Shown piece after piece: positions 1 to 64,000 of a stretch of 64,000 bases of DNA (positions within the stretch are counted from its first letter, which is position 1; every line of letters starts with the position of its first letter). The stretch is taken from positions 927,810-991,809 of the forward strand of contig NZ_KK073876.1 in the NCBI RefSeq assembly GCF_000585415.1, given 5' to 3'. The translations under genes were made by a program, and so were the position numbers. The notes below the pieces were generated by a model, which worked only from the letters and a program-made list of their open reading frames with translations, searched no databases and was not told the DNA's origin. The stretch is from Sphingomonas jaspsi DSM 18422. GTDB taxonomy: Bacteria > Pseudomonadota > Alphaproteobacteria > Sphingomonadales > Sphingomonadaceae.

Positions 1-2
1 TC

Positions 3-494
3 GACGGGCTGGCGACCATGCCGGTGATCATCGCCTGCATGGCCTTCACGCTGATCGCCTACCTCGTCGGCAACGCCAAGTTCGCGACCTACCTCGGCAT
101 CCCGCATGTTCTGGGGGTCGGCGACCTTACCATCCTGCTGCTCGCCATCGTCGGGGCGGGGCTGGCGTTCCTGTGGTTCAACGCGCCGCCCGCAGCGGTC
201 TTCATGGGCGACACCGGCAGCCTCGCGCTCGGCGGCGCGATCGGCGCGGTCGCAGTGGCGGCGCATCATGAATTCGTGCTGGCGGTCATCGGCGGCCTGT
301 TCGTGCTCGAAGCGGTCAGCGTCATCATCCAGGTGTTCTGGTTCAAGCGGACCGGCAAGCGCATCTTCAAGATGGCGCCGATCCACCACCATTTCGAACA
401 TCTGGGGTGGAGCGAGCCGACCGTCGTCATCCGCTTCTGGATCATCAGCTTCGTGCTGGCGCTGGCCGGCCTTTCGACCCTCAAGCTGCGGTGA
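3..494 (+). CDS. mraY: Phospho-N-acetylmuramoyl-pentapeptide-transferase, C-terminal part (cut by window edge)
   Basis: MraY moves phospho-MurNAc-pentapeptide from UDP onto undecaprenyl phosphate to make lipid I at the inner membrane. Only the last ~163 residues are present; the open frame runs in from the left edge as DGLATMP, the family's NLTDGLDGLATMP loop. The catalytic-region motif [12 protein letters not shown] and the late [12 protein letters not shown] motif are both visible, with hydrophobic membrane segments between and after them. The stop TGA overlaps the GTG start of murD, so the dcw genes are translationally coupled. The true start lies outside the window. Confidence 0.96.
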
Positions 495-1795
495 TCACGG
501 CCCGGGCCTTCTTGGGAAAACATTATGCTGTCCTGGGCCTCGCCCGCTCGGGACTGGCGACGGTCGAGGCATTGCTGGCGAGCGGGGCCAAGGTCACCGC
601 TTGGGACGACCGTGAAGAGGCGAGGGCGGCCGCGCCTGAAGGCACCATCGTCGACGATTTCGTCGGCGGCGACCTGACCCGCTTCGACAGCATCGTCGTC
701 ACCCCCGGCCTGCCATTGAATCGCCACCCCATCGCCCCGGCAGCCAAGGCGGCGGGGGTCGAGATCATCGGTGACATCGAACTCTTCGCCCGCGCCCGGC
801 CCGAACTGCCGCCGCACAGGGTGGTCGGCATCACCGGCACCAACGGCAAGTCGACCACCACCGCGCTCATTCACCACATTCTCAAGACCGCAGGCGTGCC
901 GACGACGATGGGCGGCAACATTGGCCTGCCGATCCTGGCGCAGGACCCGCTTCCCGAGGGCGGGGTCTATGTGCTCGAACTGTCGAGCTACCAGATCGAC
1001 CTGACCAAGAGCCTCGACTGCGACGTCGCGGTGTTGCTCAACATCACGCCCGACCATCTCGACCGGTATGAGAGCTTCGAGGCGTACGCAGCGTCGAAGA
1101 TGCGGCTGTTTGAAATGCAATCGCATGCACATGCTGCCGTGATTGCGACGGATAATTTTTGGGTACGTGAGTATATGATGGCCATGACTGGCGGCCCGGG
1201 TTCGATCACACATCGAATTCCCGGAACGCAGATCAATTGGGAGGAGCAGACCCGTTGGCCTGCGCTCCAAGGGCCCCACAATCTAGAAAATGTGTTCGCG
1301 GCCGAGAATGCGCGCGTCGATCTCGGCATCCTCCGAGACCTTGTGTGGGGTCCGGGTGGTGCTTTCGAGACCTACCCCGGCCTCCTCCATCGCATGGAGC
1401 GCATCCGCGACATCGACGGCGTCCTCTACGTCAACGACAGCAAGGCGACCAATGCCGAAGCCGCCGCGCCCGCGCTCGCCGCTTACCCGCGCATCCGCTG
1501 GATCGTCGGCGGGCAGGCCAAGACCGAGAGCCTGGGCGACACCGAAAAGCATCTCGGCCACGTCGTGAAAGCCTATGCCATCGGTGAGGCGGGGCCGATG
1601 TTCGCGCGGTTGCTGCGCGATCACGGCATCGAGGTCGCCGAGAGCGGCACGCTCGATGCTGCCGTTCGCGCTGCGGCTGCCGAAGCGCAAGATGGGGAGA
1701 CGGTGCTGCTGTCGCCCGCCTGCGCCTCGTTCGACCAGTTCGCCAATTTCGAAGCGCGGGGCGATGCCTTCCGCCAGCTAGTGAGTGAATTATGA
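491..1795 (+). CDS. murD: UDP-N-acetylmuramoylalanine--D-glutamate ligase
   Basis: MurD adds D-glutamate to UDP-MurNAc-L-Ala in the cytoplasm. The GTG start at 491 overlaps the mraY stop and gives 434 residues, near family length. The ATP loop [12 protein letters not shown], the HN motif (LQGPHNLEN), VNDSKATN and the C-terminal [12 protein letters not shown] motif are all present. The central stretch at about 1105-1350 is odd: it has AT-rich third positions (ttt, gaa, caa, gat, aat, cta) unlike the flanking GC-rich codons, and its protein sequence is poorly conserved and rather short before the HN motif. The motifs around it are intact, so the enzyme is probably active. Its stop overlaps the ftsW ATG. 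Confidence 0.95.
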
Positions 1796-3015
1796 GTGAA
1801 GGCGGCCTTACCGGACGCATCAAGGCGGGAGCGGCGTGGGCTGACCCCAATCGCTATGGCCGGTCCGACCGCTCGGCCGTGGGCCGCTGGTTCTGGGAAA
1901 TCGACCGCGTCCTGTTGCTGATGGTGGCGGTGCTGATCGGCATCGGCCTCATCGCCGTCGCCGCCGCCGCGCCCGCCGCCGCGCAGCGCTATTCGGGCGG
2001 CAATGTGAAGATCCCGGAACTCTATTATTTCTGGCGCCAGATCATGTGGATCGGCGTGTCGATGCCGGTGATGATCGTCATTTCGATGATGCCGCGCGAC
2101 CGGCTGCGCCGCCTGTCGCTCATTGGCGCGGGCTTCTGCTTCGTCGGGCTGGTGCTGGTCCCCTTCATCGCGCCCGAGGTGAACGGCGCCCGGCGGTGGC
2201 TCAACCTCGGCATCGGTCAGTTCCAGCCGTCGGAATTCCTGAAGCCCTTCTTCGTCGTGTCGATGGCGTGGCTGTTGTCGCTGCGCGAAAAGGACAAGTC
2301 GCTGCCGGTCTTCTGGCTGTCGGCCTGCGTGCTGGCGGTGATCGCCGCGCTGTTGATGAAGCAGCCCGACTTCGGCTCGACCATCATTTTCGCCGCCGTC
2401 TGGGTAGCGATGCTGGCCATTGCCGGCATCAACCTGCGCATCCTTATAGGCCTTGGCGTCGCGGGCGTGGTCGGGATCGTGCTCGCCTATTTCTTCTATG
2501 ACGTGGCGACCGTTCGCATCAACGGCTTCCTGTTCGGCGAAGGCGACAATTTCCAGGTCGAAAACGCCATGCGGACGCTGACCGCGGGCGGGCTGTTCGG
2601 CATGGGGCCGGGTGCGGGCACGAGGAAGTTCGGCCTGCCCGAACCGCACACCGACTATATCTTCTCCGTCATCGGCGAGGAATTCGGCCTGATCGCCTGC
2701 CTTGGCATCGCCTGCCTCTACCTCGCCATCGTAGCGCGGGTGCTGATCAAGCTGCTCGACGAAGAAAACAGCTTCGCCATCCTGGCGGCGTCGGGTCTGG
2801 TGCTCGAATTCGGGCTGCAGGCGCTGATCAACATGATGGTCAACGTCCAGCTGGCCCCGTCGAAGGGGATGACGCTGCCGTTCATCAGCTATGGCGGATC
2901 GTCGATGCTGGCGCTGTCGATCGGCATGGGATTGCTGCTCGCCTTCACGCGGCGAAATCCCTATCTGTCGCGTTCGCCCTATGTCGTGAAATGGGGCGGG
3001 GAGAATTTGGACTGA
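1792..3015 (+). CDS. ftsW: Lipid II glycan polymerase / SEDS-family division protein FtsW
   Basis: FtsW is the septal SEDS glycosyltransferase working with the FtsI transpeptidase at midcell. The 407 residues have a short cytoplasmic N-terminus and about ten hydrophobic segments. SEDS signatures are visible: NGARRWLNLG, QPSEFLKP, PEPHTDYIFSVIGEEFG and the C-terminal LPFISYGGSS. The ATG overlaps the murD stop by four bases, and the stop shares one base with the murG start. Its place inside the dcw cluster favours FtsW over RodA. Confidence 0.95.
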   Translation: MSEGGLTGRIKAGAAWADPNRYGRSDRSAVGRWFWEIDRVLLLMVAVLIGIGLIAVAAAAPAAAQRYSGGNVKIPELYYFWRQIMWIGVSMPVMIVISMMPRDRLRRLSLIGAGFCFVGLVLVPFIAPEVNGARRWLNLGIGQFQPSEFLKPFFVVSMAWLLSLREKDKSLPVFWLSACVLAVIAALLMKQPDFGSTIIFAAVWVAMLAIAGINLRILIGLGVAGVVGIVLAYFFYDVATVRINGFLFGEGDNFQVENAMRTLTAGGLFGMGPGAGTRKFGLPEPHTDYIFSVIGEEFGLIACLGIACLYLAIVARVLIKLLDEENSFAILAASGLVLEFGLQALINMMVNVQLAPSKGMTLPFISYGGSSMLALSIGMGLLLAFTRRNPYLSRSPYVVKWGGENLD

Positions 3016-4169
3016 TGAATATCACGCTGGCCGCCGGGGGAACCGGCGGGCACATGGTTCCCGCCCACGCATTGGCCGCCGAGCTGAAGAAGCGCGGCCA
3101 TGGCGTCATGCTGGTCACCGACAGCCGCGGCACCAAGATCCCCGCGATCTTCGACGACGTGCCGGTCCATGTGCTGCCGGCCGGACGGCTCGGCGGCGGT
3201 CCGATCGGGATGCTGAAGTCCGTGCGCTCGGTCCTCGCCGGTCGGCGCGAGGCGAAGCGCCTCTATCGCGAATACCGCCCCGATGCGGTGGTGGGCTTCG
3301 GCGGCTATCCCGCCTTTCCCGCGCTGATCGCCGCCTCTTCGCTTGGCATCCCGACCATCATCCACGAACAAAATGCCGTGCTCGGCCGGGTCAATCGCTG
3401 GGTCGCGGGCAAGGCGGCGGCGATCGCCACTGCCTATCCCGATGTGCAAAAACTGAAGCCCGCCTATCGCGAAAAGGTCGCGCTGGTCGGCAATCCGGTG
3501 CGCGAAGAAGTCGCCGTGCTCGGCACCATGCCCTTCCCCGACTATGACGACACCGCACCGCTCAAGATCCTCGTCACCGGCGGCAGCCAAGGCGCGACGA
3601 TCCTCGGGCAGGTCGTTCCCGAAGGCCTTGGCCAGCTTCCGCCGCGCCTGCGCCATCGCTTGCAGGTCGTGCAGCAATGCCGTCCGGACGATATCGAAGC
3701 GGTTCGCGCAAAATATGCCGAGCTGGGCATCCCGGCAGAGCTATCGACCTATTTGTCCGACATGCCCGCCAAGATTGGCGACGCCCACCTCATCATCGGA
3801 CGGGCGGGCGCATCGACGATTGCCGAGCTGACTGCCGCGGGCCGTCCCGCCATCCTCGTGCCGCTGCCGATTGCGACCGACGATCACCAGACCTTCAATG
3901 CCCGCGAAATGGCCAAGGCCGGCGGCGCGCGGATGATCCCGCAGCCGCAGTTCACGCCCGAAGTGCTGGCGGAGCAGATCGCGGTGATTGCCGGGGACAG
4001 CCAGGCGATGGCCAACGCCGCCGCCCGCGCCCTGTCGGTCGGCCGCCCGCACGCCACCAGCGACCTCGCCGACCTGGTCGAACGCATCGCCGGCGGCCTT
4101 TCGCCGCTGGTCGTCGGCCCGGCCGGCCTCCAACCCGAACCGCGTCTTGCCATGGGAGCGCCCGCATGA
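3015..4169 (+). CDS. murG: UDP-N-acetylglucosamine--lipid I GlcNAc transferase
   Basis: MurG converts lipid I to lipid II at the inner face of the membrane. I chose the ATG at 3015, which begins [17 protein letters not shown] and shares its A with the ftsW stop; this gives 384 residues. The N-terminal GGTGGH loop, [28 protein letters not shown] and the UDP-GlcNAc-binding [11 protein letters not shown] motif are all present, as in GT28 enzymes. The last ~25 residues form a short Pro/Ala-rich tail. The stop overlaps the murC ATG. Confidence 0.95.
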
Positions 4170-5578
4170 AAGCCATGGGAACCGAAATCGGGACGATCCA
4201 CTTTGTCGGCATCGGCGGCATCGGCATGTCCGGCATCGCCGAAGTGATGCACCACCTCGGCTACAAGGTGCAGGGCAGCGACCGCGCCGAAAGCTATGTC
4301 ACCGAAGGCCTGCGCAAGCGCGGCATCCCGGTGATGATTGGGCAAAGCGCCGACAACCTCGGCGATGCGGCGGTGCTGGTCTGCTCGACCGCGATCCGCG
4401 ACGACAATCCCGAAGTGAAGGCCGCCGCCGAACGCCGCCTGCCGCGCGTGCGCCGTGCCGAAATGCTGGCCGAACTGATGCGGATGCAATCGACCATCGC
4501 GGTCGCCGGCACTCACGGCAAGACGACCACCACTTCGCTCATTTCCGCCATGCTCGACGCCGGCGGGATCGAACCGACCGTGATCAACGGCGGCATCATC
4601 AACAGCTACGGCTCCAACGCCAAGCTGGGCGACGGCGAATGGATGGTGGTCGAAGCCGACGAAAGCGACGGCAGCTTCCTGCGCCTCGACGGCACCATCG
4701 CGGTCGTCACCAACATCGACCCCGAACATCTCGAACATTACGGCAGCTTCGACAAGGTGAAGGACGCCTTCGTCGAATTCATCGAGAATGTGCCCTTCTA
4801 CGGGCTGGCCGTGATGTGCGTCGACCACCCAGAAGTGCAGGGCGTATTGAGCCGCATCCGCGACCGCCGCGTCGTCACCTACGGCACCTCGACGCTGGCC
4901 GATGTGCGCGCCGACAATATCGTCGCCGAAAATGGCGGCAGCCGCTTCGACGTCAGCATCCTTGGCCGCGATGGTGAGCGGCGGGTGATCGAGGGCGTCT
5001 TCGTCCCCATGCCAGGCCGCCACAATGTGCTGAACGCGCTGGCTGCGGTCGCCGTCGGCCTCGAATTCAAGATGGACGATGCGACGATCGCTAACGGATT
5101 CGCCAAGTTCGGCGGTGTGAAGCGCCGCTTCACTAAGGTGGGCGAGGTCGACGGCGCGACGGTCATCGACGATTACGCCCACCACCCGGTCGAAATTCGC
5201 GCCGTGCTGTCGGCAGCGCGCGAGGCGGCGGACGAGCGTGTGATCGCGGTGGTCCAGCCGCACCGCTTCACCCGCCTGCGCGACCTGATGGACGACTTTC
5301 AGGGTGCGTTCAACGACGCCGACGTGGTGTTCGTCGCCCCGGTCTATGCCGCCGGCGAAGAGCCGATCGACGGCGTCGATGCTGAGGCGCTGGCGGAGGG
5401 GCTGCGCGCCCGCGGTCACCGCATGGTCAAAACGGTCAGCGACGCCGCCGACCTTGCCGCCTCGCTCCGCGACCTCGCCGCCGAAGGTGACATGATCGTG
5501 TGCATGGGCGCAGGCGACATCACCAAATGGGCGGCGGGGCTGGCCGACGGGATCAAGGCGGCGAGGGCGGCCAAGTGA
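4166..5578 (+). CDS. murC: UDP-N-acetylmuramate--L-alanine ligase
   Basis: MurC adds L-alanine to UDP-MurNAc, the first step of stem peptide synthesis. From the ATG at 4166 (four-base overlap with murG) the protein is 470 residues. The N-terminal nucleotide fold [17 protein letters not shown], the ATP loop [11 protein letters not shown], the EADESDGSF motif and the C-terminal [12 protein letters not shown] motif match the family. The open frame extends far upstream of 4166, but that part lies out of frame over murG and is not coding. The stop overlaps the GTG of murB. Confidence 0.96.
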
Positions 5579-6477
5579 GCGATGTCATGACTGTGCCGCC
5601 CGTTCGCGGCAGGTTGAAGCCTGATGCCCCGCTTGCGCCGCTGGTCTGGTTCAAATCCGGCGGCCATGCCCAATGGCTGTTCGAACCCGCCGACACAGAC
5701 GACCTCGTCAATTTCCTGAAGGCGCTCGACCCCTCGGTGCCGGTCATGGGCCTGGGGCTCGGCAGCAACATGATCGTCCGAGATGGCGGCGTTCCAGGTG
5801 TGGTCGTCCGCCTCGGCAAAGCTTTCGCCAAGGTCGAAAGGCTCGACGAAGTCACACTCAAGTGCGGCGGCGGGGCCAGCGGTATTCTCGTCTCCTCGAC
5901 CGCCCGCGACGCCGGCATCACGGGCGTCGAATTCCTTCGTTCCATTCCCGGCACGGTCGGCGGCTTCGTCCGCATGAACGGCGGCGCCTATGGCCGTGAG
6001 ACCTGCGACATCCTCGTCCAATGCGAGGTCGTGCTGCGCTCGGGCGAGCGGGTGATGCTGTCCAACGCCGATCTCGGCTATACCTACCGCCACAGCGAAT
6101 TGCCCGAACAGGCGATCGTCGTGTCCGCGACCTTCCGCGGCGAACCGGGTGACCCCGCCGCGATCCAGGCCGAAATGGACCGCATTGCGCAAAGCCGCGA
6201 GGAATCGCAGCCGCTGCGCAGCAAGACCGGCGGATCGACCTTCAAGAACCCGCCCGGCGACAAGGCGTGGCGACTGGTCGATGAGGCAGGCTGCCGCGGC
6301 CTTACGATGGGCGGCGCCCAAGTGTCGGAGAAGCATTGCAATTTCCTGCTCAACCTCGGTAACGCTAGCAGTGCCGATATCGAGGGGCTGGGCGAGGAAG
6401 TCCGGCGCCGCGTCAAGGAAAAGTCCAACATCTCCCTTGAATGGGAAATCCAGCGTATTGGAGTGCCGAAAGCGTGA
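5575..6477 (+). CDS. murB: UDP-N-acetylenolpyruvoylglucosamine reductase
   Basis: MurB is the FAD/NADPH enzyme that reduces UDP-GlcNAc-enolpyruvate to UDP-MurNAc. A GTG at 5575 overlaps the murC stop and gives 300 residues; an ATG at 5587 is an alternative. FAD-binding motifs are visible: [14 protein letters not shown], the [12 protein letters not shown] loop, and the GGAYGRE region. Near the C-terminus, [12 protein letters not shown] carries the family's catalytic Ser, followed by LVDEAGCRG and VSEKHCNF. The short form without a C-terminal insertion indicates type II MurB. Its stop overlaps the ddl GTG. Confidence 0.95.
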
Positions 6478-7445
6478 CTGACCAGCTCGACCGCAATCTC
6501 AACATCGTCGTGCTGATGGGCGGCTGGTCGTCGGAGCGGCCGGTGTCGCTGATGAGCGGCAATGGCGTCGCGGATGCGCTGAAGGACCGTGGGTTCACCA
6601 ACGTCACCGCGGTCGACATGGACCGCAACGTCGCGCAGGTGCTGGCCGGCGTCCGCCCCAACGTCGTGTTCAACGCGCTGCACGGAACGCCGGGCGAGGA
6701 CGGCACGGTGCAGGGCATGCTCGAATTGATGCAGATCCCCTACACCCATTCGGGCGTCACCACTTCGGCCATCGCGATCGACAAGGAACTGACCAAGGGC
6801 GTCCTCGTGCCCCATGGCGTGCGCATGCCCAAGGGCAAGATCGTGGAGAGCAAGTCGCTGTACGAAGGCGACCCGATGGCGCGGCCCTATGTGCTGAAGC
6901 CGGTCAACGAAGGCTCGTCGGTCGGCGTCGCGATCGTCACCGACGGCGGCAATTATGGTCACCCGATCAGCGCCAAGGCCGAAGGGCCGTGGCAGCATTT
7001 CGACACGCTTCTCGCCGAGCCCTTCATCAAGGGCCGCGAACTGACCGTCGCGGTGCTGGGCGACGAAGCGCTGTGCGTCACCGAATTGAAGCCCAAGGCG
7101 GGCTTCTACGACTTCGACGCAAAATATACCGACGGCCTCACCGAACATGTCTGCCCGGCGCAGGTCCCGGACAATGTCGCCAAGGTCATGATGGACATGG
7201 CGCTCGCCTCGCACCGCCTGCTCGGCTGCAAGGGCGCCTCGCGGAGCGATTTTCGCTGGGACGATGAGCTCGGCGAAGCCGGCGTCTACCTGCTCGAGGT
7301 CAACACACAGCCCGGCATGACCCCGCTCAGCCTCGTTCCTGAACAGGCCCGCCAAGTTGGCATCAGCTATGGCGAGCTGGTCGAGCGCATCCTGGCCGAA
7401 GCGCTCGAGGGAGCGAAGAAGACCACGGGAGCAACCAAGGGGTGA
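6474..7445 (+). CDS. ddl: D-alanine--D-alanine ligase
   Basis: Ddl makes the D-Ala-D-Ala dipeptide that MurF adds to the stem peptide. The GTG at 6474 overlaps the murB stop and gives 323 residues. ATP-grasp features are visible: the GGWSSERPVSL N-terminus, FNALHGTPGEDG, PYTHSGV, a VLKPVNEGSSVGV loop, GRELTVAVLG and the metal-binding end LLEVNTQPGMTPLSLVP. The stop overlaps the ftsQ GTG by four bases, placing it in the same transcript as the division genes. Confidence 0.95.
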   Translation: MTDQLDRNLNIVVLMGGWSSERPVSLMSGNGVADALKDRGFTNVTAVDMDRNVAQVLAGVRPNVVFNALHGTPGEDGTVQGMLELMQIPYTHSGVTTSAIAIDKELTKGVLVPHGVRMPKGKIVESKSLYEGDPMARPYVLKPVNEGSSVGVAIVTDGGNYGHPISAKAEGPWQHFDTLLAEPFIKGRELTVAVLGDEALCVTELKPKAGFYDFDAKYTDGLTEHVCPAQVPDNVAKVMMDMALASHRLLGCKGASRSDFRWDDELGEAGVYLLEVNTQPGMTPLSLVPEQARQVGISYGELVERILAEALEGAKKTTGATKG

Positions 7446-8326
7446 GCGCGGAGCGCGTCCGGCGGGGGGCGTCGGGCCGGACACGCCCCAAGGCAAAGGC
7501 ACCGCGCGTTGCGGTCCCCAAACGGCTGGCAGCCAAGCTGCCGGTCGAGGAAGCGCAGGCCAACCGCCTCGCCACCTGGGCTTTCGGCTTCTTCGTGCTG
7601 GCGATCGCTGGCGTCGCGCTGGTCGCGTTGGACGTTCCGGCCAAGGTCGGGCTGGCGGCGGGCGAGGCGGTCGGCAACGCCGGCTTCCGCGTCCGCAGCG
7701 TCGACGTCCAGGGCATCCGCAAGATGGACCCCAAGCCGGTCTACGAAATCGCCTTGGGGCAGAAGACCACGGCGATGCCGCTGGTCGACGTCTCCGCGAT
7801 CCGCAACGAACTGCTCAGCTATGGTTGGGTCAAGGACGCGCGCGTATCCCGCCGCTTCCCGGATACGCTGGTGGTCGACATTGTCGAGCGCAAGCCCGCT
7901 GCGCTGTGGCAGGACGATACGCGCCTGTCGCTGATCGATGCCGAAGGCGTCGTGCTCGACCGGGTGCCGGTCAGCCAGATGCCCGACCTGCCGCTGCTGA
8001 TCGGCAAGGGCGCCAACCGCCAATCGACCGGGCTTGAAGCGCTCCTCGCCAAGGCACCGGCGATCAAGGCGCAGCTGGTCTCGGCAAGCTGGATCGGCGG
8101 GCGGCGCTGGGACCTTGCGCTGCAATCGGGCGAGACGCTGGCGCTGCCCGAAGGCCAGGCCGCGGCGGAAGCGGCATTGACGCGCTTTGCGAAGATGGAC
8201 AAGGCAAGCGGCCTGCTGGGCCGGGGCATCGTCCGCTTCGACCTTCGCGTGAAAGACAAGATGATCGTCCGCTTGCCCCGCGCGGCCGGCGAGCCCATCG
8301 TGCCCGAAGCCAAGACCGAAAGTTGA
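7442..8326 (+). CDS. ftsQ: Cell division protein FtsQ
   Basis: FtsQ is a bitopic divisome protein linking early and late division proteins. From GTG 7442 it is 294 residues: a basic cytoplasmic head (MSAERVRRGASGRTRPKAK), one membrane segment at about residues 40-65, then a POTRA domain beginning FRVRSVDVQGIRKMDP and a beta domain containing VDIVERKPAALWQ. The order ddl-ftsQ-ftsA-ftsZ supports the call, since FtsQ diverges strongly in sequence. Confidence 0.92.
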   Translation: MSAERVRRGASGRTRPKAKAPRVAVPKRLAAKLPVEEAQANRLATWAFGFFVLAIAGVALVALDVPAKVGLAAGEAVGNAGFRVRSVDVQGIRKMDPKPVYEIALGQKTTAMPLVDVSAIRNELLSYGWVKDARVSRRFPDTLVVDIVERKPAALWQDDTRLSLIDAEGVVLDRVPVSQMPDLPLLIGKGANRQSTGLEALLAKAPAIKAQLVSASWIGGRRWDLALQSGETLALPEGQAAAEAALTRFAKMDKASGLLGRGIVRFDLRVKDKMIVRLPRAAGEPIVPEAKTES

Positions 8327-8338
8327 TGTTGTAACCCC

Positions 8339-9595
8339 ATGGCCGCCGCCACCGACCAGCCCCTGATCGCCGCCCTCGACATCGGATCGTCGAAGGTCAG
8401 CGCGCTCATCTGCACGCTCGACGCCGACGGGCGGCTGCGCGTGCTCGGCACCGGCCAGCGCGAAAGCCGCGGGGTCAAGCGCGGCTATGTTACCGACATG
8501 GACCAGAGCGAGATCGCGGTCCGTGAATCGGTCGAACTGGCCGAACGCATGTCGGGCGTCACCATCGACGACATCTGGGCCAGCTTCGCCGCCGGCGGCC
8601 TGGTCAGCGACGTCGCCAATGTCGAGGTCGAACTGGGCGGCCACCAGGTCGAACAGTCGGACATCGACGAGCTTCTTTCCGCCGGCCGCAACGCGATCGA
8701 CCGCAACGGGCAGGTCGTGCTTCATGCCCATCCCGCGCTCTACACCATCGACGGGGTCGAAGGCGTCAGCCATCCGATCGGCCTTCATGCCGACCGGCTG
8801 GGCGTCGACATCCACGTCGTCGCCGCCGATCCCGCGCCGCTGCGCAACATCGACTATGTCATCCGCTCGGCCCACCTCGGCGTCCGCGCGATCGTCGCCT
8901 CGCCGGTCGCCGCCGCGCGCGCTTGCCTGACCGACGAGGAGCGCGAACTCGGCGTCGCGCTGGTCGAAATGGGCGCCGAAGTCACCAATGTCTCGCTCCA
9001 TGCCGGCGGCATGCTCGTCGGGCTGCGCTCGATCCCCTTGGGCGCCAAGGACATCACCGACGACATCGCCTGCGCCTTCGGCGTGCCGCGGCGCGAGGCG
9101 GAGCGTATGAAGTGCCGCTACGGCTCGGCGATGACGTCCCCGCGCGACAATCACGAAATGATCGAGGCGGTGCCGATCGGCGGCGAGGACGGGGGCGAGC
9201 CGCTGCGCATTACCCATGCCCAGCTGATCACCGTCATCCGCCAGCGCGTCGAAGAGATTACGAGCGAAGTCGAAAAAGCGCTGAAGAGCTTGGGCTTCAC
9301 CGGCCCGGTCGGTCGGCAGGTCGTGCTGACCGGCGGCGGTGCCGAGCTCAAGAACATTGCCGACTATATGCAGGGCGTGCTCGGCCGCGCGGTCCGCGTG
9401 GGTCGTCCGCGCACCATCACCGGCCTGCCCGAAGCCCATTCGGGCCCGGCCTTCTCGACGCTGGTCGGGCTCATCATGCTCGCCGCGCGCGGCAGCGACG
9501 ACATCCGCGACCTCGCCATGCCCGTCTCGCGCGAGAAGAAGGCCGCATCGGGCCTCATCGGCCGGCTGATGAGTGCCCTTAAGGCAGGCTACTAG
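8339..9595 (+). CDS. ftsA: Cell division protein FtsA
   Basis: FtsA is the actin-like protein that ties FtsZ filaments to the membrane. The 418 residues show the phosphate-1 loop ALDIGSSKVSALI, the SHS2 (1C) region ESRGVKRGYVTDMDQ, the phosphate-2 motif VALVEMGAEVTNVS, the adenosine motif VVLTGGGAELKNI, and a C-terminal amphipathic tail (SGLIGRLMSALKAGY) that would be the membrane anchor. It begins 12 bases after the ftsQ stop. After it comes a 169-base non-coding stretch before ftsZ. Confidence 0.95.
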   Translation: MAAATDQPLIAALDIGSSKVSALICTLDADGRLRVLGTGQRESRGVKRGYVTDMDQSEIAVRESVELAERMSGVTIDDIWASFAAGGLVSDVANVEVELGGHQVEQSDIDELLSAGRNAIDRNGQVVLHAHPALYTIDGVEGVSHPIGLHADRLGVDIHVVAADPAPLRNIDYVIRSAHLGVRAIVASPVAAARACLTDEERELGVALVEMGAEVTNVSLHAGGMLVGLRSIPLGAKDITDDIACAFGVPRREAERMKCRYGSAMTSPRDNHEMIEAVPIGGEDGGEPLRITHAQLITVIRQRVEEITSEVEKALKSLGFTGPVGRQVVLTGGGAELKNIADYMQGVLGRAVRVGRPRTITGLPEAHSGPAFSTLVGLIMLAARGSDDIRDLAMPVSREKKAASGLIGRLMSALKAGY

Positions 9596-9626
9596 TCGGT
9601 CTAATCCGTCGATTTGTGTCCTTTGG

Positions 9627-9721
9627 GACTCGGCGCTGTCTCATAATGAATCAAATCTTCACTTTTTTGGGGATGAGTTAATTTTTTGCTTGGGTCGCGA
9701 ATCCCAATAGTGCAAAGATTC
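9627..9721. promoter_or_regulatory. Cluster of four GANTC (CcrM-type) sites upstream of ftsZ
   Basis: The ftsA-ftsZ gap (9596-9764) holds GACTC at 9627, GAATC at 9648, GAATC at 9699 and GATTC at 9717. About 0.6 sites would be expected by chance in 170 bases of balanced composition. The stretch is also much more AT-rich than the flanking genes. In Caulobacter, CcrM methylation of GANTC sites in the ftsZ promoter controls its cell-cycle expression. Applying that here is inference. Confidence 0.5.
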
Positions 9722-9764
9722 ATCCCCACGGTTCAACGCGTTGCATGCTGCGAGGGGGTTTTAC

Positions 9765-11144
9765 ATGAGCATTGATTTCATCCGGCCGGAAGTCGACGAA
9801 CTTCGCCCGAGAATCAGTGTCATCGGCGTCGGTGGCGCGGGCGGAAACGCCATCGCCAACATGATCGCGGCGGACGTCCAGGGCGTCCAGTTCCTGGTCG
9901 CCAATACCGACGCGCAGGCGCTCAACGCCTCGGCCGCGGATACCCGCATCCAGCTCGGCCTCAAGATCACCCAGGGCCTCGGCGCCGGGTCGCGTCCGGA
10001 AATCGGTCGCGCGGCGGCCGAAGAGACGATGGAAGAAATCGAAAAGGCGCTGGAAGGCGCGCACATGTGCTTCATCGCCGCCGGCATGGGCGGCGGCACC
10101 GGCACCGGCGCAGCCCCGGTCATCGCCAAGACGGCGCGTGATCGCGGCATCCTGACCGTCGGCGTCGTCACCAAGCCGTTCGCCTTCGAAGGCTCGCGCC
10201 GCATGCGCTCGGCCGATGCCGGCATCGAAGAACTGCAGAAGCATGTCGACACGCTGATCGTCATCCCGAACCAGAATTTGTTCCGCCTCGCCACTTCGGA
10301 CACGACCTTCAAGGAAGCGTTCGAAATGGCCGACGAAGTGCTGCAGCAGGGCGTTCGCGGCATCACCGACCTGATGGTCATGCCGGGCCTCATCAACCTC
10401 GACTTCGCCGACGTCCGCTCGGTGATGGGTGAAATGGGCAAGGCGATGATGGGCACGGGCGAAGCATCGGGCGACAACCGCGCCATCGAAGCCGCCGAAA
10501 AGGCGATTTCCAACCCGCTGCTCGACGGCGTCAGCATGAAGGGCGCCAAGGGCGTGATCGTCTCGATCGTCGGCGGCGAGGACATGCGCCTGATGGAAGT
10601 CGACGAAGCGGCCAGCCACATCAAGGAACTGGTCGACCCCGACGCCAACATCATCTGGGGCAGCGCCTTCAACAACGACCTGCAGGGCAAGATCCGTGTC
10701 AGCGTCGTCGCCACCGGCATCGAAGCCGAGGAAGCCGCCCAACCGGCCCCGGGCAAGGTGTTCACCTTCCCGACTGCGACCCGCGCGCCGACCCCGATTC
10801 CGACGCCGACCATCACGCCGGCGCCGACCCCGACGTCGACCGTGACGGACGAAGACGACACCACGCTCGACCTCACTGCCGAGGACGAAGCGGACGAGCT
10901 GATGCTCGACAGCGAAGATATTCTCGCCGATCCGGTGATGGGCACGCCCATCGCTCCCCCGGCCGAAGAAGAAGAGGCTACCGCCAAGCCCGCGGCGCCG
11001 GCCACCGGCGGCACGCTGTTCGAACGCATGTCGAACATCGCTCGCGGCGCGTCGCAGGCGAATATCGAGGACGAACCGGCCCCGTCGTTCCGGCGCGAGC
11101 CGCTCGACATTCCGCGTTTCCTCAATCGTCAGAACAACCAGTAA
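9765..11144 (+). CDS. ftsZ: Cell division protein FtsZ
   Basis: FtsZ is the tubulin-like GTPase that forms the division ring. The ATG at 9765 follows a clear Shine-Dalgarno (gaggggg); a TTG 24 bases upstream is less likely. The 459 residues contain the N-terminal VGGAGGNAI motif, the tubulin signature [10 protein letters not shown], the T7 loop region NLDFADV, and a long Pro/Thr- then acid-rich linker (about residues 330-440). They end in the conserved C-terminal peptide [13 protein letters not shown], which binds FtsA and other partners. It closes the dcw cluster; no lpxC follows, as is usual in alphaproteobacteria. Confidence 0.97.
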
Positions 11145-11251
11145 ACGCCGATCGAAGGGTGGAGTCCGGCTCGTCGCCGCGGCGCCACCTTTCATCGCTC
11201 GCCCCTTCCCATAAAGCTTTGAGCAAGCTTGGGTCTGGCAAGGGGAGAGAC

Positions 11252-12925
11252 ATGCTTCATATGCCCAAGTTGCGCCGCGGCCTGATCGCCGTTTCGCTCG
11301 GCCTTTCAGTTGCCGTCGCCATGCCCGCCGTCGCTGCGCAGGAAAGCGCGTCGGCCGCGATGTCGCGCAACATCCGCATCCTTGCCACCGATGCGCGCAA
11401 CTTCGACGCATTGATCGGTGCCGGACGCGCCGCGCTCGACATGGGCGACGTCCAGTCCGCAGCCGGCTTCTTCGGCCGGGCGCAGGAAGTGCGCCCGCAG
11501 GACTGGCGAGCGATCGCGGGGGTCGGGGCGGCGATGGCGCAAACCGGCGACGCTGCCGGGGCGGTCCGGCAATTCAACGAGGCGCAGCGGCTCGGCGGCC
11601 CGGTCGCCAGCTTCGCAATCGACCGCGGCTTGGCCCGCGACCTTCTGGGCGACAATGCCAATGCGCAGGCGGACTATCGCCTGGCGCTCGGCGGCCCCGA
11701 CGACGATGAAGCGCGTCGTCGCCTCGCGCTCAGCCTCGCCATTTCCAAGAAGAAGCGCGAGGCGCTGGAAACGATCCAGCCGTTGCTCAACCGCCGGGAC
11801 CCGGGCGCCCAGCGCAGCCGGGCCTTCGTCCTTGCGCTGGCGGGCGACCGCAGCGGCGCTGCCGACGCCATCGAAGCGGTGATGCCCGGTACTTCTTCCC
11901 AGTTCGAACGCTTCTTCCGTTACCTGCCGAACCTTACGGCGGCGGAGAAGGCGGCCGCCGTCCACTTGGGCCTGTTCCCCGATGACGCCGCGACGCGAGT
12001 TGCCGTCGCCGACACGCCCGAACCCATGGCCGAGCCCGCCCGTCCCGTCGCGGTCGCGTCGAGGTCGGTGACCCCGCCGCTCAAATCCACGTCGTCCAAG
12101 CCCGCGGTCACCAAGCCGGCGCCGACCCGTCCTGCGCCCGAGCCGTCGGCCACCGAGCGCCGCCGCGTCCTCGCCCGTTCCGACCTGGGGACGTCGGTCA
12201 AGATGACGCTGGACCAGGAAGCCAGGGACAAGGCCGTGCGCAACGTACTGGCGGACCGCAAGAGTGCCGCGCCGCCGCAGCAGCCGGTCGTTCCGGCTCC
12301 CGCCCCGGGATTCTCCCTTCCGTCCGCGTCCTCCGAACCGGCTCCCGCGCCCGAGCCTGAGCCGCTGGTTATCGTCGACACCACGCCGCCCGCACCGGTC
12401 GACGCGACGGCCGCGCCGTCGGTCACGGAATTGCCAAAGGGTGTTGAAGGGCCGACCCTCCCGGCCGAAGAGGTCCGCCTGAGCGGGATCGACCGGTTGC
12501 TGGCGACCATTGCCGAGCCGCCGTCCCCGCCCAAGCCGAAGGTCGACGATCGCGCCGCCAAGGCCGCAGCGGCCAAGAAGGCTGCCGACAAGAAGGCGGC
12601 CGATGCCAAGGCCGCGGCGGACAGGAAGGAAAAGGAAGAGGCTGCGAAGCTCGGCGTCGCCGGCACCAACTGGGTCCAGCTGGCCGGCGGATCGAACCGC
12701 AGCTTCATGGCCAGCGAATATAAGAAGCTGTCGGCCAAATCGTCGCTGCTCAAGCGCCGCGACGGTTATGTCAGCGCGGGCAAGGACTATTTCCGCTTGC
12801 TGGTCGGTCCGTTCGACAGCAAGGCCGACGCCCAGGCCTTCGTCAACAAGCTTGCCAAGGACGGCGTGGACGGCTTTAGCTGGACCCGCACCCCGGCCCA
12901 GATCAAGATCGAAAAGCTTCCCTAG
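11252..12925 (+). CDS. TPR-like protein with C-terminal SPOR domain
   Basis: This is probably a secreted or envelope protein that binds denuded septal peptidoglycan. The ATG at 11252 has a good ribosome site (aaggggagagac); an ATG at 11261 is an alternative. A signal peptide (LRRGLIAVSLGLSVAVAMPAVAA) is followed by a TPR-like alpha-helical region to about residue 220. A long Pro/Ala-rich linker and a Lys/Ala-rich charged segment follow, then a SPOR domain (about 470-555: WVQLAGGSNRS ... YFRLLVGPFDSKADAQAF). Its place just after ftsZ fits a division role. The individual function is unknown. Confidence 0.8.
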   Translation: MLHMPKLRRGLIAVSLGLSVAVAMPAVAAQESASAAMSRNIRILATDARNFDALIGAGRAALDMGDVQSAAGFFGRAQEVRPQDWRAIAGVGAAMAQTGDAAGAVRQFNEAQRLGGPVASFAIDRGLARDLLGDNANAQADYRLALGGPDDDEARRRLALSLAISKKKREALETIQPLLNRRDPGAQRSRAFVLALAGDRSGAADAIEAVMPGTSSQFERFFRYLPNLTAAEKAAAVHLGLFPDDAATRVAVADTPEPMAEPARPVAVASRSVTPPLKSTSSKPAVTKPAPTRPAPEPSATERRRVLARSDLGTSVKMTLDQEARDKAVRNVLADRKSAAPPQQPVVPAPAPGFSLPSASSEPAPAPEPEPLVIVDTTPPAPVDATAAPSVTELPKGVEGPTLPAEEVRLSGIDRLLATIAEPPSPPKPKVDDRAAKAAAAKKAADKKAADAKAAADRKEKEEAAKLGVAGTNWVQLAGGSNRSFMASEYKKLSAKSSLLKRRDGYVSAGKDYFRLLVGPFDSKADAQAFVNKLAKDGVDGFSWTRTPAQIKIEKLP

Positions 12926-12927
12926 TC

Positions 12928-14088
12928 ATGACCTTGCCCAAGGCTCTTGCCGCCGACCCTTCCAGATCGCGCGGCCGGGCCTTCGGAGAGGATGACCGGG
13001 GACCGCGCGGGCCTCGCGACGCCTTCCAGCGCGACCGCGACCGGATCGTCCATTCGGTCGCCTTCCGCCGCCTGCGCCACAAGACGCAAGTATTCGTCGC
13101 GCCCGACGGCGACCATTTCCGCGTCCGCCTGACCCACAGCATCGAAGTCGCGCAGATCGGCCGCACCATGGCCCGCGCGCTCGGCCTCAACGAAGACCTG
13201 ACCGAGGCGCTGTGCCTCGCCCACGACCTTGGCCACCCGCCCTTCGGCCATGGCGGCGAGGATGCGCTGCAGCGCTCGCTCGCCGATGCGGGCGGGTTCG
13301 ACCACAACGGCCATACACTGCGGCTGGTGACCGCGCTCGAGAACCCCTATCCCAATTTCGATGGGCTCAACCTCAGCTGGGAGACGCTGGAGGGGCTGGC
13401 CAAGCACAACGGCCCCGTCGCCGCGCCGCAGTGGGCGCTGGCCGAAGCCGATGCGGCGTTCCCGCTCGATCTTCAAAGCTGGCCCAGCCTCGAAGCGCAG
13501 GTCGCCTCGATCGCCGACGACATCGCCTATGACAATCACGACATCGACGATGGGTTGCGCAGCGGAATCCTCGACCTCGACGCGCTGATGGCCTTGCCCT
13601 TCGTCGAGCGTCACTGGCGGGCGATCGAACAGCGCCACCCCGGCCTCGACCGCACCCGCAAAGTGAAGGCGCTGGTTCGCGACGGCATCGGCACGATGGT
13701 CGGCGATGTGCTCGACGAAACGCTACGACGGATCGCTGAGGCAGGCGTCGAAACGATCGACGATGTTCGTGCCTGTGGGCGCCAGCTGGTCGGCTTTTCG
13801 GACCTGATGCAGAGCGAGGAGCGGGCGATCAAGCGCCACCTCTACACCCACCTCTACGACCATGACGCGCTGCGCCCGATCCGGATCGAGGCGCAGCGGA
13901 TCGTCGGCGACCTGGCGCAATGTTTCCGCGACCATCCGTCGCACCTGCCCGGCGGCTGGCAGCGCGGGGAGGGCGAGACCGCCCGCCTGCGCGGCATCGC
14001 CGACTATATCGCCGGCATGACCGACCGTTTCGCCATCGCCCAGCATGAGAAGCTCATCGGTCCCGTCACCCTGCCGGAGAAGTTCTGA
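12928..14088 (+). CDS. dgt: Deoxyguanosinetriphosphate triphosphohydrolase-like HD protein
   Basis: Dgt-family enzymes hydrolyse dNTPs to deoxynucleosides and triphosphate. The 386 residues carry the HD-domain metal ligands in order: RLTHSIEVAQIGR, then CLAHDLGHPPFGHGGE, then IADDIAYDNHDIDDG. FRRLRHKTQVF near the N-terminus is also typical. The length and missing insertions match the dGTPase-like (type 2) subgroup common in alphaproteobacteria, whose substrate is less certain than that of E. coli Dgt. It starts two bases after the SPOR gene stop. Confidence 0.92.
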   Translation: MTLPKALAADPSRSRGRAFGEDDRGPRGPRDAFQRDRDRIVHSVAFRRLRHKTQVFVAPDGDHFRVRLTHSIEVAQIGRTMARALGLNEDLTEALCLAHDLGHPPFGHGGEDALQRSLADAGGFDHNGHTLRLVTALENPYPNFDGLNLSWETLEGLAKHNGPVAAPQWALAEADAAFPLDLQSWPSLEAQVASIADDIAYDNHDIDDGLRSGILDLDALMALPFVERHWRAIEQRHPGLDRTRKVKALVRDGIGTMVGDVLDETLRRIAEAGVETIDDVRACGRQLVGFSDLMQSEERAIKRHLYTHLYDHDALRPIRIEAQRIVGDLAQCFRDHPSHLPGGWQRGEGETARLRGIADYIAGMTDRFAIAQHEKLIGPVTLPEKF

Positions 14089-14091
14089 GCC

Positions 14092-14757
14092 GTGGCGCGG
14101 ATCGCGATGATCGGGGCGACCGGCCTAATCGGACACGATCTGGCGCAGCGGCTGGTCGCGGCGGGGCATGAATTGGTCGCGATCGGTCGCCGTGCTTCGG
14201 GCGTCAACGGGGCGAGCGACCTCATCGTTCCGCTGGATCAATGGGACATCGCGCTGACCGGCGGATCGATCGACGTCGCCATTTCCACACTCGGCACGAC
14301 ACGTAAGGCGGCGGGATCGATGGCGGCGTTCGAGGCGATCGATCGCCATGCCGTTGCCGCCTTCGCCCGATCCGCGAAAGCCGCCGGCGCGCGGCATTGG
14401 ATGATGGTCAGTTCGGTCGGTGCCGAGCCTGCCAGCCGCAGCGGCTATCTGGCGGTGAAGGGCAGGGCCGAGGCCGACGTGCTGGCGCTGGGGTTCGAGC
14501 GAACGGACATCTTCCGCCCCGGCCTGCTGGTCGGCGAACGGGTCGAGCGAAGGCCCGCCGAACAACTGGGGATCATCCTCAGCCCGCTGCTCAACCGCCT
14601 GCTCCCCAGTGCGCTCGACAAGTATCGGGCCATCCCGGCGAGCGACGTTTCAGCAGCCATGGCAGTGCTGGCGGGCGCACGCGGCGGCGGCGTAACGATC
14701 CACGAAAACCGCGCCATCCGTGCCATTTTAGATCGTCCGCACAATCCCGCTTTTTAA
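14092..14757 (+). CDS. NAD(P)-binding Rossmann-fold oxidoreductase
   Basis: This is an atypical short-chain dehydrogenase/epimerase-like protein. It starts at a GTG three bases after dgt and has 221 residues. The N-terminal dinucleotide loop is IGATGLIGHDLAQRLV; a core strand (DVAISTLGTTRKAAGS) and WMMVSSVGAEPASRSGYLAVKGRAE, with a Ser/Tyr/Lys-like arrangement, follow. Similar small proteins (HTATIP2-like) are common, and their substrates are mostly unknown. It seems to be co-transcribed with dgt. Confidence 0.75.
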   Translation: MARIAMIGATGLIGHDLAQRLVAAGHELVAIGRRASGVNGASDLIVPLDQWDIALTGGSIDVAISTLGTTRKAAGSMAAFEAIDRHAVAAFARSAKAAGARHWMMVSSVGAEPASRSGYLAVKGRAEADVLALGFERTDIFRPGLLVGERVERRPAEQLGIILSPLLNRLLPSALDKYRAIPASDVSAAMAVLAGARGGGVTIHENRAIRAILDRPHNPAF

Positions 14758-14785
14758 TTTTCGTTAACTTTGTGTTATACGAGTC
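14754..14785 (+). promoter_or_regulatory. CtrA-like TTAA boxes and a GANTC site
   Basis: Upstream of the M15-type peptidase there are TTAA boxes at 14754 and 14764, and TTAT at 14775. The last two are spaced as TTAA-N7-TTAT, one base off the CtrA consensus TTAA-N7-TTAA. A GAGTC (GANTC) site follows at 14781. CtrA control of envelope genes is known in alphaproteobacteria; use of these boxes is inference. Confidence 0.35.
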
Positions 14786-14818
14786 GCCTGTCACGAGAGC
14801 GGCCGAGGGGGCTGGGCG

Positions 14819-15400
14819 ATGTTGCGTGGAATATGCGCGATCCTTTTGGCAGGTGCGGCGGGGGCCGCATCTGCCGCACCGAACACCGATTGGGGCATCC
14901 GTGCCGTCAGCGGCGACAAGGTCACGCCCAAGACGGTGATGGCGCCCGGGGTCAGCGAACCGATCGTCAGGGTGCCGACCAGCCAATATGTCGACCCGGC
15001 GGTGGTCGAACCCGTCATCACCCAGAAGGGCAGCTTCAGCATCGGGTCGGCGGCGTCGGTCGGCGGCCGGTTCGGTCGGGTCACCAGCACCTTCCGCAGC
15101 GTCGCGCACAACCGCGCGGTGGGCGGGATGCCCAACAGCTATCACCTGCGCGGCCGGGCAATCGACATCGCGCGTCGGCCCGGCGTCGCCCACTGGCAGA
15201 TCGCCGCCGCCTATCGCGCCGCCGGCTACAACCTGCTCGAAAGCCTGGACGAGGGCGACCACAGCCATTTCGCCTTCGGCGCGCCGGGCGAGATCAAACG
15301 CCGCGCCTTTGAAGGCCCGCGCCCGCAGATGGTCATCGCCAAGGCCGACGGCCAGACCCAATGGCGCATCGTCTATGCCCCCGCAGGCGGCGGCAACTAA
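14819..15400 (+). CDS. Secreted M15-type zinc peptidase (D,D-carboxypeptidase-like)
   Basis: The protein has 193 residues with a short signal peptide (LRGICAILLAGAAGAASA). The peptidase core includes STFRSVAHNRAVGGMPNSYHLRGRAIDI, written here in parts: FRSVAHN, then SYHLRGRAIDI with the zinc His and Asp, and the second zinc His in DEGDHSHFAFG. This pattern matches the Peptidase_M15_3 family, whose members cut D-Ala-D-Ala or related peptidoglycan peptide bonds in the periplasm. It is monocistronic, as far as I can see, with its own AT-rich upstream region. Confidence 0.8.
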   Translation: MLRGICAILLAGAAGAASAAPNTDWGIRAVSGDKVTPKTVMAPGVSEPIVRVPTSQYVDPAVVEPVITQKGSFSIGSAASVGGRFGRVTSTFRSVAHNRAVGGMPNSYHLRGRAIDIARRPGVAHWQIAAAYRAAGYNLLESLDEGDHSHFAFGAPGEIKRRAFEGPRPQMVIAKADGQTQWRIVYAPAGGGN

Positions 15401-15685
15401 ACGCAGCGCGCGCGACTTAACTTCACTATCGGCTCACGAAATGCGCCTGTTTGGGCGGTTTGCGTGAACTTAGGCCATGCACAGCCTTTCCGGGGGACAA
15501 GCGAGCATGGGCACCGCGACTTTTCACACTTTTCACGGTCGTGCCGACCACCGTGTCTGTGCGCACGAACGATATGCAGCAAGATCAAAGAGCCGTTGTG
15601 GACAGTGGCATAATCTGGCTGCTGTAGGACAGCCAAAAGCGGACGGTCCGCTATGGGTGGAAAGCGAACTTGCGTCGTCAACACG
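15401..15685. other. 285-base non-coding stretch with palindrome and repeat-like sequence
   Basis: No convincing gene is visible. A 7-bp inverted repeat with a one-base centre (AGCGGAC-G-GTCCGCT) lies at 15638-15652. The stretch also carries the first copy of a short repeat whose second copy sits beyond the next gene. A 70-codon plus-strand ORF at 15477 has no ribosome site and atypical residues, and is probably chance. Confidence 0.5.
15646..15660 (+). repeat. Short dispersed repeat, copy 1
   Basis: GTCCGCTATGGGTGG; matches 12 of 15 bases of copy 2 at 16275-16289 in the same orientation. The two copies bracket the orphan lipoprotein gene. Similar GCGGAC/ATGGGT elements are, from memory, frequent between genes in sphingomonad genomes. 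Confidence 0.4.
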
Positions 15686-16246
15686 TTAAGGGGCAAATAC
15701 TCGTATTCTCTTCACCCGCAGGTCGGGGACGGTAACCTCCCTGGGCGGATGGTCGAAGGCAGCGGGCGGCATGTCACTCTCGTCGAAGTTGTAGAGCAAG
15801 TTTGTGCCGGTATCGAAGGTGACGAACCGACCATCTTCCGAGCCGTAGAGGAGCTTACCGTTCGGCCAAGCTGCCTTCACTTGAGACAAAGATGACCCTA
15901 CCCCGACGCCCCTCGGACCGACTGCGTTCGAGGATTCCGTCTGAGCCAAATAGAGCTTTCCGTTGTCGTAGAATACGACTTTGACCTCTACGCCTTGAAC
16001 GCCGGTTATAATGTAAAAGGTTTCTCGCTCGCCTTCCCCCATCTTCTGTCCGGTAACCACATTATAAGGAAGGCGCTTCAGGCCAGAAACAGTGAGGCTT
16101 GTCGGAACGCCGTAGAAGCTTTCCACATCACCATTTGACGCCACTTGAACCGCGCTTCGAAGCGCTGCGCTTGGGGCTGTGTCTGGATAAGGTGCTGCGA
16201 CGCACCCTGCCAAGACCAATGCCAGTAGGCTGAAGGAGCGGGTCAT
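15686..16246 (-). CDS. Orphan lipoprotein of unknown function
   Basis: The protein has 186 residues, starting at the ATG at 16246 (MTRSFSLLALVLAGC). A lipobox LAGC with Cys at residue 15 predicts lipidation and export. The mature part contains a SmpA/OmlA-reminiscent segment: VESFYGVPTSL, then VGSSLSQVKAAWPNGKL. That resemblance is weak, and I do not recognise a family with confidence. Codons are less GC-biased than in neighbouring genes. It is flanked by two short repeat copies and faces away from argS, which suggests an accessory gene. Confidence 0.65.
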   Translation of the reverse strand: MTRSFSLLALVLAGCVAAPYPDTAPSAALRSAVQVASNGDVESFYGVPTSLTVSGLKRLPYNVVTGQKMGEGERETFYIITGVQGVEVKVVFYDNGKLYLAQTESSNAVGPRGVGVGSSLSQVKAAWPNGKLLYGSEDGRFVTFDTGTNLLYNFDESDMPPAAFDHPPREVTVPDLRVKRIRVFAP

Positions 16247-16274
16247 GGCAGGTGGTTTGGCTGTTACAGCTAAT

Positions 16275-16289
16275 GACCGCAATGGGTCG
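16275..16289 (+). repeat. Short dispersed repeat, copy 2
   Basis: GACCGCAATGGGTCG; same orientation as copy 1 at 15646-15660, 12 of 15 bases identical. It lies in the divergent gap between the lipoprotein gene and argS. Confidence 0.4.
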
Positions 16290-16376
16290 TTTTCCGCCAT
16301 CACCCTTCGCCACCACGTGACGCAGCCGCCCGCATGCGCTAGGGGCGCGGCGAACCTTTTGAACGTCGGTAAAATT

Positions 16377-18110
16377 ATGTCCCTTTACGCCCGCTATTCC
16401 GCGCTTCTCGATCTCATCCTCGACGACCTGGTCGAGGGCGGGCATCTGCCCGCCGACGCCAGCCGCAAGGCGGTGGCGGTCGAGCCGCCGCGCGATCCTT
16501 CGCATGGCGACCTGGCGACCAATGCGGCGATGGTGCTGGCCAAGGCGGCGGGGACCAATCCGCGCGCGCTGGCGGGGCTGATCGTGCCCAAGCTGGAAGG
16601 GCTGCCGGGCGTCACCAGCGTCGAGATTGCGGGACCGGGCTTCATCAACATCCGCCTGACCGAGGATGCGTGGCGCGACGAGCTGGCGACCATCATGGGC
16701 GAGGGCGAGAAATACGGCCTCAGCACTGTCGGCAACAATGAGCGGGTCAATGTCGAATATGTCTCGGCCAACCCGACCGGGCCGATGCATATGGGCCATT
16801 GCCGCGGCGCGGTGGTGGGCGATGCGCTGGCCCGCGTGTTGGAGGCCGCGGGCTTCCGCGTCACCAAGGAATATTATGTCAACGACGCCGGGAGCCAGGT
16901 CGATACGCTCGCCCGCTCCGCGCACCTGCGCTACCGCGAAGCGCTGGGCGAGGACATCGGCGAGATTCCGGAAGGGCTTTATCCGGGCGATTACCTCGTC
17001 CCGGTCGGGCAGGCGCTAGCCGAGGAATTTGGCGACAAGTACGTCGGCCAGCCGGAAAGCGAATGGCTGAAGCTGTTCAAAGCCAAGACCGTCGCCAAGA
17101 TGATCGAGCTGATCCGGCACGACCTCGCCCTGCTCAACATCCACCATGACATTTTCGCGTCGGAGGCCGAACTGCAGGCGTCGGGCAAGGTCGAGGAGGC
17201 GATGGAAACGCTCAAGAGCCGCGACCTCGTCTATCAGGGCGAGCTGGAGCGGCCCAAGAGCCTCGACGAGCATGACGATTGGGAGCCGGTCGAGCTGACG
17301 CTGTTCCGCTCGAGCCAGTTTGGCGACGACCAGGACCGGCCGATGAAGAAGTCGGACGGCAGCTGGACCTATTTCGGCGCCGACGCGGCATACCATCTGC
17401 AAAAGGCGCAGACGGCGGATCACCTCGTCAACATCTGGGGCGCCGACCATGCGGGCACCGTTAAGCGGGTGCAGGCGGCGGTCAATGCGCTGACCGACGG
17501 CCGCGTCGACCTCGACGTCAAGCTGGTCCAGATGGTCAAGCTCATGCGCGGCGGCGAGCCGCTCAAAATGTCGAAGCGCGCGGGCAATTTCGTGACCCTG
17601 GCCGATGTCGTGCGCGAAGTCGGCAAGGACGTCGTGCGCTTCATGATGCTGACCAAGCGCAGCGACACGATGCTGGAATTCGACTTCGCCAAGGTGGTCG
17701 AAGCGTCGAAGGACAATCCGGTGTTCTATGTCCAATATGCCCACGCCCGGGTCAGCAGCCTGCTGCGCCGCGCGGCGGAGGCGGGGGTGACGGTCGACGC
17801 GCCTGCGGACCTCAAGCTACTCGACGCCGAGGAACTGGCGCTGGTCAAGCAGGCCGCGCAATATCCGCGCGTGGTTGAAGCCGCCGCGCTCAACCATGAA
17901 CCGCACCGGGTCGCCTTCTACCTCTACGACCTGGCCGCCGCGCTGCACGCGCTGTGGAACCGGGGCAATGACGATCCGTCGCGGCGCTTCCTGGTCGATG
18001 GCGATGCGGCGCTGACCCGCGCCCGGCTGGAGCTGGCGCGCGGCGTGCAACAGGTTATCCGCAACGGGCTGTCGCTGATGGGCGTCGAAGCCGCCGAAGA
18101 AATGCGCTGA
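16377..18110 (+). CDS. argS: Arginyl-tRNA synthetase
   Basis: ArgRS charges tRNA-Arg. I chose the ATG at 16377 (MSLYARYSALLDLIL), giving 577 residues; the upstream open frame is non-coding. It shows the N-terminal additional domain (GDLATNAAMVLAK), the HIGH-type motif ANPTGPMHMGHCRGA, the KMSK-type motif LKMSKRAGN, and a C-terminal DALR anticodon-binding region (YVQYAHARVSSLLRR). It heads the argS-SPOR-nagZ-scpAB-tatABC run, an order common in alphaproteobacteria. Confidence 0.97.
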   Translation: MSLYARYSALLDLILDDLVEGGHLPADASRKAVAVEPPRDPSHGDLATNAAMVLAKAAGTNPRALAGLIVPKLEGLPGVTSVEIAGPGFINIRLTEDAWRDELATIMGEGEKYGLSTVGNNERVNVEYVSANPTGPMHMGHCRGAVVGDALARVLEAAGFRVTKEYYVNDAGSQVDTLARSAHLRYREALGEDIGEIPEGLYPGDYLVPVGQALAEEFGDKYVGQPESEWLKLFKAKTVAKMIELIRHDLALLNIHHDIFASEAELQASGKVEEAMETLKSRDLVYQGELERPKSLDEHDDWEPVELTLFRSSQFGDDQDRPMKKSDGSWTYFGADAAYHLQKAQTADHLVNIWGADHAGTVKRVQAAVNALTDGRVDLDVKLVQMVKLMRGGEPLKMSKRAGNFVTLADVVREVGKDVVRFMMLTKRSDTMLEFDFAKVVEASKDNPVFYVQYAHARVSSLLRRAAEAGVTVDAPADLKLLDAEELALVKQAAQYPRVVEAAALNHEPHRVAFYLYDLAAALHALWNRGNDDPSRRFLVDGDAALTRARLELARGVQQVIRNGLSLMGVEAAEEMR

Positions 18111-18111
18111 G

Positions 18112-18143
18112 CCGACGGATTAGCCCCTCAACAAATCCGTCGG
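18112..18143. other. 10-bp perfect inverted repeat between argS and the SPOR gene
   Basis: CCGACGGATT at 18112-18121 pairs with AATCCGTCGG at 18134-18143 around a 12-base loop. No T-run follows on either side, so it is not a standard intrinsic terminator. It could be an attenuating or mRNA-stability hairpin. Confidence 0.35.
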
Positions 18144-18153
18144 GGCCGCTAGG

Positions 18154-18864
18154 ATGGCGGGCAAATCACGGAGGGACGAGTTGAGCAACGCCGGCGCCTA
18201 TGACGACCAGAACCTGCCCTGGCTGGAAGCGGTCGAGGATGAGGACGGGCCGCGCGGTCCCTCCGCGCGCAAGATGCTGGCGGCGTTCCTGCTGGTGCTG
18301 CTCGGCGCGGCGGCGGTGGCGGGCGCCTTTTTCTGGGTCGGGCGGCAGGACCCGGTGGTCGATGGCGCGCCCGAACTGATCAAGGCCGAAAAGGGACCGT
18401 ACAAGGTGAAGCCCGACGATCCCGGCGGGCTCGACGTTGCGGGCGACAGCGAAACCGCTTTCTCGACCAGCGCGGGCGAGGACCCGGATGCGCAGCTCGA
18501 CGTCACCAAGCTGCCGGGCGGGGCGCCGCCTGCGCCCGCCCCGGCCAAGGAAGATGCGCCGCCCAAGACGCTGCCGAGCAAGGAAGTGAAGGAGCCCGCA
18601 CCGGCCGAACCGGCTGCGCCCGCAGCTCCGGGCGGCCCGGCGATCCAGCTTGGCGCCTATGGCTCCACGGTGAAGGCGGATACCGCCTGGTCGATGCTGT
18701 CGTCGCGCTTCCCCGAAGTGGCGGCGATGAAGAAGCAGGTGGTCGGGGCCAATGTCGGCGGCAAGACCGTCTATCGCCTGCGCGCGACCGGATCGTCCGA
18801 CCAGGCGCGAGCGGCCTGCGCGGCGCTGAAGGCGGGCGGCGAGAACTGCTTGCCGGTGAACTGA
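18154..18864 (+). CDS. Membrane-anchored SPOR-domain protein
   Basis: The 236 residues have an acidic cytoplasmic N-terminus, one membrane segment (MLAAFLLVLLGAAAVAGAFFW, about residues 45-65), a Pro/Ala/Lys-rich periplasmic linker, and a C-terminal SPOR domain (about 160-236: AIQLGAYGSTVKADTAW ... VYRLRATGSSDQARAACAAL). SPOR domains bind glycan strands without stem peptides, so a septal location is likely. Its stop shares a base with the nagZ start, and nagZ cuts related glycans. Confidence 0.82.
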   Translation: MAGKSRRDELSNAGAYDDQNLPWLEAVEDEDGPRGPSARKMLAAFLLVLLGAAAVAGAFFWVGRQDPVVDGAPELIKAEKGPYKVKPDDPGGLDVAGDSETAFSTSAGEDPDAQLDVTKLPGGAPPAPAPAKEDAPPKTLPSKEVKEPAPAEPAAPAAPGGPAIQLGAYGSTVKADTAWSMLSSRFPEVAAMKKQVVGANVGGKTVYRLRATGSSDQARAACAALKAGGENCLPVN

Positions 18865-19871
18865 TGCAGGCAGCGATTTACGGCATGGCGGGGCTGACGC
18901 TCACCGCCGACGAAGTGGCGTTCTTCACGGACGCCAGGCCCGCGGGCTACATCCTGTTCAAGCGCAATTGCGAGACGCGCGAGCAGCTTCGTGCGCTGAC
19001 CGATGCCTTGCGCGACCTGGAAGGGCGCGAGGATGTGGCGATTTCGATCGACCAGGAAGGCGGCCGCGTCGCGCGGATGAAGGCGCCCGAATGGCCCGGC
19101 TTTCCCAGCGGCGAGCCGTTCGACAGGCTGTACCAGATCGCCCCGTCGAGCGCGATCGAGGCGATGCGCGCCAATGCGCTGGCGCTGGCGCTGATGCTGC
19201 GCGAGGTGGGGGTCAATATCGACCTCATCCCCAACCTCGATTTGCGGATTCCGGGGCGGCACGAGATCGTCGGCGACCGCGGCTATGGCGAGGACCCGCT
19301 GCAGGTCGCCTCGCTGGGGCGGGCGGTGCTGCGCGGGCTGGAGGCGGGCGGTTGCATCGGCGTCATCAAGCATATCCCGGGCCACGGCCGGGCGCATGCC
19401 GACAGCCATCTTGAGCTGCCGGTGGTGGAAGAGGATGAGGCGGCGCTGGCCGACGACATCTTCCCGTTCGAACGATTGAACGATGCGCCGATGGCGATGG
19501 TCAACCACCTGCTCTACCGCGCCTGGGATGGCGAACGGCCGGCGAGCCAGTCGCCGTTCGTGATCGCGGAAATCATCCGCAAGCGGATCGGTTTTTCCGG
19601 GCTGCTGATGAGCGACGATATCGGCATGGAGGCGCTCGACGGCGACCATGGCCAGCGCGCCGCAGCCTGCGTCGCGGCGGGCTGCGACCTCGTCCTCGCC
19701 TGCGACGGCAAGATGGAGAATATGGTCAAGGTCGCGGGCGCGGTCGGCGACATGGGCGAGGCCGCGCAGGCGCGCTTCGACGCGGCGATGGCGCGGATCG
19801 CGGCGCCGAGCGATCAGCTTGGCTTCGAAGGGGCGATGGCCAAGCGCGACGCGCTGCTGGCGCTCGCCTGA
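18864..19871 (+). CDS. nagZ: Beta-N-acetylhexosaminidase (GH3)
   Basis: NagZ removes GlcNAc from cytoplasmic anhydro-muropeptides during peptidoglycan recycling. The 335 residues show the GH3 motif KHIPGHGRAHADSHLELP with the catalytic His/Asp loop, IDQEGGRVARM, and the nucleophile region LLMSDDIGMEAL. There is no signal peptide, consistent with a cytoplasmic enzyme. The ATG overlaps the SPOR gene stop by one base. Confidence 0.95.
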   Translation: MQAAIYGMAGLTLTADEVAFFTDARPAGYILFKRNCETREQLRALTDALRDLEGREDVAISIDQEGGRVARMKAPEWPGFPSGEPFDRLYQIAPSSAIEAMRANALALALMLREVGVNIDLIPNLDLRIPGRHEIVGDRGYGEDPLQVASLGRAVLRGLEAGGCIGVIKHIPGHGRAHADSHLELPVVEEDEAALADDIFPFERLNDAPMAMVNHLLYRAWDGERPASQSPFVIAEIIRKRIGFSGLLMSDDIGMEALDGDHGQRAAACVAAGCDLVLACDGKMENMVKVAGAVGDMGEAAQARFDAAMARIAAPSDQLGFEGAMAKRDALLALA

Positions 19872-19895
19872 ACTTCATCATAGCATCCCCGAATC

Positions 19896-20654
19896 ATGGG
19901 GGAGGAACTGTTCAGCTCGGCAGCGCGCGATGATGAGGCGCTGAACCTCAGCCTCGACGGCTGGGAGGGTCCGCTCGACCTGTTGCTGAACCTTGCGCGC
20001 AACCAGAAGGTGGATTTGCGCGAGATTTCGATCCTGGGGCTGGTCGAGCAATATCTCACCTACCTCGAACAGGCCAAGGCGCTCAGGCTGGAAATTGCCG
20101 CCGATTATCTGGTGATGGCGGCGTGGCTGGCCTACCTCAAAAGCTGCCTGCTGCTGCCCAAGGATCCGGAGCAGGATCCCTCGCCCGAAGAACTGGCGCT
20201 GCGGCTGCAGCTTCGCCTGCAGCGGCTCGACGCGATGCGCGACGCAGGGGCGCGACTGATGGGCCGCGACCGCACCGGGCGCGACGTCTTCTTTCGTGGG
20301 AAGCCGGAGGGGTTGCGCGTCACCAAGAAAGCGCAGTGGCGGGCGAGTGCGTTCGACCTTTACGCCGCCTATGGCCGCGTTCGCGCGCGGACCCAGCCGG
20401 CGATGCACGTCGTCGCGGCGCGGGCGGTGATGACGCTGGAAGATGCCATCCACCGCGTCGGCATGCTGATCGGCCAGACGCTCAACTGGACCACGCTGGA
20501 GGCGTTCCTGCCCGCGACCGCCGACCCGCAATATCGAAAGTCGGCGCTGGCCAGCAGCTTCGTCGCGGCGCTGGAATTGGCCAAGCAGGGGCGGTTGGAA
20601 TTGCAGCAGGAAGCGCCGTTCGCCGACATCATGGTGCGGAAGGCGGCGGCATAG
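19896..20654 (+). CDS. scpA: Segregation and condensation protein A
   Basis: ScpA is the kleisin subunit of the SMC-ScpAB condensin. The 252 residues have the family N-terminus LDGWEGPLDLLLNLARNQKVDLREISI, here as the kleisin head, then YLVMAAWLAYLKSCLLLP and a C-terminal winged helix (MTLEDAIHRVGMLIG ... FVAALELAKQGRLELQQ). Its stop overlaps the scpB GTG, the usual arrangement. Confidence 0.94.
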   Translation: MGEELFSSAARDDEALNLSLDGWEGPLDLLLNLARNQKVDLREISILGLVEQYLTYLEQAKALRLEIAADYLVMAAWLAYLKSCLLLPKDPEQDPSPEELALRLQLRLQRLDAMRDAGARLMGRDRTGRDVFFRGKPEGLRVTKKAQWRASAFDLYAAYGRVRARTQPAMHVVAARAVMTLEDAIHRVGMLIGQTLNWTTLEAFLPATADPQYRKSALASSFVAALELAKQGRLELQQEAPFADIMVRKAAA

Positions 20655-21232
20655 TGGACGATTTCACCCGCGCCGTCGAAGCTGCCGTCTTCGCCTCGTC
20701 CGAACCGATCGGGGTCGAGGAAATCGCCGCCTATGCCGGCGAGGGCGATGTCGCGGCGGCGCTGGCAGAATTGGCCGAGCGCTACACCGGGCATGGGGTG
20801 GAACTGGTCGAGCGCGGCGGGCGCTGGCATTTCCAGACCGCGCCCGACCTTGCCCATATCCTGCGCCGCACGCGCGAGGAGCCGCGCCGCCTGTCGCGCG
20901 CGGCGACCGAGACGCTGGCGATCATCGTCTATCATGAACCGGTCAGCCGGGCGGAGATCGAGGCGATCCGCGGGGTGCAGATTTCGAAAGGCACGCTCGA
21001 CGTGCTGATGGAAGCGGGGTGGGTGAAGACCGCGGGCCGCCGTGAAGTACCGGGGCGGCCGCTGCTTTATGCGACGACGCCCGACTTCCTGACGCACTTT
21101 GGCCTCAGCAGCCGCAAGGACCTGCCAGGCATCGACGATCTAAAGGCGGCGGGCCTGCTCGATCCGCTCGACGAGGCGATGCTGGCCGAGCTAGACCAGC
21201 TTCAACTGGAAAATGGCGAGGATGAGGACTAG
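20654..21232 (+). CDS. scpB: Segregation and condensation protein B
   Basis: ScpB is the kite subunit partner of ScpA. The GTG at 20654 overlaps the scpA stop and gives 192 residues. Tandem winged helices are visible, with the conserved LSRAATETLAIIVYHEPVSR and EIEAIRGVQISKGTLDVL segments and GRREVPGRPLLYATTPDFL. The open frame extends upstream over scpA but is not coding there. Confidence 0.93.
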   Translation: MDDFTRAVEAAVFASSEPIGVEEIAAYAGEGDVAAALAELAERYTGHGVELVERGGRWHFQTAPDLAHILRRTREEPRRLSRAATETLAIIVYHEPVSRAEIEAIRGVQISKGTLDVLMEAGWVKTAGRREVPGRPLLYATTPDFLTHFGLSSRKDLPGIDDLKAAGLLDPLDEAMLAELDQLQLENGEDED

Positions 21233-21267
21233 GTAGTCCCCAACGCACTTATCTATCGGAGTCCTTC

Positions 21268-21525
21268 ATGGGCGGTTTCAGCCTGATTCACTGGATCATT
21301 CTCGCGGTTCTCCTGCTGCTGCTGTTCGGCGGCAACCGCTTCTCGACCATGATGGGCGACGTCGCCAAGGGGCTGAAGAGCTTCAAACAGGGCCTGGCCG
21401 ACGAAGACGACAAGAAGCCGCAACCGCCGCAGCAGATCGGCACGCAGCAGCAGCCGATCGACATCACCCCGCGTCCCGCCGAACCGACGGCGCCGCCGCC
21501 GCCGGCGGACGACCAGACCCGCTAA
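21268..21525 (+). CDS. tatA: Twin-arginine translocase subunit TatA
   Basis: The 85 residues have one N-terminal membrane segment (HWIILAVLLLLLFGGNRF), the FGGNR hinge, then an amphipathic helix (MMGDVAKGLKSFKQGL) and an acidic, then Pro/Gln-rich tail. This architecture and its place before tatB and tatC identify TatA, the pore-forming subunit for folded proteins. Confidence 0.94.
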   Translation: MGGFSLIHWIILAVLLLLLFGGNRFSTMMGDVAKGLKSFKQGLADEDDKKPQPPQQIGTQQQPIDITPRPAEPTAPPPPADDQTR

Positions 21526-21543
21526 GCGACGCGGACCCCGCCG

Positions 21544-21936
21544 ATGTTCGGCGTCGATTCCTCAGAACTGCTGATCGTGGCGGTGCTGGCGCTGCTGTTC
21601 ATCGGCCCCAAGGACCTTCCGCATGTGATGTTGAAGGTCGGCCGCTTCGTCGGCAAGATCCGCGGCTACACGCGCCATTTCACCGCCGGGATCGAAAATG
21701 CGATCCGCGAAGCCGAGCTGGAGGAAATGGAAAAGAAGTGGCGCGAGGAAAACCAGCGCATCCTTGCCCAATATCCGGCCGACGGTGACTATCCCGATCC
21801 GGTCATGACGGCACAGCCCGTGATCAAGGATGAACCGACACCCGCGCTCGCAGCCGAGCAGCCCGACCTTCCGCTCGAATCGCCCGCCGCGCCCGACGAC
21901 GATCCCACGCCGATCAAGGATCGCGAACTGCCGTGA
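21544..21936 (+). CDS. tatB: Twin-arginine translocase subunit TatB
   Basis: The 130 residues have an N-terminal membrane helix with the TatB-type Glu (SSELLIVAVLALLFIGPKDLP), then a long charged amphipathic helix (IENAIREAELEEMEKKWREE) and an acidic Pro-rich tail. TatB with TatC forms the twin-arginine signal receptor. Its stop overlaps the tatC GTG. Confidence 0.93.
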   Translation: MFGVDSSELLIVAVLALLFIGPKDLPHVMLKVGRFVGKIRGYTRHFTAGIENAIREAELEEMEKKWREENQRILAQYPADGDYPDPVMTAQPVIKDEPTPALAAEQPDLPLESPAAPDDDPTPIKDRELP

Positions 21937-22772
21937 AAGACATCGACGACACCAAGGCGCCGTTGATCGATCATCTGATCGAGCTGCGCCGCCGCCTGCT
22001 GATGAGCGTCCTGGCGTTGATGGGCGCGTTTTTCGCCTGCCTTTATTTCGCCAAGCCGATCTTCGCCGTGCTGGTCCAGCCGCTGCTCGCAGCCGGGCAA
22101 GGCAAGCTGATCTACACCGATATCTTCGAGGCGTTCTTCGTCGAGGTGAAGGTGGCCTTCTTCGCGGCGCTGATGATCGCCTTTCCGGTGTTCGCGACGC
22201 AGATCTGGCGTTTCGTCGCGCCCGGGCTCTACGCCAAGGAGAAGAAGGCGTTCCTGCCGTTCCTGGTGATGACGCCCTTCTTTTTCATCGGCGGGGCCTG
22301 CTTCGCCTATCTGGTGGCGATGCCCTGGGCGCTGAAATTCCTGCTGGGATTTGAAGGCAATGTCGGCGGAGTCCAGCAGGAAGCCTTGCCGGCGATCGGC
22401 AATTATCTGAGCTTCGTCACCCGCTTCCTGTTCGGATTCGGCGTGGCATTCCTGCTGCCGGTCCTGCTGATGGTGCTGGAACGGGCGGGACTGGTGACCC
22501 GCGAACAGCTGGCCGGAAATCGCCGCTACGCGATCGTCGCCGCCGGCGCGGTCTCGGCCGTGCTGACGCCGCCCGACGCGGTGTCGATGCTGCTGATGCT
22601 GGTGCCGCTCTATGGACTGTACGAATTCGCCATCCTCGCGATCCGCGTCACGCACTGGCGTGCGGCGCGGCGCCGTATTTCTGCTGCTGATGGTGTGGAA
22701 GGGCCCCAGACAAGTGAGGGCCCGGAAGCGCCACCGGGGGGGGGGAGGGTTGGCGGTTCCGGGCCCATTTAA
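21933..22772 (+). CDS. tatC: Twin-arginine translocase subunit TatC
   Basis: The 279 residues from GTG 21933 have six membrane segments and family motifs: the N-terminal IDHLIELRRRLL, FFVEVKVAFFAAL, FPVFATQIWRFVAPGLY, and the F/P-rich loop before helix 5. The last ~35 residues (after THWRAARRRIS) are low complexity and encoded partly by a run of ten Gs at 22736-22745. A slip there would change the tail but leave the membrane core intact. Confidence 0.94.
   Translation: MKDIDDTKAPLIDHLIELRRRLLMSVLALMGAFFACLYFAKPIFAVLVQPLLAAGQGKLIYTDIFEAFFVEVKVAFFAALMIAFPVFATQIWRFVAPGLYAKEKKAFLPFLVMTPFFFIGGACFAYLVAMPWALKFLLGFEGNVGGVQQEALPAIGNYLSFVTRFLFGFGVAFLLPVLLMVLERAGLVTREQLAGNRRYAIVAAGAVSAVLTPPDAVSMLLMLVPLYGLYEFAILAIRVTHWRAARRRISAADGVEGPQTSEGPEAPPGGGRVGGSGPI
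22736..22745. repeat. Homopolymeric G10 tract in the tatC tail
   Basis: Ten consecutive Gs within the 3' end of tatC, with a further G7 at 22788-22794 just after the stop. Such tracts slip in replication and are also sequencing-error prone. Confidence 0.9.
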
Positions 22773-22773
22773 T

Positions 22774-22811
22774 CGGATAGCGAGAGCGGGGGGGCAAAAG
22801 GTCACTATCCG
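22774..22811. other. Inverted repeat between tatC and the phyP-like gene
   Basis: CGGATAG (22774-22780) pairs with CTATCCG (22805-22811) around a 24-base G-rich loop. It lies between convergent genes, so it may mark the end of either transcript. There is no T-run, so it is a weak terminator candidate. Confidence 0.25.
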
Positions 22812-22818
22812 AACAGTA
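22807..22818 (+). repeat. 12-bp direct repeat, left copy, flanking the stress locus
   Basis: ATCCGAACAGTA; an identical 12-mer lies at 26689-26700 in the same orientation. The two copies bracket the phyP-like, nepR, phyR, ecfG and micro-ORF block. Confidence 0.5.
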
Positions 22819-22889
22819 GAACGCCTGTTTTTCCGTCCCGGTTCCGCACAGCTGAAAATTTTTTTACGCGGCGCCAAATTGGCGGCCGA

Positions 22890-24428
22890 TCAGCGGTCGG
22901 GGAAGATTGGCAGGGTAACGGCGTAGCGTCCCAGCCGCCGGTCGAGCGGCGAGCGCAACTGTCGGGACAGGCCTTCCACCACGCGCTCGAACTGGACCCG
23001 CGACTGGTCGTCGTCATCGTCGGTGTCGGGGCGGAGTACCGCGCTTTCGATCGCCAGCGTCGCGGTCAAATCGCCGGCCCGCCGGACGGCGATCCGTACC
23101 GGGCTATGCGGTTCGCGCAGCATCGCGAATTCGACTATTTCGGTGACTAGGAAGGCGGCTGCGACCGCGACGTCCTGGGTCGTGGAAGCATTGTCGACCT
23201 CCAGCTCGAACGGCATGGCGCGGGCCTCGACCGGCGCACTGGCGCGAAGTCCTGCGGACAGTTCGGTGAGCAGCGGCCGGAGCGCAATGCCGCGATTTTC
23301 CTCCAGCTCGGCATAGTGGTTGCGGTGGACGACCGACAAGGCGTCGACCCGCCGACCGATGGCGGCGTAGGCAGCCTTGGCTTCAGGATCGACGGCGGTG
23401 CGACCGTGGATCGACAGCAGCGAAGCGACGACCTGCAGGTTGTTCTTCACCCGGTGGTGAACCTCGCGCACCAAGCGGCGCTGGCCTTCGAGCGCGTCGC
23501 GCGCTTCGCGCTCTGCACCCTCGATGCGATCGACCGCGCGCTGGAAGGCAGTGCCGAGTTCGGAGATTTCGGCGGTCGGCCCGACCGTCGCCGGCAGGAC
23601 GATTTCGCCGCCTTGCGCCGGGTCATAGGCCGATACGCTGCGCTGCAGGTCGCGCAGCGGCCGGATGATCATGCGCTGGATCATCCACCAGCTGACGATC
23701 GCGGCTGCGGCCCACATCAGGATCGGCAGGAAAATGACCAGCCGGTCGATCGGCGAGATCAGCGGTCGGTCGACCGCTACCTTCGCCGTCAGTCGGCGCG
23801 ACGCGATCGGGAAACTGGCATCCACGCGCTTGCCGGTGGAGGGCAAGTCGACCAGCGTCAGCATCTGGTCGCCGGACTGCAGCGCGGCGAGGCGGATGTC
23901 CGGGCGGCCGTCGGTCAGGGCATGGACCAGTTCGTCGCTACTCAGGTGGATGGTGGCCGATCCGCCGACCAGACCGGCGCGGACGTAAAGCCCGTTGCCC
24001 GCCGGATCGAGCCAGATCCGGATGTCGCCAGGCGCCGCAAGCGGTTCGACCTGGGCGGCGCCCGCATCCCCGACCGCGCAGATCCGATTGCCGGTCGCGT
24101 CCTCGACCGAAAATTCGCTGCCGAACGCCGGCGCGAGCGCGAGGTAACGGCGCACGTCGTCACACGGTGCCGGGCCGTTGCCGGCCAGGGCGGCGGCCCC
24201 GGCTACCTTCATGGAAAGCACATTTCGGCCGATCAGCCGCTCGATCGCGTCGGCGCCGTCGCGCGCCTGGTCGATGCTGGCGTCGGCGATCGTCCGGTTG
24301 GCGGCATCGAAATTGCGTTTGGTCATCCAGGCGCCCACACCGCCGATCGGCAGAAGCGCCAAGCTTATGATGAGCAGGATCTTGAGCGGGGTCGTCAGAC
24401 CACCGAACCAGTTGCCAAGGCGATTCAT
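22890..24428 (-). CDS. phyP: PhyP-like sensor histidine kinase family protein with degenerate ATPase domain
   Basis: The 512 residues have a membrane helix (about 15-33), a periplasmic sensing domain, a second membrane helix (about 230-250), a HAMP-like linker, and a HisKA_2 H-box (VREVHHRVKNNLQVVASLL, His 324/325). The following HATPase region is degenerate: where family members have an N-box NELVxNAxKH, this has TEIVEFAML, and no DxGxG box precedes the C-terminus. In Sphingomonas, the locus-encoded PhyP is a negative regulator of PhyR thought to act as a phosphatase. The same role here is inference from position and the missing ATP-binding residues. It lies 24 bases after nepR on the same strand. 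Confidence 0.82.
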   Translation of the reverse strand: MNRLGNWFGGLTTPLKILLIISLALLPIGGVGAWMTKRNFDAANRTIADASIDQARDGADAIERLIGRNVLSMKVAGAAALAGNGPAPCDDVRRYLALAPAFGSEFSVEDATGNRICAVGDAGAAQVEPLAAPGDIRIWLDPAGNGLYVRAGLVGGSATIHLSSDELVHALTDGRPDIRLAALQSGDQMLTLVDLPSTGKRVDASFPIASRRLTAKVAVDRPLISPIDRLVIFLPILMWAAAAIVSWWMIQRMIIRPLRDLQRSVSAYDPAQGGEIVLPATVGPTAEISELGTAFQRAVDRIEGAEREARDALEGQRRLVREVHHRVKNNLQVVASLLSIHGRTAVDPEAKAAYAAIGRRVDALSVVHRNHYAELEENRGIALRPLLTELSAGLRASAPVEARAMPFELEVDNASTTQDVAVAAAFLVTEIVEFAMLREPHSPVRIAVRRAGDLTATLAIESAVLRPDTDDDDDQSRVQFERVVEGLSRQLRSPLDRRLGRYAVTLPIFPDR

Positions 24429-24452
24429 GACGACCCGACTCCCGCCGGAACG

Positions 24453-24686
24453 TCAGTCAAGCTTGCCGAGAAGGTCGAGGAAATCCTGGGGTACGTCTTC
24501 GCGAAGCATTTCGTCGTAGACGGTCTTGAGTGCGCGTCCGACGGTGCCCGAACGCTCCGCGCCCTTGCGTTTCTTGTCGGTCTTGGACGAACTGCCACCG
24601 GTGGGAATGCCCTTGTCGCTGCCACTCAACTTTGCATCCCCCTCGCGCGTTCTGATCTGCGCTTCACGTCCCACCTTCGAAAACAC
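24453..24686 (-). CDS. nepR: Anti-sigma factor NepR
   Basis: NepR holds the stress sigma factor EcfG inactive until phosphorylated PhyR takes it away. The 77 residues have a basic, disordered N-terminus and the family core GRALKTVYDEMLREDVPQ followed by DFLDLLGKLD at the C-terminus, the two helices that wrap either EcfG or PhyR. The start is uncertain: GTG 24686 is the longest, with a Shine-Dalgarno placed rather close, and a GTG at 24674 is an alternative. A candidate EcfG promoter lies about 110 bases upstream. Confidence 0.9.
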   Translation of the reverse strand: MFSKVGREAQIRTREGDAKLSGSDKGIPTGGSSSKTDKKRKGAERSGTVGRALKTVYDEMLREDVPQDFLDLLGKLD

Positions 24687-24793
24687 TCCCCACGCTGCCC
24701 GGTCGTGATCGATCGAGAAACGCCGTCGTCACCTATCGGTCCGCACAGGCGGGCGTCAATGGCCGCCCGAAAGATGAACCGAGATGAAACGGA

Positions 24794-24818
24794 AACAACA
24801 TGATGACCGCTTTGTTCC
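24794..24818 (-). promoter_or_regulatory. Candidate EcfG-dependent promoter for nepR
   Basis: On the minus strand: GGAAC (24818-24814), a 16-base spacer, then TGTT (24797-24794). The alphaproteobacterial EcfG consensus is GGAAC, 16-17 bases, CGTT. It points toward nepR-phyP. Autoregulation of this locus by EcfG is well known in the class. Confidence 0.55.
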
Positions 24819-24861
24819 AAGCGAAATGGCGGTCGCAATCGGTCCGTTGCAATTTTGCGAC

Positions 24862-24887
24862 GGAACCCAATTCGCCTCTCGGGGGTT
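24862..24887 (+). promoter_or_regulatory. Candidate EcfG-dependent promoter for phyR
   Basis: GGAAC at 24862-24866, a 17-base spacer, then GGTT at 24884-24887, one base off the CGTT consensus. It lies 75 bases before the phyR ATG and faces away from the nepR promoter. Confidence 0.5.
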
Positions 24888-24961
24888 GCGATGGGACGGG
24901 CGGGTCTCCACAACGGGGGCGTAACAATCCCGCCGCAATGTCTTGGGGAGAATATTCTATC

Positions 24962-25762
24962 ATGTCGCTGGGTCAGGAACTCGCACCGCACCTGCCTTTC
25001 TTGCGCCGCTACGCCCGCGCACTCACCGGAAGCCAGATGCACGGCGACGCGTTCGTCCGCGCCACGCTGGAAACCATCGTCGCCCAGCCGTCCGAATTTC
25101 CGCGCGACGTCGATCCGCGCCTCGGGCTCTACCGCATTTTCCATGCGATCTGGTCGAGCGCGAACATCGATGAAGGCGAAGAGCCGAGCAACGCGTTGGG
25201 CGGCGCCGAAGGCATTGCGCAGGCGCGCCTCGCCAGGATCACGCCGCTGTCGCGCCAAGCGCTGCTGCTGACCGGCCTCGAAGGTTTTTCGACCGACGAC
25301 GCGGCCTATCTGATCGATGCCACCCCGGCCGACGTCGAATCGCTGGTCGCTGAAGCGCTGGCGGAAATCGAGCGCCAGACCCATGCCGACGTGCTGATCA
25401 TCGAGGATGAACCGATCATCGCGATGGATATCGAATCGATCGTGCGCGACCTCGGCCACAATGTGACCGGCGTCGCCGTGACGCGCGACGAGGCGGTGGC
25501 CCAGGCGCGCAAGTCGCCCCCGGGCCTCGTCCTTGCCGACATCCAGCTTGCCGACGATTCGAGCGGCATCGACGCGGTGAAGGACATCCTGCAGGAATTT
25601 TCGGTGCCGGTGATCTTCATCACCGCCTTCCCGGAGCGCCTGCTGACGGGCACGCGGCCGGAGCCGACCTTCCTCATCACGAAACCGTTCCAGCGCTCGA
25701 CGGTCAAGGCGGCGATCAGCCAGGCCCTGTTCTTCGACGCGGCAACGGTCCCGGCCATCTGA
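24962..25762 (+). CDS. phyR: General stress response regulator PhyR
   Basis: PhyR is an anti-anti-sigma factor: when phosphorylated, its sigma-like domain binds NepR and frees EcfG. I chose the ATG at 24962 (266 residues). The N-terminal sigma-like domain (about 5-135) contains FLRRYARALTGSQMHGD and the region-4-like LSRQALLLTGLEGFSTDDAAYL. The receiver domain (about 142-260) has VLIIEDEP, the phosphoacceptor Asp193 in VLADIQLAD, and the LITKPF lysine. The domain order (sigma-like then receiver) is unique to PhyR. Confidence 0.96.
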   Translation: MSLGQELAPHLPFLRRYARALTGSQMHGDAFVRATLETIVAQPSEFPRDVDPRLGLYRIFHAIWSSANIDEGEEPSNALGGAEGIAQARLARITPLSRQALLLTGLEGFSTDDAAYLIDATPADVESLVAEALAEIERQTHADVLIIEDEPIIAMDIESIVRDLGHNVTGVAVTRDEAVAQARKSPPGLVLADIQLADDSSGIDAVKDILQEFSVPVIFITAFPERLLTGTRPEPTFLITKPFQRSTVKAAISQALFFDAATVPAI

Positions 25763-25817
25763 CGTCCGGCATTGTCCATCGGGTGTTAAAGCCCTACATT
25801 CGACGAGTAGGCATCAC

Positions 25818-26513
25818 GTGGATGACTGTACTTCGGCGCCCGTTGGCGTCGGCAGCGTAGCGGGGCGGGGTTTGGTGAGCGAAGAAATCGACCCTCAGGA
25901 CATTGTCGCGGTGTCGGCCGAACCGACGCCGCTGTCCGACGCCGACTTCAAGGCGGAACTGGGTACGGTCATCCCGCACCTGCGTGCCTTCGGCCGTTCG
26001 TTGTCCGGCAGCCGCGACGCGGCCGACGACCTTGTCCAGGAAACGCTGCTGAAGGCGTGGGCGGCGCGCAAGCGATTCCAGGCCGGCACCAATATGCGGG
26101 CCTGGACCTTCATCATCCTGCGCAACCTGTTCCTCAGCCAGATGCGCCGTGCGCGGTTCAAGGGCGAATGGGACGATGTGACCGCGGCCAAGATCCTGTC
26201 TGCTCCGGCAAGCCAGGACCGGCATATCGAGCTTGGCGACATGCAGCGCGCTTTGCTCCACTTGCCGCAACCCCAGCGCGAGGCGCTCATCCTCGTCGGG
26301 GCGGGCGGGTTCGCTTATGAAGAAGCAGCGGAAATCTGCGGCTGTGCGGTCGGCACGATCAAGAGCCGCGTTGCGCGTGGGCGCGTAGCGCTGGAAGCGT
26401 TGATGAGCGACGGCAAGCTGCCGTCCCGCCGGCAGCACAAGACCAATCCCGACAAGTCGGCGCTGCAGGAAATCATGGGCGAGGTCGACCAGCTCAGCGG
26501 CGGTCGAGGCTGA
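25818..26513 (+). CDS. ecfG: General stress response ECF sigma factor EcfG
   Basis: EcfG directs transcription of the general stress regulon. From GTG 25818 the protein has 231 residues; a GTG at 25875 (MSEEIDPQDIV) is an equally possible start. Region 2 is clear (VIPHLRAFGRSLSGSRDAADDLVQETLLKAW as two blocks, then AWTFIILRNLFLSQMRRAR), as is region 4 (LPQPQREALILVGAGGFAYEEAAEICGCAVGTIKSRVARGR in parts). I see no GGAAC element in the 55 bases after phyR, so it probably shares the phyR promoter. Its stop abuts the stop of a convergent micro-ORF. Confidence 0.94.
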   Translation: MDDCTSAPVGVGSVAGRGLVSEEIDPQDIVAVSAEPTPLSDADFKAELGTVIPHLRAFGRSLSGSRDAADDLVQETLLKAWAARKRFQAGTNMRAWTFIILRNLFLSQMRRARFKGEWDDVTAAKILSAPASQDRHIELGDMQRALLHLPQPQREALILVGAGGFAYEEAAEICGCAVGTIKSRVARGRVALEALMSDGKLPSRRQHKTNPDKSALQEIMGEVDQLSGGRG

Positions 26514-26648
26514 TCAGGCCAGCTTTTTAAGCAGCGCTTCGAATTCGCCAGCCGCATCGTCCGCCGGCGCATGAAACGCACGACGAAGCGCAGCCGCAAG
26601 GCCCGCTTGGACGGGAGGAAGAACGTCAATCTTTACGCGATTTGACAT
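26514..26648 (-). CDS. 44-residue NepR-like micro-ORF convergent with ecfG
   Basis: The ORF runs from ATG 26648 to a TGA that directly abuts the ecfG TGA (TGATCA). Its second half, VQAGLAAALRRAFHAP followed by DDAAGEFEALLKKLA, lines up with the NepR of this window: ALxxxF/Y matches GRALKTVY, and FEALLKKL matches FLDLLGKL, with one residue fewer between. A GAGG lies about 12 bases before the ATG. NepR works by two short helices, so a 44-residue homologue could in principle bind EcfG or PhyR. The similarity is read by eye, so this may be a minimal NepR paralogue or a coincidence of short Leu/Ala helices. Confidence 0.55.
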   Translation of the reverse strand: MSNRVKIDVLPPVQAGLAAALRRAFHAPADDAAGEFEALLKKLA

Positions 26649-26688
26649 GGAGTTCTTCGTCCTCGTTTCAAAGGGACGATCATTTGCC

Positions 26689-26700
26689 ATCCGAACAGTA
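26689..26700 (+). repeat. 12-bp direct repeat, right copy, flanking the stress locus
   Basis: ATCCGAACAGTA, identical to 22807-22818. It lies in the gap between the micro-ORF and glnE. Confidence 0.5.
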
Positions 26701-26744
26701 ATGCGCGAGCGCCCGATCGGTTTCATCGAGCGCGCATTTCGGCC

Positions 26745-29447
26745 ATGAAGCGTGACATGGAAGAGACGGTCGCAAAGGTTGCCTGGCAATCGGCCCTTGA
26801 GCGGGCGAAAGCGCATGCGCCCTTCCTGAATGCAGCGGTAGAGCGGTTTCCGGCCGTCGCCGAGATGTTCCTCTCGAGCGGTGCAAATGCTGCGGTAGAA
26901 CTGGCCCTTTCGATCGCGGGCGATAACCCGGCGTCCCGGTTGCGGCGGCAGCGCCATGCGCTGGCGCTGGCCGTCGCGCTTGGCGACCTCAGCGGCGAGC
27001 AATCGCTGGAATGGGTGACCCGCCACCTGTCGGATTTCGCCGACCGCGCGATGCACGAAGCGCTGGCCGTCGCGATGCGCGAGCGGATGCCCGACGATGA
27101 GCCGCGCGGGCTGGCCATCCTTGCGCTCGGCAAGCTGGGCAGCGGCGAACTCAACTATTCGTCCGACGTCGACCTCATCCTGCTGTTCGACCCGCGCACC
27201 ATGCCCAGGCGGCCGCGCGACGACGCCGGCGAGGCAGCGGTGCGTTACGGTCGCCGCTTCATCGAATTGATGCAGGCGCGCGACGCCGACGGCTATGTCG
27301 CGCGGGTCGATATGCGCCTTCGCCCGTCGCCCGAAGTGACGCCGATCGTCCTGCCCGTCGATGCCGCCATCTCCTACTATGAAAGCTCGGCCCTGCCGTG
27401 GGAACGGGCGGCCTTCATCCGTGCCCGCGCTGCCGCCGGGGACACGGCGCTGGGCAACCGCTTCCTCGACGAGATCAGGCCTTTCATCTGGCGGCGCGCG
27501 CTGGATTTCGGGGCAATCGAGGAAATCCGCGACATTTCACTGCGTATCCGCGACCATTATGCACAGGGACAGGCGTTCGGGCCGGGGTTCGACCTGAAGC
27601 GCGGCCGCGGCGGTATCCGCGAGGCCGAATTCTTCACCCAGGTCCAGCAGTTGATCCACGGCGGGCGCGAGCCATCGCTGCGGGCGCCGGCGACGCTCGA
27701 TGCGCTTCGCGCGCTGGCGGCGGGCGGGCGACTGGACGCGAGGGTCGCAGACGACATCGCCGCCGCCTATCGCGCGCTGCGCACCGCGGAACATCGGGTG
27801 CAGATGATCCACGACCGCCAGGAGCATCGCCTGCCGGTCGATGCCGACGCACTCGATACGGTCGCCCGGCTCGACAGCCTTGCCGACGGTACGGCGCTGA
27901 TCGACCGACTGGCGCGCCACGTCGATGCGGTTGCCGCCCAGTTCGACGGGCTGGTCAGCGACCGTGAGGAGCGCCTGTCGAACGACCCCGACATCCTGCG
28001 CGCCGAGGTGAAGGCGATGGGCTTTACCGACGTCGAGGACTGCGTTCGCCGGGTCGCCGACTGGCGTTCGGGCAAGGCGCGGTCGCTGCGCTCGCCCGCC
28101 GCCATGTCGGCGTTCGAGGCGATGCTGCCGACGCTGATGCGGGCTATCGCCGCGGGACCCGAACCGATGTTCGCGCTCAACCGCTTCAGCGACATCATCG
28201 AACGGCTGTCGAGCGGGGTGAACCTCTACCGCCTGATCGGTGCGCGGCCGCAGCTGGCCCATCTGCTGGCGCTGATCCTGGCCCATGCCCCGCCGCTGGC
28301 GGACCAGCTCAGCCGGCGGCCGACGCTGCTCGACGGGCTGATCGACGAATCGAGCTTCGCGCCACCCCCCGACGCGACCGCACTGGCCGAGCGGTTCGCA
28401 CAGGCGATCGAGGGCGAACCCTACGACCTGTCGCTCGACCGCATCCGGCGGATGGTGGGCGAGCGTCGCTTCGCGCTGGGCGTCCAGTTGATCGCCGCGC
28501 ATCGCGACCCGCTGGTGATTGCCGAGGGCTATAGCGACCTCGCTGAAGCCGCGATCGTGACGCTTGCGGACATCGTCACCCGCGAATTCGAACGCAGCCA
28601 CGGCCGTATCGCGGGCGGCGAGCTGGTCGTGCTGGGCCTCGGCAGGCTCGGCGGCCGGGCGCTGACCCATGCCAGCGATCTCGATCTCATCTACCTGTTC
28701 GATGCGCCCGACGGGTCGCGCTCTGACGGCGCCAAGTCGCTCACCGCTACGGACTATTACAATCGGCTGGCGAGCCGCATCACCGCCGCGCTGGGGACGC
28801 CGACCGCCGCCGGCCCGCTCTACGACGTCGATACAAGGCTGCGTCCACAGGGTGCGCAAGGGATGCTGGCGGTCAGCGTCGATTCCTTCGACCATTACCA
28901 GCGCCACGAAGCCTGGACGTGGGAGCATATGGCGCTGTGCCGCGCCCGACCGCTCACCGGCAGCCCGGCCGTTCGCGACAAGGTGCGCGCGGCGATCAGG
29001 GACGTGCTCGAACGGATCGACAATCCCGCCAAGGTGCGCGCCGACGCTGCGGCGATGCGCGCGGAAATGGCGCGTCACAAGGCGCCTGCCGGCCCGCTCG
29101 ACATCAAGCTGGGCCGGGGCGGCCTGGTCGACCTCGAATTCGCGGTCCACACGCTGCAGCTGACGACCAATATAGGTCTCGATCCGCGGCTGGAGGTGGC
29201 GCTGGCCGAGCTTTCGGCGGCGGGCAAGATCGACGAGGCGACTGATGCGGACCTGCGCCTGCTCAGCCGGGTGCTGGTCGTCTTGCGGCTGGTCAGCACG
29301 CATGGGTCGATGGAACCCGCCACCGCGTCGCAGGCGTTGGTCGCGGCGTTGTGCGGGCACGAAAGCTGGCCTTTGCTGGTCGAGGCGATCGACGAAGCGC
29401 GCGACCGCATCGCCCGGCGCTGGGCCGACATCAAGGAAGGGAAATAG
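26745..29447 (+). CDS. glnE: Glutamine synthetase adenylyltransferase/deadenylase
   Basis: GlnE adds AMP to, or removes it from, glutamine synthetase according to nitrogen state. The 900 residues are slightly shorter than the E. coli enzyme. Two nucleotidyltransferase domains are evident: the first with GKLGSGELNYSSDVDLILLFD (split here: GKLGSGELNYSS, DVDLILLFD), the second with GLGRLGGRALTHASDLDLIYLF. KRGRGGIREAEFF and KLGRGGLVDLEFAVHTLQL mark the domain ends. The gene ends one base before bcp's ATG. Confidence 0.94.
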   Translation: MKRDMEETVAKVAWQSALERAKAHAPFLNAAVERFPAVAEMFLSSGANAAVELALSIAGDNPASRLRRQRHALALAVALGDLSGEQSLEWVTRHLSDFADRAMHEALAVAMRERMPDDEPRGLAILALGKLGSGELNYSSDVDLILLFDPRTMPRRPRDDAGEAAVRYGRRFIELMQARDADGYVARVDMRLRPSPEVTPIVLPVDAAISYYESSALPWERAAFIRARAAAGDTALGNRFLDEIRPFIWRRALDFGAIEEIRDISLRIRDHYAQGQAFGPGFDLKRGRGGIREAEFFTQVQQLIHGGREPSLRAPATLDALRALAAGGRLDARVADDIAAAYRALRTAEHRVQMIHDRQEHRLPVDADALDTVARLDSLADGTALIDRLARHVDAVAAQFDGLVSDREERLSNDPDILRAEVKAMGFTDVEDCVRRVADWRSGKARSLRSPAAMSAFEAMLPTLMRAIAAGPEPMFALNRFSDIIERLSSGVNLYRLIGARPQLAHLLALILAHAPPLADQLSRRPTLLDGLIDESSFAPPPDATALAERFAQAIEGEPYDLSLDRIRRMVGERRFALGVQLIAAHRDPLVIAEGYSDLAEAAIVTLADIVTREFERSHGRIAGGELVVLGLGRLGGRALTHASDLDLIYLFDAPDGSRSDGAKSLTATDYYNRLASRITAALGTPTAAGPLYDVDTRLRPQGAQGMLAVSVDSFDHYQRHEAWTWEHMALCRARPLTGSPAVRDKVRAAIRDVLERIDNPAKVRADAAAMRAEMARHKAPAGPLDIKLGRGGLVDLEFAVHTLQLTTNIGLDPRLEVALAELSAAGKIDEATDADLRLLSRVLVVLRLVSTHGSMEPATASQALVAALCGHESWPLLVEAIDEARDRIARRWADIKEGK

Positions 29448-29448
29448 G

Positions 29449-29901
29449 ATGAAGGAAGGCGACAAGGTCCCGTCGATCAAGGCGACGTTGAGCGACGGAT
29501 CGACCCTCGATCTGGGCCAGCCCGGCGCACCGCTGATGCTGTATTTCTATCCCAAGGACGATACGCCGGGCTGCACCAAGGAAGCGCAGGCCTTTACCGC
29601 GCTGGCCGACGACTTTGCGAAGGCGGGGGTGAGGGTGGTCGGCGTGTCGCGCGATCCGATGAAGAAGCACGACAAGTTCATCGCCAAGTACGACCTCAAG
29701 GTGCTGCTTGCCAGCGACGAGGAGGGGCACATCAGCGATGCCTTTGGCACCTGGGTCGAAAAGTCGATGTACGGCCGCAAATATATGGGCATGGAGCGGT
29801 CGACCTTCCTGATCGGCGCCGACGGGATCGTGCGGCAGGCGTGGCGCGGCGTTAAGGTTCCGGGCCATGCCGAGGCGGTGCTGGCCGCCGCCAAAGCCTA
29901 G
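29449..29901 (+). CDS. bcp: Thioredoxin-dependent peroxiredoxin (BCP/PrxQ type)
   Basis: BCP reduces hydrogen and organic peroxides. From ATG 29449, next to the glnE stop and with a good ribosome site (aaggaaggg), it has 150 residues. The active site YFYPKDDTPGCTKEAQAF carries the peroxidatic Cys in the TPGCT motif. A resolving Cys five residues later, as in classical PrxQ, is not seen (A replaces C), so it may be a 1-Cys form. GVSRDPMKKHDKFIAKYDL and RSTFLIGADGIV are typical. Its stop overlaps the convergent stop of the next gene. Confidence 0.92.
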   Translation: MKEGDKVPSIKATLSDGSTLDLGQPGAPLMLYFYPKDDTPGCTKEAQAFTALADDFAKAGVRVVGVSRDPMKKHDKFIAKYDLKVLLASDEEGHISDAFGTWVEKSMYGRKYMGMERSTFLIGADGIVRQAWRGVKVPGHAEAVLAAAKA

Positions 29902-30962
29902 CGCCGGGCGAGGAAGTCGAGGATCGCGTCGGCCTGCCGCTGCGAGGACGGCAGGGGCGAGGGGTCAAGCGAACGTGCCAGCCCGGCGCGCTGCGCGGCC
30001 TCATAGTCCGGCTGAAGCGCGGCGGCGTGTGACAAGGCGGGGCCGAGTTCGGCGATATCGTCGATGACCTGCCCGAACGCCCAGTGCGAATAGCGCTCCA
30101 CGCCCTGCCATTCCACGCGATCGAGGTTGAGGAAGATGCAAGGCCGCGGCGTGCGGATATATTCGTACACCTGGCTCGAAGCGTCGCCGATGTAGACGTC
30201 GGCGCGGTTGGTGTAGCTCATGTCGATCGACCGCCGCGATCCCATGTCGATCAGGATGTTCGGCGCGCTGCTGGTGGGTCGCGGCCCGCCCTTCAATTTG
30301 ACATGGGGGGCGACGATGAAGTTCCAGCCGGGGATCCGCTCCATCTCGGCGACGATTTCCGGGGCATGGTCGAACCAGCTCGACCCCGGCGCCTTGGCAT
30401 GGGCGTTGTAGAGCGCGACAGGCCGGTCGTCGGGAAACAGTTGATCGTCCGGCCCGACGGCTTCGAATTTCGCATAACCAACGACCCGAATCTCGTCCGG
30501 CCCCGCAAGCCCCTTTTCGATCAGCCGCTCGCGGTCCTTTTCGCCGTTGACCAGCGTCAGGTCGAAATGGCGATGCTTGGCGTTGTACCCGACGACACTG
30601 TCGCCCGCGCCATGCTTCAGGTGGATCATCGGTACCTTGAACCAGGGCAGGCGCTTCAGCACCGAACTGGTCGTCTCGGTCGTCACCAGCGCGTCGTAGC
30701 GGGCCAGCCGCGGATGCCACAGCAGCGCCGAAATCGCGCGGGGCGGTACGTCGAACAGGCCGTCGCGGCGATGCGGGACCGGCAGGTAGCGGAGGCGCAG
30801 CAGGCCGTCCGGATCGAAGCGGCGGATGAAATCGAGGTTTGCGCGGCTGGCGGACAGCACGTCGACCGCGACGCCCGGCCGCCTGGCCAGCGCCAGCGCG
30901 CCCGGAATCCAGTGAAGATGCTGGTGGGCTTGGGCGAAGGCGAGGTAGCCGATGCGGAGCAT
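29898..30962 (-). CDS. Putative CDP-glycerol glycerophosphotransferase / GT-B-like transferase
   Basis: The 354 residues begin MLRIGYLAFAQAHQHLHWIPG. They contain a central HLKHGAGDSVVGYN motif and a late ADVYIGDASSQVYEYI motif, which resembles the ADVxIxDxSSxxxDYL signature of TagB/TagF-type enzymes. The N-terminal half looks like a GT-B donor fold. These proteins transfer polyol phosphates or sugars in envelope polymer synthesis. Alphaproteobacteria lack teichoic acids, so the true substrate, perhaps a capsule or glycolipid, is unknown. It is divergent from sdhB. Confidence 0.6.
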   Translation of the reverse strand: MLRIGYLAFAQAHQHLHWIPGALALARRPGVAVDVLSASRANLDFIRRFDPDGLLRLRYLPVPHRRDGLFDVPPRAISALLWHPRLARYDALVTTETTSSVLKRLPWFKVPMIHLKHGAGDSVVGYNAKHRHFDLTLVNGEKDRERLIEKGLAGPDEIRVVGYAKFEAVGPDDQLFPDDRPVALYNAHAKAPGSSWFDHAPEIVAEMERIPGWNFIVAPHVKLKGGPRPTSSAPNILIDMGSRRSIDMSYTNRADVYIGDASSQVYEYIRTPRPCIFLNLDRVEWQGVERYSHWAFGQVIDDIAELGPALSHAAALQPDYEAAQRAGLARSLDPSPLPSSQRQADAILDFLARR

Positions 30963-31067
30963 GGCGACAGGCGCTATTGCCGCTTTCGTCGCGATTCAAG
31001 ACGCATTGCTTGAAGGACAGGCTTTTGCCGTGCTAGCGGCGGGCGCGAACGCGAAATCAAGAGGTTC

Positions 31068-31853
31068 ATGTCCGTGGCCGAATTTACCCTTCCCAAGAAC
31101 AGCAAGATCCAGAAGGGCCGCCAGTACCAGGCGGAAGAGGGCAAGCGCCTGAAGACGTTCAAAGTCTATCGCTACGACCCGGATTCGGGCGCCAACCCGC
31201 GCTACGACCGCTACACCATCGACCTCGACAAGTGCGGGCCGATGGTCCTCGACGCGATCATCAAGATCAAGAACGAGATCGACCCGACGCTGACCTTCCG
31301 CCGGTCGTGCCGCGAAGGCATTTGCGGATCGTGCGCGATGAACATCGACGGCAAGAACGGCCTCGCCTGCACCACCGCGATCGAGGATGTGAAGGGCGAA
31401 GTGCGCATCACGCCGCTGCCGCACATGGAAGTGGTCAAGGACCTGGTCCCCGACATGACCCATTTCTACGCGCAATATGCCTCGGTCCAGCCGTGGCTGA
31501 AGTCTTCGACGCCCGAACCGTCGGGCAAGGAACGGCTGCAGTCGCCGGAAGACCGCGCCAAGCTGGACGGTCTTTACGAGTGCATCCTGTGCGCCTGCTG
31601 CTCGACCAGCTGCCCCAGCTACTGGTGGAACAGCGACAAGTTCCTGGGGCCGGCGATCCTGCTGGCGGCCTATCGCTGGCTGGCCGACAGCCGCGACGAA
31701 GCGACCGGCGAGCGGCTCGACCAGCTCGAGGACCCGTTCCGACTCTATCGCTGCCACACCATCATGAACTGCGCCAACGTCTGCCCGAAGGGCCTGTCCC
31801 CGGCCAAGGCGATTGCCGAGACCAAGAAGCTGGTCGCGGAGCGCGCGGCTTGA
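31068..31853 (+). CDS. sdhB: Succinate dehydrogenase iron-sulfur subunit
   Basis: SdhB passes electrons from the flavoprotein SdhA to ubiquinone. The 261 residues carry the [2Fe-2S] motif [22 protein letters not shown] (as CREGICGSC ... C), the first ferredoxin cluster [17 protein letters not shown] and the second [15 protein letters not shown]. No sdhC, sdhD or sdhA is adjacent; the upstream gene points the other way. The stop overlaps the TTG start of the next gene. Confidence 0.97.
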
Positions 31854-32353
31854 GCGAGAGGCCAGAGGGCCTTCCGCAAGGAGTAAAGGAAGATCCGGAC
31901 CACCCCGGCTGGTACAGCTGGGGCGATTTTCCGCGCGGGTCGTTCGCCAGCCGCACGGGCCGTCTGCTGTTCCGGCCGACCGTCCCGGGCGAAGCGGAAA
32001 CGCGCATGTTCCCGGACGACAGTCACCAGAATCTCGGCGGGTCGATCCATGGCGGCGCGGTGATGAGCTTCATCGACATGAGCCTGTTCGCAGGCGGGCG
32101 CTGCGCCGGCATGGCCGAAGGGCATTATGTCACCCTCGACTGCAGCACGCGTTTCCTCAACCGTGGCCGGGTGGGCACCCCGCTGACGGGGCATGTGAAG
32201 CTGGTGCGCCAGACGCCTGGCGGTCTGGTGTTCCTCTCGGGCTACCTCGAACAGGACGGGGAGCCCTGCTACGATTTCACCGGAACGCTGAAGCGGGTGA
32301 AGGCCCCCAACGGTCCGAGCGCGGGCGGGGACGATGACGGGCCCCGTCGCTGA
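31850..32353 (+). CDS. PaaI-family hotdog thioesterase
   Basis: Hotdog-fold proteins of this type cleave acyl-CoA thioesters. A TTG at 31850 overlaps the sdhB stop and gives 167 residues; no ATG lies close by. The core motif [21 protein letters not shown] has the HGG and Asp typical of the PaaI group, followed by [15 protein letters not shown] and [19 protein letters not shown]. The substrate is unknown. The 3' end overlaps the zapE start by 20 bases. Confidence 0.82.
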
Positions 32354-33440
32354 TGCCTATCGCCGGCTGCTCGACGCCGGCGAACTCAAGGCCGACCCCG
32401 ACCAGGCAGCCGCGGTAGCGGCGCTCGACCGCTTCGCCGACCGCTTGCAGCGGCAGGACGGCGGCTTCCTGAAGAAGCTGCTGCGCAAGGATCGTCCGAC
32501 CTGCGGCGTCTACCTGTGGGGCGGGGTCGGGCGCGGCAAATCTATGCTGATGGACCTGGCGTTCGACAGCATTGCCGCGACTCCCAAGCGTCGCACGCAT
32601 TTCCATGCCTTCATGCTCGAAGTGCACGAGCGGCTGCGCGATGCGCGCAAGGGTGAGGAGGGCGATCCGGTCATCCGCGTCGCCGCCGACATCGCCGAGG
32701 AGGTCAAATTCCTCTGCTTCGACGAGATGATGGTGACCAACAGCGCCGACGCGATGATCATGTCGCGGCTGTTCACGGCGCTGTTGGATGCGGGGGTTGC
32801 CATCGTCACCACGTCGAACCGACCGCCGTCCGACCTCTACAAGGACGGCCTCAACCGCGAGCTGTTCCTGCCCTTCATCCGGCTGATCGAGGCGCGGATG
32901 GAGGTGGTGAGCCTCAATGGCCCGACCGACTATCGGCTCGACCGCTTGCAGGGGCTCGACACCTGGCTTGTGCCCAACGGGCCGGACGCCACGGCAAAGC
33001 TGAGCGAAGCGTTTTTCCGCCTGACCGACTATCCGCCCGAAGACCGCGCCAATGTCCCGACCGAAGAGCTGGAGGTCGGCGGCGGGCGGACGCTGCACGT
33101 TCCCAAGAGCCTGAAGGGCGTCGCCGTCTTTTCGTTCAAGCGGCTGTGCGGCGAGGCGCGCGGGGCAGCGGACTATCTCGCCATCGCGCGGCGATTCCAC
33201 ACCGTCTTCATCGTCGGCATTCCGGTGATGAGCCGCGAGATGCGCAACGAGGCAGCGCGCTTCGTCACGCTGGTCGACGCGCTCTACGAACACCGCGTGA
33301 AGCTGCTCGCCGCGGCCGACGCCGAACCGCGCAATCTCTACCCCGCCGGCGACGGCCGCTTCGAATTCGAGCGGACGGTCAGCCGGCTGGAGGAAATGCA
33401 GAGCGCCGACTATCTTGCGGAGGGGCACGGCGCCGCCTAG
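32334..33440 (+). CDS. zapE: AFG1-family ATPase ZapE
   Basis: ZapE is a P-loop ATPase that in E. coli affects Z-ring stability, while its mitochondrial relative AFG1 (LACE1) is tied to respiratory-complex turnover. The 368 residues show Walker A as YLWGGVGRGKSMLMD, HFHAFMLEVHERL, Walker B as FLCFDEMMVTN, and a sensor segment VTTSNRPPSDLYKDGLNR. Its clustering with sdhB and TCA genes fits a respiratory link and is common in alphaproteobacteria. Confidence 0.92.
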   Translation: MTGPVADAYRRLLDAGELKADPDQAAAVAALDRFADRLQRQDGGFLKKLLRKDRPTCGVYLWGGVGRGKSMLMDLAFDSIAATPKRRTHFHAFMLEVHERLRDARKGEEGDPVIRVAADIAEEVKFLCFDEMMVTNSADAMIMSRLFTALLDAGVAIVTTSNRPPSDLYKDGLNRELFLPFIRLIEARMEVVSLNGPTDYRLDRLQGLDTWLVPNGPDATAKLSEAFFRLTDYPPEDRANVPTEELEVGGGRTLHVPKSLKGVAVFSFKRLCGEARGAADYLAIARRFHTVFIVGIPVMSREMRNEAARFVTLVDALYEHRVKLLAAADAEPRNLYPAGDGRFEFERTVSRLEEMQSADYLAEGHGAA

Positions 33441-33476
33441 CGTCCAACCCGTCTATCTGCTCGGGAAAGGAGCGCC

Positions 33477-34931
33477 ATGCGCCCGTTGATTGCCACGCTG
33501 CTTGCCGCCACCCTGCTCGCCTCGCCTGTCCATGCCGGGACGGCGGAGCTGATCAATGCCCCGTCCAAACTGGCGCCCGAATGGCAGAAACAGACCCGCG
33601 AGCTGTTCAAGCAGGTGGTCGAAATCCCGACGGTCAAGGACCGCAATGAAGTGCCGAGAATGGCCAATCTGCTGGCCGACCGGCTGAAGGCCGCGGGGAT
33701 CCCGGCAAGCGATATCAGCATCATCCCCTACGAAGCGACCAAGGGCGACCAGACGGTGATGATGATCGCCCGCTGGCGTTCGCCCAAGCCGACCAAAAAG
33801 CCCATGCTGATCCTTGGTCACATGGACGTGGTCGAGGCCAAGCGCAGCGACTGGGAGCGCGACCCGTTCCAGTTCATCGAGGAAGGCGGCTATTTCTACG
33901 GGCGCGGCACCAGCGACATGAAGAACGGCATTGTCGCGACGACGATGGCGGTACTCAAGCTGAAGGCCGCGGGGTTCAAGCCCAACCGCGACATCATCCT
34001 GTTCTTTTCGGGCGACGAGGAAACGGCCGGGCAGGGGGCGACTTTGGGCGCCGACAAATATCGCAGCCTGACCGATGCCGAATTCGGGCTGAACGCCGAC
34101 GGCGGGGCGGGCGGCTACACCCACGACGGCAAGCCCCTTGGATTCGCCGTGTCGACCGCGGAAAAGACCTACCAGAGCTATACGCTGACCGCGCACAATC
34201 CGGGCGGGCACAGCTCGCGGCCGCGGCCCGACAACGCCATTTACGATTTGGCCGATGCGCTAAAGGCGGTGCAGGCCTATCGCTTCACGCCGCGCCTCAA
34301 CGAAACCAGCCGCGCCTATTTCGCCAAGCGGGCGCAGGACGAGGGCGACAGCGCGCTCGGCAAGGCGATCCGGGCCTGGCTTGCCAATGCAAACGACGGT
34401 GCGGCGGCGGACGCGGTGGAAGCCAGCGAGCTGGAGGTCGGCCGCACCCGCACTCGCTGCGTCGCGACGATGCTGAACGGGGGCCATGCCGACAATGCGT
34501 TGCCGCAGACCGCGCAGGCGGTAGTCAACTGCCGCATCATCCCGGGCGAGGAACCGGCGGGAACGCTGGCGCTGCTGAAGCAGATTGTCGGACCGAAGAT
34601 CGAGGTCGCCTATTATGAAGACTTCATCGGCGTTCCCAGCCCGCCGTCGCCGCTTCGCGCCGACGTGCTTGGCGCCGTCAAGAAGGCGGTCAACACCGTC
34701 TACGGGCCGACCATGGACGTGTTCCCGATCATGGCCACCGGTGCCAGCGACGGCAGCTTTTTCCGGTCGAAAGGCATTCCCGTCTACGACATCGACGGAA
34801 GCTGGGGCATCATCCCCGACGACGAGCGTGCGCACGGCCTCAACGAGCGCATCCCTGTCAGGGCTATGTACGACGACGTCGTCTATTGGGAGTCGGTGAT
34901 CAGCGACCTGGCCGCAAAGAAAAAGAAATAG
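33477..34931 (+). CDS. Secreted M20-family metallopeptidase
   Basis: The 484 residues begin with a signal peptide (RPLIATLLAATLLASPVHA), so the enzyme is likely periplasmic. M20 zinc ligands are visible in order: GHMDVVEA, GRGTSDMKNG, SGDEETAG (catalytic Glu), LNADGG, and the last His in ERAHGLNERI. AHNPGGHSSRPRPDNAIYDL lies in the dimerisation domain. It probably trims peptides or N-acyl amino acids; the substrate is not predictable. Confidence 0.88.
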   Translation: MRPLIATLLAATLLASPVHAGTAELINAPSKLAPEWQKQTRELFKQVVEIPTVKDRNEVPRMANLLADRLKAAGIPASDISIIPYEATKGDQTVMMIARWRSPKPTKKPMLILGHMDVVEAKRSDWERDPFQFIEEGGYFYGRGTSDMKNGIVATTMAVLKLKAAGFKPNRDIILFFSGDEETAGQGATLGADKYRSLTDAEFGLNADGGAGGYTHDGKPLGFAVSTAEKTYQSYTLTAHNPGGHSSRPRPDNAIYDLADALKAVQAYRFTPRLNETSRAYFAKRAQDEGDSALGKAIRAWLANANDGAAADAVEASELEVGRTRTRCVATMLNGGHADNALPQTAQAVVNCRIIPGEEPAGTLALLKQIVGPKIEVAYYEDFIGVPSPPSPLRADVLGAVKKAVNTVYGPTMDVFPIMATGASDGSFFRSKGIPVYDIDGSWGIIPDDERAHGLNERIPVRAMYDDVVYWESVISDLAAKKKK

Positions 34932-34936
34932 GTCAT

Positions 34937-34964
34937 AAAAAAGGGCCGCCCCGAAGGGCGGCCC
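34937..34964 (-). terminator. Intrinsic terminator of the RcnB-like gene
   Basis: On the minus strand, an 8-bp GC stem (GGGCCGCC at 34943-34950 with GGCGGCCC at 34957-34964, six-base loop) runs into six Ts. It sits just downstream of the minus-strand gene and between convergent stops. Confidence 0.85.
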
Positions 34965-34989
34965 CGGCCGGTTGCACTCGGCCTAACGC

Positions 34990-35388
34990 TTAGCGGATGA
35001 TCGCGCGAATGACTTCGCTGATCAGCTGCGTCTTGGGATCGACGGCGTAGAGGTAGCCATCGCCATAATAATAGCGATCATAGGGATCGAGGCGGTATTG
35101 GTTGCGCCAGTCGAGCGGGACCTGGTTGTAGGTCCACTGCTGGCCGTAATTGCCCGACCAACGCTGGCCGACATTGTAACGCTTCTTGGCCTGACCCGGC
35201 GGCAGGCAGCCATTGTTCTTCTTGGCCAGTCCCGGCGGGCAGTGGCCGACGCCATAACCCATCGGCGCGCCCATGTTGTGCGCGGCATGGCCCTGGCCCT
35301 GACCGTGATTGGCGTGATCCGGCTTGGCAACGGCCGGGGCGGCGGCGGCGAGCGTGGCGACGCCCGCGAGAATCATCAGCTTTTTCAT
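34990..35388 (-). CDS. RcnB-like periplasmic protein
   Basis: The 132 residues have a signal peptide (KKLMILAGVATLAAAAPAVA), then a His/Gly/Gln-rich stretch (HANHGQGQGHAAHN), two CPPG-like Cys-Pro turns, and a C-terminal RcnB-type unit: YNQVPLDWRNQYRLDP, YYYGDGYLYAVDPKTQLI. RcnB in E. coli helps nickel/cobalt homeostasis, but most family members are uncharacterised. The His-rich part could bind metal. Confidence 0.65.
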   Translation of the reverse strand: MKKLMILAGVATLAAAAPAVAKPDHANHGQGQGHAAHNMGAPMGYGVGHCPPGLAKKNNGCLPPGQAKKRYNVGQRWSGNYGQQWTYNQVPLDWRNQYRLDPYDRYYYGDGYLYAVDPKTQLISEVIRAIIR

Positions 35389-35509
35389 GGCAACCTTTCT
35401 ACATCCGCGGTCATGAACGCAGTTTGACCGCTCGATTCATCAAAAAAACCGTCGAATCCCACTGCAGTTCCGGCCGCAACCGGTTGCCCCCCACAACTCA
35501 TCCCGCTAA

Positions 35510-36574
<1,065 letters not shown>

Positions 36575-36608
36575 CCGGCTGCAGCAACATCGTCAGTAGG
36601 GACAAGGC

Positions 36609-37493
36609 ATGAGCATTCTCGTCAACAAGAACACCAAGGTCATCACGCAGGGGATGACCGGCGAAACCGGGACGTTCCACACCCAGCAGGCGCTGGCGTA
36701 CGGGACGCAGATGGTCGGCGGCGTGACGCCGGGCAAGGGCGGGACCGAGCATATCGGGCTGCCCGTGTTCAACACCGTGCATGAAGCGGTCGAGAAAACC
36801 GGTGCCGATGCGTCGGTGATCTACGTTCCGCCGCCCTTCGCCGCGGACTCGATCCTGGAAGCGATCGACGCCGAAGTGCCGCTGATCGTCGCCATCACCG
36901 AAGGCATCCCGGTGCTCGACATGGTCAAGGTGAAGCGCGCGCTGTCGGGCTCCAAGTCGCGCCTGATCGGCCCGAACTGCCCGGGCGTGCTGACCCCGAA
37001 CGAGTGCAAGATCGGCATCATGCCGGGCAACATCTTTTCAAAGGGCAGCGTCGGCGTCGTCTCGCGCTCGGGCACGCTGACCTATGAAGCGGTGTTCCAG
37101 ACCACCAACGCCGGCCTTGGCCAGACCACCGCGGTCGGCATCGGCGGCGACCCGGTCAACGGCACCAACTTCATCGACATGCTCGAGCTGTTCCTGGCCG
37201 ACGACGAAACCAAGTCGATCATCATGATCGGCGAAATCGGCGGCGATGCCGAAGAGCAGGCCGCGCAGTTCCTGATCGACGAGGCCAGGAAGGGCCGCAA
37301 GAAGCCGATGGTCGGCTTCATCGCCGGTCTGACCGCGCCTCCGGGCCGTCGCATGGGCCACGCCGGCGCGATCGTCTCGGGCGGCAAGGGCGGCGCCGAA
37401 GACAAGATCGCCGCGATGGAAGCGGCTGGAATTCGCGTGTCCAAGAGCCCATCTGAGCTCGGCACCACGTTGCTGGAAGTGCTGAAAGGCTGA
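36609..37493 (+). CDS. sucD: Succinyl-CoA synthetase alpha subunit
   Basis: SucD carries the active-site His and CoA site of succinyl-CoA synthetase. The 294 residues show [34 protein letters not shown], and the phosphohistidine segment [16 protein letters not shown]. The beta subunit gene sucC, usually just upstream, is absent between mdh and sucD and must lie elsewhere. Confidence 0.97.
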
Positions 37494-37501
37494 AGTTAGT
37501 C

Positions 37502-40351
37502 ATGGATTCGATGGGATACGAGCGCGAGCAAGGCCCGAGCTGGGCACGGCCGAACTGGCCGATCAGCACGCTCGACCCCTACACGATCGGGCTCGATCCC
37601 ACCGAAGCCACGATTGAAAAGGTCGCGGAAAAGGCCAAGGCGGCCGCGGTTGCGAGCGGGGTCACCGACGAAGCTGCGATCCGAAAGGCGGCGGACGAGA
37701 GCATGCGGGCCTATACGCTGGTCCGCCTCTATCGCGTTCGCGGCCACCTGGCGGCCAAGCTCGACCCGCTCGGTCTTGCCCATCACGATCCGGTGGCCGA
37801 GCTCGACCCGTCGTTCCACGGCTTCGGCCCGGGCGACCTCGACCACAAGATCTTCCTCGGCGGGCTGCTCGGCTTCGAGAGCGCGACCATCCGCGAGATC
37901 GTCGCGGTGCTGCAGGCCAATTACTGCGGCACGGTCGGCCTTGAATATATGCACATCAACGACCTGGAGGAGCGCCGCTTCCTGCAGGAACGGATGGAAG
38001 GCAAGGATAAGGAAATCCACTTCACGCCCGAAGGCAAGAAGTCGATCCTGACCAAGGTCATTCATGGCGAGCAGTGGGAGAAATTCCTCGCCCGCAAATA
38101 TGTCGGCACCAAGCGCTTCGGCCTCGACGGCGGCGAAAGCGCGATCCCCGCGCTTGAGGCCATCATCAAGTACGGCGGCCAGATGGGTGTCACCGAAATC
38201 ACCGTCGGCATGGCCCACCGCGGGCGCCTCAACGTGCTGTCGAACGTGATGGGCAAGCCCTATCGCGCGATCTTCAGCGAATTCGCGGGCGGCGCGGCCA
38301 ACCCCGAAGACGTCGGCGGGTCGGGCGATGTGAAGTACCACCTCGGCACCTCGTCGGATCGCGAGTTCGACGGCAACAAGGTGCATCTCAGCCTCGTCCC
38401 CAACCCCTCCCACCTCGAAGCGGTTAACCCGGTCGTGCTGGGAAAGAGCCGCGCGGTGCAGACCAATGCCGGCGACAAGCATGGCCTGACTGTCCTGCCG
38501 GTGCTGCTGCATGGCGACGCGGCGTTCGCGGGGCAGGGGATCGTGTGGGAATGCCTCGGCTTTTCCGGCCTGCCCGGCTACGGCACCGGGGGCTGCATCC
38601 ATTTCGTCATCAACAACCAGGTCGGATTCACCACCAGCCCGCAATATGCGCGTTCGTCGCCCTATCCCTCGGACGTGGCCAAGGGCATCCAGGCGCCGAT
38701 CCTGCACGTCAATGGCGACGACCCCGAAGCGGTCACCTTCGCCTGCAAACTGGCGATCGAATATCGCCAGCAGTTCCGCCGCGACATCGTAATCGACATG
38801 TGGTGCTATCGCCGCTTCGGCCACAATGAGGGTGACGAGCCGATGTTCACCCAGCCGCTGATGTATGCGGAAATCGCCAAGCATCCGCCGATCAGCCAGA
38901 TCTACGCCAAGCGGCTGATCGCCGAGGGCGTGGTGGACCAGGCGTGGGTGGACGAACAGACCAAGCAGTTCACGACGCTGCTGGAAGGCGAGTTCGAGGC
39001 GGGGTCGACCTATCTGCCCAACAAGGCGGACTGGTTCGAAGGGCGCTGGGCGGGGCTGGGCAAGCCCTATGAGCCGATCGACGGCCGTCGCAACGTCAAC
39101 ACCGCCATTTCCTACGAGCAATATGACGGGCTGACCAAGCTGCTCACCACGGTGCCGGAGAGCCTGACCGTCCACAAGACGCTCGCCCGTATCATCGAGG
39201 CGCGCAAGAAGACGCTGGAAGGCGGCGAAGGGATCGATTGGGCGACGGGCGAAGCGCTCGCCTTCGGCAGCCTGGTGGAAGACGAGTTTTCGGTCCGCCT
39301 GTCGGGCCAGGATTCGGGCCGCGGCACCTTCAGCCAGCGCCACGCCGTCTGGGTCGACCAGAAAAGCGGCGAGAAATATATCCCGCTCCGCCAGATCAAC
39401 GACGGCCAGCCGCGCCCGCGCTTCGAAGTGCGCGACAGCCCGCTGAGCGAATTCGGCGTTCTCGGTTTCGAATATGGCTATTCGATTTCCGACCCGAAGA
39501 CGTTGGTGCTGTGGGAAGCGCAGTTCGGCGATTTCGCCAATGGCGCGCACACCATCATCGACCAGTTCATCGCCGCGGGCGAGGCCAAGTGGCTGCGCGC
39601 GTCGGGGCTGGTGATGCTGCTGCCGCACGGGTTTGAGGGGCAGGGGCCGGAGCATAGCTCGGCGCGGCTCGAACGCTTCCTGCAGCTGTGCGCGGAAGAT
39701 AATCTGCAGGTCGCGAACATTACGACCCCGGCCAATTACTTCCATGTGCTGCGCCGCCAGATGCACCGCGAATTCCGCAAGCCGCTGATCATCATGACGC
39801 CCAAGTCGCTGCTGCGGCACAAGCTGGCGGTGTCTCGCCGTGAGGATTTCGTCGGCGACGGCCATTTCAAGCGCATCCTGAGCGACCTCAATCCGCCGGC
39901 CGAGGGCGCGACCGAGCGGCTGGTGCTGTGTTCGGGCAAGGTCAGCTATGAGCTGATGGAAGCGCGCGACAAGGCAAACGACGGCGTCACGCAGATCGTC
40001 CGCATCGAACAGCTTTATCCCTTCCCGTCGGAACCGCTGGTCAAGCGGCTGCAGGCGATGAAGAAGCTGAGGGAAGTGGTCTGGGCGCAGGAAGAACCGC
40101 GCAACAATGGCGCCTGGTTCTTCGTCGAAAGCTTGATCGAGGAATGCCTTGCCGAGGCAGGCTTTGCGGGGATGCGGCCGCGTTATGCGGGCCGCTGCGC
40201 CTCGGCCAGCCCGGCGACCGGCCTTGCCAAGCGCCATGCGGAGCAGCAGGCGGCGCTGATTGCCGACGCGCTCGGCCATATCGAAGCACGCGCCGCGGCC
40301 AAGGAAGCCGCGGTCGAAACCGTTCAGAAGGCCGGGAAGGCCGGGAGTTGA
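37502..40351 (+). CDS. sucA: 2-oxoglutarate dehydrogenase E1 component
   Basis: E1 decarboxylates 2-oxoglutarate with thiamine diphosphate and passes succinyl to E2. The 949 residues start at ATG 37502 (9 bases after sucD; ATG 37511 is an alternative). Hallmarks are [48 protein letters not shown], the ThDP motif [24 protein letters not shown], and [17 protein letters not shown]. The E2 and E3 genes follow directly. Confidence 0.97.
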
Positions 40352-40358
40352 TCGAACA

Positions 40359-41594
40359 ATGAGCACCGACGTCAAGGTCCCCGCGCTGGGCGAATCGATC
40401 ACCGAAGCGACCGTCGGCCAATGGCTGAAGGCGCCCGGCGATGCGGTTGCGATCGACGAACCGATCGTCAGCCTGGAAACCGACAAGGTCAGCGTCGAAG
40501 TGCCCTCGCCGGTCGCGGGAACGCTGAGCGAACAGTTGTTCGCGGAAGGCGACACGGTCGAGGTTGGTGCGGTCATCGCGCGCGTCGGCGAAGGCGCTGC
40601 CGCTGCGGCTGCCCCGGCGCCCGCCGCTGCACCGGCGGCTGAAGCGCCTGCCGCGCCCTCGACGGAAGCAGCTGCGGCTGGCGATGCGTCGCTGACGCTG
40701 TCGCCGGCGGTTCGCCGCGCGGTGCTCGAAAACCATGTCGATCCCTCGACCATCAAGGGGTCGGGCAAGGACGGCCGCATCACCAAGGACGATGTGATCG
40801 CCGCCGCCAGCGCGAAGAAGGCCGCGCCGGCTCCGGTTGCGCCGGCCGCTACCGCTTCGGCTGCTCCTGCCGCGCCGGTCGCCGCCAAGGGATCGCGCAT
40901 CGAGGAACGGGTCAAGATGACCCGCCTGCGCCAGACCATCGCGTCGCGCCTCAAGGATGCGCAGAACACCGCGGCGCTGCTCACCACCTTCAACGACGTC
41001 GACATGTCTGCGGTGATCGACGCTCGGAACCGCTACAAGGATTTGTTCGAGAAGAAGCATGGCATCCGCCTTGGCTTCATGAGCTTCTTCGTGAAGGCCT
41101 CGGCGCTCGCCGCGCGCGACGTGCCGTCGGTCAACGCGCGCATCGAAGGCGACGAGATCGTCTATAACAACTATCTCGACGTGTCGGTCGCGGTGTCGGC
41201 ACCGAAGGGCCTCGTCGTCCCGGTCGTGCGCAACGCCGAAAGCATGAGCTTCGCCGAAATCGAGCAGGCCATCGCGGGCTTCGGCAAGAAGGCCAAGGAT
41301 GGCACGCTGACCGCCGACGACATGAAGGGCGGTACCTTCACCATTTCCAACGGCGGCGTGTTCGGATCGTTGCTGTCGACCCCGATCATCAACCCGCCGC
41401 AGTCGGCGGTGCTCGGCCTCCACCGCATCGAAGAACGTCCCGTCGTCCGCGACGGCCAGGTGGTGGTGAAGCCGATGATGTACTTGGCGCTGAGCTACGA
41501 CCACCGCCTCATCGACGGCCGCGAAGCGGTCACCTTCCTCGTTCGCATCAAGGAAGCGATCGAAGACCCGACCCGCCTGCTGATCGACCTTTAA
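40359..41594 (+). CDS. sucB: Dihydrolipoyl succinyltransferase (E2)
   Basis: E2 moves the succinyl group to CoA. The ATG at 40359 gives 411 residues: one lipoyl domain (lipoyl-lysine in [13 protein letters not shown]), an Ala/Pro-rich linker, a peripheral-subunit-binding domain ([19 protein letters not shown]), a second linker, and the catalytic domain ending with [18 protein letters not shown], where the His and Asp lie. It follows sucA by 7 bases. Confidence 0.97.
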
Positions 41595-41604
41595 GGAATA
41601 CCCC

Positions 41605-42999
41605 ATGGCAGACTATGATTTCGATGTTCTGGTCATCGGCGCCGGTCCCGGCGGTTATGTTGCAGCGATCCGCGCGGCGCAGCTGGGGCTGAAGACCGCC
41701 TGCGCGGAAAGCCGCGAGACGCTGGGCGGCACCTGCCTCAACGTCGGCTGCATCCCGTCGAAGGCGATGCTCCACGCGTCGGAATATTTCGACGCGGCGG
41801 CCAATGGCGCGATGGCCAAGATGGGCATCGAGGTCACGCCCAAGCTCAACCTCGACGCGATGCACGGCCAGCGCCGCGACGCGGTCAAGCAGCTGACCGG
41901 CGGGATCGAATTCCTGTTCAAGAAGAACAAGGTCGAATGGCTGAAGGGCCTCGCCACCTTCGAAGACGCGCACAGCGTGTCGGTCGCGGGCAAGAAGGTC
42001 ACCGCCAAGAACATCGTCATCGCCACCGGTTCGTCGGTGACCCCGCTGCCGGGTGTCACCATCGACGAGAAGGTCGTGGTGTCGTCGACCGGCGCGCTCG
42101 AGCTGGAGAAAGTCCCCGAGCATATGGTCGTCATCGGCGGCGGCGTGATCGGGCTTGAACTGGGCAGCGTGTGGCGCCGCCTGGGCGCCAAGGTCACCTG
42201 CGTCGAATATCTCGATGCGATCCTGCCCGGCATGGACATGGACGTGCGCAAAGAAGCGCTGAAGATCTTCAAGAAGCAGGGCATCGAGTTCAAGCTCGGC
42301 ACCAAGGTCACTGGCGTGCAAGTGAATGGCGGAACCGCCACCCTGACGCTCGAACCCGCCAAGGGCGGCGAGACCGAGATGCTGAACGCCGATTGCGTGC
42401 TGGTATCGATCGGGCGCAAGCCCAACACCGACGGCCTCGGCCTCGACAAAATCGGGCTGGCGGTCAACCAGCGCGGCCAGATCGAAACCGATCATGACTT
42501 CCGCACCAAGGTCGACGGCGTGTGGGCGATCGGCGACGTCATCCCCGGCCCGATGCTGGCGCACAAGGCCGAGGACGAAGGCATTGCGGTCGCGGAGAAT
42601 ATCGCGGGCCTGACCGGCATCGTGAACCACGACCTCATTCCCGGCGTGGTCTACACCTGGCCGGAAATCGCGGGCGTGGGCCTGACCGAAGAGGACGCCA
42701 AGGCGAAATATGGCGAGGTCAAGGTTGGCAAGTTCCCGATGCTCGCCAACAGCCGCGCAAAGACCAACCACGAACCCGACGGCTTCGTGAAAGTCATCGC
42801 CGATGCCAAGAGCGACCGCGTGCTGGGTGTGTGGTGCATCGCATCGGTCGCCGGCACGATGATCGCGCAGGCGACGCAGGCGATGGAATTCGGCGCAACG
42901 AGCGAAGATATCGCCTACACCTGCCACGCCCACCCGACCCATTCGGAAGCGATCAAGGAAGCGGCGATGGCGGTGACGGGCAAGCCGATCCACATCTGA
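41605..42999 (+). CDS. lpdA: Dihydrolipoamide dehydrogenase (E3)
   Basis: E3 reoxidises dihydrolipoamide with NAD. The 464 residues have the FAD fold VLVIGAGPGGYVAAIRAAQLG, the redox disulfide GGTCLNVGCIPSKAML, the NAD-binding VVIGGGVIGLELGSVWRRLG, AIGDVIPGPMLAHKAEDEG, and the C-terminal His-Glu pair in CHAHPTHSEAIKEA. It ends the 2-oxoglutarate dehydrogenase operon. Confidence 0.97.
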   Translation: MADYDFDVLVIGAGPGGYVAAIRAAQLGLKTACAESRETLGGTCLNVGCIPSKAMLHASEYFDAAANGAMAKMGIEVTPKLNLDAMHGQRRDAVKQLTGGIEFLFKKNKVEWLKGLATFEDAHSVSVAGKKVTAKNIVIATGSSVTPLPGVTIDEKVVVSSTGALELEKVPEHMVVIGGGVIGLELGSVWRRLGAKVTCVEYLDAILPGMDMDVRKEALKIFKKQGIEFKLGTKVTGVQVNGGTATLTLEPAKGGETEMLNADCVLVSIGRKPNTDGLGLDKIGLAVNQRGQIETDHDFRTKVDGVWAIGDVIPGPMLAHKAEDEGIAVAENIAGLTGIVNHDLIPGVVYTWPEIAGVGLTEEDAKAKYGEVKVGKFPMLANSRAKTNHEPDGFVKVIADAKSDRVLGVWCIASVAGTMIAQATQAMEFGATSEDIAYTCHAHPTHSEAIKEAAMAVTGKPIHI

Positions 43000-43084
43000 C
43001 GCGATCGTTAACGCTGTCGGTTGTCGGCAACAGTCGGCGGGCAAGTTAGCGTTAAGATAACAAAAATCATGCCGTTCACGCTTC

Positions 43085-43102
43085 GTCCCGCTATGGCGGG
43101 AC
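43085..43102. other. 7-bp hairpin between lpdA and the PepSY gene
   Basis: GTCCCGC (43085-43091), loop TATG, GCGGGAC (43096-43102). It is perfect but has no T-run. It may lie in the untranslated leader of the PepSY gene. Several TTAA/TTAG words sit just upstream (43007-43040). Confidence 0.3.
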
Positions 43103-43177
43103 CAGGGCGATTCGCGCCGGTCGGTTGGGGACGAGCCGAGTGGCGCCGGTGAATCGACCGGGACCAGGGGGAATGTC

Positions 43178-43864
43178 ATGGCAATTCGCGCGACCTTGCG
43201 CCGTTATCACGTCTGGCTGGGCTGGCTGGTCGGCATCCCGATGCTGTTCTGGACCGTGTCGGGGCTGATGATGGTCGCCAAGCCGATCGAGGAAGTTCGC
43301 GGCACCGACCTGCTCCGCCCGCTGGCGCCGGTGGTATCCACTGCCGACGTGATCCTGCCCATCATCGACGGCCGGTCGCTCAAATCGATGCGGCTGGAGA
43401 GCCGCGCCGACGGGCCACGCTGGGTGCTGGAATTTGCGGACGGCGCGACGCGTCTCGCCGATGCCCGCACCGGCAGCCTGCTGCCCGCACTGTCCGCCGC
43501 CGACGCCGCTCGCGAAATTGCGAGCCGCTATACCGGCAAGGCCAGCATCGTCGCCACGCGCCGGGTCGATCCGCGCCATCCGCCGCTGGAATTTCGTCGC
43601 GACACGCCGGCGTGGCAGGTTGAGATGAGCGACGACACCCACTTCTTCGTTGACGCGGGCAATGGCGACGTGATCGCCAGGCGCACCGGATGGTGGCGCG
43701 TCTACGACTTCTTCTGGGGCCTGCACATCATGGACCTGCAGGGCCGTGAAGAAACCAGCAACCCGTGGGTCGTCACCTTCGGCGCGCTGGCGACGGTGAT
43801 GGCGCTGCTCGCGATCGTCCTGTTGCCGATGACGGGCCGCCGCCGGCGCCCAAAGCAGGCCTAG
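43178..43864 (+). CDS. PepSY-domain membrane protein
   Basis: The 228 residues have an N-terminal membrane segment typical of PepSY-TM proteins (RRYHVWLGWLVGIPMLFWTVSGLMM), then periplasmic PepSY-like repeats (SAADAAREIASRYTG; FFVDAGNGDVIARRTGWWRVYDFFWGLHIMD as separate blocks), and a C-terminal membrane helix (LATVMALLAIVLLPMTG). Such proteins often accompany iron reductase or siderophore uptake systems, but none is adjacent. Its stop overlaps the convergent sppA stop. Confidence 0.78.
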   Translation: MAIRATLRRYHVWLGWLVGIPMLFWTVSGLMMVAKPIEEVRGTDLLRPLAPVVSTADVILPIIDGRSLKSMRLESRADGPRWVLEFADGATRLADARTGSLLPALSAADAAREIASRYTGKASIVATRRVDPRHPPLEFRRDTPAWQVEMSDDTHFFVDAGNGDVIARRTGWWRVYDFFWGLHIMDLQGREETSNPWVVTFGALATVMALLAIVLLPMTGRRRRPKQA

Positions 43865-45735
43865 CCTTCGAGCCACCCGGCAAGCGTCGTCATCCACCCG
43901 ACTTTCGCTTGCTGCGCCGGTCGCGGGGTCGCATCGGACATGCATTCGAGACAGCGGACCTGTACCGTCGGACCGGCCATGATCCGCTGCAGGTCGGCGA
44001 TGACCCGCAACATGGTGTCCGCCGGCATCGGCGACAGGCTGGCGAGCGCGTCGGCCGGGGCCGCTTCAGGCTCGTCGTCCTCGCTGGAGAAGCCTGACAG
44101 CAGGCTGGCCCAACCTGTCGGATGCGCTTCGAGATAGGTGACGTCGCGTTCGTCGCCCAGCTTGGCCAGTTCGGCCGCCTTGGCGATCGCATCGTCGAGA
44201 TCGCCATATTGGTCGATCAGCCCGATCTGGCGCGCCGTTCCGCCGTCCCACACGCGGCCCTGCGCGATGCGGTCGATGTCGGCGGGGGTCTTCTTGCGCG
44301 CCTGGGCGACGATCGACAGGAATTTGGCATAAACCTGTTCTACCCCCGCCTGGACGTAGGCGTTGGCTTCGGGTGAGGGGCCTTTCATCAGGTCGGGTTC
44401 GCCCGACAGCGTCGTCGTCTTGACCCCGTCCGCACCGATTCCGACCTTGGCCAGCGTGCCCTGGAAGCTGGGCAGGATGCCGAACACCCCGATCGAGCCG
44501 GTGATGGTCGACGGCTCGGCGAAGACATAGTCGCCGGCGGTCGACACCCAATAGCCGCCCGACGCCGCGACATTGCCCATCGATACCACCACGGGCAGGC
44601 CCTTGGCCTTGGCGTCGAGCAGCGATTTGCGGATGCGTTCGGACGCGAGGGCCGACCCCCCTGGGCTGTCGATCCGTACCACCAGCGCCTTGAGGTTGCC
44701 GTCGGCGAGGCCCTTTTCGACCGCACGGGCGATGGTGTCGCCGCCGGCCGATCCGGGACCTGCCTTGCCGTCGACGATGTCGCCGGCGACGGTGACGAGG
44801 CCGATCGGGCCGTCTTCATGCTTCACCGCATCGCGGATATAGGAGGCCAGCTTGATCCGCTTGTACCCTCGGGCACTGTCGCTGTCCTGGCCGCCCAGTT
44901 CGGCCAGGCGGTTTTCATAGTCGCGGCGTTCGCCGATGCGGTCGACAAGTTGCAGGCTCTTGGCCGCGCCGCTGAGATTGCCCTTCGACGAGGCGAGGAC
45001 GCCCGCCGGATCGGTCAACAGGCGCTTCAGGCCCGGCGCCGCCTTGGGCCGGGCGCGGTTCACTTCAAGCGTCCAGCCTTCGAGCAGGGCGCCGGCCAGC
45101 GCCTGCGCATTTTCCTTGGCTTCCGGCGACATGTCGCTGCGAATGTAAGGCTCGACCGCGCTCTTGTAGGTGCCGACCCGGTAGACGTTGGCAGTCACGC
45201 CCAGCTTGTCGAGCAGGCCCTTGTAATAGAGGCGGCTGCCGCCCGGCCCGGCGATCGCCACTGCGCCCAGTTCGGGCAGCCAGACTTCGGACGCGTGGGC
45301 GGCCAGCTGGTAGCGATCGTCGGTGTAGCCGGTGGCGAAGGCCAATACCGGCTTCCCGCTCTTGCGCACCTCGTCCATCGCTTCGCCGACGGCGCTCAGC
45401 GCGGTCTGCCCGCCGCCGAGGAAGCCATCGAGGTCGAGCGACACGGCCTTCACCCGGTCGTCATCCTTTGCCGTGCGCAGCGCGGCGACGACATCGCGCA
45501 CCGCATATTCGTGGGTGACATCGCCCATGCCCGACAAGGAGGATAAGGGGTCGGTGGCTGCTGGCTGCTCGACGATCGACCCGTTAAGGTCCATCGCCAG
45601 CACGCCGTCACCGATGGCAGCCGGCTTCGACGACAGGGCGGCATAGAGCAGCCCGAAGAACATCAGCATGAAAACCAGGACCAGCGCATCCTTGATGCCG
45701 ACCAGCAACTTCCACACTGCGGACACGAACTTCAT
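43861..45735 (-). CDS. sppA: Signal peptide peptidase SppA, long (67K) type
   Basis: SppA degrades leftover signal peptides in the membrane. The 624 residues have one N-terminal membrane helix (ALVLVFMLMFFGLLYAAL) and two tandem ClpP-like domains. The general-base Lys is in VGTYKSAVEPYIR of the first domain and the nucleophile Ser in GNVAASGGYWVS of the second, the arrangement known for E. coli SppA. The C-terminal ~50 residues, with two Cys, are a divergent tail. Confidence 0.93.
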   Translation of the reverse strand: MKFVSAVWKLLVGIKDALVLVFMLMFFGLLYAALSSKPAAIGDGVLAMDLNGSIVEQPAATDPLSSLSGMGDVTHEYAVRDVVAALRTAKDDDRVKAVSLDLDGFLGGGQTALSAVGEAMDEVRKSGKPVLAFATGYTDDRYQLAAHASEVWLPELGAVAIAGPGGSRLYYKGLLDKLGVTANVYRVGTYKSAVEPYIRSDMSPEAKENAQALAGALLEGWTLEVNRARPKAAPGLKRLLTDPAGVLASSKGNLSGAAKSLQLVDRIGERRDYENRLAELGGQDSDSARGYKRIKLASYIRDAVKHEDGPIGLVTVAGDIVDGKAGPGSAGGDTIARAVEKGLADGNLKALVVRIDSPGGSALASERIRKSLLDAKAKGLPVVVSMGNVAASGGYWVSTAGDYVFAEPSTITGSIGVFGILPSFQGTLAKVGIGADGVKTTTLSGEPDLMKGPSPEANAYVQAGVEQVYAKFLSIVAQARKKTPADIDRIAQGRVWDGGTARQIGLIDQYGDLDDAIAKAAELAKLGDERDVTYLEAHPTGWASLLSGFSSEDDEPEAAPADALASLSPMPADTMLRVIADLQRIMAGPTVQVRCLECMSDATPRPAQQAKVGWMTTLAGWLEG

Positions 45736-45831
45736 GGCTTCACTCCACCGATTTGGCCTCCTGCCTAGACCAGCACCGCGCCGTGGCCCAAGGCTTTTCG
45801 ACCGAAGGATTGGCGGCTAGGGCCGCACGCG

Positions 45832-47241
45832 ATGGCAGACAGCCCCACCTATGTGCCCGGCAAGGGGCCGTGGCGCGCCGAATTCGGTGCGACGCTGGCG
45901 CTCGCCTGGCCGCTGATCCTGTCCAACCTCACCATGTCGGCGATCCAGGCGACCGACGTGGTGCTGATGGGCTGGCTGGGCTCGCGTCAGCTGGCGGCGT
46001 CGGCCTTGGGGCTCAATTTCACCTTCGCCTTCACACTGGTCGCGCTGGGCCTGATCACCGCGGCGTCGCCGATGATGGCGACCGCGCTGGGAACCAGGCG
46101 GCGCACGCTGCACGAAGTACGGCGGACGTTCCGCCAGTCGATGTGGCTGGTGATCACGCTGGTCGTGCCGATCTGGATCGTCCAGTGGAATGCGGAAAGC
46201 CTCATTCTCGGGCTGGGACAGGAACCGGCGCTGGCCCGCGACGCGCAGATTTTCCTGCGCGGTTACATGTGGTCGGCGCTGCCCTTCCTGGCGTTCCAGA
46301 CCATGCGCAACTTCGTCGCCGCGCTCGAACGGCCGGGCTGGGTGCTGGCGATCAGCCTCATCGGGATCCTGCTCAACGCTTTGCTCGGCTACGGCCTCAT
46401 CTTCGGCCACTTCGGCCTGCCGCAATGGGGAATTTTCGGCGGCGGGCTGGCCAGCAGCATCGTGTGGACCCTGCTCGCGCTGCTGCTTGCGCTGGTGGTC
46501 GTGCGCGATCGCCAGTTCCGCCGCTATCACCTCTTCGGTCGCTTCTGGCGGCCCGACTGGCCGCGCTACCGCCACCTGTGGAAGCTCGGCCTTCCGATCG
46601 GCCTGGCCATGGGGTTCGAAGGCGGCGTGTTCAGCGCCGCAGCCTATCTGATGGGGCTGATCAATGCCGACAGCCTCGCCGCCCATGCCGTTGCGCTGCA
46701 GATTGCGGCGATGAGCTTCATGGTGCCGTGGGGCATGGCACAGGCGGCAACCGTGCGTGTGGGCATCGCCTTGGGGCAGGGCGACCGTGCCGCGATCGGA
46801 CGGGCAGGCTGGACCGCGTGGATATTGGGCGTCGGCTTCATGGCGGTGATGGCCGTCATGATGTGGGCGATCCCGCGGCAACTGATCACCCTTTTCCTCG
46901 ACGACACGCCTGCCAATGCGACCGTCATCGCGCTCGGCGTCTCCTTCCTCGGCGTGGCGGCAGTGTTCCAGATCGTGGACGGGGCGCAGGTGGTCGGCGC
47001 GGGCATGCTGCGCGGCCTGCACGACACCCGCATCCCGATGCTGTTCACGCTGGTCGGTTATTGGGGCATCGGAATTGGCGTCGGTGCCTGGCTCGCCTTC
47101 GCCAAGGATTGGGGCGGGGTCGGGCTGTGGACGGGGCTAGCGGTCGGCTTGGCGATCGTTTCGGTCCTGATGCTGTGGCGCTGGCGACACCGCGAGCAGC
47201 TTGGCCTGGGTAAAACCGCCGCGAGTGCCGTCCCTCACTGA
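45832..47241 (+). CDS. MATE-family efflux transporter
   Basis: The 469 residues have about twelve membrane segments. The N-terminal half reads ALAWPLILSNLTMSAIQATDVVLMGWLG in parts, and the second half repeats the theme with GLPIGLAMGFEGGVFSAAAYLMG and VPWGMAQAATVRVGIALGQGD. MATE proteins export cationic drugs or metabolites using Na+ or H+. The subgroup is NorM-like, and the substrate is unknown. It is divergent from sppA. Confidence 0.9.
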   Translation: MADSPTYVPGKGPWRAEFGATLALAWPLILSNLTMSAIQATDVVLMGWLGSRQLAASALGLNFTFAFTLVALGLITAASPMMATALGTRRRTLHEVRRTFRQSMWLVITLVVPIWIVQWNAESLILGLGQEPALARDAQIFLRGYMWSALPFLAFQTMRNFVAALERPGWVLAISLIGILLNALLGYGLIFGHFGLPQWGIFGGGLASSIVWTLLALLLALVVVRDRQFRRYHLFGRFWRPDWPRYRHLWKLGLPIGLAMGFEGGVFSAAAYLMGLINADSLAAHAVALQIAAMSFMVPWGMAQAATVRVGIALGQGDRAAIGRAGWTAWILGVGFMAVMAVMMWAIPRQLITLFLDDTPANATVIALGVSFLGVAAVFQIVDGAQVVGAGMLRGLHDTRIPMLFTLVGYWGIGIGVGAWLAFAKDWGGVGLWTGLAVGLAIVSVLMLWRWRHREQLGLGKTAASAVPH

Positions 47242-47263
47242 TTTTTTTCAGCCTTTCGAATCG

Positions 47264-47289
47264 TTGACGAATAGGAAAGCGCCACCCAT
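47264..47289 (+). promoter_or_regulatory. Candidate RpoH-type promoter of groESL
   Basis: TTGACG at 47264-47269 followed by CCCAT at 47285-47289, a pattern close to alphaproteobacterial sigma-32 promoters (CTTGA ... CCCCAT). The CIRCE operator begins 12 bases downstream, where a repressor would block transcription. Confidence 0.45.
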
Positions 47290-47301
47290 ATGCGGCGCAT
47301 C

Positions 47302-47330
47302 GCTGGCACTCCGGTTCAAAGAGTGCCAGC
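47302..47330. promoter_or_regulatory. CIRCE operator (HrcA-binding)
   Basis: GCTGGCACTC, nine bases, GAGTGCCAGC: a perfect 10-bp inverted repeat matching the TTAGCACTC-N9-GAGTGCTAA consensus except for the outer bases. It lies 40 bases before groES, as expected for repression by HrcA. Confidence 0.92.
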
Positions 47331-47369
47331 GGAAGCATTTTCAACGAAGCAACAAAGGGTGAAAGAAAC

Positions 47370-47657
47370 ATGGGTTTCCGACCGCTTCACGACCGTGTCC
47401 TCGTCCGCCGCGTCGAGGCTGAAGAAAAGACCGCCGGCGGGATCATCATCCCGGATTCGGCCAAGGAAAAGCCGCAGGAAGGCGAAGTCGTCGCCGTCGG
47501 CACCGGCGCCCGCGCCGATGACGGCAAGGTGACCCCGCTCGACGTCAAGGCCGGCGACAAGATCCTGTTCGGCAAATGGTCGGGCACCGAGGTCAAGATC
47601 GACGGTGAAGACCTGATCATCATGAAGGAAAGCGACATCCTGGGCATCGTCGGCTGA
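47370..47657 (+). CDS. groES: Co-chaperonin GroES
   Basis: GroES caps the GroEL cage. The 95 residues begin [24 protein letters not shown], here noted as [14 protein letters not shown], with the mobile loop [18 protein letters not shown], and end ESDILGIVG. It is 58 bases ahead of groEL and follows the CIRCE site. Confidence 0.97.
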
Positions 47658-47691
47658 CGCCTTCGAACCGGAACGCTTCCTCTTTCCCTAA

Positions 47692-49356
<1,665 letters not shown>

Positions 49357-49384
49357 CGTCCGCGTCACACCGCAACCGACAAGA

Positions 49385-49417
49385 GGGCCGGGAACGCCAA
49401 ATTCCCGGCCCTTTTTT
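49385..49417 (+). terminator. Intrinsic terminator of groESL
   Basis: A perfect 10-bp stem (GGGCCGGGAA 49385-49394 with TTCCCGGCCC 49402-49411, seven-base loop) followed by six Ts, 28 bases after the groEL stop. Confidence 0.95.
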
Positions 49418-49467
49418 AATGCGCGCAATTCGCAAACCAATTTTCAACCAGTCCCGGTTACAAGCCA

Positions 49468-50172
49468 TTGACGTTCGAACGGATGGGGTTGGACGAGTTG
49501 GGCGGACTGTTGTTCCTGATTTGGGTGGCGTTCTGGATCTGGGCGCTGAAGGCGGCCTATGGGAAAATTGCGGCCACCTTCGGCAACGCGCTGTCCGGCG
49601 ATTGGGGCACCGCCTTCCGCGGGTCTGCGGGCCGCGAATGGGATCGCGATGCTTATGCCCGGTTGACGCGGGTCGACCGCACGCAGCAGAAAATCGCGCC
49701 GCCGAGCCTCGACGAGATGACCGACGACCTTGAAGCGACGCTGCGGGAAGAAGAGGCGAGCGCGGCCGAACTCACCGATGCGATCCGCCAGCGCGAGGAG
49801 AATATCCGGGTGCTGCAAGGCCACGCCGCGGACTGGCGCGAGCGGGCCGGCGTGGCGGTCGCCAAGGGCCGCGACGATCTTGCCCGGCAGGCACTGGCCG
49901 AAGCGCAGGATTGCGATGCCAAGGCCAAGGCCAGCGAGCAGGCGGTGGCCGAATTGCGCACCATCCTCGACAGTTACACCGACGAAATCGCGACGCTACG
50001 GCAGCGGCTGAACGAGGGATTGAGCCGGAAACTGGTTGCCGAGGCGCGGCTCGAACGCGCCCGTATCGGGCAGCGTGCTTCGCGCCTGTTGCAGGACGAC
50101 GGGACGGACAAGCTCGACCAGGCGATGGATCGGTTCGAACGACAAGCCGACACGGCCGAGGGGCAGTGGTAG
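49468..50172 (+). CDS. PspA/IM30-like protein, ended early by an in-frame amber codon
   Basis: The open part has 234 residues (TTG 49468; ATG 49483 is an alternative start) with a hydrophobic N-terminus (LGGLLFLIWVAFWIWAL) and then a long alpha-helical coiled coil. PspA-like features include WRERAGVAVAKGRDDLARQALAEA and LRQRLNEGLSRKLVAEARLERA. The N-terminal membrane segment is not typical of PspA. TAG at 50170 ends the ORF, yet the same frame stays open and protein-like for 56 more codons to a TGA at 50341. So it may be a recently truncated gene, one read through at UAG, or a sequencing error. Confidence 0.7.
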   Translation: MTFERMGLDELGGLLFLIWVAFWIWALKAAYGKIAATFGNALSGDWGTAFRGSAGREWDRDAYARLTRVDRTQQKIAPPSLDEMTDDLEATLREEEASAAELTDAIRQREENIRVLQGHAADWRERAGVAVAKGRDDLARQALAEAQDCDAKAKASEQAVAELRTILDSYTDEIATLRQRLNEGLSRKLVAEARLERARIGQRASRLLQDDGTDKLDQAMDRFERQADTAEGQW

Positions 50173-50343
50173 GCGCAGGCCCTGGGTGGGTTCGGGCGCA
50201 AGAAGGTCACGGCTCAAGTATCGCTGCCCGAGCCCGACGTCATCCCGCCGGACGTCACCAAGCGCTGGGACGCCGCCATCGAACGGCAACTGCAGGAATT
50301 GAAACGGCGGTCCGATCCGCCATCGGGTGCCAGCGCGGCCTGA
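50173..50343 (+). pseudogene. In-frame continuation of the PspA-like gene beyond the amber codon
   Basis: Reading on in frame from TAG 50170 gives AQALGGFGRKKVTAQV, then PEPDVIPPDVTKRWDAAIE and RQLQELKRRSDPPSGASAA, then TGA. Codons use G or C at most third positions, as in real genes here. EALGG-type segments near the C-terminus are common in PspA relatives. I see no separate start codon with a ribosome site, so it was probably the tail of the upstream gene. Confidence 0.55.
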
Positions 50344-50347
50344 CCGT

Positions 50348-50509
50348 TTATTGCGCCGCGTTGGTCGGCGTCACGTCATTGGCAGCAAGATTGTCGAGCA
50401 TCGCACCAGCCTCGTCGAGCTGGGCGTTTTCGGTGGCTGTCGGCGGCTCGGGTTGCGGCTCTCGGTTGCAGGCGGCGAGCAATAGCAAAATGGGTAAGGC
50501 GCGGATCAT
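50348..50509 (-). CDS. Small lipoprotein
   Basis: The 53 residues have a signal peptide and lipobox (MIRALPILLLLAAC, Cys 14) and a short acidic, Ala/Asn-rich mature part (EPQPEPPTATENAQLDEAG). It resembles nothing I know. It lies downstream of, and on the same strand as, the next lipoprotein gene, with a terminator between them, so it may be only weakly expressed. Confidence 0.5.
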   Translation of the reverse strand: MIRALPILLLLAACNREPQPEPPTATENAQLDEAGAMLDNLAANDVTPTNAAQ

Positions 50510-50525
50510 CGCGCAACCATCCACG

Positions 50526-50564
50526 AAAAAAGGCCGCCCGCACAAGGCGGACGGCCCTCTTTTT
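50526..50564 (-). terminator. Intrinsic terminator between two small lipoprotein genes
   Basis: A 10-bp stem with one mismatch (GGCCGCCCGC 50532-50541 with GCGGACGGCC 50547-50556, five-base loop). Read on the minus strand it is followed by six Ts (A6 at 50526-50531). A T5 on the other side means it could also act weakly on the plus strand. Confidence 0.8.
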
Positions 50565-50593
50565 CCGCATCCCCGAAGGGAGCGGAAAGCGAA

Positions 50594-50821
50594 TTACATC
50601 GCGTTGTCGGCAGCGTCAGCCGCGTTGTCGACCGCTTCAGCAGCGTTGTCGACCGCATTGCCGGCGGCGTCGAGCGCGTTGTCGACGCTTTCGCCCATGG
50701 CGTTGGCGTCGGCTTCGACGGCGTTTTCCACGCCGGCGTTTTCAACGGCGTTTTCAGTCTTCGATTCGCACGCGGCAAGGCCGAGCGCGAGGACCGCAAC
50801 GGTCAGTGCAACCTTCTTCAT
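50594..50821 (-). CDS. Small lipoprotein with Ala/Asn/Asp repeats
   Basis: The 75 residues start at ATG 50821 (MKKVALTVAVLALGLAAC, lipobox Cys 18). The mature part is almost entirely irregular repeats of the NAV-ENA / VDNA-ADA type: SVDNALDAAGNAVDNAAEAV and DNAADAADNAM. It should form a long acidic helix without aromatics, perhaps coiled coil, reminiscent of Lpp- or entericidin-like small lipoproteins. Family and function are unknown. Confidence 0.7.
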   Translation of the reverse strand: MKKVALTVAVLALGLAACESKTENAVENAGVENAVEADANAMGESVDNALDAAGNAVDNAAEAVDNAADAADNAM

Positions 50822-50993
50822 GATCGTTCCATTCCTAGCTATTGGGCCCGACCCCCCTTGCGAGGGCCCGAGCCGGCTCGGCCTGCCACAAGGGTCAGGC
50901 CAGTGCGCGGGGATATAGAGCAAAAATCGGTCACGCAATCGTCATTTGTGTCAGTCGCCATTTTTTTGCCACGAAGTCGTCGCGCAGATTGAC

Positions 50994-51017
50994 CGATATA
51001 AAGAGTTCTTTATATCG
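50994..51017. promoter_or_regulatory. Perfect 24-bp interrupted palindrome, probable ArsR-family operator
   Basis: CGATATAAAGA, GT, TCTTTATATCG: both 11-base arms match exactly. It ends 7 bases before the GTG of the ArsR/methyltransferase gene. The AT-rich dyad shape fits ArsR-family operators, including those of SahR-type regulators of methionine genes. Autoregulation and control of metF-metH is the likely role. Confidence 0.75.
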
Positions 51018-51024
51018 TTAAGCC

Positions 51025-51993
51025 GTGGTCGCAAATGTGCCTCTTTCGGGATTTTTCCACGCGCTTGCCGATCCCACGCGTCTGCGGATCATGGCGCTGT
51101 TGCGGGGAATGGAGCTTTCGGTGGGCGAATTGGCGCAGGTTCTGGGCCAAAGCCAGCCGCGCGTGTCGCGCCACGTCCGCATCCTGTCCGATTCGGGCCT
51201 GGTGGGGCGACGGAAGGAAGGCAGCTGGGTCTATCTGCAGCTGGCATCCGAAGAACGATCGCGGCCGGTGTTCGACCTGATCGATAAATGGTCCGCTGAT
51301 CGCGAACGGGCGTTGTTCGAGGCCGATGCTTCGCGCCTCCACGCCGTTCGTGCAGAGCGCGCGGAGGCGGCACGCCGCTATTTCGAAGCCCATGCCGCGA
51401 CCTGGGAGAGCATCCGCTCGCTTCATGTCGCCGATGTCGAGGTGGAGCAGGCGATCGAGCGACTGCTGGCGGACGAACCGATCGGCGCGCTGCTCGATAT
51501 CGGCACCGGGACCGGGCGCATGCTGGAACTGTTCGCCCCGCGCGCCGATACGGCGATCGGAATCGATCGTTCTTCCGAGATGTTGCGGCTGGCCCGCGTC
51601 AAGCTGCAGGAAGCCGGCATCGATGGCGCAAGCCTTCGCCAGGGCGACATGTACGCGCTGCCGCTTGGCGACCGTAGCGTCGACAGCATCATCCTGCACC
51701 AGGTCCTGCATTATGCGCAGCAGCCGGGCGCGGCGATCGCCGAGGCGTCGCGCGTGCTGCGCGGCGGCGGCCGGCTGTTGGTCATCGATTTTGCGGCGCA
51801 CGACCGTGAAGAACTGCGCGAACAGGATGCACACCTGCGGCTTGGCTTTGCCGACGAGGCGATGCGCGGCTGGTTCCAGGCTGCGGGCGTGACGCTGGAC
51901 CGGACCGAACGTCTCGAGGGCGGCGAGCTGACCGTCATCATCTGGCGCGGCCGAAAGGCCGGAATGACCGAAACCGAAAGGAAGGCCGCGTGA
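51025..51993 (+). CDS. ArsR-family regulator fused to a SAM-dependent methyltransferase domain
   Basis: The 322 residues start at GTG 51025. The N-terminal ArsR winged helix (about 8-90) has FHALADPTRLRIMALL and the recognition helix QSQPRVSRHVRILSDSGLV. The methyltransferase domain (about 150-290) has the SAM loop LLDIGTGTGRMLELFAP, IGIDRSSEML and LRGGGRLLVIDFAAH. No metal-binding Cys pair typical of ArsR/SmtB is seen, so the ligand is probably SAM or SAH. Place: first gene of a met operon, GTG-coupled to metF. This fits the SahR-type methionine regulators of proteobacteria. Confidence 0.85.
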   Translation: MVANVPLSGFFHALADPTRLRIMALLRGMELSVGELAQVLGQSQPRVSRHVRILSDSGLVGRRKEGSWVYLQLASEERSRPVFDLIDKWSADRERALFEADASRLHAVRAERAEAARRYFEAHAATWESIRSLHVADVEVEQAIERLLADEPIGALLDIGTGTGRMLELFAPRADTAIGIDRSSEMLRLARVKLQEAGIDGASLRQGDMYALPLGDRSVDSIILHQVLHYAQQPGAAIAEASRVLRGGGRLLVIDFAAHDREELREQDAHLRLGFADEAMRGWFQAAGVTLDRTERLEGGELTVIIWRGRKAGMTETERKAA

Positions 51994-52892
51994 ACCGCGA
52001 GGCGCAACAGGCGCTGGCCGATCATTGTCCGCTGTTCGCCGAAGCGCGCGGCGACATTGCGGTGAGCTTCGAATTCTTCCCGCCCAAGAGCGAGGCGATG
52101 AATGAGACGCTGTGGCGCTCGATCGAAACGCTTGCGCCGCTGAAGCCGCGCTTCGTCAGCGTGACCTACGGCGCGGGCGGATCGACGCGCGAGCGTACCC
52201 ACGCGACCGTCGCGCGGCTGGTCAAGGAGACCGATCTGACCCCCGCCGCGCATCTGACCTGCGTCGGGGCCAGCAAGGCCGAGGTGGATGAAATCGCGCA
52301 GGCCTATTGGGACGCGGGCGTGCGGCACATCGTCGCGCTGCGCGGCGACCCAAGCGAGCCGGGCGAGCCCTACGCCGCACATCCTGAGGGCTATGGCAAC
52401 GCGGCAGAACTGGTTGCCGGGCTGAAGGCGCTCCACGATTTCGATATTTCGGTCGCTGCCTATCCCGAAGTCCATCCCGACGCCGACTGTCCGGACAGCG
52501 ACATCGACAACCTCATCCGCAAGATCGATGCCGGCGCCAACCGGGCGATCACCCAATTCTTCTTTTCCGCCGACAGCTTTTTCCGCTTCCGCGACAAGGT
52601 CGCCGCGCGGGGCGTCGATATCGAGATCGTGCCGGGCATCCTGCCGGTCACCAACGTCGCACAGGTCCGCCGCTTCGCTGGCCAGTGCGGCGCGGCGATC
52701 CCGGGCTGGATGGACCATCTGTTCGAAGGGCTCGACGAACTGCCCGACGCGCGCAAGCTCGTCGCGGCGACCATCGCCGGTGAACTGTGCGGTCAGCTAT
52801 ACGCGGGCGGGGTACGCGAATTCCATTTCTACACGCTCAACCGGGCCGAACTGGCCTACGCCATTTGTCACATGCTGGGGGTGCGAGCATGA
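51990..52892 (+). CDS. metF: 5,10-Methylenetetrahydrofolate reductase
   Basis: MetF makes 5-methyl-THF, the methyl donor for MetH. GTG 51990 overlaps the regulator stop; 300 residues. Motifs: SFEFFPPKSEAMNETLW with the catalytic Glu, VSVTYGAGGSTRERTH, HLTCVGASKAEVDEIA, LRGDPSEPGEPY, and ITQFFFSADSFFRF. Its stop overlaps the first metH gene by four bases. Confidence 0.97.
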   Translation: MNREAQQALADHCPLFAEARGDIAVSFEFFPPKSEAMNETLWRSIETLAPLKPRFVSVTYGAGGSTRERTHATVARLVKETDLTPAAHLTCVGASKAEVDEIAQAYWDAGVRHIVALRGDPSEPGEPYAAHPEGYGNAAELVAGLKALHDFDISVAAYPEVHPDADCPDSDIDNLIRKIDAGANRAITQFFFSADSFFRFRDKVAARGVDIEIVPGILPVTNVAQVRRFAGQCGAAIPGWMDHLFEGLDELPDARKLVAATIAGELCGQLYAGGVREFHFYTLNRAELAYAICHMLGVRA

Positions 52893-53923
52893 GCGCCGCC
52901 GACACGCTTCGCGCCGAGGCGGCGACCCGGATCCTGGTCAAGGATGGCGCCTATGGCACGCAGATCCAGTCGTTCGGCTTGGCCGAGGCCGACTATCGCG
53001 GCACCGCTGCGCTAAACCGCGACCAGAAGGGCAATAACGACCTACTCAACCTCACCAAGCCCGAGGTCGTTCGCGCGATATGCCAGCGGTTCGCGGACGC
53101 AGGTGCCGACATTCTTGCCACCAACACGTTCAACGCCAATCGCATCAGCATGGCCGATTATGGCGCGGAGCATCTGGTGCGCGATATCAACGTCGCCGCC
53201 GCCAAACTGACCCGCGCGGTCGCCGATGCCGACGGCAAGCGCCGCTGGGTGGCGGGCGCGATGGGGCCGACCAACAAGACGCTATCGCTGTCGCCCGACG
53301 TCAATGATCCCGGCTATCGCGAGGTCGATTTCGACGGCGTGAAGTCGGTCTATCGCGAACAGGTGGACGCGCTGGTCGAGGGCGGGGTCGATTTCATCCT
53401 GATCGAAACCGTGTTCGATACGCTCAATTGCAAGGCGGCGATCATGGCGGCGCTGGAAGCCGAGGGCGATCTGGGCCGCCCGATCCCGATCATGATCTCG
53501 ATGACGCTGACCGACCTTTCGGGCCGCAACCTGTCGGGTCACACCGTCGAGGCCTTCTGGGCCAGCGTGCGTCATGCCCGTCCGCTCACCATCGGCCTCA
53601 ACTGCAGCTTCGGTGCGGAACAGTTGCGGCCGCACCTCGCGGCGCTCAGCCGCCAGGCGGATACGCTGGTCATGGCCTATCCCAATGCCGGCCTGCCCAA
53701 TGAGCTCGGCCAGTACGACGAGGCGGCCGAGGAAACCGCCGCGCAGGTGCGGGAATGGCTGGAGGAAGGGCTGGTCAACATCGTCGGCGGCTGCTGCGGC
53801 ACGACGCCCGACCATATCGCCGCGATCGCCCGCGCCGTCGGCAACCGCGAACCGCGCGCCATTCCCGCGCCCCTTGGCAAGACGTTGCTCGCGGGCCTCG
53901 AACCGATGGTTGTTGCTGCCTGA
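52889..53923 (+). CDS. metH: Methionine synthase, homocysteine-binding part (split MetH)
   Basis: The 344 residues correspond only to the N-terminal homocysteine domain of cobalamin-dependent Met[15 protein letters not shown], then the zinc Cys in [15 protein letters not shown] and the Cys pair in [12 protein letters not shown]. It ends soon after the GGCCGT motif, at the natural junction to the folate domain. The remaining domains are in a second gene 262 bases downstream. Its TGA shares a base with the start of a small intervening ORF. Confidence 0.93.
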
Positions 53924-54185
53924 TGACCGATCGCGAAATTCTGCAACGGGCGTTGGATTACGTCGACGCGCGCCTCACGCACGAAGCACCTGCGGTGCGT
54001 GAATCCTTACGCGCACAACTTCAATATTTGTCGGATCGCTTAAGCGGGGCGAATGATGGCTCCAGGCTCGGCGAGATCATTTTGGGTGTTCAGGCAGCCA
54101 AGCAATTCGATGGGGATGTTGAGACGCAGGATATCCTGTTCGCCGCCGTGGAAGTCGCGAGCCGGTTGGCAAGGCAATTCGGTTC

Positions 54186-54189
<4 letters not shown>
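53923..54189 (+). CDS. Unknown 88-residue protein between the two metH halves
   Basis: ATG 53923 overlaps the first metH stop by one base, and the TGA overlaps the second metH ATG by four bases, so it is translationally coupled on both sides. The protein looks helical: [68 protein letters not shown]. There is no Cys, no signal peptide, and no membrane segment. Codons are less GC-biased (ttg, gat, aat, ctt-type choices) than in its neighbours. I do not recognise the family. A role with MetH assembly, cobalamin or reactivation is possible only by position. Confidence 0.75.
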
Positions 54190-56786
<2,597 letters not shown>

Positions 56787-56806
56787 TGCACTGCAACAAA
56801 GCGGGG

Positions 56807-56835
56807 TTGACCTTGTCGCAGATCGTGTCACCTTA
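56807..56835 (+). promoter_or_regulatory. Candidate promoter of the aromatic locus
   Basis: TTGACC (56807-56812), 17 bases, ACCTTA (56830-56835). The -35 is good and the -10 is weak. It starts 21 bases after the metH stop. Confidence 0.35.
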
Positions 56836-56837
56836 AC

Positions 56838-56859
56838 CCTCGGTCGCTGTTGACCGAGG
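56838..56859 (+). other. Hairpin that would mask the leader ORF ribosome site
   Basis: CCTCGGTC (56838-56845), six-base loop, GACCGAGG (56852-56859), a perfect 8-bp stem. Its right arm overlaps the GAGGAG that serves as Shine-Dalgarno for the leader ORF at 56871. Confidence 0.5.
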
Positions 56860-56870
56860 AGCCTTGTCTC

Positions 56871-56948
56871 ATGAGCGAAGCATTGCTGCATCACTGCCGC
56901 TTCACTCCGGCTGCCTCGTTCGCGCCGTTTATGGGCCGGTGCGCCTGA
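56871..56948 (+). CDS. Putative 25-codon Phe-containing leader peptide
   Basis: ATG 56871 follows GAGGAG by nine bases. The peptide starts MSEALLHHCRF and contains Phe at residues 11, 17 and 20 (FTPAASFAPF), then stops at 56946 inside a terminator-like hairpin. Its place just ahead of a chorismate mutase-DAHP synthase and prephenate dehydratase pair, whose product route leads to phenylalanine, suggests transcription attenuation. Leader peptides are not conserved in sequence, so only position, Phe content and RNA structure support it. Confidence 0.5.
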   Translation: MSEALLHHCRFTPAASFAPFMGRCA

Positions 56949-56964
56949 GGGCGTACCGGGTTTT
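56936..56964 (+). terminator. Terminator-like hairpin at the end of the leader ORF (possible attenuator)
   Basis: CCGGTGCGCC (56936-56945), loop TGAG, GGCGTACCGG (56950-56959): ten pairs with one G-T wobble, followed by GTTTTC. The leader stop codon is in the loop. A ribosome stalled at Phe 20 would cover the left arm and could prevent termination. Confidence 0.5.
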
Positions 56965-57030
56965 CACTCCCTGATCCGACATTGTTAAGCGAAGCCGGCC
57001 CGTGTCCGCGCTCCGCGCCACAGGTGACCC

Positions 57031-58773
57031 ATGCGACCCAATGCGATGCTTGCGCAGTTGCGCGATACGATCGACCAGATCGACAACCAGATTCTCGACC
57101 TTGTCGAGCAGCGTCTGACCCTTTGCCGTGAAATCGCCGCTGCGAAAGACGGCGGCAACGGCCTCAAACTTTGCCCTGACCGCCAGCGACAGGTGGTCGA
57201 CCGGCTGACCGACCGGGCCAATGACGAAACCGCGCCCGCCGTGCCCCATATCTGGCGCGAAATCATGGCCCAGGCCGTGCAGGTGCAAACGCCGACGCGG
57301 ATCCTGATCGTCGGCAAGGCGGACCGCGATCGGCGGCTGAACCTAGTGCGGCAGGCCTATGGGTCGGCTGCCCCGGTCGAATGGATCGATGACGAAGCCG
57401 ATGCGCTGGCCATCGCTGCGGCGGACGATGCGATCGTGGTGCTGCCCGGCGCGATCGGCGCCGCGCTGCCCGCGGGGCTGAGCAGCTTCGACCAGCTGCG
57501 CGACGAACAAGGCGTCATCGTCGGCCGCCTGGTCGGGCGGATCGCCCAGCCGGCCGCGCCAAGTGTCGGCCGAACCCGGTCGTGGCGTCCGCACAGCTGG
57601 CGCAGCCGCCCCGCCGCCCAGCAGCCCTGTTACCCCAATATGCGAGAGCTCCACCGGGTCGAACGGCGGCTGGCGGCGCGCGCTCCGCTCGTCGAACTCA
57701 ACGACATCGATGCGCTGCGATCGTCGCTGGCAGCAGTGGCGCGGGGCGAGGCGGTGCTCGTCCAGGGCGGCGACTGCGTGGAGACGCTGCGCGAATATTC
57801 GCCCGGGAAAATCCGGCTGACGGCTGACCTGCTGTTGCAGCTTGGCGCGCAGATTGGCGGTGCGGCGGACGTGCCGGCGGTCCATGTCGCGCGGCTGGCG
57901 GGCCAATATGCCAAGCCGCGCTCCAGCCAGACCGAAATCGTAGGGGGCATGGAAATCCCCGTTTATCGCGGCGACGGCATCAACGGCGAAGATGCGGACG
58001 CGGCCGCCCGCCTGCCCGATCCGCAACGGCTGCTGGCGGTTCATGACCAGGCGATCAATACCGTCCATCACCTGTGGGATGGAAGCGCGGCGGGCAGTGA
58101 CCCCGTCTACATCAGCCACGAAGCCTTGCTGCTGAACGTCGAACAGGCCCTGACCCAATATGACGAGCGAAGCGGCCGTTGGTGGGCGGGAAGCGGCCAC
58201 ATGCTGTGGGTCGGCGAACGCACCCGTCAGCTCGATGGCGCGCATGTCGAATATGCGCGCGGAATCGCCAATCCGATCGGCCTCAAATGCGGTCCCAGCA
58301 TGAGCGAGGACGAGCTGCTGCGGCTGGTCGAGGTGCTCGATCCGGCGAACGAGGCGGGCAGGCTGGTGCTTATCCCGCGCCACGGCCGCGATCGCATCGC
58401 CGACGGACTGCCGCGCCTGATGCGGGCCATGAAGCGTGAAGGGCGCAGCGCCGTCTGGTGTATCGACCCGATGCACGGCAACGGCCGCATCGCCGACGGC
58501 CGCAAGGTCCGGCTGGTCGAGGATATCGTCGCGGAAACGCTGGCCTTCCACGACATCGCCGCGGCCGAGGGCATCTGGGCGGGCGGGGTTCATCTCGAAC
58601 TTACCGGGACCGACGTGATGGAATGCAGCGGCGGCGGTCGGCGCCGCTGGCTGGGTAGCCGCGCGCCCTACCTGTCCGGCTGCGACCCGCGGCTCAATCG
58701 CCAGCAGACCCTCGAATTGGGCGCGGCCATCGCCAATTGGCACGCACCGTCGGCCCGGCGACGGGCGGGATGA
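57031..58773 (+). CDS. Fused chorismate mutase (AroQ) and class II DAHP synthase
   Basis: The single ORF has 580 residues with a good ribosome site (aggtga) before ATG 57031. Residues 5-88 are an AroQ chorismate mutase: LRDTIDQIDNQILDLVEQR, EIAAAKDGG, DRQRQVVDRL, IWREIMAQAVQVQ; a Gln sits where E. coli has catalytic Glu52. Residues ~90-175 are an unassigned alpha/beta segment. From ~184 it is a class II DAHP synthase: WRPHSWRSRPAAQQPCY, the metal Cys in VQGGDCVE, ARLAGQYAKPRS, YRGDGING, SHEALLL, GERTRQLDGAHVEYARG, DPMHGN, CDPRLN. The part between YRGDGING and SHEALLL is about 50 residues shorter than in long class II enzymes. It catalyses the first shikimate step and the chorismate branch step. 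Its stop overlaps the next gene. Confidence 0.9.
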   Translation: MRPNAMLAQLRDTIDQIDNQILDLVEQRLTLCREIAAAKDGGNGLKLCPDRQRQVVDRLTDRANDETAPAVPHIWREIMAQAVQVQTPTRILIVGKADRDRRLNLVRQAYGSAAPVEWIDDEADALAIAAADDAIVVLPGAIGAALPAGLSSFDQLRDEQGVIVGRLVGRIAQPAAPSVGRTRSWRPHSWRSRPAAQQPCYPNMRELHRVERRLAARAPLVELNDIDALRSSLAAVARGEAVLVQGGDCVETLREYSPGKIRLTADLLLQLGAQIGGAADVPAVHVARLAGQYAKPRSSQTEIVGGMEIPVYRGDGINGEDADAAARLPDPQRLLAVHDQAINTVHHLWDGSAAGSDPVYISHEALLLNVEQALTQYDERSGRWWAGSGHMLWVGERTRQLDGAHVEYARGIANPIGLKCGPSMSEDELLRLVEVLDPANEAGRLVLIPRHGRDRIADGLPRLMRAMKREGRSAVWCIDPMHGNGRIADGRKVRLVEDIVAETLAFHDIAAAEGIWAGGVHLELTGTDVMECSGGGRRRWLGSRAPYLSGCDPRLNRQQTLELGAAIANWHAPSARRRAG

Positions 58774-59306
58774 TCGTCGCCTATCAGGGGGCGCCCGGCG
58801 CCTTCGGTCACCAGGCCGCCGGCAGCGTCGCCAATTTCGCGTCGCTGAAGGCGTTCCCAAGCTTCGCCGACGTCCTGGCGGCCGTCAAAAGAGGCGAGGC
58901 GCAGGCGGGCGTGCTGCCGGTCGTCAACAGCCGGGCCGGTCCGGTCGACGGGGTTGGCGAGCTGATCGACGACAGCGGCCTGCTCGTCCGGCAAACCATC
59001 GACCTGCCCATTCGCCTGCACCTCCTTGCGCGGCCGGGTGCGCGACTGGACGAGGTCGATACGGTGGTCAGCCACCCGATGGCGCTGCGGCAATGTGCGC
59101 GGCGGCTGGGCGAGCTGGGCGTCGCGCAGCGCGAGGCGTCGAATACCGCCGTGGCGGCACAGACGCTGGCGGACGAACGGACCGCGGTCCTTGCCTCCTC
59201 GCTGGCCGCGGAGCTTTACGGGCTCGCCATCCTCGAGGCCGACGTACAGGACGATCCCGACAATATGACGCGGTTCGCGGTCATGGTCGCGCCGACCCTC
59301 GATTAG
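58770..59306 (+). CDS. pheA: Prephenate dehydratase catalytic domain without ACT domain
   Basis: ATG 58770 overlaps the upstream stop; 178 residues. PDT motifs are YQGAPGAFGHQAA, LPVVNSRAGPVDG, the SNTAVAAQTLA segment, and the catalytic Thr in DNMTRFAVM near the C-terminus. The protein ends there, so the ACT domain that normally binds Phe is missing. It would make phenylpyruvate from the prephenate formed by the fused mutase. It may therefore be insensitive to feedback, with control moved to the leader. Confidence 0.85.
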   Translation: MIVAYQGAPGAFGHQAAGSVANFASLKAFPSFADVLAAVKRGEAQAGVLPVVNSRAGPVDGVGELIDDSGLLVRQTIDLPIRLHLLARPGARLDEVDTVVSHPMALRQCARRLGELGVAQREASNTAVAAQTLADERTAVLASSLAAELYGLAILEADVQDDPDNMTRFAVMVAPTLD

Positions 59307-59348
59307 CGCTGGCAGGCGCGCGGGTAACGCAATAGAGCAGCGCATCGA

Positions 59349-61349
59349 ATGACGACGATGCGTTTCCTCCGGCAATTGCTGCTGATGCTGGCGATGTTCG
59401 CGCCATCGATCGCGCTCGCCCAGCTCCCCCGCCAGAATGCGATTCAGCCCGAACTGGTGCTGGAGGCCCGCGGCGTCCCGGGCGGCGAGGCCGAACTGGC
59501 GATCCTGATGCATACCACGCCGGGCTGGCACGGCTATTGGCTGAACCCCGGCGATGCCGGCCTGCCGATGAGTGTCGAGTGGACGCTGCCCAAGGGCTGG
59601 AGCGTCGGCGAGCTGCGCTATCCCGTGCCAGGGCGGCTGCTGGTCGCGGGCATCGAAAATTATGTCTACGAAAAGGACTATGCGGTCCTGACGCGCCTCA
59701 ACATCCCGGCTGGCACGACGGGTAGCCAGATGGTTTCGGCCAAGCTGCGTTACCTGGCCTGCACCGACCGCGTCTGCGTGCCGGAGCAGGCCGATGTGTC
59801 GCTGAGCGTGCCGACCGGCGGGATGGTCACCCCGGACAGTCGCTTCAACGAATGGCGGCGGGCCCTGCCGCGGCCGTTGGCAAGCGAAGCGCATTTCCGG
59901 AAGAAGGGCGACCGCATCGAGATTGCGGTGCCGCTGCCGGCCAGCGTCACCATCGGCCAGCCCTATTTCTTCCCGTCGACCGACGGTCCGATCGATTATG
60001 GTGCCGAGCAGCAATATCGCCGCGACGGCGACCTGCTGATCGCCAGCCTGAAACAGCGCAAGGGCGATCCGGCCGAGCTGAAGGGCGTGCTGGCGCTGGG
60101 CGATGGCCGCGGCCTCGACATCCACGCCGTGCCCGGGCCGGTGCCGGACGGCGGCAGCGCGGTCGGGGCGATCGACGGAAATGCCATTTTCTACGCCATT
60201 CTCGGCGCGCTGGTCGGCGGGATGCTGCTCAACCTGATGCCGTGCGTCTTCCCGATCCTTGCCCTGAAGGCGTTGCACCTGGCGCGCTCTGGCGGTGACG
60301 AGGCCGCGGCGCGCAAGGATGCGCTGGCCTATGCGGCGGGTGCGGTGGTCGGGACCGGCCTGCTCGGTGCGTTGCTGCTGGCGATCCGCGCCGGGGGCAG
60401 CGCGGCGGGCTGGGCGTTCCAGCTGCAGGACCCGCGCACCATCATCGTCCTGCTGCTTCTGGCGGTCGCGATCACGCTCAACCTGCTGAGGGTCTACGAA
60501 CTGCCGGTGATGGCGGGCGAGGCCAATCCGCGCGGCAGCTTCGGCACCGGTGCGCTTGCCGCCTTCGTCGCGACGCCGTGCGCCGGACCGTTCCTGGGCG
60601 CGGCGCTGGGGACGGCGTTGCTGCTGCCCGCCGCAGGCTCGGTGCTGGTGTTCGCGGCGCTCGGGCTTGGCATTGCACTTCCCTTCGTCGCGGTGGCCTT
60701 TGTCCCGCCATTGCGGAACCGCCTGCCCAGCCCGGGCGCGTGGATGGCGCGGCTGCAGCGGTTCCTGGCGATCCCGATGGCCGCGACCGCTGCGGGATGC
60801 TTGTGGCTGCTGTATCGGCTGGGCGGGGTTCCGGCGGCGGCGGCAGGGGTGGGCGCGGTCGTGCTGCTGGGCGTCCTGCTGTGGTGGTACGGTCGTCGCC
60901 AGCATGGCGAGGCCGGCGGCTGGCTGGTGGTGGCGGCAACGCTGGCGCTGGCGGGCACCGCCGCCGCGCTCGTTCCGCAGGCGCAGCGCGGCGAGGCGCA
61001 GGTACCGCTGGGCGCAACCGCCTGGTCGGACGATGCCCTGTCGAAGGCCCGCGCGTCGGGCAAGCCGGTCTTCCTCTACTTCACCGCCGACTGGTGCCTG
61101 AGTTGCAAGGCCAATGAGGCGGCGGCGATTGAGCGCGAAGCTACGCGCGAGGCGTTCGACAAGGCCGGGGTGATCGTGATGGTCGGGGACTGGACCAATG
61201 GCGATCCTGCCATCACCCGCTTCCTCGAAACCCGGGGTCGGGCCGGGGTGCCGCTGTACCTGTGGTACGAGCCGGGCAAGGAGCCCGAGGAATTGCCCCA
61301 GATCCTCACCCCCTCGATGCTGGCGACGCGGGCTGAGCGCGCCCGCTAA
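59349..61349 (+). CDS. DsbD/ScsB-family membrane disulfide reductase
   Basis: The 666 residues have a signal peptide (LRQLLLMLAMFAPSIALA), a periplasmic N-terminal domain with the Cys pair in YLACTDRVCVPEQ, about eight membrane helices (about 275-540) with the Cys motifs LMPCVFPIL and ATPCAGPFLG, and a C-terminal thioredoxin domain with FTADWCLSCKAN. Electrons flow from cytoplasmic thioredoxin through the membrane Cys pair to periplasmic proteins. The large N-terminal domain resembles ScsB more than classical DsbD. It begins 42 bases after the dehydratase gene. Confidence 0.9.
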   Translation: MTTMRFLRQLLLMLAMFAPSIALAQLPRQNAIQPELVLEARGVPGGEAELAILMHTTPGWHGYWLNPGDAGLPMSVEWTLPKGWSVGELRYPVPGRLLVAGIENYVYEKDYAVLTRLNIPAGTTGSQMVSAKLRYLACTDRVCVPEQADVSLSVPTGGMVTPDSRFNEWRRALPRPLASEAHFRKKGDRIEIAVPLPASVTIGQPYFFPSTDGPIDYGAEQQYRRDGDLLIASLKQRKGDPAELKGVLALGDGRGLDIHAVPGPVPDGGSAVGAIDGNAIFYAILGALVGGMLLNLMPCVFPILALKALHLARSGGDEAAARKDALAYAAGAVVGTGLLGALLLAIRAGGSAAGWAFQLQDPRTIIVLLLLAVAITLNLLRVYELPVMAGEANPRGSFGTGALAAFVATPCAGPFLGAALGTALLLPAAGSVLVFAALGLGIALPFVAVAFVPPLRNRLPSPGAWMARLQRFLAIPMAATAAGCLWLLYRLGGVPAAAAGVGAVVLLGVLLWWYGRRQHGEAGGWLVVAATLALAGTAAALVPQAQRGEAQVPLGATAWSDDALSKARASGKPVFLYFTADWCLSCKANEAAAIEREATREAFDKAGVIVMVGDWTNGDPAITRFLETRGRAGVPLYLWYEPGKEPEELPQILTPSMLATRAERAR

Positions 61350-61352
61350 GCC

Positions 61353-62984
61353 CTATTCCGCTCCCCAGGCTTTTTCCCCGCCGACCCAGGTTTCGAGTAC
61401 CTTGGTTGCGGCGAGCGACTGCGGGTCGACCTTTGTCGGATCGCGGTCGACGACGATGAAGTCGGCTTGGCAACCGACGTCGAGGCAGCCCAGCGTCCGC
61501 TCCGCGAAGCCCGCATAGGCCGCACCGCGGGTGAAGCCGTGGAGCGCGCGGCCGAGGCTGACCTTTTCCTGCGGGCGCCATCCGCCGGGCGGCCGTCCGG
61601 CGGGGTCCTGCCGGCTGATCGCGGCGCTGAGGCCGGGGAAGGGGTTGGGGCTTTCGACCGGGAAGTCGCTGCCGAAGGCCAGCGGGATTCCGAGCCGTTC
61701 GACCGTGTGCCACGCATAGGCGCCGCCCAGCCGCTTCTGCCCGAGCCGAGCTTCGGCCATCATCATGTCGCTGGTCTGGTGGGTGGGCTGCATCGACGCG
61801 ATGATGCCGGCCGGTTTGAGGCGACGGATGTCGGCCGGGTCGACGATCTGGAAATGCTCGATCCGGCCGCGGCGCCTGGCGCCGAACTCAGTGGCGATCG
61901 CTTCGTAGGTCGAGATGACCTGCGCATTGGCCTTGTCGCCGATGGCGTGGATGGCGAGCTGGCCACCAGCAGCGCTGACCTCACGCGCGTCGGCAAGCAT
62001 CTGCGCATCGGTGTAGAAATGCAGGCCGCTGGTGTCCGGCTTGTCGTGGTAGGGCGCTTTCAGCCACGCGCCGCGCGAGCCCAGCGCGCCGTCGGCGTAG
62101 AGCTTGGTTCCGACCAGCCGCAGTCGTTCGCCATACATCCAGCCCGTCGCCTTGCCCCCGTTGATGCCCCGCCAGCCGGGCAGCGCGCTGGCGTAGCTGA
62201 AGATGCGGACCTTCAGCCCGCCCTTTTCGCCGAGGCGGCGGAAGGTCGCCCAATCGTCCATCGTCGAGCCCATGTCGGCAGCACCGACCAACCCGACGCG
62301 CAGCATCAGTTTCTGCGCTTCGGCCAGCGCGCGGTCGCGGGTCGCTTCGTCGGGCTGAGGCACCTTGTCGGCGATCAGCGCGGTGGCGGCGTCGACGAAC
62401 AGGCCGTTCTCGATCCGTCCGCCTGCCGGGGCTGCGGTGGCGGCGGTGACGCCCGCCGCGCGCATCGCCGCGCTGTTGGCGACGACGGCGTGACCGTCGA
62501 CCCGCTCCAGCATCACCGGCCGGTCGCCGACCACCGCGTCGAGGTCGGCGGCGGTCGGGAAGGCCTTCGTCGGCCACAATTCCTGGTTCCAGCCGCGACC
62601 AAGGATCCAGCCGGTGCCGGGATTAGCGTCGGCATAGGCCTTGAGCCGCGCCTTCAGGTCGTCGAGCGACGTCGTGCCGACGAGGTCGAGCTGGATCGCC
62701 GAAAAGCCGAGCCCCATGACATGGCCATGGGCGTCGATCAGGCCCGGCAGAACGGTCCTGCCGCCCGCATCGACCACCTTCGTATCGCCGCCCAGCTTCA
62801 GCATTTCGCCATGAAGCAGGCGCTTCACCTTGCCGTCGTCGCCGACCAGAATGCCGGTGAACCGTTCGAGCTTGCCCTTTGCATCGACCGTTACGCCGTT
62901 GGCATTGGTCACCAGCGTATCGGCAAGGGCCGGGGTGGCGGCGGTGGCAAGGAGGGCGGCGAGGGCGAGGCGCATCTTTGTCAT
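61353..62984 (-). CDS. Secreted amidohydrolase (YtcJ-like)
   Basis: The protein has 543 residues from ATG 62984 (62996 and 62975 are alternatives; no start has a strong ribosome site). A signal peptide (TKMRLALAALLATAATPALA) precedes the amidohydrolase fold: LPGLIDAHGHVMG with the HxH metal ligands, AIHAIGDKAN, RIEHFQIVD, LAFGSDFPVESPNPF, and a C-terminal DFIVVDRDP. YtcJ-like enzymes act on amide or formamide bonds of unknown substrates. The open frame extends to 63971, but that part is antisense to the next gene. Confidence 0.85.
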   Translation of the reverse strand: MTKMRLALAALLATAATPALADTLVTNANGVTVDAKGKLERFTGILVGDDGKVKRLLHGEMLKLGGDTKVVDAGGRTVLPGLIDAHGHVMGLGFSAIQLDLVGTTSLDDLKARLKAYADANPGTGWILGRGWNQELWPTKAFPTAADLDAVVGDRPVMLERVDGHAVVANSAAMRAAGVTAATAAPAGGRIENGLFVDAATALIADKVPQPDEATRDRALAEAQKLMLRVGLVGAADMGSTMDDWATFRRLGEKGGLKVRIFSYASALPGWRGINGGKATGWMYGERLRLVGTKLYADGALGSRGAWLKAPYHDKPDTSGLHFYTDAQMLADAREVSAAGGQLAIHAIGDKANAQVISTYEAIATEFGARRRGRIEHFQIVDPADIRRLKPAGIIASMQPTHQTSDMMMAEARLGQKRLGGAYAWHTVERLGIPLAFGSDFPVESPNPFPGLSAAISRQDPAGRPPGGWRPQEKVSLGRALHGFTRGAAYAGFAERTLGCLDVGCQADFIVVDRDPTKVDPQSLAATKVLETWVGGEKAWGAE

Positions 62985-63038
62985 GCGGCCCGGCATAGCA
63001 TTGTTTGGACCGCGCGGAAGAGCTAGGCCCTCAAGCCC

Positions 63039-64000
63039 ATGAGCATCACGCGTCCCACCGTCGACGACATCCGCGCCGCCGCCAAGGCGATCGAAGGCGC
63101 CGTCATCCGCACCCCGATCCACCATTGTCGCACGCTGTCCGAGATCATCGGCACCGACCTTTGGCTGAAGTTCGAGAATTTGCAGTTCACCGCCGCCTAC
63201 AAGGAACGCGGCGCGCTCAACAAATTGCTGCAGCTTAGCGCGGAAGAACGGGCCCGCGGCGTGGTCGCGGCGTCGGCAGGAAACCATGCGCAGGCGGTCG
63301 CCTATCACGGCCGGCGGCTCGGCATCCCGGTGACCATCGTCATGCCGGAATCGACGCCGACCATCAAAGTGACCCAGACGGAAGGGCATGGCGCGACCGT
63401 GGTGCTGTTCGGCGAGCGCTTCGACGACGCCTACGCCCACGCCCGCGAGCTTGAGCGGGAGAAGGGTTATGTCTTCGTCCATCCGTTCGACGACCCTGCG
63501 ATCGCGGCCGGGGCGGGGACGATCGGGCTGGAAATGCTGGAGGAGGTGCCCGAGCTTGACGTGCTGGTCGTCCCGATCGGCGGCGGCGGCCTGATCAGCG
63601 GCATCGCGACCGCGGCCAAGGCGATCAAGCCCGACATCGAAATCGTCGGGATCGAGGCCGAGCTCTACCCGTCGATGAAGAATGTCGTCGAAGGCGGGCA
63701 CGGCAAGATCGGTGGCGACACGCTGGCCGAAGGCATCGCGGTCAAGGAACCGGGGATGATGACCCGCGCGATCATCGCCGACCTCGTCGATCGCATCGAC
63801 CTGGTCAGCGAAAAGGACATCGAACATGCCGTCGCGCTGCTGGTCGGCATCGAAAAAACGGTGGTCGAGGGGGCAGGGGCGGCGGGCGTCGCGGCGCTGC
63901 TCGCCAATCCGGAACGCTACAAGGGCAAGAAGGTCGGCACCATCCTGTGCGGCGGCAATATCGACACGCACCTGCTGGCCAATGTGCTAGTGCGCGAACT
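63039..64000 (+). CDS. ilvA: Threonine ammonia-lyase (cut by window edge)
   Basis: Threonine ammonia-lyase makes 2-oxobutanoate for isoleucine, or for catabolism, with PLP. From ATG 63039 the first 320 residues are in the window, and the frame is open at the right edge. PLP-binding Lys55 is in FTAAYKERGALNKL; also ASAGNHAQAVAYH, the glycine loop VPIGGGGLISGIA, and VVEGAGAAGVAALL. Whether an ACT domain follows, which separates biosynthetic from catabolic forms, cannot be seen. It is divergent from the amidohydrolase. Confidence 0.93.
   Translation, partial: MSITRPTVDDIRAAAKAIEGAVIRTPIHHCRTLSEIIGTDLWLKFENLQFTAAYKERGALNKLLQLSAEERARGVVAASAGNHAQAVAYHGRRLGIPVTIVMPESTPTIKVTQTEGHGATVVLFGERFDDAYAHARELEREKGYVFVHPFDDPAIAAGAGTIGLEMLEEVPELDVLVVPIGGGGLISGIATAAKAIKPDIEIVGIEAELYPSMKNVVEGGHGKIGGDTLAEGIAVKEPGMMTRAIIADLVDRIDLVSEKDIEHAVALLVGIEKTVVEGAGAAGVAALLANPERYKGKKVGTILCGGNIDTHLLANVLVRE

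Follow-up and report, generated by a model that had tools for sequence, protein, structure and literature searches.

The analyzed window, a 64,000-nucleotide stretch of the genome of Sphingomonas jaspsi DSM 18422 (contig NZ_KK073876.1, positions 927,810 to 991,809), carries on its forward strand a single open frame that starts with ATG and encodes a 580-aa protein (57031..58773), in which a chorismate mutase (CM) of the AroQ type is joined, via a middle segment, to a class II DAHP synthase (DAHPS). The CM domain occupies residues 10 to 86 (57058..57288) and is recognized by the Pfam profile CM_2 with 57.6 bits at a cut-off of 27. The middle segment spans residues 88 to 180 (57292..57570), and the DAHPS domain, which has the N-terminal extension and lacks the alpha2a/2b segment, spans residues 185 to 580 (57583..58770); it matches DAHP_synth_2 (Pfam accession number PF01474) with 439.2 bits (cut-off, 27) and the NCBIfam model TIGR01358 with 436.8 bits, which is below the 614.7-bit cut-off of that family. 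The fusion gene is followed on the same strand by the gene for a 178-aa prephenate dehydratase (PDT; 58770..59306; Pfam PDT, 151.4 bits), the stop codon of the former and the ATG start codon of the latter overlapping in the sequence ATGA (58770..58773); an overlap of the same length is seen in another locus, L048, at 4194-4197. The initial annotation had proposed an uninterrupted 580-codon ORF combining an AroQ mutase, a middle segment of ~90 residues and a class II DAHPS, coupled by a stop/start overlap to a dehydratase, and this description holds: the domain search of the two ORFs returned CM_2, DAHP_synth_2, and PDT, and no ACT. The dehydratase ORF had been listed from a TTG codon at 58737, for which the ATG at 58770 should be substituted as the likely start.

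The same arrangement is found in numerous other proteins. Of the 120 homologs listed in the sequence search (4,951 proteins matched in all among 7,994 scored candidates), 118, including the window's own, have both domains in a single frame, so the stop or frameshift between mutase and synthase that could have undermined the initial annotation is absent. All named organisms among the listed homologs are sphingomonads or alphaproteobacterial metagenome-assembled genomes, and 25 aligned homologs are 44 to 66% identical to the window protein. Residues Arg11, Arg28, Lys39, Arg51, and Gln86 of the CM domain, which we take to be the AroQ active-site residues, are identical in all 118 fusions, the window's included. 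Together with the CM_2 match, they mark the N-terminal domain as an AroQ chorismate mutase, with a putative mutase activity. A plasmid origin of the gene was considered and rejected, as none of the 106 matching plasmid records had a single locus covering 80% of the query.

In the DAHPS domain, Cys249, Arg297, Lys419, Arg450, His482, Glu523, and Asp552, presumably the metal- and substrate-binding sites of class II enzymes, are invariant in the 26 fusions compared, and a structure search with the model of the whole fusion produced a list filled by DAHPS. The alpha2a/2b segment falls into a gap in the alignment to the structure 5uxm: the corresponding region comprises 17 residues in the window protein, 11 to 23 residues in 48 of the 118 fusions and 35 residues in 70 of them. 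The window enzyme is thus not of the long, Trp-regulated kind that carries this segment. By identity, it is also not closest to the short PA1901/PhzC-type subgroup, since it is 48 to 49% identical to the Trp-regulated PA2843 enzyme (5uxm/5uxo) and 42% identical to PA1901 (6bmc). The PA1901 subgroup is described in PMC6435475 as unregulated, phenazine-linked, and devoid of the alpha2a/2b segment. The second, unfused class II DAHPS of the S. jaspsi genome (L054:4192-7660; contig C1, at about 280-284 kb), encoded upstream of aroA and aroC, has no alpha2a/2b segment either.

The PDT encoded downstream retains Ser101, His102, Asn165, the catalytic Thr167, and Phe169, which are kept in all 123 aligned sequences, the window's own among them. 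It ends nine residues past the T-R-F motif, as opposed to 101 to 110 residues in 20 canonical PDT-ACT proteins hand-picked from a survey of the order, and no ACT domain was found by Pfam in 58770-59306. Thus, this is a PDT without the C-terminal ACT domain of the canonical enzymes, as the initial annotation had it. Similarly, each of the 21 PDTs read from the loci compared stops 5 to 14 residues past the motif, three of these distances having been counted by eye.

The middle segment is predicted to form a beta-alpha-beta-alpha-beta-beta-beta structure followed by a disordered link; in the structure model, the ten-residue blocks from residue 91 to residue 170 have pLDDT values of 86 to 92, except for one at 78, and residues 171 to 180 have a value of 46. 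Taken alone (approximately residues 88 to 180), this segment had no Pfam match up to an E value of 1 and matched the NCBIfam model PRK06034.1-1 (NF004695) with an E value of 0.0017 (17.8 bits). With the CM domain included, the match to the same model covers residues 7 to 144 and scores 70.9 bits, without reaching the family cut-off of 311. The similarity to these chorismate mutases (NF004695 to NF004698) therefore extends past the CM domain into the start of their C-terminal domain, and in most of the rows displayed the profile A2 likewise reaches into the middle segment. With a profile of 12 N-termini, 385 alphaproteobacterial genomes were scanned, of which 235 had a match at an E value of ≤1e-8. 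The PRK06034-type proteins differ from the fusion in standing alone and in having a distal part that the fusion lacks: 28 of the 29 best loci (L090 to L118) end 232 to 306 aa after the start of the CM match, the frame in L091 continuing for 515 aa. Judging from these matches, the N-terminus of the fusion is a re-used alphaproteobacterial CM of the PRK06034 type.

The C-terminal part of the PRK06034-type proteins may itself be what remains, after decay, of a PDT lobe and an ACT domain. A profile of this part, built from 32 sequences (four of them from genomes of the order), gave collinear hhalign matches to canonical PDT-ACT proteins, with scores of 29.6 for the ACT part and 27.9 for the N-lobe. 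The respective nulls were ≤21.5 in 150 column-permuted profiles, 23.4 for the reversed profile, 15.1 to 16.7 for two DAHPS decoys, and ≤21.8 in 100 reversed-rotated targets; the hhalign probabilities themselves, 10 to 17%, are low in absolute terms. Five PRK06034-type proteins had no ACT or PDT match in Pfam. The fusion middle segment gave nothing against the ACT-less PDTs in hhalign (probability, 0.1 to 0.3) and scored 21.9 against canonical PDT-ACT, which is at the null level of the alphaproteobacterial profile. An hmmsearch of PDB with nine sequences yielded three chains, none significant, led by 3exc (E value, 0.71), with the prephenate dehydratase 2qmx second (E value, 1.5). From these comparisons, a decayed P-protein is plausible; the window middle segment would then represent the lobe-like part, the ACT-like part being gone.

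Alternatively, the middle segment could be a working Phe-binding regulatory domain that substitutes for ACT. Its Gly111, Gly169, and Arg170 are present in all 118 fusions and Arg107 in 116 of them, and it is found in every one of the 14 genomes of the genus that encode a PDT, all of these PDTs being ACT-less. However, the same domain is widespread in Alphaproteobacteria, including four genomes of the order (G003, G008, G010, and G017) in which the PDT lies in a frame of 287 to 291 aa, and the fusion is devoid of the C-terminal ACT-like part; such a role appears less likely than not. As to the origin of the module, a tentative scenario, to which we would give slightly less than even chances, is that the PRK06034-type CM is a decayed CM-PDT-ACT P-protein, of which the CM and one PDT lobe would have remained and been covalently re-joined in sphingomonads, possibly repeatedly, to class II DAHPS or to an ACT-stripped PDT; feedback would have passed from allosteric control of the enzymes to a Phe/Tyr-sensing leader of a new class, with Tyr made by hydroxylation of Phe.

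Matches that reach well into the middle segment were detected in 12 of the 396 genomes of the order, of which seven belong to one family (f1) and five lie outside it; the genome G334, with a match only up to position 115 and an internal stop, was left out of this count. Within the genus of the window, the CM-middle module is present in 15 of 71 genomes. A scan of genome contigs with a single peptide pattern retrieved five loci, including one from Sphingomonas daechungensis. The module comes in several architectures. The CM-middle-DAHPS fusion is intact in the window and in L008, L010, L048, L065, L066, L069, L070, and L071 and has broken frames in L009/L068 and L067, the break in L009 (S. daechungensis KACC 18115) lying between the CM domain and the middle segment, at about 6250-6300. 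The CM-middle and DAHPS parts are encoded by separate neighboring genes in L043; in L044 to L046, the CM-middle gene adjoins that of an ACT-less PDT, and in L047, L072, and L073, CM, middle, and PDT form a single chain. By tblastn, the fusion in L009/L068, L065, L066, and L067 precedes an aroA-PDT-aroC-aroB operon, as do the side-by-side CM-middle and DAHPS genes in L043, and in L074 and L075 the CM-middle gene is found in such an operon without a DAHPS; the identities of the AroA, AroC, and AroB genes were checked on L009. The window and L008 share the gene order MetF-MetH-fusion-PDT-DsbD-like.

In a DAHPS tree of 41 rows, the fused copies form two groups, with stand-alone copies from the genus between them. 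Given the starred branches, the fused state must have changed at least twice in this tree, either through two separate fusions or through a fusion plus a fission. In the CM-middle tree, the row of L068 contains out-of-frame residues past the frame break, and its long branch is to be ignored. The genus as a whole can be seen as a natural series, from genomes without PDT to those with CM-middle plus PDT, CM-middle-PDT, and CM-middle-DAHPS plus PDT, that allows both the fusion and the loss of a pathway to be watched.

These architectures also bear on the possibility that the CM domain works less as a mutase than as a sensor through which chorismate or prephenate would act allosterically on the DAHPS. 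This is the known logic of fusions of CM with type I-beta DAHPS, and the S. jaspsi genome has a separate CM. In contrast, the presumed active-site residues are retained in each of the 118 fusions, and elsewhere the module occurs without a DAHPS, beside a PDT or fused to it, which fits a catalytic role; a mainly sensory function appears doubtful. The separate small CM of S. jaspsi is encoded in L055 (C1:1180361-1180594).

The region separating the methionine synthase gene from the fusion contains a leader ORF of 25 codons (56871..56948, forward strand), which starts with ATG, contains three Phe codons, and encodes MSEALLHHCRFTPAASFAPFMGRCA before its stop codon. Its last residues overlap a terminator-like hairpin (56936..56959, same strand) of 10 base pairs with the loop TGAG, which holds the stop codon of the leader; the hairpin is followed by GTTTT. 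A single hairpin was found in 56700-57100, where shuffled sequences have 0.3 on average (standard deviation, 0.6), so that taken by itself it is unremarkable. Nevertheless, in 18 of the 22 upstream regions compared, whatever the downstream architecture, a leader ORF with potentially regulatory codons precedes a hairpin and the motif F-x(0-2)-[GSC]R[YFHC][ASTE] is found at the same place; this motif was composed after inspection of the sequences and has one extra match elsewhere in L067. Of the 22 regions, only those of L049, L050, L074, and L075 had no detectable leader, the latter two being from loci with the operon. The motif Phe is encoded by TTT in all 18 leaders. Of the 198 codons that precede it, 44 are aromatic, against 19.9 ± 3.8 in shuffles, none of 5,000 being as high, although the rows are related and the shuffle overstates their independence.

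A leader model built from eight loci recovered the other ten, with E values from 5e-8 to 0.094. Applied to 44 sources (485 kb), it found, beyond the 18, one duplicate locus and eight opposite-strand echoes. Among the 396 genomes, seven matches scored at least 50 bits, corresponding to the seven module-bearing genomes of the family f1, and the next one scored 31.7 bits; all seven were training rows, and 42 of the 396 genomes had some match with an E value of ≤0.01. The weaker matches in G048 and G078 (31.7 and 30.4 bits) were taken as chance, as by eye they are inside a methionyl-tRNA synthetase-like frame. Pairing in the hairpin is preserved in 156 of 156 cells in 17 sequences aligned to the structure, with one two-sided change; such changes are few, and shuffles do as well in 39 of 500 cases by this measure and in 19 of 500 by the covariation score. 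A run of T residues near the hairpin was seen by eye in the window, L009, L065, and L066, i.e., in four of the 18 copies, and is absent close by in the other 14, which suggests that most copies do not stop transcription by intrinsic termination. Rfam had no match at gathering thresholds in 50000-64000 and none up to an E value of 10 in 56780-57060.

The conserved leader rich in Phe and Tyr codons, together with the hairpin, fits ribosome-mediated attenuation and represents a candidate Phe/Tyr attenuator. Under a shortage of charged tRNA-Phe, translation would halt at the Phe codons ahead of the hairpin, with the ribosome covering the 5' arm of the hairpin and allowing transcription to continue; when Phe is plentiful, the leader would be translated to its end and the hairpin could form. 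Control of the operon would then most likely sit in the leader, in place of an enzyme-level ACT feedback that has been dropped. The initial annotation had suggested that the route may be unregulated, with no visible allosteric domain. As far as recognized protein domains go, the absence of such a domain is borne out by the lack of both ACT and alpha2a/2b, but the term unregulated overlooks the putative leader and hairpin at 56871-56959.

The S. jaspsi genome (G000), a single contig of 2.55 Mb and 99.99% complete, has one PDT match, that at 58770-59306, two class II DAHPS, and two CM matches, so that the fused domains need not be the sole sources of flux. The second, ACT-containing PheA that the initial annotation had suggested looking for is not among the matches in this genome, the one PDT match being ACT-less. 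No TyrA (PF02153) was found over the cut-off in this genome; the best match, to profile positions 2 to 75, scored 25.5 bits against a cut-off of 26.5 (E value, 1.3e-5), and being 1 bit short it might represent a divergent TyrA. The genome has one phenylalanine hydroxylase (PF00351; 145.9 bits). With this enzyme present and no TyrA over the cut-off, Tyr is probably made from Phe, a route documented for Dyella japonica (PMC7311316), and CM would accordingly no longer stand at a Phe/Tyr branch. Of the 71 genomes of the genus, 65 encode phenylalanine hydroxylase and 37 a class II DAHPS; TyrA is over the cut-off in four, with any match at an E value of ≤0.001 in 12. In G438, G399, G404, G398, G422, and G423, the hydroxylase match and the aroB end of the operon are no more than about 2 kb apart. 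PDT is found in 14 of the 71 genomes. Each of these belongs to the 15 that have the CM-middle module, and the only module-bearing genome without PDT is 70% complete. A PDT match is absent from the other 57 genomes and from 41 of the 53 good-quality ones; many members of the genus may have lost the Phe route, and Phe auxotrophy is perhaps widespread.

We consider it probable that the fusion and the PDT constitute the bacterium's own Phe operon, serving primary Phe synthesis under the control of the leader, with Tyr derived from Phe. The fusion would catalyze the first step of the shikimate pathway, by its DAHPS domain, and the conversion of chorismate to prephenate, by its CM domain; the ACT-less PDT would convert prephenate to phenylpyruvate, which transamination would turn into Phe. 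The finding is real and unusual, yet what it serves is most likely ordinary primary metabolism, in an uncommon construction. By contrast, the dedicated, unregulated route feeding a phenylpyruvate-derived product that had been suggested initially appears improbable. The PDT does lack ACT, another DAHPS is encoded elsewhere in the genome, and the DAHPS domain is without alpha2a/2b, like the unregulated phenazine-linked PA1901 subgroup as presented in PMC6435475. However, this PDT is the only one of the genome, several relatives have it in an aro operon, and its presence in the genus tracks that of the CM-middle module, in 14 genomes of 14. In addition, the hydroxylase is present and TyrA is under the cut-off, the window neighbors that were checked encode MetF, MetH, and a DsbD-like protein, the leader with its Phe and Tyr codons would fit Phe sensing, and by identity the DAHPS is nearer to PA2843 than to PA1901. 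An origin of the fusion by misassembly or a frame error, to which the broken frame recorded for S. daechungensis KACC 18115 lends some color, can be dismissed, given that 118 of the 120 listed proteins are fused and that an intact 612-aa cluster (P0041) carries the S. daechungensis name.

The locus resembles several known systems. Class II DAHPS of Mycobacterium and Corynebacterium unite the same two activities by binding an AroQ-delta CM non-covalently, and the window DAHPS domain aligns with 2w1a, 5ckx, and 5hud from these bacteria over 385 to 389 residues with 37 to 39% identity. Here, the link is covalent, a middle segment lies between the domains, the CM belongs to the PRK06034 type, and alpha2a/2b is absent. 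Fusions of CM with type I-beta DAHPS are known in Bacillus and also in Porphyromonas; they likewise have an AroQ CM covalently bound to a DAHPS, whereas the partner in the window is class II, with no sign of type I, and there is an extra middle segment. The E. coli P-protein PheA has the architecture CM-PDT-ACT, so that the two activities of the Phe route, CM and PDT, are produced together there as well. In the window, the PDT is separate and ACT-less, and the CM-middle-PDT fusions of L047, L072, and L073 are also without ACT. Similarly, pheA has a Phe leader, a ribosome-mediated attenuator in which, as in the window, a short ORF with regulatory codons and a hairpin lie upstream of biosynthetic genes. 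The window leader differs in mixing Phe and Tyr codons, in having no Rfam match at an E value of 10, and in that 14 of its 18 copies have no T-run close by.

To the initial annotation, a covalent class II fusion appeared undescribed, and the literature searches agree with it: covering the enzymes, ACT-less PDTs, the Tyr route, the leader, and auxotrophy, with most subscription papers outside their scope, they found no covalent fusion of class II DAHPS with CM and no leader like this one. Novelty thus lies in three elements: a class II DAHPS as the covalent partner, the re-use of the CM module, and the leader. As the covalent counterpart of the non-covalent DAHPS/CM complexes, the fusion would offer a natural single chain for studying cross-talk between the first step and the branch step, and the leader suggests how a Phe operon may drop ACT feedback yet stay controlled.

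The methionine synthase upstream of the leader seems to be split (52787-56786), with an upstream ORF that by eye resembles the homocysteine-binding part and a downstream one (54186-56786) that matches metH from profile position 340 onward. An 87-aa ORF between the two parts had no NCBIfam match at an E value of ≤1e-20. Just past the methionine synthase gene, at 56838-56859, there is a second hairpin with the arms CCTCGGTC and GACCGAGG, which is possibly the terminator of that gene.
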